In this document: piece by piece, positions 1 through 38,420 of the stretch
Position numbering within the stretch: the stretch's first letter is position 1
How the letters are laid out: every line of letters begins with the position of its first letter
Assembly (NCBI GenBank): GCA_011772205.1
Contig: WVZY01000019.1
Span: 1 to 38,420, forward strand
DNA: 38,420 nt
Direction: 5' to 3'
Source of the DNA: Candidatus Latescibacterota bacterium
Lineage (GTDB): Bacteria; Krumholzibacteriota; Krumholzibacteriia; WVZY01
Made by a program: the position numbers and the translations under genes
Notes under the pieces: generated by a model
What the model was told of the DNA's origin: nothing
Seen by the model: the letters and a program-made list of their open reading frames with translations, nothing else
Databases searched by the model: none

Positions 1-362
1 TGGTGGAGGCGGCGGGAATCGAACCCGCGTCCGAAGATATCCACATGCAAGCGTCTACGTGTGTAGTCTATGGTTTATGTCTCGTCCCCCGTGCCCACCA
101 AAGACACGGACACTTGGGGGACCAGCCCTTAAAGTTTCGCTCGGGAAGCCAAGACACTCTCCCCTCGCTAGTCCCCGGTATATGACGCCCACTCGCCGGC
201 CCCGGAGACCCGACCGGCGGGGACGAGCCGCTTAACGAATTAAGCAGCCAGTGCGACTGGTTCGTCTGCACTTACATTTTGTGCCACAAGTTTTACGAGC
301 TCGTGACGACCTCGACACGCAGCTTACACACGAACGATCCCCGTCGAACCCAAATCGCCCCC
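1..362 (-). ncRNA. ssrA: tmRNA (transfer-messenger RNA), complete
   Basis: Rescues stalled ribosomes by acting as a tRNA and then as a short mRNA that adds a degradation tag. Read on the minus strand, the 5' end GGGGGCG pairs with CGCCTCC just before the 3' ACCA, with one G-U pair. The conserved 5' segment TGGGTTCGACGGGGATCG and a T-arm with TTCGATT are present. The tag frame is complement 240-284: a GCA resume codon, tag AQNVSADEPVALAA, then TAA. The terminal ALAA is the usual protease-recognition end. The gene fits exactly between the window edge and position 362, so it appears complete with an encoded CCA. The resume codon is my reading of the frame. Confidence 0.96.
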
Positions 363-392
363 ATATCGTCATTCGAAGTGTATTGCGCTGAT

Positions 393-421
393 AGTATAGC
401 AATTATTATGCATACACGCAA
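393..421 (-). promoter_or_regulatory. sigma70-type promoter for ssrA
   Basis: On the minus strand TTGCGT (complement 416-421) is followed after 17 bases by TATACT (complement 393-398). Transcription would begin about 25 bases before the mature 5' end at 362, consistent with processing of the tmRNA 5' end by RNase P. The rest of the 363-696 gap shows no gene. A short CCTCAG/CTGAGG hairpin lies near 553-568 without a T-run. Confidence 0.6.
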
Positions 422-696
422 CTTAGCGAAAATATTCAGGCGGCACTCAGACCAGTCCTCCAGGAGGGTCCATTCAAGTCTGCCATCATGGTACCCAAGG
501 ATAACCTGCTTATAACAAACGAATTAAAATCCCTGTCTCCGCACCTCCCTCCTCAGAAGCCTGAGGATTGAGCAAGGAATGCGCTCGTCGCACTATCAGC
601 CAGTCACCAATCCCGCCCAAGCCGAACATTTCCCTTTCTATGGAACAAAAGTTCTCCCAAATCCGTATAACAAAGCAACTCGGGAGGAAACGTCTC

Positions 697-1059
697 ATGA
701 AGACCCTGTCCATGGCCACCATCCTGATCGCTCTTCTTCTCTTAGCAGGCGTTGTGGCATTCGGTAACGCGGAGACCTTGCGGAGCACCGACGTCTCCGT
801 CGTCGAGGTAGTCAGCTACTCAAAATCATCTTCCTGCACGACGCTTTCGAGCAAAATCAACTCTGCCAAGCACTGCTGGAACGGATGTTTCCAGTGCTCG
901 GCATCGAGCCCATCCGAATACGCTCAAGTTGCCGGCACGGTAGTAAAGGCAATCTTCAAAGGCGTCCGTGAAGCGGTCACGTCCGGTGTGAAAGCGGTCG
1001 TTGTGTCTGCCTCGACCATCTTCTCGAATCTGTCTGTAATAGGAAAATTGGTTTTTTAG
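697..1059 (+). CDS. Small exported hypothetical protein
   Basis: Encodes about 120 residues. The frame is open from 568, but I place the start at ATG 697. A GGGAGGA ribosome-binding site sits about 10 bases upstream, and this start gives a classical signal peptide: MKTLS, a long hydrophobic run, then AFGNAE as a likely cleavage site near residue 26. The mature part has a Ser-rich stretch with four cysteines (SSSC, KHCWNGCFQC), followed by a Val/Ala-rich, possibly amphipathic C-terminal half. I do not recognise a family. The neighbours (tmRNA on one side, convergent glycosyltransferases on the other) do not suggest a role. Confidence 0.6.
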   Translation: MKTLSMATILIALLLLAGVVAFGNAETLRSTDVSVVEVVSYSKSSSCTTLSSKINSAKHCWNGCFQCSASSPSEYAQVAGTVVKAIFKGVREAVTSGVKAVVVSASTIFSNLSVIGKLVF

Positions 1060-1120
1060 AGCTAGGCTGGATGGCTGGTCTTCGCGAATAAAGAATTCCC
1101 CCGCACTTACCCCGCGAACT

Positions 1121-2299
1121 CTACTCTTTTGCACTCAACAGTCGTCTATACACGCCCACATATCTCTCTTTCATAATCCCCCACCGGTGGTGGGTTTCGT
1201 ACAGCTCTTTGGCATTCTTCGACAATTCTTTCCTCTTTGCGGGATCCTGGTACAAATCTACTACGGCTCTCGCAAGATCGTTTTCATTGCCCGGTTCAAA
1301 AAATGCCAGGCAGCCCTCATTATAATAATCGCGAATAGCCTTCGTCCGGGCGGAAACGACCGGCACACTGAGGCCAACATATTCGAAAAGCTTGTTGGGG
1401 AGCATCAGGTCCGTGTAGCCATCTATTATAAAAGGCACGAGCCCAATATCAGCTTTTGAAATCCACTCAATGAGCTTTTCGTAGGGCACCCAATCGATAA
1501 ACTCGACATGCTTCTCCAATTCCAGTTCGCGGGTTAGACTCACAATTTCGCTTTTATAATCGCCATTTCCTAGAACCACCAACCGGATGCCCTCAATGTT
1601 ATCCCGCAGCTGACCAAGCGCTTTGATCGCTGTGTGGACACCATACCTTACGGCAATGGTCCCGTGATACATGAGCAGAAATTGACCCTTATCCGGCGCA
1701 GCCTCAACGGACACTGCCAATCGCTTCTCATCGGGCACGTTCAAAACGACACTCACCTTGTCTCCCGAAGAAGATCTTCTGGAAACAAGCTCCCGATGCA
1801 TCTCATTGACCGTGAACACATGGTCCGAGTATTTCACCGCCCACCGCTCGATCGCTTTCAGCGTCTTGACGACAGCCGTTTCATCAGCCAGGTTCCTTCT
1901 GGCTGAAAAAAGCTCGGGCATGGCTTCGAACAGATATAGAACGATTCTGGTTCCTAACAGCTTCGGTAAAAAGGTCGCGAACACGAGGAAATCCGGCATC
2001 GTGTCGACCTCGATGACCCTGTACCTTCTCGTGAGCTGGAGCCACGAAATGGCAAAGAAGCTTAGAACAAAAAAAGCATAGTATCGGAAAAAATAACCAA
2101 GTGCCGATCCATGGCCGGGCGCTATGGGTAATCGGTACACATGAATACCGTCCACTACCTCCCGGGCTTTTTGTCCCCTCGCCCGGGCGGCAATCACATC
2201 TACTCGATAACCCGCATCCAGCAAGCATTCGGCATCTCTTTTGACATGAGATTCCTGTGGATAGGGATAGAAGCGAATGATGCAAACAGGTTCGTTCAA
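1121..2299 (-). CDS. Glycosyltransferase family 4 (GT-B fold)
   Basis: About 392 residues, the usual GT4 length. It probably transfers a sugar from a nucleotide-sugar donor to a cell-surface glycan or lipid precursor in the cytoplasm. The N-terminal half begins CIIRFYPYPQESHVKRDAE, typical of the acceptor domain of this group (FYPYP...R.E). The C-terminal half has the donor-site features MYHGTIAVRYGV near residue 210, a GNGDYK loop, and ADIGLVPF...LPNKLFEYVGLSVPVV with the EX7E-like segment. The best start is a TTG at 2299; an in-frame TGA lies just upstream and no strong ribosome-binding site is visible. It lies 63 bases downstream of a second GT4 gene on the same strand, probably co-transcribed. 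The sugar and acceptor cannot be told from the sequence. Confidence 0.85.
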   Translation of the reverse strand: MNEPVCIIRFYPYPQESHVKRDAECLLDAGYRVDVIAARARGQKAREVVDGIHVYRLPIAPGHGSALGYFFRYYAFFVLSFFAISWLQLTRRYRVIEVDTMPDFLVFATFLPKLLGTRIVLYLFEAMPELFSARRNLADETAVVKTLKAIERWAVKYSDHVFTVNEMHRELVSRRSSSGDKVSVVLNVPDEKRLAVSVEAAPDKGQFLLMYHGTIAVRYGVHTAIKALGQLRDNIEGIRLVVLGNGDYKSEIVSLTRELELEKHVEFIDWVPYEKLIEWISKADIGLVPFIIDGYTDLMLPNKLFEYVGLSVPVVSARTKAIRDYYNEGCLAFFEPGNENDLARAVVDLYQDPAKRKELSKNAKELYETHHRWGIMKERYVGVYRRLLSAKE

Positions 2300-2368
2300 T
2301 GTTCAGCTCGCTATTGCTTAGTGCACCGATAGTCAGCTCGTCAATATTCGGCTCACCAATGCTCAGGT
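2284..2368 (-). repeat. Degenerate 15-bp tandem repeat between two GT4 genes
   Basis: On the minus strand the intergenic gap reads as about five imperfect 15-base units of the type ATTGNYGAGCTGAAY (ATTGGTGAGCCGAAT, ATTGACGAGCTGACT, ATCGGTGCACTAAGC, AATAGCGAGCTGAAC, ATTGAACGAACCTGT). The array starts near the TGA of the upstream gene and runs into the TTG start of the downstream gene. One frame reads like pentapeptide repeats (GDLSI GEPNI DELTI GALSN SELNI), but it is not continuous with either gene. Confidence 0.6.
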
Positions 2369-3370
2369 CGCCGCAGACCTGCGCAGGACCTCTTTATAAA
2401 TAGAGAGATACTTTTCCGCGACCTGTTCGAGCGACAATCCCAGCCGCTGTAACTGATCCCTCCCGCGCGTTTCTCCTTTGTGTCCGAGCGCCGTTTCGAG
2501 TTTAGCGGCCAGATCTTCCGGATTTCTCTCGCAAATATAGTAACCGGGAGCCGATCCAAATATCTTTCCCACATCGCCCGCATCCGTCGATACCATGGGC
2601 ACGTTCACCGCCATGGCTTCTTTTGCCACCATTGGTGAGGCTTCGACGCTGGAGGCTTGAACAACCACATCGGCCGCATTCATGTAAATCGGCATGTCCT
2701 CGCGAGAGATGTCGCCGCCCGTGATGACTCTCGTTTTTCTGGTCAATCGTTCGAGGCTCTTCTTTACGATATCGAAACCTTTGAATGGGTTGTTTGGATC
2801 GGCGGGAAACAACACCACTGTCTCGTCTTCGGGAATTCCCAGCCGCTTGCGGCAATCACTTTTATTCCGTGGTATGAAGAGCTCGAGATCCACACCCGGA
2901 GGAATCACATCATACGGCTTCCGATACCCCAGCGCTTTGGGGATGTGCTCGTTCACCGACACGACATAATCGGCGGCATTGAGCGCCCACCTCTTTGGCT
3001 GCTTGAGGTAGACGATCCTTTTGAGCCAATCCGCTTTTTCGTCCCGGACACCTTCGGGCATCAGCGACTCACCTTCGTGAGTGGTAAATACCACCGGCGC
3101 TTTGTCGCGGCTGAGCCTTTGTGCTAATTTGGTCTGCCACACGCTGTAGGTGTGATGGGCGTGGATCACGTCGTGCTGCTTCTTCGCCATCGTTTTCCGG
3201 AGCCGGGGAACCTCGGTGATATACGCGCCTCGCCCTCGTGACGTGTCGGTAAATGAAACGGCAACCTCCACTCCCAGCTTCTCCAGGGCCCCTGTGAACT
3301 CCTTTACGAAGATCCCGTAATAGGGCCTCGTCGCCGTTGGATACATGTTGGTCACTGCAAGCATTCTCAT
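2363..3370 (-). CDS. Glycosyltransferase family 4 (GT-B fold)
   Basis: About 335 residues, slightly short for GT4 but with both Rossmann-like halves. The N-terminus MRMLAVTNMYPTATRPYYGI and FVKEF are typical of GT4 enzymes of exopolysaccharide pathways. VIHAHHTYS near residue 90 and VIPPGVDLELF near residue 165 mark the acceptor domain and hinge. The donor domain has VLFPADPNNPFKGFD and the EASPMVAKEAMAVNVPMVS segment, which supplies the EX7E pair. ATG start with AGGTGG about 6 bases upstream. It is the first of two GT4 genes on the minus strand. The specificity is unknown; a role in surface glycan assembly is inferred from the family. Confidence 0.86.
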   Translation of the reverse strand: MRMLAVTNMYPTATRPYYGIFVKEFTGALEKLGVEVAVSFTDTSRGRGAYITEVPRLRKTMAKKQHDVIHAHHTYSVWQTKLAQRLSRDKAPVVFTTHEGESLMPEGVRDEKADWLKRIVYLKQPKRWALNAADYVVSVNEHIPKALGYRKPYDVIPPGVDLELFIPRNKSDCRKRLGIPEDETVVLFPADPNNPFKGFDIVKKSLERLTRKTRVITGGDISREDMPIYMNAADVVVQASSVEASPMVAKEAMAVNVPMVSTDAGDVGKIFGSAPGYYICERNPEDLAAKLETALGHKGETRGRDQLQRLGLSLEQVAEKYLSIYKEVLRRSAAT

Positions 3371-3815
3371 GTTCCACCTGCGCGCATATATCCCCCGTCA
3401 ATAAGGTACTCACCGGTTCAAGTCAGGCAGGACTCTCGAAATGACATCGAGAACAATCTTGGTATAAACGATATAGCTTCAATGTCAACACCAAGTTTCC
3501 GTGCTCCCGCGCAGACTGCCCGCACGTCCACAAGCATCGATCACAATTCTAATCTGGCATGCAGCGTGCGATATCAGGCAGGAATTTATAGCACGGATGA
3601 GTGCCCAGACCGGGCGGAAGTGCTGCATGATTGGGCTGACGCACCATTACGCAGCACTCACACAAGGATCCTCTGCCGGAAGCGAATAGCCGAGTGAAGC
3701 GCGAGCGTGGTGAGGAATCCCCCACGCAGCCTTCCACAAGAAGCACTTCCACAACGAGCAACGATACTCCGTCGCAGGCCGAGGCACCACCGCCAAGCTC
3801 AAAAACATTCCAACG
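3371..3815. other. Intergenic stretch with no supported gene
   Basis: It holds the 5' side of the upstream GT4 gene and the downstream side of the DUF4097-like gene. Short frames exist on both strands but lack ribosome-binding sites and recognisable motifs. A similar 8-9 base string (GGAAGTGCT / its complement) occurs near 3618 and 3744, but I could not build a convincing repeat from it. Confidence 0.4.
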
Positions 3816-3850
3816 ACAACGGGGAACGGCTGCGTGCCGTTCCCCGTTGT
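3816..3850 (-). terminator. Strong hairpin terminator downstream of the DUF4097-like gene
   Basis: A perfect 15-bp stem: ACAACGGGGAACGGC (3816-3830), loop TGCGT, then its exact complement (3836-3850). On the minus strand it lies 46 bases after the stop of the gene ending at 3896. A TTTTT run appears about 10 bases beyond the stem. The distance to the T-run is longer than in a textbook terminator. Confidence 0.6.
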
Positions 3851-3895
3851 CTGGTTCCCGCGAAATCTAAATATCAATCTATATATTCGGCCCCA

Positions 3896-4882
3896 TCAAT
3901 CCTTGACAATCACCCTTCCCGAGGCCGTTCTCAATTCGATATGCGGCTTGCCGGAGCCGCGCTTTACGATTTTCTTCTCATAGGTGTGATGACCCTCGAA
4001 TGTTTCCTCCGACGTGTATTCGAAGGGGCAGGAAATACGCCCTTTTTGTTTCCGCTTTATCAGAACGAGAGTGAAATCATCCCCAAAATCATCGACGTCC
4101 AGGACGACCCTTCCAGAAGCGGATGAGGCGGACAGGTCGCTCTTGGGAAGCCGGCTGAGATATACCGACACATCCCCCGAAGCGGATGAAAATTCACTCT
4201 CGCCCCGGAGTTCGCAGTCTTCCATCACGACGTCTCCGCTGGCCGTACTGAATTCCACATCGTCTCCGCACTTGCACTTGATGCACTTGATATCGCCTGA
4301 GGCGGTGGAAAAACGGCACCCGTCCGCAATGGTCAAGCCTTCCAGTATGAAATCGCCGCTGGCAGTACTGAACCTTGCCCCCTCGGTAATTCCCATCGCT
4401 TCAATGGAAAAATCCCCACTGGCTGTATTGAAGCTGGAGCCGTTTCCAAGATCCATTTCGGCGAGTTCGACATCCCCGCTGGCGGTTTCGTACCGGATCT
4501 TGGCGCCAATGCCATTGCAATCCAGGTCGCCCGATGCATTGGAAATCTGAATCAAGATCTCTTTACCCTTTTTGGGAAGGTAAATGGTCCAATCCACATC
4601 GCCGCTGGTATTCCGCCCACGCCACTTTTCTTCGATAATCAGACTATTCCCATCCTGCTCCACTTGGGGAGTGAAACTACCTTCAGGGTATACTTCCTCG
4701 TGCAATTTCAGAATGATGTCCTTGCCATCCGCCGGACGGATGGTGACATCCCCTGAGACTCCTTTTATTTTGATTTTCGTAACACCTGAGAACGACCACT
4801 GACCTTTAGCACTGGCCGTCATGACAAAAAGCCAGCCTGCGGACAGGCAAATCACTAATACTAGAACACAACACTTGCGCAT
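3896..4882 (-). CDS. Exported DUF4097-like beta-repeat protein
   Basis: About 328 residues with an N-terminal signal peptide (MRKCCVLVLVICLSAGWLF, then TASA). The mature protein is a ladder of near-regular units with the signature F.TASGD (ETASGDVEL, NTASGDFSI, STASGDFIL, STASGDIKC, STASGDVVM, SSASGDVSV, SSASGRVVL, RTASGRVIV). This is the pattern of the DUF4097/putative auto-transporter adhesin head family, predicted to fold as stacked beta strands. The biochemical function of the family is poorly known; a cell-envelope location is inferred from the signal peptide. ATG start preceded by AGGAGGACGTT, a strong ribosome-binding site. It appears to be a single-gene unit ending at the hairpin at 3816-3850. 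Confidence 0.8.
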   Translation of the reverse strand: MRKCCVLVLVICLSAGWLFVMTASAKGQWSFSGVTKIKIKGVSGDVTIRPADGKDIILKLHEEVYPEGSFTPQVEQDGNSLIIEEKWRGRNTSGDVDWTIYLPKKGKEILIQISNASGDLDCNGIGAKIRYETASGDVELAEMDLGNGSSFNTASGDFSIEAMGITEGARFSTASGDFILEGLTIADGCRFSTASGDIKCIKCKCGDDVEFSTASGDVVMEDCELRGESEFSSASGDVSVYLSRLPKSDLSASSASGRVVLDVDDFGDDFTLVLIKRKQKGRISCPFEYTSEETFEGHHTYEKKIVKRGSGKPHIELRTASGRVIVKD

Positions 4883-5223
4883 AACGTCCTCCTAAGCGGC
4901 TCGCCCTCCCTATCAAAAGGCACCTGCAACCTGACATAGTTTGGCTGTTGGTATATTACTACGCGGGTCGGAGACAATAAGTTTCCCTGGCTTTGGATAG
5001 GAAATGGCACCAAGTTGAAGCGCTCGCCACCGAGAGTATAAGTCATTGAATAATATATGAATTATTTGGAAGTTACCGCTCACGGCTTCTCGCACGTGAG
5101 CGATCTTGCCAACACTCAACGCGGCTCGGTCAAATCCGCCGACCGATATCCACCACCTGACTCATGCCGACCGCCAAGCCACCTTTTGGCGATGGATTTC
5201 GCCTGCCCGGCTGTACAAACTGC
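4883..5223. other. Divergent intergenic region
   Basis: Separates the minus-strand DUF4097-like gene from the plus-strand nfeD-like gene, so it should hold both promoters. The only clear structure is an 8-bp inverted repeat CGCTCACG / CGTGAGCG at 5077-5102, a possible operator or small hairpin. No gene is supported here. Confidence 0.4.
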
Positions 5224-5253
5224 TTGAATAATTTTTGAGTCTCCCTGTATATC
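5224..5253 (+). promoter_or_regulatory. Candidate promoter for the NfeD-SPFH operon
   Basis: TTGAAT (5224-5229), an 18-base spacer and TATATC (5248-5253) lie about 40 bases upstream of the nfeD-like start codon. The match to a sigma70 promoter is moderate, and the position is right for the two-gene operon. Confidence 0.4.
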
Positions 5254-5295
5254 AGGCAGATAGTTCGATCGATTTCTTACTGGGAGGTGAACTCA

Positions 5296-5742
5296 ATGCC
5301 TGCCGAATATTGGTGGATCTGGATGATCTTCGCAGGGCTGCTCATCGTCGGCGAAATTTTCACGTTCGGATTTTTTCTGCTACCCTTCGGCATTGGAGCA
5401 ATCGTAACGGGATTGGTAGCACTGGCAGGATTCGGGGAGATAGCCCAGTGGGTGGCATTCATCGTCGTGTCCACAGTGCTGTTCGCAGTCTCGAGGCTGT
5501 TTGCCGATCGATTCAGCAAGGAGCAGCCCCCGGGAATCGGAGCCGACCGCTTCACCGGTCAAAGGTGCATTGTGCTCGAAGAAATCAATAACGCTCAAGG
5601 CACCGGACGCATCCGGCTCGGCCAGGAGGAATGGCGGGCAGATAGCGCAAGCGGGGACATCATTCCTCCCGGAACCACGGTTCTGGTAACGGGAGTCAAC
5701 GGGACGCATCTCCTGGTCAATCGAGTCGAAGAAGGAGAATAG
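5296..5742 (+). CDS. NfeD-like short membrane protein
   Basis: About 148 residues. Short NfeD proteins carry a few membrane helices and a C-terminal OB-fold domain, and act with an SPFH-domain partner in membrane organisation. Here the hydrophobic segments are [20 protein letters not shown], the following Leu/Gly-rich stretch and [18 protein letters not shown]. The OB-like domain begins at [16 protein letters not shown] and includes [20 protein letters not shown], close to the family consensus (W.A.s...i..G..V.V). The frame also offers a GTG at 5287, but GGGAGGTGA lies 6 bases before ATG 5296, so I prefer ATG. One base separates its stop from the SPFH gene, the usual coupling for this pair. 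Confidence 0.9.
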
Positions 5743-5743
5743 C

Positions 5744-6700
5744 ATGGAAACAACTGGAATTGCCGTACTGGTCGTAATCGCCATCGTCATATTTATCACC
5801 GCTGCAACCGGTATACGAATTGTTCGACCCTGGGAAAAAGGTCTCGTCGAGCGACTGGGCAAGTACCAGCGCACCGCCAGCAGCGGTCTCACGATCATCA
5901 TTCCGTTCATGGAGAGCATGCGCAAGGTGGATATGCGCGAGCAGGTCGTCGACGTCCCGCCACAGCAGGTCATCACGCAGGACAACGTCGCCGTCGAAGT
6001 CGACGCGGTGGTTTACTACGAGGTATCCGATCCTATAAAAGTCACGTACAACGTCGAAAACTTCTATCTCGCAGCAACCAAACTTGCTCAGACGAACCTC
6101 CGTAACCTGATCGGTGATCTTGCGCTGGATGAGTCCCTCACCTCACGCGAAATCATCAACACCAAGCTCCGTGAGATCCTCGATGATGCTACTGACAAAT
6201 GGGGCACAAAAGTGACCCGTGTCGAGCTCCAGCGCATCGAGCCGCCGCAAGATGTGACAGATGCGATGCATCGTCAAATGAAAGCCGAGCGTGACCGCCG
6301 CGCGACGATCCTTGAAGCTGAGGGGCAGAAAAAAGCAGCCATCCTCGAGGCCGAAGGTACCAAGCAGGCGGCCATTCTCAGAGCGGAGGGCGAAGCCGAG
6401 GCCATTCGGAAAGTTGCCGATGCAAGGAAGTACGAAGAGATCATTGTCGCAGAAGGAGAAGGGCAAGCTATCGAAACAGTGTATGGGTCCATCCACAAAG
6501 GCGATCCCACGAATGACCTCATTGCGATCAAATATCTCGAAGCGCTTGCCAATATCGCCGACGGCCAGGCGACAAAGGTCTTTCTGCCGCTGGAAGCCTC
6601 CGGTGTCCTTGGAAGCATCGCGGGAGTTGCCGAGCTGCTGAAGGAGAAGTTTGCAGGCGGAGGCGGTGATTCGCAACCGGATCACATTCCCTCGGCTTAA
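5744..6700 (+). CDS. SPFH/stomatin-like membrane protein (QmcA type)
   Basis: About 318 residues, the usual length. These proteins oligomerise into membrane-bound rings or cages and form microdomains. One N-terminal membrane helix (residues 5-25, [19 protein letters not shown]) is followed by the SPFH domain starting at [17 protein letters not shown]. The diagnostic [19 protein letters not shown] lies near residues 65-83. A long charged coiled coil with repeated [16 protein letters not shown] units spans roughly residues 190-240, and a Gly-rich tail follows. It starts one base after the nfeD-like gene, so the two are almost certainly translated from one message. A strong terminator follows at 6739. 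Confidence 0.93.
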
Positions 6701-6738
6701 GCTTAAGTTGCGCTGACGGAGATTGCTGCGGTTAATGG

Positions 6739-6770
6739 ACTGCGGGGTGCCAAAGCCCCGCAGTTTTTTT
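6739..6770 (+). terminator. Rho-independent terminator of the NfeD-SPFH operon
   Basis: ACTGCGGGG (6739-6747) pairs with CCCCGCAGT (6756-6764), followed by seven T residues. It lies 38 bases after the SPFH stop codon. The convergent radical SAM gene ends at 6794, just beyond it. Confidence 0.9.
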
Positions 6771-6793
6771 GTGCGTTGTAGAAATGCAAGCGG

Positions 6794-7963
6794 TCAAACG
6801 AAACGCGTCATCAGTTGATCGGTAACTTCATCCACATTGTCCGCTGTGATCCCGAGCTTACGGCAGGCCTTTTCAACCTTGGCTTTTTTGTGGGGATTTT
6901 CCAGGTCACGGGTTCGAGTCAGAATGCCAAGCCTCCTCCCTACCTGATACAGTCGCTGATCTTCTGGTTCCATTCCGAGGTAATTGCTCAACAAATCGAT
7001 CATGCGTTGCTTGTGCTCGGGAAGCTTCCCTTGCAGTTCCATGAAGAGATTCAGAATGTGATCGCTTTTGACATAACTGGTGATTCCATCTAATTTTTCA
7101 ATGAATAATAACATCTCCTTGGCGATCATTAGATCCGTGCATTTCTTGAAGCGACCCGCTTGCCACTCTTCGAAAAGCGGCGCTTGCGGCGGAATTGCCA
7201 GCGTCCGGAGCCGTATGAAATCCGGATTGATTTGGCTCAATGCATCGGCCGTCTCAATCGCGTGGATTTCCCAAAGATCCTGCCCACCCAGACCGGGCAT
7301 GACGTACTCGGAGAGCTCCATTCCCGCTTGTTTGACCTTCAATCCGGCTTTGATTTGAATTTCTTTCGTCGAACCTTTATTGACTCTGGCCAACACTTCA
7401 TCAGAACCCGACTCGAGGCCAATATGAATCCGGTCCAGGCCGGCTTCTTTGATCGCTTTCAAATCCTCTACTTTTCTGCTGGCGATCGTTTTGGCGCGTG
7501 CGTACGACGTGACGCGTCGAACGAATGGCAACTGTTTCCTCAAATGAGTCAGGATCGCCACCATGTCGGTCGGCTTGATGACCAGCGAATCCGCATCTTG
7601 CAGAAACACGGATTTCATATCGCCGACATACACCCAGTCGGCGGCTCTGTCGAAAACATGCCACTCTTCATATTCGACTCGCATGGCGGCTTTTTGGAGC
7701 CCCGCTATCGTGATTCGACCGGAGTCGTCCAACAATTGGCGCAAGGTTTCAACATGCTTGCGGACAAGGTCTATGTCCTTTTTGACGTGCTCAACTGGCC
7801 GCGTGGAGAAATGCGCCGTTTTGTACACCGGGCAGAACATGCATCGATTCCATGGACAGTTTCTGGTGACCCTTATCAAGAGGCTTCTTGCTTCATTGGG
7901 TGGACGTATCGGTCCTTGCTCGAAGCCGTGGTAAGTACTGTTTGGCGCCTCCTGCCTGCTCAT
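6794..7963 (-). CDS. Radical SAM protein with CX4CX2C cluster motif
   Basis: About 389 residues. Radical SAM enzymes bind a [4Fe-4S] cluster and cleave S-adenosylmethionine to start radical chemistry; the substrate here is unknown. The cluster motif is RNCPWNRCMFC with Cys36, Cys41 and Cys44, so the spacing is CX4CX2C instead of the usual CX3CX2C. After it come a GD-containing strand (VYVGDMKSVFLQDADSLV), SYARAKTI, LDRIHIGLESGSDEVLARV near residue 200, which is typical of Elp3/HemN/MiaB-like barrels, and YVMPGLGG. The C-terminal third is helical and charged. No cobalamin-binding or TRAM domain is evident. It stands alone, convergent with the SPFH operon. The start is the first ATG, with only a weak ribosome-binding site. 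Confidence 0.85.
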   Translation of the reverse strand: MSRQEAPNSTYHGFEQGPIRPPNEARSLLIRVTRNCPWNRCMFCPVYKTAHFSTRPVEHVKKDIDLVRKHVETLRQLLDDSGRITIAGLQKAAMRVEYEEWHVFDRAADWVYVGDMKSVFLQDADSLVIKPTDMVAILTHLRKQLPFVRRVTSYARAKTIASRKVEDLKAIKEAGLDRIHIGLESGSDEVLARVNKGSTKEIQIKAGLKVKQAGMELSEYVMPGLGGQDLWEIHAIETADALSQINPDFIRLRTLAIPPQAPLFEEWQAGRFKKCTDLMIAKEMLLFIEKLDGITSYVKSDHILNLFMELQGKLPEHKQRMIDLLSNYLGMEPEDQRLYQVGRRLGILTRTRDLENPHKKAKVEKACRKLGITADNVDEVTDQLMTRFV

Positions 7964-8164
7964 TGGAATGCTTTCTCAATGAATTCGCTGTATATATTTC
8001 CTTACACTCTTCTCTTCAATTAATGATAAATCCTGCTCTTGAGCAAACCCAAGTAGAAATACAGGATATCGCAAGCATAACCTGCGAATATTTTTTCTGC
8101 TGCGTGCCAGATGAATTTTCTGATCTGAATTAACCATATTAAAATCAGGAAATACCGGTTCCTT
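7964..8164. other. Divergent intergenic region
   Basis: Lies between the start of the radical SAM gene (minus) and the subtilase promoter (plus). It is A+T-richer than the flanking genes. Short frames are present, but none has a ribosome-binding site or recognisable motif. Confidence 0.35.
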
Positions 8165-8193
8165 CCTTGACAAACCCGAGGATTTGTGTTATT
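8165..8193 (+). promoter_or_regulatory. sigma70-like promoter of the subtilase gene
   Basis: A consensus TTGACA (8165-8170), a 17-base spacer and TATTGT (8188-8193). This is the best promoter match in the window. It would start transcription near 8200, leaving a leader of about 270-275 bases before the ATG at 8474. Confidence 0.7.
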
Positions 8194-8251
8194 GTGCACC
8201 CTCACCTCGCTGCACCACGCATCAAACCACACGATCACAATTAAATTGGCT

Positions 8252-8302
8252 CCAGATGAGCAGCGAAGGAGTCTCTGCGCATCTGGTTATGCGCACTTTT
8301 CC
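8252..8302 (+). promoter_or_regulatory. Two mutually exclusive hairpins in the subtilase leader
   Basis: CCAGATG (8252-8258) can pair with CATCTGG (8280-8286). TGCGCAT (8276-8282) can pair with ATGCGCA (8289-8295). Both need bases 8280-8282, so only one can form at a time. The second hairpin is followed by CTTTTCC, a weak terminator-like tail. This resembles an attenuator or riboswitch expression platform, but I recognise no known riboswitch consensus. Two purine-rich ribosome-binding-site-like stretches, AAAGGAGG (about 8320) and GGGGAGGTGAT (about 8384), occur further down without an obvious start codon. Confidence 0.4.
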
Positions 8303-8473
8303 AAACGCCGGCCGCTAGAAAGGAGGCAGTACGGACCAGCAAATCATAAATCGGCTAGACTCGTCGCAAGCATCCGGACTCCCGGGGAGGTGATAACAAG
8401 AACATTTTAAGAGAAGTCAGATAGCTAACATGCAAATCCTCCAAACTCCACTCTCAATCAAGGAGGGTTCAAG

Positions 8474-10873
8474 ATGAAGAAGCTATTCTCTGCCTTTATC
8501 TCATTCGCTCTGATCATTTCTTTTGGCCTATCGGCATTTGCTGGAGAGATCGAAACCAATTTTGCAGCCTACCTGGAAACCCTCGGTGATAACGATTTCG
8601 CTTCAGCCATCATCTACCTTCAGGATCGTCCCGACATAAGGGCCTTGGATAACGTTTTACGGGCTGAAAAAGCGACGATGGCAGTACGCCACGAACGCGT
8701 GCTTGCTGCATTGAAAGAAGCTGCCGATAGATCCCAGCCAGCTTTTATCGCTTATCTGGACGCTAGGAAGGCCGCAGGAACGGTCAAAGGTTATACCAAG
8801 TATTGGATAATGAACCTGGTGATCGTGTCGGCGACCAAAGCCGAACTCAAGAGTATTGCAGCGCTCGGCGACATAGAAATGATCGAAGGGAACTTCAAAG
8901 CGACTCTGATCGATAAGGTCGGCGAAGCCTACACGGGTAATCCTGCAGCCGGCATCGGGGTCACCAACAGCTTGATAGCCATCAATGCAGACAGGGTGTG
9001 GCACGAACTCGGATACACCGGAAACGGTACATTGGTCGCCAATATGGATACAGGCGTGGATGGATCTCACCCGGCACTGACTGACAGGTGGAGAGGCAAC
9101 TGGTACCCCTGGCAAGAATGCTGGAGGGATGCGCTGGGAACCGGCACGCAGTACCCTACTGATACTCACGGACATGGCACGCACACAATGGGCACCATGT
9201 GCGGGGCAGGCCACGCGACAGAGGACACCGTCGGTGTCGCTTTCGAAGCGTGGTGGATAGCCGACAATTCCATCAACCAGGGTGTCAGCCCGGAGTTCGA
9301 TAACGATGTGTTGGGTGCTTTTCAGTGGTTTACCGATCCTGATGGAGATCCTGGCACCACCGATGACGTTCCAGATGCGCTGCAGAACTCCTGGGGCATC
9401 GATTCCCGATTTGGCTATGATTACCAAGATTGCGACTACCGCTGGCAAGAAGCGATCGAAAACTGTGAGGCAGCCGGTGTCGTGGTTACCTTCAGCGCCG
9501 GAAACGAGGGACCCTCCCCTCAAACTCACAGATCACCGGCCAACATCTGCAATACACCCACGGTCAACTTTTCCGTGGGAGCGGTAGATTGCGAGAACTA
9601 CGGCTGGCCTTACCCCATCGCGTACTTTAGCAGCCGTGGCCCCTCCGACTGCGATGGCTCGACCATAAAGCCCGAGGTGTCTGCGCCTGGAGTGTCTGTC
9701 TACTCCTCTTATCCAGGCGGTAGCTACGTCCGGATGAGCGGCACTTCCATGGCCGGACCTCACGTTGCCGGTGTCGTAGCACTGATGAGAGAGGCCAACC
9801 CAAATGCCGACGTGCAAACGATAAAAGAAATCCTGATGAACACGGCACGCGACCTGGGAACGACGGGCGAGGATAATACTTATGGTTGGGGAATCATCGA
9901 TGCGTATGAAGCGGTGCTGGCCGTTTCTGTGCCCGATGAAATACCACCAGTGGTCACCGTGACGGCTCCCAATGGTGGTGAGGTACTGACCGCGGGAACG
10001 ACGTACACCATCACATGGATTGCTACCGATAACGTATCCGTAACTCAAACCAGTATCTATTATTCCTATGATGGCGGGACCACCTATAATCTAATCGCCA
10101 ACCTGGCGGGAAATCCGGGCTCCTATGACTGGACCGTACCGAACACGCCTTCAACCACCTGCCTGGTCCAAGTCTATGCATACGATGCAGCCGATAACGA
10201 AGGCTCGGACACCTCTGATGCGTACTTCACCATCGAGGAATACACGGGCCCTTATGTCTGGGTGAATAGCATCAATCTATCCATCGTGACAAAAGGTCCC
10301 AACACCAATGCGACAGCTGAAGTTCTCATTTGGGATCAGGACAACAACCCCGTTGCACGGGCTACCGTCCATAGTCATTGGGATGGGCTTACGCAGGATA
10401 CCGATGTTTTCAACACAAAAAGGACAGGCTTGGGATCTTGCAACTCCGACAAGCTCAAAAACCCAGTCGGCTGGTGGTATTACTATGTGGATGATGTGGT
10501 CATCGAAGGATACGTTTTCAGAAGCGATCTCGGCGAGACCTCTGACGCTATCCTGGCAGGACCAGGTACCGCTAGTTTCTCTGCACCGATCCCGGGCGAG
10601 TTCTCCGTCTCCCAGAACTATCCCAATCCTTTCAATCCCACGACGGAGTTCTCCCTGAACCTGCCCGAAGATGCTCACGTAAGCTTCGTGATCTACAACG
10701 CAGCCGGGCAGAAGGTCAAGACTTTGGCGGATGAGGATCTGCCCGCGGGAATCAGAACGCTGACCTGGGACGGCACCAACGAGAAGGGCGTGACCGTACC
10801 GAGCGGCATCTACTTCTATCGGGTAATCTCCGGCAACAATGTGGCAACCAGGAAGATGATGTTGCTCAAGTAG
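8474..10873 (+). CDS. Secreted subtilisin-like (S8) protease with T9SS sorting domain
   Basis: About 799 residues. Predicted secreted or surface-attached serine endopeptidase. Signal peptide at residues 1-23 (ends AFAGE). An I9-like propeptide region follows to about residue 150. The S8 catalytic domain spans roughly residues 175-480, with Asp192 (VANMDTGVDGSHP), His234 (HGHGTHTMG), the oxyanion Asn344 (SAGNEGPS) and Ser425 (SGTSMAGPHVAG). All catalytic residues are intact. Next comes a Ser-Thr-rich/Ig-like domain around residues 490-590 (NGGEVLTAG..YTITW), then a domain of unknown type. The C-terminal sorting domain of about 90 residues starts at SQNYPNPFNPTTEFSL and ends RKMMLLK. Ribosome-binding site AAGGAGG lies upstream of the ATG. 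It has its own promoter, leader and terminator, so it is monocistronic. Confidence 0.95.
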   Translation: MKKLFSAFISFALIISFGLSAFAGEIETNFAAYLETLGDNDFASAIIYLQDRPDIRALDNVLRAEKATMAVRHERVLAALKEAADRSQPAFIAYLDARKAAGTVKGYTKYWIMNLVIVSATKAELKSIAALGDIEMIEGNFKATLIDKVGEAYTGNPAAGIGVTNSLIAINADRVWHELGYTGNGTLVANMDTGVDGSHPALTDRWRGNWYPWQECWRDALGTGTQYPTDTHGHGTHTMGTMCGAGHATEDTVGVAFEAWWIADNSINQGVSPEFDNDVLGAFQWFTDPDGDPGTTDDVPDALQNSWGIDSRFGYDYQDCDYRWQEAIENCEAAGVVVTFSAGNEGPSPQTHRSPANICNTPTVNFSVGAVDCENYGWPYPIAYFSSRGPSDCDGSTIKPEVSAPGVSVYSSYPGGSYVRMSGTSMAGPHVAGVVALMREANPNADVQTIKEILMNTARDLGTTGEDNTYGWGIIDAYEAVLAVSVPDEIPPVVTVTAPNGGEVLTAGTTYTITWIATDNVSVTQTSIYYSYDGGTTYNLIANLAGNPGSYDWTVPNTPSTTCLVQVYAYDAADNEGSDTSDAYFTIEEYTGPYVWVNSINLSIVTKGPNTNATAEVLIWDQDNNPVARATVHSHWDGLTQDTDVFNTKRTGLGSCNSDKLKNPVGWWYYYVDDVVIEGYVFRSDLGETSDAILAGPGTASFSAPIPGEFSVSQNYPNPFNPTTEFSLNLPEDAHVSFVIYNAAGQKVKTLADEDLPAGIRTLTWDGTNEKGVTVPSGIYFYRVISGNNVATRKMMLLK

Positions 10874-10894
10874 AGATTTCCGCTAAACTTACAT

Positions 10895-10935
10895 CAGAAA
10901 GCCTCCTGCATGTTGTAGGAGGCTTTCTGATTTTT
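10895..10935 (+). terminator. Rho-independent terminator of the subtilase gene
   Basis: CAGAAAGCCTCCT (10895-10907) pairs perfectly with AGGAGGCTTTCTG (10917-10929). The stem can extend by three more pairs, and it is followed by ATTTTTCTTTT. Confidence 0.92.
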
Positions 10936-11003
10936 CTTTTACGAAAGCATCATGAGTCGATTTCCAGGGAAAAGAGGTAAACCTTTAAATTAACGCTATT
11001 TAT

Positions 11004-11043
11004 TGTGTACCTCCAGGGAATCGAACTCCGTATTATCTAAAAT
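11004..11043 (-). pseudogene. tRNA-like 3' fragment (degenerate)
   Basis: On the minus strand this reads ATTTTAGATAATACGGAG, then TTCGATTCCCTGGAGGTACACA. The TTCGATT loop flanked by a near-complete T-stem and an acceptor-like end resembles a tRNA 3' half, but the T-stem has a mismatch and the CCA is altered. No 5' acceptor or D-arm partner is found. It is the most decayed of three similar fragments in the window (the others at 28640 and 32512). Confidence 0.4.
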
Positions 11044-11047
11044 GATA

Positions 11048-11215
11048 AGCCGGCTCAATGTTGCGGCGCAGATTTTCGCTTGCGAATTTAAAAAGCTAAA
11101 AATATAATGCACTTATAGCTGCGCTGGCTTAACAGCGGCGCAGCTATTGGCGATTGAGCCGGTTGCGTTGCGCCGCCGATCATTCGCCAAAATTGCATTC
11201 ACCCTTAATTTTGGC
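11048..11215. repeat. Nested inverted repeats in an intergenic region
   Basis: Several inverted pairs are packed together. CCGGCTCAAT near 11050 pairs with ATTGAGCCGG near 11153. AGCTGCGC near 11117 pairs with GCGCAGCT near 11138. GCCAAAATT (11186-11194) pairs with AATTTTGGC (11207-11215). The region precedes the TPR-Exb-TonB cluster and could be a REP-like element, a structured leader or a protein-binding region. No gene is supported between 10936 and 11236. Confidence 0.5.
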
Positions 11216-11236
11216 CATTTTTGGTAACTACTGTTG

Positions 11237-13027
11237 ATGAACCTGTTTACTCTTCGCTTATCGGTTTGTGCGCTGGCGGTGGCAGTGCTGCTCGTGCCGT
11301 GGACCGGCCTGGCAGCCAGGGACCCAGATATTGAAGCCGCACGCAGGGCCGCGGCTGCTCAGAGATGGGAGGAAGTGATCAAACGAGCCAAATCCGCCCT
11401 CGGCCGAGACCCTAAGTCCCTCGACGCCTTGCGGTTCCTGGGCGAAGCGCAAATCGCTGTCGGCGACACGCTCGATGGCATGGGACATCTCAAGGAGGCG
11501 CTATCGATCAAGCCTCATGACGCCCCCTGCCTGGTGCTGCTGGTCGATGTCCTGTTGTCCGAAGGAGAAGTGGACGAGGCCGATCAGTTTGTGGCCGCCG
11601 CAGAAGCCAAAGATAAAAAAGGAGAGCTTTGGGAGATAAAAGCCAGCCGGGCCCGCGTCCTCGCCGCACAAGGGGAAGTCAGGGACGCGATACGGATCTT
11701 CGCAGAAGCGACGGCTGAAAATCCTCAAAATCCTCTGTACCCGAAGCTACTTGCCCGCCTCTACCGGGACAAAAATATTGTTGAATTGGCCATCGATCTC
11801 TACCGTCGCGCCATCGAGCTTGCCCCCGGAGACGCTCAACTGCACTTCGAACTAGCCCAGGTGCTGCTCAAGGACAAGCAGTTCAACGAGGCCATGGCCG
11901 AATTCAAAACGGTACGTGACGCTGACCCGACGAATGACGAAGTCAACTACCAGATTGGGAAGCTCTATTTCGCTGCAAGCCGATATGCAGAGGCCTTGGA
12001 GCCATTGCAAGCGGCTACTAAGGACCGGCCCGACCATTTCTATTCGCATTATTTGCTGGGGCAGACCTATCGTAAACTCGGACGCATGCCTGAAGCCGAG
12101 CAGTCGCTGTGGAACGCCTACGAACTTCGGCCTCAACGCCGGGACGTCCAAATACTCCTGGCAACCACATTGGCTGACGAGAGGAAATACGGTGAACAAA
12201 TAGAGCTTTTCCGTTCGGTGATCGCCGATACGACCTCGGATGCCGAGCTGCTGGTGATGGGGGGCGATGCTTACTACAATTTCGCTTCCCGGAACGCCGA
12301 ACGTGAATCGAAACCACTGTATTATGATTCCGCGGTGGTCTTTTTCAAACGTTCGCTGGTCTCCGCTCCCGCTCAACCCCGCATCACCTACCGGGTAGCG
12401 ACGGTTCATTACAACAACGATCAATTCGATTCAGCGGTTGTGTATTACCAGAAAACATTGAAACTGCAACCGGAGAAGTGCGGGGCAATGATCAATATGG
12501 GCTACAGCTATGGACGCATGGAGAAATGGCCGGAGGCCATCGCGGCGCTGCGTCAAGGGACTGCATGCGATGCGAGCAATGTTTCAGCACGCTCTTACTT
12601 GGCATCGATCCTCGCGGCCCAAGATTCATTGAATGCCGCCATCGTGGTGTATGAGACCGTCGTCTCGATGGATTCGACGAACTGTGAAGCTTACGGCCAG
12701 ATGGGACTGATCTATTTCAATCGCGAGCAGTACGTTTTGGCCATTCGCAATTTGAGGCAGGCTGTCACTTTTTGTCCAAACCGCGGGGATTTCTGGAGCT
12801 TGTACGGTTATGCAAACTGGTCACAATTTCTCAGAGTGCGTGAGAGAATTCGGGATAGCCACGACGGACTCATTCCAGGAGATGAGCTCCTGGCCAAGGG
12901 GCGCGACTATCTGGACGCCGCTGAGCGAGGCTTCGAGAAAGCCTTGCGCTATAAGCCCGGCGATAAAGATTTGAAAGAAACTTTAAAAGCTGTTACAGAC
13001 TACAAGAAGCGCCTCGGAGAGAGGTAA
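11237..13027 (+). CDS. Exported TPR-repeat protein
   Basis: About 596 residues. N-terminal signal peptide (LFTLRLSVCALAVAVLLV...GLAAR), then TPR units over almost the full length. Clear units include RWEEVIKRAKSALGRDP, NIVELAIDLYRRAIELAPGD, QFNEAMAEFKTVRDADPTND, RYAEALEPLQAATKDRPD, RMPEAEQSLWNAYELRP, QFDSAVVYYQKTLKLQPE, KWPEAIAALRQG and a last FEKALRYKPGDKDL. It is probably periplasmic or outer-membrane-associated and serves as a protein-protein scaffold. The frame opens with TTG at 11234 directly before ATG 11237; ATG is preferred, but neither has a good ribosome-binding site. It precedes ExbB by 108 bases on the same strand, so it is likely a partner of the TonB-type machine. Its role there is inferred from context only. 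Confidence 0.85.
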   Translation: MNLFTLRLSVCALAVAVLLVPWTGLAARDPDIEAARRAAAAQRWEEVIKRAKSALGRDPKSLDALRFLGEAQIAVGDTLDGMGHLKEALSIKPHDAPCLVLLVDVLLSEGEVDEADQFVAAAEAKDKKGELWEIKASRARVLAAQGEVRDAIRIFAEATAENPQNPLYPKLLARLYRDKNIVELAIDLYRRAIELAPGDAQLHFELAQVLLKDKQFNEAMAEFKTVRDADPTNDEVNYQIGKLYFAASRYAEALEPLQAATKDRPDHFYSHYLLGQTYRKLGRMPEAEQSLWNAYELRPQRRDVQILLATTLADERKYGEQIELFRSVIADTTSDAELLVMGGDAYYNFASRNAERESKPLYYDSAVVFFKRSLVSAPAQPRITYRVATVHYNNDQFDSAVVYYQKTLKLQPEKCGAMINMGYSYGRMEKWPEAIAALRQGTACDASNVSARSYLASILAAQDSLNAAIVVYETVVSMDSTNCEAYGQMGLIYFNREQYVLAIRNLRQAVTFCPNRGDFWSLYGYANWSQFLRVRERIRDSHDGLIPGDELLAKGRDYLDAAERGFEKALRYKPGDKDLKETLKAVTDYKKRLGER

Positions 13028-13063
13028 TATATCACACTTGAATGAGCATACACACGTCATTTC

Positions 13064-13095
13064 GAAAAGCCGCATCGCGGACTTTTCCTTTTTTT
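13064..13095 (+). terminator. Terminator-like hairpin between the TPR gene and exbB
   Basis: GAAAAG-CCGC (13064-13073) pairs with GCGG-A-CTTTTC (13077-13087) with one bulged A, followed by a run of T residues. It may terminate or attenuate transcription from the TPR gene, so exbB could be partly independent. Confidence 0.55.
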
Positions 13096-13135
13096 GATGT
13101 CACAACTTCACGATTTTTCTTGAGAGGTTCTGGGA

Positions 13136-13909
13136 ATGAAACAAGGTACCTTTAACACGATCGTTCTTCTCGTCGCTTTCTTGATCAGCTGTGGTGTTGT
13201 TTTTGGGTGGATTCCCGCTATCGACAAGGAGGATCCCACCACAGGCCGCCCACAAAATCCGATTCTTCACCAGATCAAGCAGGCGGGGCCGCTGGTTGCC
13301 GTGCTTCTGACACTGCTGCTCATGGTCTTTGCCTATGTTGTGGAGCGGATGCTCACACTCAGAAAAGCCCGGGGGAAGCGGAGGATCCAATTATTCGTCG
13401 CCGAGTTCGGGAAGGCGATACACCAAAACCGTCTGGATGAGGCTTCGAAGCTTTGTGACAACCAGCGAGGATCGGCGGCGGCAGTGCTCAAAGCGGGTGT
13501 TGACCAGTACCAGCGCCTGTCCACCGTCGAAGATCTCTCCCCCGAAAAGCGGCTGACGGAGACTCAGCGCGCGATCAACGAAGCGCGTTTGCTCGAGGTG
13601 CCGTTCCTCGAGCGAAACCTGATCGCGCTCTCGACGATCGCGTCGATTGCGACCATGGTCGGGCTGTTGGGAACAACGATTGGAATGATCCGTGCGTTTG
13701 CTGCGATGGCCCGCCAGGGAGCGCCGGATGCCATCCAGCTCGCCATGGGCATTTCCGAAGCGCTCGTGAATACCGCCGGTGGGCTTTTGGCTGCCATTCT
13801 CGGTATCGTTGCGTACAACGTCCTCGTCAATTGGGTAGACCAGTTCAACTACAATATCGATGAAGCGTCCTACGTGATGATCGAGCTATTGAAGGAAAAG
13901 GAAGGATAG
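13136..13909 (+). CDS. exbB: MotA/TolQ/ExbB proton-channel family protein
   Basis: About 257 residues. Inner-membrane stator component that uses the proton motive force to drive TonB. A hydrophobic N-terminal helix (FNTIVLLVAFLISCGVVFGW) is followed by a short periplasmic loop and GPLVAVLLTLLLMVFAYVVE. A cytoplasmic region (about 75-155) comes next, then the conserved pair LSTIASIATMVGLLGTTIGMI and GISEALVNTAGGLLAAILGI. GLLGTTIGMI and the final helix pair are the family signature. ATG start; GAGAGGTTCTGGGA lies just upstream. Its stop is 4 bases before the first ExbD gene. The TolQ/ExbB/MotA-like distinction rests on the neighbouring ExbD and TonB genes. Confidence 0.92.
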   Translation: MKQGTFNTIVLLVAFLISCGVVFGWIPAIDKEDPTTGRPQNPILHQIKQAGPLVAVLLTLLLMVFAYVVERMLTLRKARGKRRIQLFVAEFGKAIHQNRLDEASKLCDNQRGSAAAVLKAGVDQYQRLSTVEDLSPEKRLTETQRAINEARLLEVPFLERNLIALSTIASIATMVGLLGTTIGMIRAFAAMARQGAPDAIQLAMGISEALVNTAGGLLAAILGIVAYNVLVNWVDQFNYNIDEASYVMIELLKEKEG

Positions 13910-13913
13910 CGCC

Positions 13914-14417
13914 GTGGTGATTCTCAAGCCAAAACGCATCCCTATCAAAATCGACATGACACCAATGGTGGACATCGCTTTTCTCCTGTTGGTGTTCTTC
14001 ATGTCCACGACGCAGTTTCGACCTCCTGAGGAATTCCCGGTGAGTTTGCCGGCGAGCCATTCAGAGATCAAGCTTCCGGAATCGGACATTATTATTATTA
14101 CAATTCCCAAGGCGAACAAAGTCTTCCTGACCACCGGCGCGGCCAATCTGGACCTCAGGTACGGGTTCATCCAGGAAACGGAGACGGGGCAGGTTACCAG
14201 CAAGGAATTTTCAACGGGAGAGTTGCCGGTGACCATCACCAACTACCGGCTGCACAATCCGAAGGTCCGCATTATCGTCAAGGCGGACAAAGAGGCCGAT
14301 TATGGGCTGGTGGAGGATGTGATGTACGCCCTGCAGAAGAATAGAATGACCCGTTTTCATCTCATCACCGAACTCGAAGCCGAGCCGGAAGCCGTTCGCC
14401 CGGCCGGTGAGATCTGA
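13914..14417 (+). CDS. exbD: ExbD/TolR-family protein, first copy
   Basis: About 167 residues. Partner of ExbB in the proton-driven stator. The signature IDMTPMVDIAFLLLVFFM places the conserved membrane Asp at residue 20. The C-terminal periplasmic domain ends ...RIIVKADKEADYGLVEDVMYALQ, which is the ExbD/TolR consensus. Start is GTG at 13914 or 13917, 4-7 bases after the exbB stop, with AAGGAAGGA overlapping the exbB end, so translation is probably coupled. A long insert (KLPESDIIIITIPKANKV... to FSTGELPVTI) makes it larger than E. coli ExbD. Confidence 0.92.
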   Translation: MVILKPKRIPIKIDMTPMVDIAFLLLVFFMSTTQFRPPEEFPVSLPASHSEIKLPESDIIIITIPKANKVFLTTGAANLDLRYGFIQETETGQVTSKEFSTGELPVTITNYRLHNPKVRIIVKADKEADYGLVEDVMYALQKNRMTRFHLITELEAEPEAVRPAGEI

Positions 14418-14435
14418 TAGAGGAGGGCTTGTCCA

Positions 14436-15032
14436 ATGGCGATTGCCGATGTTGCCAGTACGAGATCGCGCGGTGAAGCGCAACCCTGGAAAAGACCGCG
14501 TCCCGGCATCCGAATTGATATGACGCCGATGGTGGACATCGCCTTTTTGCTGCTCGTCTTCTTCATGGTAACGACCGTCTTCCGCCTGCCTCAGGCTATG
14601 GAAATCAATCTTCCTCCCGAGACAGAAGTCCCCATGGAACTCGAGGTCGGTGAGTCGCGCCTTCTGACCTTTCGGGTGATCGAATCGGATGAGCTTTTCT
14701 TCAACGTCGGGAACGATTTGCCCCAGCCGCTGCCGTGGGACTCGCTGCGGGTGAAGCTCATGGAACGCAAGGCGGCCGTCGGATTCGACAGCGAAGGTCG
14801 CAGCCGCCTCATCATCGTAGCCCGTGTTTGCCGCCTGGCGAATTACGAAAGCATGGTCAATCTCATCGATGAGTTCAACGTGGCCAAGACCACGCGCTTC
14901 AGTGTGGACCGCTATACCGCCGCAGACGATTCCGTATTGCACCTTGCCGACATCCCGGCCAACTGCATGGCCCTGATCGCGGAAGGCGAAGAGGCCAGGG
15001 CAACTGGAGGCGAAGCCATTGATACCGAATGA
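14436..15032 (+). CDS. exbD: ExbD/TolR-family protein, second copy
   Basis: About 198 residues. Paralogue of the preceding gene with the same IDMTPMVDIAFLLLVFFM core (membrane Asp34) after a longer cytoplasmic N-terminus rich in Arg and Pro. The periplasmic domain (LIIVARVCRLANYESMVNLI) matches ExbD but diverges from copy one. AGAGGAGGG is the ribosome-binding site, and 18 bases separate the two genes. Two non-identical ExbD proteins next to one ExbB is common in FCB and deltaproteobacterial TonB clusters, where they may form a hetero-dimer. That pairing is inferred here. Confidence 0.92.
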   Translation: MAIADVASTRSRGEAQPWKRPRPGIRIDMTPMVDIAFLLLVFFMVTTVFRLPQAMEINLPPETEVPMELEVGESRLLTFRVIESDELFFNVGNDLPQPLPWDSLRVKLMERKAAVGFDSEGRSRLIIVARVCRLANYESMVNLIDEFNVAKTTRFSVDRYTAADDSVLHLADIPANCMALIAEGEEARATGGEAIDTE

Positions 15033-15161
15033 CCGAATGATTAATATATATATGAGGACACAGAGCCGTTCGTGCCACAACAGGCTGTTGCCGCATGCCG
15101 ATCCAGGCGGGCGCCCCGCGTGCGGTGCTCGCAGCCAGATGTAGCGGAGGGAAGGCTTCAA

Positions 15162-15908
15162 GTGGAAGTTTACGAAGAATTTGCGAAGAACCTCTACGGT
15201 TCCTTCGAACTGAAGAAATATATGGCCCGCTATATCTGGATTGGCTTGGCCGTTTCGGTGGGTTTTCATGGGACCGCTATCGGGTCGTATGTCTTGGGAT
15301 TGGCGCTCACACGGGAGCCTCCTGCGCCCAAGCGCATTGTTATTTTGGACGCCTCGAAGCTCGGCGCGCCTCCCTCCATTACGGACAAGACCGTCCCGCC
15401 GACGATCAAAGTCGCGCGGCCCAAGATTGCCCCGCCCGCAGCAGCCAAGCCTGTGGCGATCCCGGATGAGGAAGCAAAAGAAGAAGTAACCATTCAGTCA
15501 CAGGAGGAGCTTGCCATATCCGCCACGGCTACGGATGATACGACAATATTTGGTGGCGAGGGTGTCGAGGTCATTATCCAGGAAATGGAAACGGAGGACG
15601 TAATTCCATCTCCCGATGCTTTTACACCTTTCGAGATTCCTCCTCAAGCCATCCTCAGCCCAAAGCCAGCGTATCCCCAAATGGCGAGGGATGTGGGCAT
15701 GGAAGGGTTCGTATTAATGAAGGTCTATGTGGACAAAAAAGGCAATGTGAAGAAATGGGAAGTCATGAAGGCCGAGCCGACTGGATTGGGCTTCGAAGAG
15801 GAGGTCATCAAGGTCATCCCTAATTGGAAATTTACTCCAGCGATCCAGCAGAACCAGCCCGTGGGTGCCTGGATTGCCGTTCCCTTCAATTTCGAATTCA
15901 AGGAATAG
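15162..15908 (+). CDS. tonB: TonB-family energy transducer
   Basis: About 248 residues. It spans the periplasm and passes energy from ExbB/ExbD to outer-membrane receptors. A cytoplasmic N-terminus (VEVYEEFAKNLYGSFELKKY) is followed by one membrane helix (IWIGLAVSVGFHGTAIGSYV). A Pro/Lys/Ala-rich periplasmic stretch follows (PPAPKRI...ARPKIAPPAAAKP). The TonB C-terminal domain runs from LSPKPAYPQMARDVGMEGFV to the end and includes GFEEEVIKVIPNWKFTPA. The open frame extends upstream to 15072, but I place the start at GTG 15162: AGGGAAGG lies about 8 bases before it, and the upstream residues have no TonB character. A GTG start is unusual for this cluster. A terminator follows at 15919. Confidence 0.9.
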   Translation: MEVYEEFAKNLYGSFELKKYMARYIWIGLAVSVGFHGTAIGSYVLGLALTREPPAPKRIVILDASKLGAPPSITDKTVPPTIKVARPKIAPPAAAKPVAIPDEEAKEEVTIQSQEELAISATATDDTTIFGGEGVEVIIQEMETEDVIPSPDAFTPFEIPPQAILSPKPAYPQMARDVGMEGFVLMKVYVDKKGNVKKWEVMKAEPTGLGFEEEVIKVIPNWKFTPAIQQNQPVGAWIAVPFNFEFKE

Positions 15909-15918
15909 ATACGTTACG

Positions 15919-15940
15919 CCTCCTCCGGGAGGCTTTTTTA
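15919..15940 (+). terminator. Rho-independent terminator after tonB
   Basis: GCCTCC (15919-15924), loop TCCG, GGAGGC (15929-15934), then six T residues. It lies 11 bases after the tonB stop. The next gene starts only 23 bases downstream, so some read-through is likely. Confidence 0.85.
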
Positions 15941-15962
15941 TTATCTTTTCCCAAGCAGAATC

Positions 15963-16241
15963 ATGCATCTGCTCCGTCTCGTTTTGGCCGTCCTGTTCCT
16001 GTCTGTGGGAATTGGAATTCTCGCGGGTTGGATTCTTCCAGGACTGCCGGAAGGCTCCGGCATGCGGCCGATGCTGGGCATTGTAACCATTCTGTTCGGG
16101 CTTTATCGAGGAGTGATCTTTTTTTTCGTGCCCCCGCAGAAGCGGCGCCCTTATGGTGGTTTTCGCAAAAGGTTCCTGGACTTCGAGGAAAAAAAGGAGG
16201 CCCCGCCGGACGACGATGAGTCGAAAGATCGCAAAACCTAG
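15963..16241 (+). CDS. Small two-helix membrane protein
   Basis: About 92 residues. Two hydrophobic segments (LLRLVLAVLFLSVGIGILAGWIL and MLGIVTILFGLYRGVIFFFV) are followed by a charged, probably cytoplasmic tail (RKRFLDFEEKKEAPPDDDES). No family is recognised. It lies directly after the tonB terminator and overlaps the start of the next gene by 26 bases. The tight overlap and shared strand suggest it works with the following lipoprotein. The ATG has no strong ribosome-binding site. Confidence 0.6.
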   Translation: MHLLRLVLAVLFLSVGIGILAGWILPGLPEGSGMRPMLGIVTILFGLYRGVIFFFVPPQKRRPYGGFRKRFLDFEEKKEAPPDDDESKDRKT

Positions 16242-17091
16242 CTCTGTGGTGCTCTGCCTGCTCTTTCTCGCGTACTGCAGCTCAGGCGAAAAGGCGTCCA
16301 CTCCCACTTCAGGTTCTGCATTCATCTATACTTCCTCAGCGGTCGAGGGCCTGGCTTCAGCACTCGGCCGGACTTTCGAAGGCTATTACCCCGCAGCACG
16401 TATCGATTTCAGTTCTCTCCGCACACGTGCCGCGGTCGAGTCCCTTCTTTTCGGCACGCCGCAGGAGATCTTCCTGGACCGGCCGCTCGTGCCGGCCGAA
16501 TCCCTGGCGGCCGCACAGAACGGCATTCCCATCTATGAATATCCAGTGGCAACACTGCCACTCTATTTTGCGGTACATCCAGAGAACTCCGTGCAGGCGA
16601 TCGATTCGGTTGCTCTTCGCAAGTTTTTGACCGGGGCCTGGGAAAGCTGGAGTGAAATCGGCGGTCCGAATATCCCATGCCATCCTTATCTCCCGCTCCC
16701 CGGGGAAGGAGGCTGGGAAGCGTGCATGAATTACTTCGGATTGTTGGATACCGTCATTGCGGTCGTCTGCACGACGCAAACGGACCTCTTGAAAAAAGCG
16801 GAAGCAGATCCGGGAGCGCTGGCTGTCCTTGCACTACCCATCAAGCAGACATCCCTTCGTAAGCTCTGGTGGCGGACGGGCAGCATCGAAATCCCACCCA
16901 ATATCAAAACCATTGTCGAGGAGCCCCGTTACCCCTTCATGCTCACCATTACCTACATAACGAACCGGCAGAAGAAGGATGTGGCGGCCGGCTTTCTCAC
17001 CTTCATCGTATCCAATTCCGGCCAGAAAGTGGTCGCCAACGCGGGTTACCGTCCGGCGACCATTCCCGTACGTATTATCGAAATGTTTTAA
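16216..17091 (+). CDS. PstS-like substrate-binding lipoprotein
   Basis: About 291 residues. Resembles phosphate-type ABC substrate-binding proteins (PBP-like superfamily) and probably sits in the periplasm attached to a membrane. The frame is open from 16153, but ATG 16216 gives a lipoprotein signal (RKIAKPSSVVLCLLFLAYC, Cys21). The residue before the Cys is Tyr, which is unusual for a lipobox. Family features are FIYTSSAVEGLASALGRTFE, IDFSSLRTRAAVESLLFG, VALRKFLTGAWESWSEIGG and a closing FLTFIVSNSGQKVVANAGYRP, typical of PstS C-termini. No pst transporter genes are nearby. Its placement after the TonB module suggests a link to TonB-dependent uptake. Overlap with the upstream small gene implies coupled translation. 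Confidence 0.75.
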   Translation: MSRKIAKPSSVVLCLLFLAYCSSGEKASTPTSGSAFIYTSSAVEGLASALGRTFEGYYPAARIDFSSLRTRAAVESLLFGTPQEIFLDRPLVPAESLAAAQNGIPIYEYPVATLPLYFAVHPENSVQAIDSVALRKFLTGAWESWSEIGGPNIPCHPYLPLPGEGGWEACMNYFGLLDTVIAVVCTTQTDLLKKAEADPGALAVLALPIKQTSLRKLWWRTGSIEIPPNIKTIVEEPRYPFMLTITYITNRQKKDVAAGFLTFIVSNSGQKVVANAGYRPATIPVRIIEMF

Positions 17092-17375
17092 AGCGCGGCC
17101 GGTGGCTGGCTGGAGCCCAAATTCCGGTTTGTTCGCGATGATTATAGCTTGCGAATGAAATTAATCTCAATCCATCAACAGATTGTTACGACTCATCTCG
17201 TAAAGCGCTTTACTATTAACATAATTCAACGTGTTCATCGTGCCTCGTTCACCCCCCGGCTCATGGTCCTCGCGCGCGTCTCAAGTTATAGCGCGCTGCG
17301 GAAATCGCATCGGAGCGAACGAGACACGCCCACCGTCCATTTTTGACGGATAAAGGTTAATTATTGGAAAACATT
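17092..17375. other. Convergent intergenic region
   Basis: Lies between the PstS-like gene (plus) and the methyltransferase gene (minus). A small hairpin CCGTC-CATTTTT-GACGG near 17334-17350 could terminate the minus-strand transcript. A G+C-rich stretch around 17250-17330 contains several short GCGC palindromes. No gene is supported. Confidence 0.35.
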
Positions 17376-18134
17376 TCACGGCTGCTTGATCGCCTTAATC
17401 CAAAGATATTGGCTACCCTCTCCTTCGAGACTTAAAATCTTCAACCCCCCTGCTATGCAGGCCTGGTCGATCTGTGGAACCGTCGTCCGGGAACCTTGCC
17501 ATGCCGGTGAGTCCAGGTCTCTTGGCCCGGTCACTGCCGTGGCCTCGCGTTCTTCACGCCGCCGGAGTTTGTTCAACAAAGTCGCGCCCCTTGATCGAAT
17601 GCGCAGCACCGAACGGATACTGCGCGGCATATTGTTCACCTGAAAATAAAAATGCCCGCCTGTTTTTAGAACTCTTCCTGCCTCGCGAATATAACCCGCA
17701 GTGATTCTTGGATCGGGTATGTGCTGAAAAGTGATATATGAAAACACAAAATCAAACGAGGAATCATCGAAGTTGCTTAAATCGCAGCCATTGCCAACAT
17801 GCAGGCCGACGTTTCCATATTCTGCGAGGTTTTCCTCGGCCTGCGAAATCATCTCAGGTGATACGTCAATGCCATCTACCCGGCGGAACCGCTCCGAAAA
17901 ATACGCGGTCATTCGGCCAATTCCGCATCCGATCTCAAGAACCGTTTCCTCGCCGGTGAAATCGATTTGGGACTCGCCTAGAAATCGTTCGGCAAGGATC
18001 CTGCCCCATTTCCAAAATTCCTCCGGGTCCTGCTCGTCGTAAGGCCGATACGATGACACGTAGTACAACGCATTCTCACGTGCTTTGCTGTCCCAGAAGG
18101 AACGCATCAACTCGCTGGTCCGTCTCTTCTTCAT
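17376..18134 (-). CDS. Class I SAM-dependent methyltransferase
   Basis: About 252 residues from the chosen start. Methylates an unknown acceptor using S-adenosylmethionine. Motif I is VLEIGCGIGRMTAYFSERF, followed by the acidic VDGIDVSPEMISQAEENL, then FDFVFSYITFQHIPDP as motif IV and GRVLKTGGHFYFQVNN as the later motif. These place it with small-molecule or lipid/glycan methyltransferases of the UbiE/type-11 class. The frame is open to 18248, but that would overlap the upstream sulfatase-like gene. ATG 18134, with AGGA upstream, leaves a 58-base gap and starts MKKRRTSELMRSFWD, a better N-terminus. It is probably co-transcribed with the sulfatase-fold gene. Confidence 0.86.
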   Translation of the reverse strand: MKKRRTSELMRSFWDSKARENALYYVSSYRPYDEQDPEEFWKWGRILAERFLGESQIDFTGEETVLEIGCGIGRMTAYFSERFRRVDGIDVSPEMISQAEENLAEYGNVGLHVGNGCDLSNFDDSSFDFVFSYITFQHIPDPRITAGYIREAGRVLKTGGHFYFQVNNMPRSIRSVLRIRSRGATLLNKLRRREEREATAVTGPRDLDSPAWQGSRTTVPQIDQACIAGGLKILSLEGEGSQYLWIKAIKQP

Positions 18135-18192
18135 CGAGGAGTCCTGAACAGTCGACTTCTTGGAGCCCGCTCGAGTCAATCCCCGGCCGCAA

Positions 18193-19599
18193 TTACATGT
18201 ATCCCAGATTTCGCAGCTCTTTCTCGATCTTTTCCCGCTCTTCGGCATCCTGTTCCGGCAGAGGCTTGCTCAGGAGTTTCGCTTTATCACTCTCTTCGAG
18301 GTGCTGCTCGAGCAATGCCGCCAAGGGGCGAATCCGCTGACGCTGCTTGGCCAGGTTCACCCTCTCGCCGGGATCAGTGGCAAGATCGTACAGCTCGTCT
18401 TTTAACTTGCCGATCCAAAGCAACCGAAGCCGTGACTTCAACCGCTTGAGCAAAGAATGATGCCGGCCGAGCCGGGTGTGAATCCACTTCAAGTTGTCGA
18501 GGCGGACAACCGACTTGAACGTGCCGATGCTGAAGACTGGTTCTGGCGGGCCTCCGGCCGCACGCCTGGCCACAGCCGTTTGGAGATCGAGTGCGGCAAT
18601 CTGTTCGGGTATCTCGGCCGCGCCGGCCAGACACAGCAAGCTTGGAAGGATTTGCACGTGGCTGATTGGCAGGTCTGTTCGCTTGGCTAGAGGCTCCGAG
18701 GGATCGTGAATGATACCCACCGTGCGAATCACTTCATCGTACACGTTGGCATCACCGTGCCCGAAAAAGCCGTGATCCCAGAATTCTTCTCCATGGTCCG
18801 ACAGGATGGCGACGATCGTGTCATCCAGCATGCCAAGACGTTGGAGCGCCTCGTATACACGGGAAATCATATCGTCGGTATACTTGATCGATGCGTCATA
18901 CTTGTCGACGATCCAATTGCGCGATTTCTCGTCCACGCGCCGCCTGCGCGTGTTGATGTCATTGATGAGCTTTTTCAAGTGCGGGATGGGAGACTTCTGG
19001 CCGGAACCGCTACCGTCCCAACGTTCCAGATGCTGTGGGAAAAAGGAATCTCTAATTCCGGGATCGACATCATTGGCATCGACCGTATCAAAAAGCCCGG
19101 CGTACTCATCGGGCAGGCGATAAGGAATGTGCGGCCCATCGTAATGCAGAAAGAGGCAGAAAGGTTTCTTTTTTCCGTTTTTCTCCAGCCATTCGATCGC
19201 TCCATCGCTTATGGCCCGGGGCAGATCCTTGCTGTAATTGAAACTTCGCGTTTCGGTAACCGCCTCCAGTTCCCCCCAGATACGGGCCAGTAGATTTTTG
19301 AAGAACCGGAAAGAAACCACTCCCTCCGCGCAAACACTGTTCGCATCGAGAACGGTTTTGACAGGCGAAACGTGTGCCTGGGAATAAAAATTAACGATAT
19401 CGGGACGGCTTAGATAGGTGGCCGTGAACAGGGACGTGAATGCAGGCGCAGTAAAATTCGATGTCGAATAGCATGCGTCGAGCACAAGACTCTTTTTTGC
19501 CAGGCTGTCCAGAAAAGGGGATGTCGGCCGCTGATAACCATAGCAGCCGAGATGATCGGCCCTGAGGGTGTCCACGACGATGAGAATGATGTTGCGCAT
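18193..19599 (-). CDS. Sulfatase/alkaline-phosphatase-fold hydrolase with Thr nucleophile position
   Basis: About 468 residues, typical sulfatase length. N-terminal metal site IILIVVDTLRADHLGCYGY (Asp10 and neighbours) and distal site AILSDHGEEFWDHGFFGHG are both present. The nucleophile region reads NFTAPAFTSLFTA. Where true sulfatases have C/S-x-P-S/A-R (Cys or Ser becoming formylglycine) this protein has Thr50, and Phe54 replaces the Arg. It is therefore unlikely to be a formylglycine sulfatase and may be a phosphotransferase or phosphodiesterase of the same superfamily, like enzymes that decorate surface glycans or lipids. No signal peptide or membrane helix is seen, so it may be cytoplasmic. 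ATG start with GGAG upstream. The methyltransferase follows on the same strand. Confidence 0.82.
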   Translation of the reverse strand: MRNIILIVVDTLRADHLGCYGYQRPTSPFLDSLAKKSLVLDACYSTSNFTAPAFTSLFTATYLSRPDIVNFYSQAHVSPVKTVLDANSVCAEGVVSFRFFKNLLARIWGELEAVTETRSFNYSKDLPRAISDGAIEWLEKNGKKKPFCLFLHYDGPHIPYRLPDEYAGLFDTVDANDVDPGIRDSFFPQHLERWDGSGSGQKSPIPHLKKLINDINTRRRRVDEKSRNWIVDKYDASIKYTDDMISRVYEALQRLGMLDDTIVAILSDHGEEFWDHGFFGHGDANVYDEVIRTVGIIHDPSEPLAKRTDLPISHVQILPSLLCLAGAAEIPEQIAALDLQTAVARRAAGGPPEPVFSIGTFKSVVRLDNLKWIHTRLGRHHSLLKRLKSRLRLLWIGKLKDELYDLATDPGERVNLAKQRQRIRPLAALLEQHLEESDKAKLLSKPLPEQDAEEREKIEKELRNLGYM

Positions 19600-19935
19600 T
19601 CAATTATCTCCGAATTCGGTGCTGGTCGAAGCTGCGCTTGATGCTTTTGCTCGCTGATTTTTTGGGCGCAGAATGTCAACTCTGCGTTTTGGCACTTTAA
19701 TTAATGATCTTATCAAATCGTTGACTTTCGGGCAACAGTGGAGCTTGCGACAAATCTCAGAGACTGGTAGTGCAGGTCAATACTCTCGGTTTCGTTGGCA
19801 AATTCTCTATGAAGCAGATAATGAGGATTTCAAAGACCGCAAAATTAACCCGACCTTCAGGCGTTCAGCCCGGATTATCGCTCTCAGCGCTTAATGATAC
19901 TAGCCAATCATGTGCAAGGCGCACTCATTTTTCAG
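19600..19935. other. Intergenic stretch at the edge of the A+T-rich island
   Basis: Separates the sulfatase-like gene from the polytopic membrane protein gene. Base composition shifts here from G+C-rich to A+T-richer sequence. It should hold the promoter of the sulfatase-like gene. Short frames without ribosome-binding sites are present; I see no gene or clear repeat. Confidence 0.35.
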
Positions 19936-21405
19936 TTACTCTCTCAATGCCTGAAACCATTCCGTTTTGTCGGTAATGGATCCTTCGTCGTACACAAAGA
20001 CAAAAATTGGTGGGGCTTCTCCAGCTCCGCTCTCTATAGCGGCATCGATCAAGCTGGCCTCGTCTGTTACAGTACGCGTCTGCAGGGAGGGAGCGTCATA
20101 CCATACTCGGAAAGCGGCATCCACATTATGTTGGCCTTTGAATAGTCCCCCCATGCTGCAAAATGAATTTTGTTCGGTCTTATCAATAAAATAGAGGGTA
20201 GCTCCTCGAGGAAGATCAGGGTATCGAGTGGTGACCCCCTCAATAACGTTCCTGATATATCCTCCCCATTGCCACCAACGACTACTGCTCAATTTTATGA
20301 ATAGTAGAGAGTTGCCGATGATGGCCCACACTAAAACACCGTAGAAAAGCAAAGTAGCGCGCTTTGAATTAATGCTAAGCACTTGTTTAAACAGTGCAGC
20401 GGCAGCAAATGCTATTCCAAAAGCTGGAATGTACAACCACGTAGGTGAAGTCCAATGTAAGGATAAAACGGGCAGAGTCGCAACTAACGCTAAGAACAAT
20501 CCCCAGGCAATCAGCTTGAGCGTCCACTTTGGGGGTTTGTTGATCAGCAACGCTGGTATAGCTAGCAGTAATACTCCTGCTGGCAGAAATCCCAGCTGTA
20601 GTGCAAAAAACACAATGCCATCAGCAAGATTGTTCAGAGAGAATATATAACCCCCCTCTCCCAATAGTGACCGTGCACCAGCTGAATTCCGCATGAGTAC
20701 ATAGATCACGAACAGAATAAAAAATGACATATAAACAGGTAATCTTTTCGCAACAGCCGCCAATTTACGGGGTGTTCCGGACCGCAGCAATAGAACATCG
20801 TAGGCCAATACTGTGGGGATCACAATAACAGTAATTTCTCTGGATAGTAGGCCTAATACAAAAAATACTAAGGAGAGAATGTAGAAAAGGACTGCTTTAT
20901 GAGTGGCATCCGCAGACTTGATATAAAAGAAAAGGGTAGCAATGATAAATACACCTGAAAGAACAGTATTTATTCCTGCGATCCAATTCACTGTATATAG
21001 ATATGTATTACCTTGGAGTAGAAACAAAAGGATTGCAGAATATGCGCCCAGTAAATCTCCCAGTATATGTCTTGCTAGAAGATAAAATAGGTACAAATTC
21101 AAAAAGAAAATAAGAATAATTGTTACAAAGTAGCCCAACGGCTTTAATCCAAAGACAAGCAAATGAATCCAGAAGAATAACTTGCTCGTAGGCCGATAAT
21201 GTCTGTCGCCATCGACCTTGGTGAAAACTTTGATGGGATCATTCACAGTATCAAACTTTGCCGTTTGAAGTTCAAAGAAGTCGTCAGATCGGAAAAACCC
21301 CAACCAAGCTGCAACGAGCAAGATAAACAATGCAATACAAGCGATGACAATACATGTGCGTTTCAGAGTAGCGGTCCTATGATGCACAAGTGGTATCCTT
21401 TCCAA
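19936..21405 (-). CDS. Polytopic membrane protein, glycosyltransferase-like (GT-C type)
   Basis: About 489 residues with roughly ten to twelve predicted membrane helices. Probably a lipid-linked-sugar glycosyltransferase of the GT-C fold. After the first helix (CIVIACIALFILLVAAWLGF) comes RSDDFFEL with Asp41-Asp42, the position of the catalytic acidic pair in the first periplasmic loop of GT-C enzymes. It is followed by DRHYRPTSKLFFW. The C-terminal 110 residues form a soluble domain. The frame starts with TTG at 21405; a GTG 18 bases further in has GGAAAGGA before it and could be the true start. Codon use is A+T-richer than in genes before 19600, fitting an acquired polysaccharide locus. The exact family is not certain. 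Confidence 0.65.
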   Translation of the reverse strand: MERIPLVHHRTATLKRTCIVIACIALFILLVAAWLGFFRSDDFFELQTAKFDTVNDPIKVFTKVDGDRHYRPTSKLFFWIHLLVFGLKPLGYFVTIILIFFLNLYLFYLLARHILGDLLGAYSAILLFLLQGNTYLYTVNWIAGINTVLSGVFIIATLFFYIKSADATHKAVLFYILSLVFFVLGLLSREITVIVIPTVLAYDVLLLRSGTPRKLAAVAKRLPVYMSFFILFVIYVLMRNSAGARSLLGEGGYIFSLNNLADGIVFFALQLGFLPAGVLLLAIPALLINKPPKWTLKLIAWGLFLALVATLPVLSLHWTSPTWLYIPAFGIAFAAAALFKQVLSINSKRATLLFYGVLVWAIIGNSLLFIKLSSSRWWQWGGYIRNVIEGVTTRYPDLPRGATLYFIDKTEQNSFCSMGGLFKGQHNVDAAFRVWYDAPSLQTRTVTDEASLIDAAIESGAGEAPPIFVFVYDEGSITDKTEWFQALRE

Positions 21406-21586
21406 TTACTCTTTCCCTATTGACATCTTCGTACTCAAGTGGATCTCAATATACCATGTAGCCCATGAATCTGTCTGTCATGATTGTACCATATTCTAAG
21501 TTGGTGAAAGTCTGCACAGAGAACGCTACAGGCAACCCGCAGGTCGATAAAGACTTATCGGGAGTAGGGCCTACCGACCAACATGA

Positions 21587-21705
21587 GTTCGTTCCCGCAT
21601 TGGATTAGATGCGCACTGGTCGCTCGGCAGCCCGACGCCAGCGGATGTCTACCACGGCCGTGCCCGTGAGATCCTCACGGCCCGCGAGCTACTCAAAATA
21701 CAAAC
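21587..21705 (+). pseudogene. 3' remnant of a transposase
   Basis: One frame reads HWSLGSPTPADVYHGRAREI followed by LTARELLK. This resembles the C-terminal end of rve-type transposases (RPHSALG..TPADVY.GR). It is only about 40 codons long, preceded by an in-frame TGA, and is cut by the left end of the IS481-type element at 21706. The sequence from 21406 to 21586 shows no gene. Confidence 0.45.
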
Positions 21706-22714
21706 TGCAGGAATACCAGACCTTCTGAGACACATTATGCTGTTTTCTTAATGGACAATGGGAGGTCGTATTCATGAAGAAAGAACTTGCTGAAGCTCTG
21801 GTGATCCGGCGGAAAATGTTCATTGTGCTGTATGCCAGGGACGCCCGAAACATCCGTAAAGCGTGTCAAGAGGCCGGTGTTCCACGATCGACGTTCTATC
21901 GTTGGAAGAAAGCCTTTGAGAAGGACGGCGTAGAAGGCCTGATGCGCAAAAAGCCCATCGCAAAGAGCCATCCACGGCAGCTCCCGCCGGAAGTCGTCGA
22001 GAAAATCCTTCATCTCAGACACACCTATCATCTCGGTCCGCAGAGAATCACCTGGTACCTCGAACGCTATCACGGGGTTGAGACCTCGTGTTCGAGCGTC
22101 TATCGCACGCTCGTTCGACATGGTCTGAGGCGCTTGCCGAGAAAAGTGGGGCGTCGGGCGATTCACACTCGTCGCTACGCGAAACAAGTTCCGGGTCATC
22201 ACATCCAAGTGGACGTGAAGTTCCTGACTCTTAAAACCGCCGGCGGCAGAAAAATCCGTCGTTTTCAATACACGGCCGTCGATGACGCCACTCGGGTGAG
22301 GGCACTCAAGATCTACAAGCGTCACAATCAGAAAAGTGCCATCAATTTCGTTGATTACGTGATCGAAAAGTTCCCGTTTCGCATCCATACGATCCGAACC
22401 GACCGGGGACACGAATTTCAAGCGCACTTCCACTGGCATGTTGAAGACAAGGGGATCAGGCATGTCTATATCAAACCGCGCACGCCACAGCTCAACGGGA
22501 AGGTCGAGAGATCCCACCGTTCAGACCAGGAGGAATTCTATCAGTTGCTCACCTACACGAACGATGTGGATCTAAACAAGAAATTGGCGGAGTGGGAAAA
22601 CTTTTACAACTACAACCGGCCACACGGCGCGTTCAACGGAAAAGCACCTTACGAGGCACTGAGGAGTATGTTAAGGTAACTAGAGGTTTGTCCCATAAGG
22701 TGCGCGATATCACA
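21706..22714 (+). mobile_element. IS481-type insertion sequence, about 1.0 kb
   Basis: Carries one complete transposase gene. The left end TGCAGGAATACCAGACCTTC..GAGACA (from 21706) and the complement of the right end (22689-22714) form an imperfect inverted repeat: CCTTNTGNGACA is shared, and both ends begin TG. The terminal third base here is C where the related copy at 38359 has T. I see no clear target duplication. It has inserted between two older transposase fragments. Confidence 0.75.
21774..22679 (+). CDS. IS481-family DDE transposase, intact
   Basis: About 301 residues. Cuts and rejoins element ends during transposition. An N-terminal helix-turn-helix region (RNIRKACQEAGVPRSTFYRWKK) precedes the integrase-core domain from about residue 130. 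Catalytic residues are Asp147 (QVDVKFL), Asp210 (RTDRGHEF) and Glu245 (NGKVERSHR), with 35-residue spacing of the last pair. The C-terminus has NYNRPHGAFNGKAPYEAL. ATG start with GGGAGG upstream. No frameshift is seen, so it may be active. Confidence 0.93.
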   Translation: MKKELAEALVIRRKMFIVLYARDARNIRKACQEAGVPRSTFYRWKKAFEKDGVEGLMRKKPIAKSHPRQLPPEVVEKILHLRHTYHLGPQRITWYLERYHGVETSCSSVYRTLVRHGLRRLPRKVGRRAIHTRRYAKQVPGHHIQVDVKFLTLKTAGGRKIRRFQYTAVDDATRVRALKIYKRHNQKSAINFVDYVIEKFPFRIHTIRTDRGHEFQAHFHWHVEDKGIRHVYIKPRTPQLNGKVERSHRSDQEEFYQLLTYTNDVDLNKKLAEWENFYNYNRPHGAFNGKAPYEALRSMLR

Positions 22715-22795
22715 ACCTCAACGCTGAGAAAATTGTGTGCAAGATGATTTTCAGCATGAGATGTATGATATAAGGGATTAAGGGTAAGTGAAAAT

Positions 22796-23014
22796 TTGGC
22801 AAGGCAGGGGAAGCTCAGAGATGAGCTCTTGAATCGGGAGATATTTTATACGGTCACAGGGGCCCAGGTGCTGGTCGAACGATGGCGGCGAGATTGCAAC
22901 TGGCACCGGCCTCATAGTTCGTCGGGATACCGGCCGCCGGCGCCAGAAGCCATCGAGCCGGTGCATTTCATGTCCGTTGGAGACAGTCCGAGAATTACGC
23001 AAAAACTAATTTAA
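22796..23014 (+). pseudogene. C-terminal remnant of an IS3-family transposase
   Basis: About 72 codons matching the last part of IS3-type integrases: GKLRDELLNREIFYT, then QVLVERWRRDCNWHRPHSSS and GYRPPAPEAIEP. The catalytic core upstream is missing, and homology ends abruptly near 22795, about 80 bases beyond the IS481 right end. No start codon with a ribosome-binding site is present. It is a non-functional relic showing repeated insertion at this spot. Confidence 0.8.
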
Positions 23015-23118
23015 AATGTGGTACAATTATGTGGGGCGGGTCACTGAAGTTGCCATGGAAACCGAAAAGAATGCCCAAAACTAGCTCAGCACTGGATTAA
23101 AGAATAGGGTAAGGTCAA

Positions 23119-23877
23119 ATGTTCAAGAATAAGAAGATAGTAGTCGTGATGCCGGCATACAACGCCGAGCATACTTTGATTAACACTTACAACGAAGTGA
23201 TTGAACAAGAAATAGTAGACTTGATAATCATAGTTGATGATGTCAGTAAAGACAATACTGTACGTATAGCGAAGAACTTAGAAAAAGTGAGAGTGTTTGT
23301 CCACGAGCAGAATAAAGGATATGGTGCCAACCAAAAAACCTGTTATAAACTCGCACTCGAAGAAAAAGCGGATATCGTCATTATGGTTCATGCAGACTAT
23401 CAATACACTCCAAAGCTTATCCCCGCGATGGCTGGCATGATTGCCAGCGGTCTATACGAATGCGTTTTAGGCTCACGTATATTAGGCGGTTTCGCTCGCC
23501 AAGGCGGTATGCCACTCTGGAGATACATTTCTAATCGAGTCTTGACTCTGATTTCGAATTTGCTAATGGGCGCAAAATTATCGGAATACCATACAGGCTA
23601 TAGGGCATTTTCGAGGGAACTCCTGGAGTCTTTGCCGCTGGAACATAATTCTGATGATTTTGTATTTGATAATCAAATACTCGCTGAGATCATTTGGAAG
23701 GGAAAAATGATAGCGGAAATTACATGCCCAACTATCTATCATACAGAAGCTTCCTCCATCAATTTCATTAGAGGCGTGAAGTATGGTTTTGGTTGCCTGG
23801 CAACAAGCTTTTTGTTTCTTCTCTGCAAGGTGGGATTGATGAAATCGCGACTATTCCCGCGCACAAAGGAAACGTAA
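23119..23877 (+). CDS. Glycosyltransferase family 2 (dolichyl-phosphate-mannose-synthase-like)
   Basis: About 252 residues. Probably moves a sugar from a nucleotide donor to a polyprenyl-phosphate carrier, which could feed the GT-C proteins nearby. The GT-A motifs are VVVMPAYNAEHTL at the N-terminus, VDLIIIVDDVSKDNTV (Asp-Asp donor site; a Val replaces the usual Gly/Ala/Ser), NKGYGANQKTCY and VHADYQYTP as the DXD-equivalent. SEYHTGYRAFSRELLESLPL and DDFVFDNQIL complete the family. One hydrophobic C-terminal segment (FGCLATSFLFLLCKVGL) may anchor it. ATG start with AAGGTCAA upstream. It is A+T-rich like its neighbours. Confidence 0.88.
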   Translation: MFKNKKIVVVMPAYNAEHTLINTYNEVIEQEIVDLIIIVDDVSKDNTVRIAKNLEKVRVFVHEQNKGYGANQKTCYKLALEEKADIVIMVHADYQYTPKLIPAMAGMIASGLYECVLGSRILGGFARQGGMPLWRYISNRVLTLISNLLMGAKLSEYHTGYRAFSRELLESLPLEHNSDDFVFDNQILAEIIWKGKMIAEITCPTIYHTEASSINFIRGVKYGFGCLATSFLFLLCKVGLMKSRLFPRTKET

Positions 23878-24002
23878 TAAATAAATGGAAGTCATGACCT
23901 CGGCATCTTATTTGCGTGACGACGAACAATCTTGAAATATCGGCCGATTCATCGTAATATCTCTTCTGAAATCCAAATTCTACTCCCCCGACAACGATCC
24001 AC

Positions 24003-25595
24003 CTACTCTTTTCCCTTTAACGAGTACACCCGTAAGCCGGGTATTTCGTCACCGGTTACTTCATTGTAGTGGTTCAACGACGATCGCTCTGATTCCATCT
24101 CATCCCACGCCAGGTAATAATCGATATTGTTCTCACTTAATTCAGTAATCAAGTTCCCGCTTGAAGTACGGTCTCTTACGGTACCATAGTATCTGCCCGT
24201 CAAGTGAAATACCACGTACAACGTCTGATGCCACCGGCTATTTGAGGCTATGTTCCCGCCTACTCCGTAGCGTGCTTCCAACATTTGCGCCACCTCATAC
24301 TCGTACTTCCCCTGGTTTGCACTTATGACTAGACGCTTGAACGGCCACGCAAAAAAAGACAGCAATACCAGCGTCAGCACCAATCCTCGTCTCCAAAGAT
24401 TCAACCTGCTGTAGCGAAAAACCAGCGTCAGCAATTGTCCCGTCATCAATAGCAATAGAAACCACGTAGCATAAAGGAACCGATAAGTAACGATTATTAA
24501 ACAATACCCGATAGTATAGACGACGAGTGTCACAAAGTGTTTGATTAGCAGATCACGTTTTTCGATTCTTTTAAATGCTCCAACACATAATAGAAAATAA
24601 ACCACGATCACAACTAACATAAAGGGTGAAAATTTTTCGAATATTGCCCTAGTATGCGTGACATTGTTCACAACGTTCTTAAGCTCTTGTTTTACGTTGT
24701 CCCATGATTCCAGCGGACTCCAGGCCTCCATGTCCAAGTAAAGAAAATGGGGATCTTCCCATGCGCTCACCGCATTTTCGGTCGGCGGCTCTCTTAATCC
24801 CAAAGTATCGCGCCATGAGAGACCACTTGAATCAGGGCCATATCGCGCGTATACGAACTTTGCTGATGTGCCCGTAGTCATTTCCCCGTATTTTTTGCTC
24901 ATGGTAATGATCCATGGACACGAGATTACAAGAAACGCCGTTACCCCAAGTACCAAGGCTCGCAGCGTGAGTGCTTTGGCCGCCCTCGTCTTTTTTGCGA
25001 GGTAGCTGACAATATTCATTATGAGAAAGTGACTGAGGAAAAAAGGAAGCCCGTAGTGTTTCGCTAAATACGCTAAGCCACCCAGCACGCCGCAATATAT
25101 TCCGCTCGATTCCGACTCTGGGTAGTCCGAACTGAATATGATGTAAAAGTAATAAATCAGAATACACGCAATCAGCAAATCGGGAGTAATAGTTATCAGC
25201 GAACAGAAAAGTACAATGGGAACAACTGATGCCATTATCGCACGTCGTATGCTGGCACTAATGTCGAAGCGATACGAAAGCAATTGGACACCTATGATCG
25301 TGAGCGCCCCAATAAGCATCAATAATACTTTCGTGGCAATAATTTTGGGGATTCCGATAGCCAATAGCGGTACTAATAACCAGGAAAACAGCGGCCCCCA
25401 ATGGCCGACAACGGCATCATAGAAATCGCCGCTCAGGTACTTTTGCGCGATCGTGATATACGACGTTGCGTCTGGGTTGATTCTGTATCGGTAGTATTGC
25501 AGAAGATAAGAACTGAGTAATAAATATACTATGGGGGCTATCAGCGTTTCCGGCTTTGTCAGCTTTCCTATGTATCTCTTCTTGATAACAGTCAA
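24003..25595 (-). CDS. Polytopic glycosyltransferase-like protein (GT39/ArnT-like, GT-C fold)
   Basis: About 530 residues with about ten to twelve membrane helices. Likely uses a polyprenyl-phosphate sugar as donor in the periplasm. After the first helix comes RYRINPDATSYITIAQKYLS, with Asp42 as the predicted catalytic acid in the first periplasmic loop, and VVGHWGPLFSWLLVP, the typical GT39/GT83-like second segment. The last 100 residues form a soluble domain. Start is TTG at 25595 with AAAGGACG 9 bases upstream. It faces the GT2 gene tail to tail; the GT2 enzyme could make its donor, which is inferred. Confidence 0.75.
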   Translation of the reverse strand: MTVIKKRYIGKLTKPETLIAPIVYLLLSSYLLQYYRYRINPDATSYITIAQKYLSGDFYDAVVGHWGPLFSWLLVPLLAIGIPKIIATKVLLMLIGALTIIGVQLLSYRFDISASIRRAIMASVVPIVLFCSLITITPDLLIACILIYYFYIIFSSDYPESESSGIYCGVLGGLAYLAKHYGLPFFLSHFLIMNIVSYLAKKTRAAKALTLRALVLGVTAFLVISCPWIITMSKKYGEMTTGTSAKFVYARYGPDSSGLSWRDTLGLREPPTENAVSAWEDPHFLYLDMEAWSPLESWDNVKQELKNVVNNVTHTRAIFEKFSPFMLVVIVVYFLLCVGAFKRIEKRDLLIKHFVTLVVYTIGYCLIIVTYRFLYATWFLLLLMTGQLLTLVFRYSRLNLWRRGLVLTLVLLSFFAWPFKRLVISANQGKYEYEVAQMLEARYGVGGNIASNSRWHQTLYVVFHLTGRYYGTVRDRTSSGNLITELSENNIDYYLAWDEMESERSSLNHYNEVTGDEIPGLRVYSLKGKE

Positions 25596-25735
25596 CGCTT
25601 ACGTCCTTTCTGTTTCTTGTCAGAATTCGTTGGACTATTTAACCCCTAAAAATAATAGACGGTTCTCGGTATACTGTAAATACCAAGGAGGCCGATGACC
25701 TGATACTATAACCGCCACATAGTGGCTCCCGCTCA

Positions 25736-25774
25736 ATGGGTTAAAATGGATTTGCCAACTCATTTTTAACCCAT
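25736..25774 (+). ncRNA. Candidate structured RNA upstream of the IS110 transposase
   Basis: ATGGGTTAAAATG (25736-25748) pairs with CATTTTTAACCCAT (25761-25774) around a 12-base loop, with one bulged T. Just upstream, CCAC-ATA-GTGG and GGTAT-ACTGTAA-ATACC are smaller hairpins (about 25665-25730). IS110-group elements are known to encode a bridge RNA in the non-coding left end upstream of the transposase; this 198-base gap (25596-25793) is the right place and size. The RNA itself and its loops are not proven. Confidence 0.35.
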
Positions 25775-25793
25775 GAGACAAAGGAGGCACACC

Positions 25794-26756
25794 ATGTGGC
25801 ATGTCGGTATTGATTTAGGCCGGAGGACTCTTTACGTCGCTGCTGTTCACGACAGCGGCCTAGTCCGTGATCCAGTGACCATCGACTGCGACGATAGTAA
25901 ACAGATTCTACGAACCTTCAAAGAGCTGACACCATTTCGAGCAGTCATCGAAGCGACGGGCACGTATCGATGGCTTTTCCGATTGTTGCAACCATATGGC
26001 ACTGTGGTCCTGGCTCACACCCTCCGCTTACGTGCAATTGTAAACCGGCGTAGCAAAACGGACAAGCTAGATAGCCGCTTGCTAGCTAACCTGTTGCGGA
26101 TTGATCAGATTCCACTTTCCTATATCCCGAGCGATGAGTATCAGTATCTGCGGGAGATCACTCGAGACCGGGCAAGGCTTTCCCGATTGATGTCGGAGGC
26201 CAAGAACGGTTTGCGGGCCATTCTTGGGCGCAATAACCTCGTAGCTCCGTATCGCGTTCCGTTTGGTCCCAGAGGGTTGAGTTGGTTTGCACAACAGAAT
26301 TTCGCCTCTGCGGACAACACCGTACGTGACGAGTTATTGGATCGGATCACGCATTACAAGCTTCAGATGGCTAGCATCGATGAGAAGCGAGGGGAGTTGA
26401 AGGAGTCATACCCTCAAGTTGAGGCATTATTAGATATTCGCGGTATTGGTCTCTACCTTGCCCTATTGATTGTTGCGGAGACAGGCGATCCCGAACGCTT
26501 CAGGTGCGCAAAGCAGGTCGGAGCTTATTCCGGCTTGACAGCGAAGGTTAATCAATCTTTAAAAAGTGGATCGATCCTGAGGGGGCACGTCAATTTGTGC
26601 TTCAGTGAATCAACTCTTGCGCATCGCCGGGTCCTCCTTGTTCCTCGTAAGACTTTAGTGCAAACCCAGACGACTGTCAAACGTGGGGCTTCGTGGATCA
26701 AGATGTTGGGAGCAGGGCCTCTTTTCTACGGAGATCCCTCGATTGTCCTGCAGTAG
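25794..26756 (+). pseudogene. IS110-family transposase, probably frameshifted near 26600
   Basis: IS110 transposases combine an N-terminal RuvC-like DEDD domain with a C-terminal Transposase_20 domain carrying a Ser. Here GIDLGRRTLYVA, VIEATGTYRW and KTDKLDSRLLANLL give the DEDD residues. DIRGIGLYLALLIVAETGD and RFRCAKQVGAYSGLTAKVNQ give the C-terminal domain. After GHVNL the frame loses family character. The next frame reads CASVNQLLRIAGSSLF, which fits the expected G-S-x-x-L-R segment, suggesting a one-base shift and loss of the end. ATG 25794 has AAAGGAGG 6 bases upstream and is better than ATG 25773. The exact ends of the element are not identified. Confidence 0.75.
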
Positions 26757-26938
26757 TGTAACATCCAGTGCAACATGAAATTAGCTTACTAATTTCTATC
26801 CAATGACATGGAGACACCCAGAGCCGATCCAAGATCCTGCTGAGCCTTTTTTTTGAATATTGGAAATCTTGCTTTCATCCATGACGTCAAAAATATGCTA
26901 TACTAATAATACAGCTCCTTGTTTCGAGGGATTCTACT
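26757..26938. other. Region between the IS110 relic and the first SBBP gene
   Basis: Should hold the remaining IS110 end and the promoter of the next gene. AGTAGTGTAACATCCA near 26755 recurs, with few changes, near 28919 upstream of the second propeller gene. A TTTTTTTT run near 26847 follows a weak stem. GAGGG serves as ribosome-binding site for ATG 26939. Confidence 0.4.
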
Positions 26939-28639
26939 ATGCGAACTTGTAAATACTTGGTCATCGTAACCCTCATTCTGACAATGCCTACCGGAGTGCT
27001 TGCAAAAAGTCCCCCAGATAGGTATGTATTGAGCCCCTACGAGGGTGGTTGGGTGTATCCCAGCGCAATGGCCGTTGATGATTCGGGCAATGTATTTGTC
27101 GCAGGCGGATTCTATAGTACCGTGGATTTCGGAGGCGGCTTGCTTGCAAGCGCAGGTTTTGATGATATTTTTCTGGCGAAGTTCGACTCAGACGGCGACC
27201 ACCTGTGGAGCCACTGCTTTGGAGATGAACGAGAACAACAGTATGTGATGGATATTGCCCTCGATTATGACGGCAATGTTATCATCACAGGATACTTTAA
27301 TTACGGTGAAATAGACTTCGGTGGCGGACCGCTTGGGTACGGAGCTTTTTATGCAAAATTCGATGCGGATGGAAATCACCTTCGAAGTGAAAGTTATAGT
27401 AACGGTGCAGCAGCAAGCATCGCTGTTGATCAATCGAACAACTTCATTATTACCGGAGAATTCTCATCAAGCATTGATTTCGGCGGTGAAGTACTCACCA
27501 GCGTGGATATTTATGACATTTTCATTGTTAAATTCGACCCAAACGGCAACCATATTTGGAGCTACCGTCACGGAGGTTCACAATGGCCCTCCAGAAAAAG
27601 CATCTCAATAGACGTAGCGGAGAATCTCATCCTATCGGGTTATTTTTCTAATAATATAGATTTTGGATGTGGGCCCCTCACCACTCCTGCATTGGATGAC
27701 TACATCTTTATTGCCAAAATGGATTCAGCTGTTAATTGCCTCTGGAGTGACGGTTATGAAACCTCACTTTCCATGCCGGAAGATGTCTTTTTAACGATTG
27801 ATAATTCAGGCAGCGCAATTATAACAGGCCAATTTATTGGCACTCTGAACTTTGGAGGAACACCTTTAATCAGTGCGGGAAGCTGGGACTTCTACGTAGC
27901 AAAATTTGATACCGGCGGGAATCACCAATGGAGCAATAGTTTTGGCAGCACAGAATTTCATGATCGCTCACACGCTATAACTACCGATAAATCGGACAAT
28001 ATCATCATAACAGGCAACTTCGAAAACAAGATTGACTTCGGAGGAGACGAACTCACCGGTGCCGGTTATATGAACGTTTTTCTCGCAAAGTTCACCCATG
28101 ATGGCAACCATCTATGGAGCAAGTCGTATGGTGATTCACTCGGATCTACAGGAAGGTGCGTCGCCGCCGCCGACGCCAAAAACATCTTCACGGCGGGATT
28201 CTTCGAAGATAACATCAACCTCGGTGGGGATACATTCTGGAATTTTGGCGATTGTGACATGTACATTGCAAAGCTCGACTCTATCGGTAATCATATTTGG
28301 AGCAAGCGATTCGGAAATTGGATTTCTTGGGAGGGCGTCGGTATTGACGATAGCCACTTGAAGCGAAATCTTGAATTCAGAGTTTACCCCAATCCCTTTA
28401 ATCCGCACACAACTATCTCTTTCACCGTTCCAATTCCGACTCATACGATTCTTAAAGTCTACGATGTGAAGGGGAAGCTAGTGCGTACGCTTCTAAATGA
28501 ACGTAAAATTCCCGGCAAGTACCGTCTAATGTGGGATGGTTCGGATGCCAATCACCTTCCGGTAGCTTCGGGAATTTATTTCGTTCGATTAGAGATCGAC
28601 GGATTTTCCACTACGAAGAAAATAGTGCATATAAAATAA
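26939..28639 (+). CDS. Exported SBBP beta-propeller protein with T9SS sorting domain
   Basis: About 566 residues. Signal peptide at residues 1-22 (YLVIVTLILTMPTGVLAK). The body consists of seven diverged SBBP-type blades, recognised by the recurring DFGGG or NFGGT turn (VDFGGG, IDFGGG, IDFGGE, IDFGCG, LNFGGT, IDFGGD, INLGGD) and by W-S motifs ending each blade (HLWS, HIWS, HQWS). This is probably a closed seven-bladed propeller for binding rather than catalysis. The last 80 residues are the sorting domain: VYPNPFNPHTTISFTV, LKVYDVKGKLVRTLL, SGIYFVRL, ending TKKIVHIK. It is probably displayed or released by T9SS. A paralogue lies about 490 bases downstream. Confidence 0.88.
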   Translation: MRTCKYLVIVTLILTMPTGVLAKSPPDRYVLSPYEGGWVYPSAMAVDDSGNVFVAGGFYSTVDFGGGLLASAGFDDIFLAKFDSDGDHLWSHCFGDEREQQYVMDIALDYDGNVIITGYFNYGEIDFGGGPLGYGAFYAKFDADGNHLRSESYSNGAAASIAVDQSNNFIITGEFSSSIDFGGEVLTSVDIYDIFIVKFDPNGNHIWSYRHGGSQWPSRKSISIDVAENLILSGYFSNNIDFGCGPLTTPALDDYIFIAKMDSAVNCLWSDGYETSLSMPEDVFLTIDNSGSAIITGQFIGTLNFGGTPLISAGSWDFYVAKFDTGGNHQWSNSFGSTEFHDRSHAITTDKSDNIIITGNFENKIDFGGDELTGAGYMNVFLAKFTHDGNHLWSKSYGDSLGSTGRCVAAADAKNIFTAGFFEDNINLGGDTFWNFGDCDMYIAKLDSIGNHIWSKRFGNWISWEGVGIDDSHLKRNLEFRVYPNPFNPHTTISFTVPIPTHTILKVYDVKGKLVRTLLNERKIPGKYRLMWDGSDANHLPVASGIYFVRLEIDGFSTTKKIVHIK

Positions 28640-28712
28640 TGGTGCGCCGCCAGGGAATCGAACCCCGAACCATCTGATTAAGAGTGGGGTGTGCTGGATG
28701 TGAGCTATCCCT
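28640..28712 (-). pseudogene. tRNA-Lys-like pseudogene
   Basis: On the minus strand the 3' end reads CGGGGTTCGATTCCCTGG then CGGCGCACCA, with a sound T-arm and a CCA. The anticodon loop CTCTTAA would give anticodon CUU (Lys), but the anticodon stem is only partly paired. The D-arm (TAGCTCACATCCAGCACACC) is decayed, and no 5' acceptor strand complements the 3' GCGGCGC. It begins on the base directly after the stop of the propeller gene. Confidence 0.6.
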
Positions 28713-29126
28713 TTGTTATTCTTTAAGCTATCATTAAGCCGCCAGTTAGATCCTTAGGAAATACTGTCGATTGTGTCGATTGTTTCGACTCAGAAGTGCC
28801 AGATGTAGTGCAACTTCGGGATAGTGGAATCCACCAGTTTATCCCAATGGATTAAGTTCATATGATACTTGGCTATTGAGAGCCTACTCGTCTTTGAAGG
28901 GCCCTTTTTTGCCGCACAGTAGTGTAACACCCAATACAAAAATAGAATAGGATCGAGTAGCGAAGAGAGCTGCCAGCCAGCGAATCTGCCAACAGAAGGC
29001 AAGCATGCAAAAAAAGTTTGCAGCGTACCTGCTCGTTAATTATTCACTATACAAATATTTCCAATTAACGTATAATGATGCCCTCACAATTCCTCCTATT
29101 TCTATTTACCGGAAAGGGGGCCCTCC
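28713..29126. other. Intergenic region upstream of the second propeller gene
   Basis: Carries an AAGGGCCCTT palindrome followed by TTTT near 28898, a copy of the AGTAGTGTAACA motif at about 28919, and a TATAAT near 29071 that could be the -10 element of the next gene; no good -35 was found. A TCGATTGTGTCGATTGTTTCGA direct repeat occurs near 28768. A short minus-strand frame (28790-29002) has no recognisable family. Confidence 0.35.
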
Positions 29127-32100
29127 GTGTTTTTTCGAAAATGCTTCCTCATTGTGCTTTTCATCCTTCTGATCTCCCCAGCAGCTTGGGGAGAAGATCT
29201 GATTCACCTCTGGAGCCAGCGGTTTGGGGATGGGAACGGTCAGTTTGGGCGCAGCGTCACGGTTGATAATTTGGGGAATGTAATCGTTACCGGTTACTTC
29301 TCGGGTACCGTGGATTTTGGCGGTGGACCGCTAACGAGTGCGGGAAGTTCGGACATCTTCGTGGCGAAGTTCGACCCCTGCGGCACTCACATCTGGAGCC
29401 ACCGCTTCGGCGATGCGGATGGTCAGTTTGCATTGAGCTGCACCGTCGATAGTATGGGCAACATCGTCGTGACTGGAGAATTCTGGGGTACAGTCGATTT
29501 TGGCGGCGAACCGCTAACGAGTGCGGGTGCCAAGGACATTTACGTAGCGAAGTTCGACGCCAGTGGCAATCACCTCTGGAGCCAGCGGTTCGGCGATGCG
29601 GGTAGTCAGGTTGCTTGGAGCATCACAACCGATAGCCCGGGGAGCGTCATCGTGACGGGGTACTTCGATAATACCGTGGACTTTGGCGGCGGGATACTGA
29701 CGAGTGCGGGACTTCTGGACATCTTTGTGGTGAAGTTCGATTCCGGTGGCAATCACCTCTGGAGCCAGCGGTTCGGCGATGCGACTAACCAGCGAGCGTA
29801 CAGCGTCACAGTAGACGATTCGGGGAACGTCGTCGTGACGGGATTCCTCGAAGGCACCGTTGACTTTGGCGGTGGGATACTGACGAGTGCGGGACTTGAG
29901 GACATCTTTGTGGCGAAATTCGATCCCGGTGGCAATCACCTCTGGAGCCGGCACTTCGGCGATGCCGGTTATCAGGTTGCCTGGAGCATCGTCACCGACG
30001 GTTCAGGGAACGTCATCATAACTGGGCACTTCAATAATACCGTGGACTTTGGCGGCGGACCGTTAACGGGCGCGGGAGGTACTGATATTTTTGTGGCGAA
30101 GTTTGACTCCAGCGGAAATCACGTCTGGAGCCAGCGATTCGGCGATTCGACTAGTCAGGATGCATATAGCGTCGCAGTCGACGGTTCGGGGAACGTGGTC
30201 GTGACCGGGTACTTCGTTGGCACCGTGGACTTCGGCGGCGGACCACTAACGAGCGCGGGATATAATGACATCTATGTAGCAAAGTTCGATTCCGGGGGCA
30301 ACCACATCTGGAGCCAGCGGTTCGGCGATTCGGATGATCAGCTTGCGGAAAGCGTCGTAGCTGATGGTTCCGGGAACGTTGTCGTGACCGGGTACTTCAT
30401 GGGTACCGTGGACTTCGGGGGCGGGCCGTTAACTAGTGTAGCACTAGATGATATTTTTCTAGTGAAATTCGGCCTCACGGGAATGGACTATATGGTAACC
30501 AACACGGGCGATAGCGGATGTGGATCCCTCCGACAAGCGATCACCTGCGCGAACGCCGATACTAGCATGAACAACATCATCTTTGACATTCCCGGTCCCG
30601 GGCCGCATACGATCCAACCAGACTCTGCTTTGCCGTATCTCACCAGTCCGGACGTCATCGACGGATACACCCAGCCGGGAGCGGCTCCCAATACCAGCGG
30701 CCCTTTTATTCCCGGCAACGCTGTGCTCAAAATAGAGCTTAGTGGAGCCGGTCTTCCGCCCAATGATTATTCCAATGGTCTCCTACTTGCTGGAGATTCC
30801 ACTGTAGTGCGGGGACTGGTAATAAACAGCTGGCCTGGGGCAGGGATTTCTGTGAGTTCTGACTACAATATTATCGAAGGGAATTACATCGGAACGGATA
30901 CCTCAGGCACCGTGGCATTAGCGAATCGTGACGGTATAATACTTTTAAATAATATCACGGGCAATCGAATTGGTGGCACATCACCCGGGGAGCGAAACAT
31001 CATATCCGCGAGTCTCGAACATAATATCGTTTTGACCTTTGGCTCGAATGGGACCCAAATAGAGGGCAATTTCATTGGAACGGATGTAACGGGCACGCTC
31101 GCGGTGGGGAGCGCCGGACACGGCATTGCGATAACCAACGCATGGGATAACACCATTGGCGGATTCGAAGCGGGTGCAGGAAATATCATTGCGTTTAATG
31201 GTTTCCGCGGGATTAGTCCGATCAGCAACATGGCCACGGGAAATGCTATCCATTCAAATCGAATTTTCTCCAACGGGGATCTCGGGATCAACCTTGGCCC
31301 GGACTACGTCACGCCCAACGATCCGGGTGATTTTGACATCGGACCAAATAATTACCAGAACTTCCCAGTGCTGACCTCTGCGGATGTCACTGGAAGTAGT
31401 GTGACGATTGAAGGATCGCTCAACAGCGGCGCAAGCCAGCCGTTTACGATCGAGTTCTTTTCGAATGGGGCTTGCGATCCAATGGGCTATGGGGAAGGAG
31501 AAAACCCGTTGGATACCATTTCTGTGGTAACGGACATGTCGGGAGATGCATCGTTTACCGATACGCTCCAAGTCGTCATACTGCCAGGATCATACATTAC
31601 CGCGACTGCAACCGATTCAAGCGGTAACACATCTGAATTCTCTGCCTGCATCCTGTCTATCAACACACCTCCGGGATCAAATGTTGCCGTGCAGCCGACA
31701 GACTCGATCACCGGGACGACACCCGTCACGGTGACGTTTGACAGCGTCGAAGTTGCCGGGAATACGACGTTGACGACAACGGACTCGGGGCCTCCTGTTC
31801 CGGGCACGTTCATTGTCGGTGACTCGGCAACTTATTACCATCTCTCAACAACGGCCGATTACACAGGCACGATCGAGGTATGCATCGAATACGACGAGGC
31901 CACCATCCCCAGTCCCGAAGACTCGCTCCGATTGCTTCACTACGATGAGTCGCTGATCCCACCGGATTATGTGGACAACACAACGAGCCTCGATACGCTT
32001 CTCAATATCATATGTGGTGTAGTGGATTCACTCTCACCGTTTGTGTTAGCCGTTCCAACACCGGGAACAGGGGTTTTTGATCACGTTATTCCCTCTCGGT

Positions 32101-32375
32101 ATGCGCTCTATCAAAATGTCCCCAACCCATTCAATCCATCGACGGTCATTCGATACGACGTTCCCCAAGGCGGTGGGATCGTAAAGCTCGCCATCTATGA
32201 CGTTACCGGCCGCTTGATAAAAACATTGGTAAATGAGCACAACAATGCGGGCAGAAAACGGGCGACCTGGGATGGTCGGAACAACGATGGCGTATCGGTT
32301 GCATCGGGTATTTACTTTTATAGAATGCAAGCCGCGAACTTCACTGCGACCCGCAAGATGCTGTTTCTGAAGTAA
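29127..32375 (+). CDS. Large exported SBBP propeller/beta-helix protein with T9SS sorting domain
   Basis: About 1082 residues. GTG start preceded by GGAAAGGGGG; signal peptide CFLIVLFILLISPAAWGE. Residues about 27-453 are seven near-identical SBBP repeats of exactly 61 residues (HxWSQRFGDA...GTVDFGGGPLTSAG..DIFVAKFD). Next, a right-handed beta-helix-like domain (GDSGCGSLRQAITCANADTS, NNIIFDIPG, then IEGNYIGTDTSGTVALAN, GNRIGGTSPGERNIIS). Ig-like strands follow, and the sorting domain starts at LYQNVPNPFNPSTVIRYDVP and ends TRKMLFLK. Cys residues are few. The function is likely surface binding or adhesion. It is separated from its smaller paralogue by about 490 bases and followed by a terminator. 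Confidence 0.92.
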   Translation: MFFRKCFLIVLFILLISPAAWGEDLIHLWSQRFGDGNGQFGRSVTVDNLGNVIVTGYFSGTVDFGGGPLTSAGSSDIFVAKFDPCGTHIWSHRFGDADGQFALSCTVDSMGNIVVTGEFWGTVDFGGEPLTSAGAKDIYVAKFDASGNHLWSQRFGDAGSQVAWSITTDSPGSVIVTGYFDNTVDFGGGILTSAGLLDIFVVKFDSGGNHLWSQRFGDATNQRAYSVTVDDSGNVVVTGFLEGTVDFGGGILTSAGLEDIFVAKFDPGGNHLWSRHFGDAGYQVAWSIVTDGSGNVIITGHFNNTVDFGGGPLTGAGGTDIFVAKFDSSGNHVWSQRFGDSTSQDAYSVAVDGSGNVVVTGYFVGTVDFGGGPLTSAGYNDIYVAKFDSGGNHIWSQRFGDSDDQLAESVVADGSGNVVVTGYFMGTVDFGGGPLTSVALDDIFLVKFGLTGMDYMVTNTGDSGCGSLRQAITCANADTSMNNIIFDIPGPGPHTIQPDSALPYLTSPDVIDGYTQPGAAPNTSGPFIPGNAVLKIELSGAGLPPNDYSNGLLLAGDSTVVRGLVINSWPGAGISVSSDYNIIEGNYIGTDTSGTVALANRDGIILLNNITGNRIGGTSPGERNIISASLEHNIVLTFGSNGTQIEGNFIGTDVTGTLAVGSAGHGIAITNAWDNTIGGFEAGAGNIIAFNGFRGISPISNMATGNAIHSNRIFSNGDLGINLGPDYVTPNDPGDFDIGPNNYQNFPVLTSADVTGSSVTIEGSLNSGASQPFTIEFFSNGACDPMGYGEGENPLDTISVVTDMSGDASFTDTLQVVILPGSYITATATDSSGNTSEFSACILSINTPPGSNVAVQPTDSITGTTPVTVTFDSVEVAGNTTLTTTDSGPPVPGTFIVGDSATYYHLSTTADYTGTIEVCIEYDEATIPSPEDSLRLLHYDESLIPPDYVDNTTSLDTLLNIICGVVDSLSPFVLAVPTPGTGVFDHVIPSRYALYQNVPNPFNPSTVIRYDVPQGGGIVKLAIYDVTGRLIKTLVNEHNNAGRKRATWDGRNNDGVSVASGIYFYRMQAANFTATRKMLFLK
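29205..30485 (+). repeat. Seven in-frame 183-bp tandem repeats
   Basis: Unit starts, each at the CAC of CAC-x-TCTGGAGCC, fall at 29205, 29388, 29571, 29754, 29937, 30120 and 30303, exactly 183 bases apart. The array ends at 30485. Each unit encodes one 61-residue propeller blade. Units remain close in nucleotide sequence (for example GGCGATGCG..., ACCGTGGACTTTGGCGGC), including at silent positions, with no indels. Confidence 0.92.
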
Positions 32376-32418
32376 CGGGGGCATTTATATATTTTCATAT
32401 GTAAGGGCTTCCATACGG

Positions 32419-32450
32419 AAACCGCTCACATCATTGTGAGCGGTTTTTCT
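32419..32450 (+). terminator. Rho-independent terminator after the large propeller gene
   Basis: AAACCGCTCACA (32419-32430), loop TCAT, then TGTGAGCGGTTT (32435-32446), a perfect 12-bp stem followed by TTCTT. It lies about 45 bases after the stop codon. Confidence 0.88.
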
Positions 32451-32511
32451 TAGCAGATAAACGTAGCAACCAAGGCGTGGGCTGTATTTTGTTGGGCGAT
32501 AATAATCAAAT

Positions 32512-32585
32512 TGATGCACAGCCAGGGATTCGAATCCCGAATCGTCTAATTGAGAGTTTGAGACCGCTCGAGAAGCGCAAGCCAT
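32512..32585 (-). pseudogene. tRNA-like sequence (degenerate)
   Basis: On the minus strand: CGGGATTCGAATCCCTGG then CTGTGCATCA at the 3' end, and an anticodon-arm-like AACTCTCAATTAGA upstream. It aligns position by position with the Lys-like relic at 28640 (CTCTTAATCAGA...GGTTCGATTCCCTGG) but has more changes, including CCA to TCA and a mismatch in the T-stem. The 5' end (GGCTTGC) does not pair with the 3' acceptor strand. Confidence 0.5.
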
Positions 32586-32636
32586 AAAAAAAGTGAGAAT
32601 TATTTTATCCCATGCTTGACAGCAGCTGGACCCATA

Positions 32637-35600
32637 TCATTTTAGAAGAACGATCTTACGATGATCGCTCCGGCCTGCCCACCGCAGACGGACGAAGTAT
32701 ACGCCGCTGGCCATGGCGTTCCCGCCACCGTCGGTACCGTTCCAACGAACTTCGTGCGTGCCCGCCGTTTGATAGCCATCCACCAGTTTTCTAACCAACT
32801 TGCCCTGCACGTCGTATATGGCAAGCTGAATATCCTGGTTACTGTCCAGGTCGTAGACCAAAGTGACCGATGGATTAAACGGATTAGGATGAGCGGAACG
32901 AAGCGCCGTTACCGTGGGCAAGGTATACTCCGGACCATCATCGATACCCGTCGGCGGCCCTTGATGCTCATAGGCACCCATATCCACGTTGGCTCCATAG
33001 ATCCGGGGATTGCCCTCAAGATCGGTCGTAACTCCGAGCGGCACGGCCGTATTATCGCCCGCATTGATGCCCGGCGACGAAGAATATATCGCTAAGGGGG
33101 TGTTTGGGAAGTCGGCGCCTTTGAACATCGGATCGGCATCGATGTTGTTGCCGGCGTCGATGCAACCAGATGGAAGACCCCCCTCGATGAGCGAATGGGA
33201 GATGATCGTCGTGCTCGAATAAACATAGATTTCATCACCGGCTGTCGCTGCGGAATTGCCCCATAGGATAGTGTTAGTAAGCGTCGCATTGTTTAAGTTG
33301 TTGTAAATCCCCCCACCACGGTTACTAGCGATATTCCCCGAAAAACTCACGTTGACGAGCATAAAATCGTTCTGGGTGTTGAACATCCCGCCGCCATCAT
33401 TGGCGGTGTTCTGCGAAAAAACAATATTCGTAAGCTCCGGATTGCAGCCGGCTTCAGAGTATATACCACCGCCGTATCTGCTCGCGAGATTTCCCGAAAA
33501 GGTCACGTTGACGAGCACAGGATCGGTAGCGCTGGTGTTGAACATCCCGCCACCGTCTCTGCTGGAATTCCCCAAGAAGATAACTTCAGTCAATAGTGAT
33601 TGACTATTCGAGCCTGAGTTGAACATTCCACCACCGCTTCGATTCGCGGAATTCCCGGAAAAGGTCACATGCGTAAGTTCCGCGTTTCCACCGATACTTA
33701 ATCCACCGCCATCGTTAAGGCTTGAATTATTTAAAAAGATCACATTTGTCAGCACCGAATTGCAGGCAGCGCCGGACATCCCACCACCATGGAAACGTGC
33801 GTAGTTTTCCGAAATGATCGCGTTTGCGATCGAAGGGCTGCCGTTTAGGATGTATATACCGCCGCCGTTGGATGTTGACGTAGAGTCTGACCTGCCCCTC
33901 GTTACGGTAAACCCATCGAGAACCGCTGTGGCATCTGCCCCGCTCCCGTTGACGACGTGATAGCTGTTGTCCGTGTCGCTGTCCGAGACTCCAATGTCGC
34001 CACTGAGAATGGTGGGGTGAGCGTCAGGATCACGCTCGCTGCGCATCGTTTCTGTGCCCTCAAATCCGCCGTAAATTTCAACGCCGCTGTAAAGCCGGAA
34101 TGTCGCCGAACGATCACTCCCGCCCGTCGGTTTATACGTCCCCTCTGCGACCCAGATTTCGGTCACCGAGCAGGTCACTGGAGCCCCGACAAGCCAGTTG
34201 AGGGCATCGCGAAGCTCGGTAAAAGCATCGCCCCAGGAACTACCGTCCGCAGACCCATTGGCGTCGACATCCACGTATAGTTTCTCGCCCACAGGGCAGG
34301 CAGCGACATGTTGAGCGTAGATATCCCCCGCATCGCTCCGCCTGTCTTCCCATGCGATAATTGCTCCACCTGAACCATCGGATGCCACGGTTGCCCAAGG
34401 ATTATCGCTCGTCGTGGGACTAACAGCGACGCCGTTCACTGCCCACTGCACGTTACCGAGACCATTTACGTGCTGTGTGTAGATGACCGAAGCTCCGCCA
34501 ACTCCCGAATAATCCAACCAGGCGATTATCGCGCCCCCCGAACCATCGAAGGTGACGACAGGCACTGCCTGATGGTCTGACGTGGTGCTGATCGCCACAC
34601 CGCTGGACCCCCACTTATAAATCCCCGAACCATCCACCCGCTGCGCGTAGATGTCTCCCGAGGTGCCGCTTCGCTCGTCTTGCCACGTGATAATCGCCCC
34701 GCCGGTGCCATCTGAAGTTATCGCCGGATTATATTGGCCGCAGCACACCGTAGGGGTCAGCCTAACGCCGTTGACCGTCCACTGGACGTTGCCGGATCCA
34801 TCCACCCGCTGCGCGTAAATTCTCTCATACTCCTGTCCGGCTCGCGCGTCCTCCCACGTGATAATCGCCCCGCCTGAACCATCGGATACGATGAAGGGTT
34901 TTAATTGGATCCCATACTCGTTGCACACAGGGACGCCATTGACTGTCCACTGGACGTTGCCCGATCCATCCACCCGCTGCGCGTAGATGTCAAAATAGGT
35001 GGTAGCTACGGCTCGCCTATCAATCCAGGTGATAATCGCCCCGCCTGAACCATCGGACTCAAGTTGGACTGGCCCGCCTTGAATGTCGGTTTCCGTACAT
35101 ATCGGAATGCCATTGGCCGTCCACTGGACGGTGCCCAAACCGTCCACCCGCTGCGCGTAGATGTCTCCCAAGACATCGCTTCGCTCGTCTTGCCACGTGA
35201 TAATCGCGCCACCTAATCCATCTGAGGTGAGTGCTGGGTGCTCTTGAATGCCTGACGCGGTACAAATCGCCACTCCGTTCACAGTCCACAGGACGTTACC
35301 CGATCCATCCACCCGTTGCGCGTAGATGTCACTACCACTTCTCGAGTCCTGCCACACGATAATTGCACCATCCAACCCATCGGACACGAGAGCGGGATTA
35401 GCCCCATTTGCCGCGCATATAACTTCACCATTGACTGTCCACAGGACGTTGCCGGATCCATCCACCCGCTGTGCGTAGATTCCAGAACCGCTTCTCAGGT
35501 CATGCCACGCGATGATCACACCGCCCGAACCATCAGATATCACTTGCGGGTTATCCTGCTCATTCAATGCGGTGCACACCGGAGTCCCGTCAGGGATCCA

Positions 35601-35684
35601 TTGTGCCGAAGCAACACAAGGTAAAAGAACGAATAAGACTGCGTAAACGAGTAGGACTCCTATGACGCTCTGGAAACTCTTCAT
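32637..35684 (-). CDS. Large exported repeat/beta-helix protein (choice-of-anchor Q type) with T9SS domain
   Basis: About 1015 residues. Signal peptide SVIGVLLVYAVLFVLLPCVASAQ. Residues about 27-455 are eight repeats of 50-58 residues with the core SDGSGGAIITWQDERSG, DIYAQRVDGSGNVQWTVNGV, predicted beta-propeller blades. Next comes a right-handed parallel beta-helix: LYVDVDANGSADGSSWGDAF, TYKPTGGSDRSATFRLYSGV, repeated NGGGIY / TFSGNSA..GGGMFN units, and IDAGNNIDADPMF...NVDMGAYEHQ, the choice-of-anchor Q pattern related to Pmp-like repeats. The sorting domain is AHPNPFNPSVTLVYDL, SGVYFVRLRW, ending HRKIVLLK. ATG with GGAGGGGGAC upstream. It faces the propeller genes tail to tail. Probably surface-exposed; ligand unknown. 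Confidence 0.92.
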   Translation of the reverse strand: MKSFQSVIGVLLVYAVLFVLLPCVASAQWIPDGTPVCTALNEQDNPQVISDGSGGVIIAWHDLRSGSGIYAQRVDGSGNVLWTVNGEVICAANGANPALVSDGLDGAIIVWQDSRSGSDIYAQRVDGSGNVLWTVNGVAICTASGIQEHPALTSDGLGGAIITWQDERSDVLGDIYAQRVDGLGTVQWTANGIPICTETDIQGGPVQLESDGSGGAIITWIDRRAVATTYFDIYAQRVDGSGNVQWTVNGVPVCNEYGIQLKPFIVSDGSGGAIITWEDARAGQEYERIYAQRVDGSGNVQWTVNGVRLTPTVCCGQYNPAITSDGTGGAIITWQDERSGTSGDIYAQRVDGSGIYKWGSSGVAISTTSDHQAVPVVTFDGSGGAIIAWLDYSGVGGASVIYTQHVNGLGNVQWAVNGVAVSPTTSDNPWATVASDGSGGAIIAWEDRRSDAGDIYAQHVAACPVGEKLYVDVDANGSADGSSWGDAFTELRDALNWLVGAPVTCSVTEIWVAEGTYKPTGGSDRSATFRLYSGVEIYGGFEGTETMRSERDPDAHPTILSGDIGVSDSDTDNSYHVVNGSGADATAVLDGFTVTRGRSDSTSTSNGGGIYILNGSPSIANAIISENYARFHGGGMSGAACNSVLTNVIFLNNSSLNDGGGLSIGGNAELTHVTFSGNSANRSGGGMFNSGSNSQSLLTEVIFLGNSSRDGGGMFNTSATDPVLVNVTFSGNLASRYGGGIYSEAGCNPELTNIVFSQNTANDGGGMFNTQNDFMLVNVSFSGNIASNRGGGIYNNLNNATLTNTILWGNSAATAGDEIYVYSSTTIISHSLIEGGLPSGCIDAGNNIDADPMFKGADFPNTPLAIYSSSPGINAGDNTAVPLGVTTDLEGNPRIYGANVDMGAYEHQGPPTGIDDGPEYTLPTVTALRSAHPNPFNPSVTLVYDLDSNQDIQLAIYDVQGKLVRKLVDGYQTAGTHEVRWNGTDGGGNAMASGVYFVRLRWAGRSDHRKIVLLK

Positions 35685-36803
35685 GTCCCCCTCCTCTGTG
35701 GGATTGACAGACTGATGTTGAATGCCAAAAGCTCCTAAAGCTGAATGGATGCATATCTAAATCATCGTTCCAAGGCAGCCGCCAGCTCTACACAGCTACC
35801 GGGAGCACGTAATCCCTGCCAAACTCATTTCGAATAGTAAGAATTTCAACTCACCCGTGATCTTGTGCCTCCATGCAGTGGTGATGGGTGTGCCTTTATC
35901 TTCGGTGGTCATAAGATCCTCGGTGCATTGTGTCCGATAACTTGAGTGGGAAGCACAGAATGGGCGAAAATGAGAAAAACAAACAAGATTGTGGGGAGGG
36001 AGGAAGTGTTTCGCACGGATTCCTCTATCTGGCTAATACAAAATCAAAATGACTATTAAAAGAATGGAGGGGATTATATCCGATATGCCTTATTAAGTCA
36101 ATACCGTTTTCAGAAACTACCGCCAAACGAGTAAAAGAAGAATTTCCATCACTGGAGTAAATATGACGATCTGCCATCAGCTTATTGCAGAGCTTTCAAA
36201 AACTCATAGAAGCGCGAGAGCAAGATTTCCCACACAACGTTTGGACTGAATACGATCAAACTCCTCCAGAGCATTAAAAACGACAAAGGCTTGTCATTTA
36301 TTGAAGAAATTCATCTATTACCAAGCGATTATCAGGTATAATTATGCGTTGCTAACCGGGAGGAACTATTTCCATTGCTAGGGTTCTCATTTTTTCAACG
36401 CCCTCTTATTGACAGCAAGCCTTAACCGCACACTTCAATAGGAACCAGATTGATGTTTCACCTTCTATGAAAAGGGAACATCATGCCCTCGCATCCTTCC
36501 AGAAATCATACCCACCAAGCAAACATACGACCGATTTTTCCTGCACCCGTTATCAAGGCCAGAGATCACTTCAATGAGTACGGCACTGGAGTAGAGCATG
36601 GGGGTACCTCGCGCTTATTGCTCGACAGTTTTAATGATTTAAACTCTATTTTGATCAATCCCACGCCCTTTCAAGCGATAGCTATAAACGAGAGGTAAAG
36701 GGTGCGTCCGACCATGCAATAACCGGTCGAGTCGGCACCATTACACATATATGCCCTGAGTACGATCTTCTATCTCACGTTTCCATCAGATTGGAGGGAC
36801 GTC
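35685..36803. other. 1.1-kb A+T-rich region without a supported gene
   Basis: It should contain the promoter of the large minus-strand gene and that of the plus-strand gene at 36804. A 71-codon frame at 36483-36698 lacks a ribosome-binding site and any signature. TTGACA near 36413 has no matching -10 at the right distance. Low-complexity purine-rich sequence runs from about 35960 to 36070. It could be the decayed remains of a former gene, but I recognise no motif. Confidence 0.35.
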
Positions 36804-37603
36804 ATGTACGTACGATTTATGAGAAGGCCTTACGCTAAGCTACTTGGTTTTGCGTTTCTGCTGGTGCTGCAAATTTGGGCATCCGGCCTCATTGCCAAGC
36901 CCCCAGGACGCATGCACTACCAGGGATTCCTGTCCGACCCGACGGGCGTACCAGTGCCCGACAGCACCTATTCGATTAAGTTCACCTTCTATGACGCCGA
37001 GACCGGCGGCTCTTCGATCTGGACGGAAACCCAAAGCGTGTCCACCAAGAGCGGCTACTTCAGCGTGCTCCTGGGGAAGATCAATGCACTGGCCGACTCG
37101 ATCTTCGAAGACACCCTGTGGCTGGCACTTCAGATCGGGACCAACCCGGAAATGCCTCCCAGCCTTCTTGCTTCGGTTCCCTACTCTCACAGGGCGGCGG
37201 TGGCAGATCAGGTCGCGCAAAATTCAGTTGGGCGCGAACACATCAAGTTGACCATTTGATGGACATCCTCCGCTTCCTCGGGCATGTCATAGAAGACCCC
37301 GTGGGAATCGAGGAGCCGTCCCGGTTTGTCAACGCGCTTCATCAGAATTATCCGAATCCGTTCAATCCGATAACGACCGTTGTGTTTTCTCTCAAGGAAA
37401 AAGCGCACGTAAGTCTAAAGATATACAACGTGGTGGGGCAGCTCGTCCGGATACTCGTAAACGAAGAGCGCGGACCGGGAGAGTACGATGTGATATGGAA
37501 GCGTCGAAATGACAGAGGCGAGCCGGTGGCGAGCGGCGTGGATTTCTACAGAATGGTCAGGAAGAATTTCACGGACACAAAGAAGATGGTGATCATAAAG
37601 TGA
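36804..37603 (+). pseudogene. Split T9SS cargo gene (two frames, TGATG junction)
   Basis: The first frame (36804-37259) encodes a signal peptide (LLGFAFLLVLQIWASGLIAK) and a domain common in FCB surface proteins: MHYQGFLSDPTGVPVPDSTY, IKFTFYDAETGGSSIWTETQ, SVPYSHRAAVADQVA. It stops at TGA 37257. The second frame (ATG 37259 to 37603) carries a full sorting domain: NYPNPFNPITTVVFSL, LKIYNVVGQLVRILV, ending TKKMVIIK. Neither part would work alone: one has the export signal, the other the sorting tail. The simplest reading is a frameshift with loss of the middle of the gene. A translationally coupled pair through the TGATG overlap is the alternative. GGAGGGACGTC precedes the first ATG. Confidence 0.7.
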
Positions 37604-37723
37604 TGCGGATCCGTCCAGCATAAAGCATGTTATTGTTCAAGGGGAGAGCAGGTTACCTATGATCATTGGAATCATATTCATAGTACGCCGCAGGTTCATC
37701 GGATTTGGAGCGCGAAAACGTTT

Positions 37724-38358
37724 TCAGAGAGTCTTGGAAGACTGATCTCCCAAATCTTCATTTGAATACACTACATAACTATAGCTGCCCTTGAACGTTA
37801 ACTCTTTTGATTTAAAAACGATGCAACGTTCCTCGATGATATTACTATGCACAGGATTATGATAAATGATCAAGATTCTTCTGGGTTGCATCTCAAGAGA
37901 TGCGGCTATATTGTCAAGCACTCTGCTCATCACAACACCATCGAAAGGATTATACATGAAAAATACATTGTCTTCTTTGTTGATAACATAATCGACAACA
38001 TCAGATTCTATAATGCGAAATTCCGTTTTGACTCCCGTTCTATTCTGATAGACAATGTAATTACTCCTGGCGACTGCGCAAAATTCAGGAGCGAAATCAA
38101 CGCCTCTGACTTTCGCAAACCCAAATTCGGAAGCTAATAATAGTACGCGGCCCTTGCCGCATCCGAAGTCAACAAATACACCATTAGCTGGAATCATTGA
38201 TTCAATACATTGAAATACCTTCCTCATATTTTTTTATATTGGTTGCCTGATATCGGACGCCTCTGTTGATGTTATCACTTTCAATGGCTAAGCTATTCAA
38301 GTCTGCCCACAATCTAGTATCTGTTCCATATTTAACGTCAAAATAGAAATCATCAATC
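37724..38358 (-). pseudogene. SAM-dependent methyltransferase, frameshifted and truncated
   Basis: Two overlapping minus-strand frames together form one class I methyltransferase. The upstream frame (38202-38358) has FDVKYGTDTRLWADLNSLAI and NRGVRYQATNIKKY. The downstream frame (37724-38227) has VFVDFGCGKGRVLLLASEFG (motif I), VRGVDFAPEFCAVARSNY and VFFMYNPFDGVVMSRVL. The break is at a run of seven A residues (complement, about 38229-38235); with six the frame would be continuous. The 5' end is replaced by an IS481-type element at 38359, so the start codon is lost. It is almost certainly inactive unless frameshifting and an upstream start rescue it. Confidence 0.8.
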
Positions 38359-38420
38359 TGTAGGAATACCAGACCTTCTGAGACACATTGTGATATGTTC
38401 TTAATGGACAATGGGAGGTC
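38359..38420 (+). mobile_element. Left end of a second IS481-type element (partial)
   Basis: Begins TGTAGGAATACCAGACCTTC and continues to the window edge, matching 21706-21767 at 57 of 62 positions by my count, including the AATGGACAATGGGAGGTC that supplies the transposase ribosome-binding site. The rest of the element lies outside the window. It interrupts the 5' part of the methyltransferase gene. Confidence 0.85.

Follow-up and report, generated by a model that had tools for sequence, protein, structure and literature searches.

The window analysed here is a stretch of 38,420 nucleotides from Candidatus Latescibacterota bacterium (contig WVZY01000019.1). Its forward strand carries an Open Reading Frame (ORF) of 1082 amino acids with a GTG start (29127–32375), which comprises a signal-peptide-like N terminus, a propeller, a middle region and a type IX sorting tail. 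The hydrophobic N terminus (29127–29195) was recognized by eye as resembling a signal peptide, and residues 2–15 are modelled there as a low-confidence helix. It is followed by an array (29205–30485) of seven consecutive units, all in frame and each exactly 183 bp (61 codons). According to the unit alignment, units 1 to 7 occupy 29205–29387, 29388–29570, 29571–29753, 29754–29936, 29937–30119, 30120–30302 and 30303–30485, and the seven repeats of 183 bp without indels claimed in the original prediction are thus present exactly as counted.

Tandem Repeats Finder recovers the array at periods of both 183 and 366, with scores of 964 and 1193, respectively. Among the 21 unit pairs, nucleotide identity ranges from 0.67 to 0.81 and protein identity from 0.57 to 0.77 (median 0.67), and 25 of the 61 unit positions are invariant. 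The window contains 0 ambiguous bases, and with units as diverged as these a collapse of the array in assembly is unlikely.

Predicted export signals and gene neighbourhood

The tail of the array protein (32121–32360) matches the C-terminal type IX sorting domain TIGR04183 of NCBIfam with 33.7 bits against a cut-off of 23, and this match overlaps a FlgD-Ig-like one; with the Pfam sorting-domain model PF18962 the tail scores 21.5, below the cut-off of 27. TIGR04183 matches the genome 102 times, with a single match falling short of the cut-off. SprA_N has one match over its cut-off, the PorV family has 13 (8 over the cut-off) and Peptidase_C25 has four, all over the cut-off, and the search of the genome with the GldL profile returned no match over the cut-off. 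Judging by the TIGR04183, SprA_N and PorV-family matches, the array protein is probably exported via a type IX secretion system; the PF18962 score and the GldL result speak against this. Matches to type IX sorting tails are found at five places in the window when the array protein and its adjacent paralogue are counted; the others lie at 8474–10873, 32637–35684 and 37349–37594, one of them on a subtilase.

Between the propeller and the tail, the middle region (30486–32090) is modelled at low confidence. No family of Pfam or NCBIfam matches it over the cut-off, and a relative of this region in the same genome gives beta-helix hits only below the cut-off; the sequence itself reads like a parallel beta-helix. 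Moreover, a protein of 1232 amino acids from the same genome (L147 1331–5029, contig C59) has a C-terminal region in common with the array protein and a different N terminus, with an identity of 57% over residues 120–628 of the C59 protein and 49% over 1–244. Because the C59 protein combines the same C-terminal region with another N terminus, the propeller head looks modular and exchangeable, as if domains had been shuffled within the same genome.

Other genes of the window include an IS110-type transposase upstream of the paralogue (25773–26756), which may be decayed since the match of its second domain is confined to profile positions 2–49 of 87, and an integrase-core transposase (21774–22679) that matches the IS481 leucine zipper over the cut-off. 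At 13136–17091 lies a run that includes a PBP-superfamily protein besides a MotA/ExbB-type channel and a TonB C-terminal protein.

Predicted fold of the array and of the adjacent paralogue

The array protein was modelled with AlphaFold2 from a 22-row alignment. Block means of pLDDT are 91–98 across residues 31–450, and values exceed 90 across residues 991–1080, while across residues 453–986 pLDDT is below 50 everywhere except at two residues. The model contains seven copies of each of the strands D, A, B and C. The first is a D at the N terminus, in the initial residues of unit 1, and the last is the C that terminates unit 7, so the first strand serves as the outer strand that closes the ring. 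In the PDB the model comes closest to CylK (Z 51.6 and rmsd 1.9 over 379 aligned residues, from model residues 29–452), which also heads the Foldseek ranking; the designed seven-bladed 7big (Z 34.5) comes next in the PDB, and then 2ymu (Z 34.3), whose title describes a highly repetitive propeller. At the level of structure prediction, it is therefore supported that the array forms a single closed seven-bladed propeller, as was originally proposed. The matches of the model in BFVD include giant-virus collagen-like proteins from Klosneuvirus (rmsd 1.8, 439 columns, 30% identity) and Fadolivirus (rmsd 1.6, 450 columns, 28% identity).

By sequence the array belongs with the SBBP family, whose Pfam model PF06739 scores over the gathering cut-off in the array protein (34.7 vs. 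20.5 bits, 4 stretches), and the predicted structure has the propeller fold of this family. The array resembles SBBP proteins in its repeat sequence and in its spacing, about 61 residues being found in many relatives; nothing basic sets it apart, only its even spacing and high mean identity. The LipL53-family SBBP lipoprotein of Leptospira (NF047494) is another similar system, with the best stretch at residues 105–464, although the 249.3 bits of the array protein stay below the cut-off of 400 and it does not belong to that family.

Among solved structures, CylK is nearest both in sequence and in fold; its C-terminal propeller (PDB 7ron, 7fh6) shares with the array seven blades and a related sequence. 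This likeness raises the possibility that the propeller of the array protein is an enzyme, as in CylK. However, the alkylating reaction of CylK needs Arg105 in an N-terminal domain and Tyr473 in the propeller (PMC8916777). Only 26 residues precede the array in its protein, so a CylK-type N-terminal domain with Arg105 is absent. Tyr473 corresponds to unit position 49, as placed by eye allowing for the difference of 8 in residue numbering between 7ron and 7fh6; at this position the array shows S, K, L, E, T, N and D, with no tyrosine in any of the seven units. Since both key residues lack a counterpart, a CylK-type reaction by the array protein appears unlikely on these sequence comparisons, and we regard an enzymatic propeller as highly improbable.

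We also considered a diversifying face of the propeller and dropped the idea: the 12 variable unit positions (at least 4 residue kinds) are not concentrated on either face. They lie in or beside the top-face loops (11, 12, 33, 48, 49), in the bottom turns (22, 23, 58, 59) and in the strands (14, 16, 31), with faces assigned from the modelled strand order and the description of CylK in PMC8916777.

The adjacent paralogue (26939–28639, forward strand) is a protein of 566 amino acids with seven diverged blades and a type IX sorting tail. It contains seven outer-strand motifs, and the six stretches between them are 58–62 residues long with a mean identity of 36% (15 pairs). On this protein, a blade HMM derived from the array's units 1 to 7 gave 8 hits, the eighth of which is read as the last outer strand alone because each of the strand types A, B, C and D is present seven times in the paralogue model. 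The seven strongly diverged blades ascribed to this gene in the original prediction are accordingly borne out. The paralogue model, whose top match is also CylK (Z 47.9), opens with strand A and finishes with strand D, whereas the array protein runs from D to C, so the rings of the two neighbours are predicted to close at different seams.

Relatives and number of blades

A protein search of 146 genomes found matches in 59, counting that of the window. From the genome collection, the best 80 of 89 loci were obtained, which by their record titles come from Bacteroidetes, Deltaproteobacteria, Verrucomicrobia and others. Six genomes of the window's family span five genera and include no other member of the window's genus; three of the other five have relatives of the protein and two gave no match. 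In the window's genome, the diverged neighbour is the only other match of the propeller at a threshold of E 0.001.

Among 101 complete ORFs scanned with the blade HMM, 66 have seven blades as their longest run when only detected blades are counted, and 75 when single missed blades are filled. This count, from which 17 ORFs at locus edges, four overlapping loci and both window proteins are excluded, comes from a sample biased towards seven because the query itself has seven blades. Exceptions among the 101 ORFs are 12 with six blades and runs of 11, 13 and 14. In locus L101 (2540–6028), for example, 14 units, twice seven, were detected at a spacing of exactly 70 residues. The exact number of seven in the array fits ring closure, since seven blades prevail among these relatives (75 of 101 ORFs, in a sample biased by the query).

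In order to place the blades of the array, 113 blades from 16 chosen proteins were compared, and all seven array blades match best within their own array. A blade tree (105 rows, 15 proteins, 61 columns) is poorly resolved in most parts with unsettled bootstrap; the arrays of L083 and L043 each form a clade, and the blades of the window array do not form one (5 changes). Amplification within this lineage is thus not proven by the tree. When the array was compared at all ring shifts with 12 other arrays (a thirteenth duplicates another and is absent), the in-register position ranked first in three, second in six, and third or lower in three. This suggests, at most weakly, that other arrays may share some of the blade order, and positional orthology is not clear.

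Propellers have been amplified repeatedly and independently, blade by blade, according to PMC9218822, and the origin of the array's blades agrees with such repeated independent amplification (PMC9218822; PMC6805158). Pereira and Lupas 2022 (PMC9218822) describe highly repetitive propellers with a median blade identity above 60%, and the array is alike with 0.67, a median of 21 unit pairs obtained outside the pipeline of that paper. It is also like them in that its blades are closest to each other, as seen among the 113 blades. Compared with the nearly identical examples in PMC9218822, however, its synonymous sites are far more diverged. The word SBBP is absent from the main text of that paper.

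Divergence of the units

The dS values between units (Nei-Gojobori) are 0.31 for units 3 and 4, 0.48 for units 3 and 6, and 0.70–1.24 for the remaining 19 of 21 pairs, and dN is 0.15–0.31. The original prediction implied synonymous sites short of saturation, which is what we found: 17–62% of four-fold sites (first two bases equal) differ, compared with 73% expected at saturation. In 827 same-residue comparisons the codon is identical in 62%, against 36% expected from the codon usage of the ORF, so the similarity between units is well beyond chance.

Uniformity of the array was ranked by mean protein identity over equal-length unit pairs, with arrays of at least 6 such pairs included. The ranking has 53 rows, in which the window array is present three times via overlapping loci, leaving 51 distinct arrays; the window array comes 4th in the ranking and so belongs to the more uniform ones, with three other arrays in the sample above it. 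The array of locus L083 (3839–6301) has a mean blade identity of 0.84 in protein and 0.87 in DNA (10 equal-length pairs), and with such values it is probably a much younger amplification than that of the window.

The original prediction further held that the array is young or kept uniform by gene conversion. This part is not borne out as worded, in view of dS of at least 0.70 in 19 of 21 pairs, units that are 67–81% identical and the lack of a global conversion signal (P 0.28; see below). Rather, the array is of moderate age and its units are drifting; a single tract, in units 3 and 4, is suggestive of a recent event.

A possible exchange between units

This tract covers part of unit 3 and the initial 9 codons of unit 4 (29679–29780), and 93 of its 102 nucleotides are identical to the counterpart in unit 4 and the initial 9 codons of unit 5 (29862–29963); 26 of 28 same-residue codons are identical. 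It may be a recent exchange, although the formal tests fail after correction. A GENECONV-like permutation of the longest identical run found no global signal of gene conversion over 105 polymorphic columns (smallest global P 0.28), and neither did the same permutation on 19 silent codon columns (smallest global P 0.62).

Within the quartet of units 3, 4, 5 and 6, the topology favoured by informative nucleotide sites changes along the unit. In codons 11–34, 10 of 12 sites group unit 3 with 5 and unit 4 with 6, while in codons 41–49 all six group 3 with 4 and 5 with 6; 0 of 1000 shuffles gave a switch as strong. In the mosaic test at codon level (64 tests) none survives correction; the smallest P is 0.0088, for units 1, 3, 4 and 5, and that for units 3, 4, 5 and 6 is 0.026.

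The switch could be read as the trace of a final growth step in which a two-blade module of 366 bp was duplicated, from units 3–4 to 5–6 or in reverse, after which an exchange of about 100 bp made blades 3 and 4 more alike again in part. The higher score of period 366 in Tandem Repeats Finder points the same way, as do the closest protein pairs, units 4/6 (0.77) and 3/5 (0.74). However, 9 of the 10 sites that pair 3/5 and 4/6 in codons 11–34 are first or second codon positions, so selection could explain this pairing; the closest pair at silent sites is 3/4, rather than 3/5 or 4/6, and the codon-level signal is lost on correction. We consider this sequence of events rather doubtful. Amplification from a two-blade fragment is reported in a single instance in PMC9218822, and among the literature titles on SBBP or propeller blades that were covered, a scope outside which most subscription journals fall, none is about recombination in SBBP arrays. 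If the ring did grow in this way, a closed seven-bladed fold would still be undergoing rebuilding by within-gene recombination.

The same tract and the same switch, together with the likely export of the protein, would also suit a repeat that is young, or under continual homogenisation, and that serves surface variation by shuffling its units or changing their number between strains. A surface antigen with a variable repeat number would be expected to have units nearly identical at the DNA level, however, and those of the array are not. The high dS of all but two pairs, the lack of a global conversion signal and the failure of the codon-level tests on correction argue against surface variation, as do the prevalence of seven blades among relatives and the presence of only one, diverged, further propeller in the genome. 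Such variation therefore seems very improbable to us.

Discussion

Taken together, we consider it quite likely that the units are the seven blades of one N-terminal SBBP-type beta-propeller, which was amplified in tandem and is carried by a binding protein probably exported via the type IX system. Tandem amplification of one blade or a few would have produced the array, and its number would have been held at seven by ring closure, as seven blades close the ring. The units would then have diverged, mostly under purifying selection, and units 3 and 4 may have exchanged one short tract in that time.

The array protein itself is most likely a secreted binding protein composed of a propeller head, a long middle region and a type IX sorting tail. 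Binding by the propeller is our best guess; the propeller would act as a rigid binding head, the middle region as a stalk and the tail as the export signal.

Generally, rings of this type are known to arise by such amplification, and the array is a neat but ordinary case of it, with no sign here of switching or variation. As an instance of blade amplification it is clean and of medium age; it comes from an uncultured lineage of bacteria and raises no new question. As a pair, the array and its much more diverged paralogue could help to date amplification relative to divergence.
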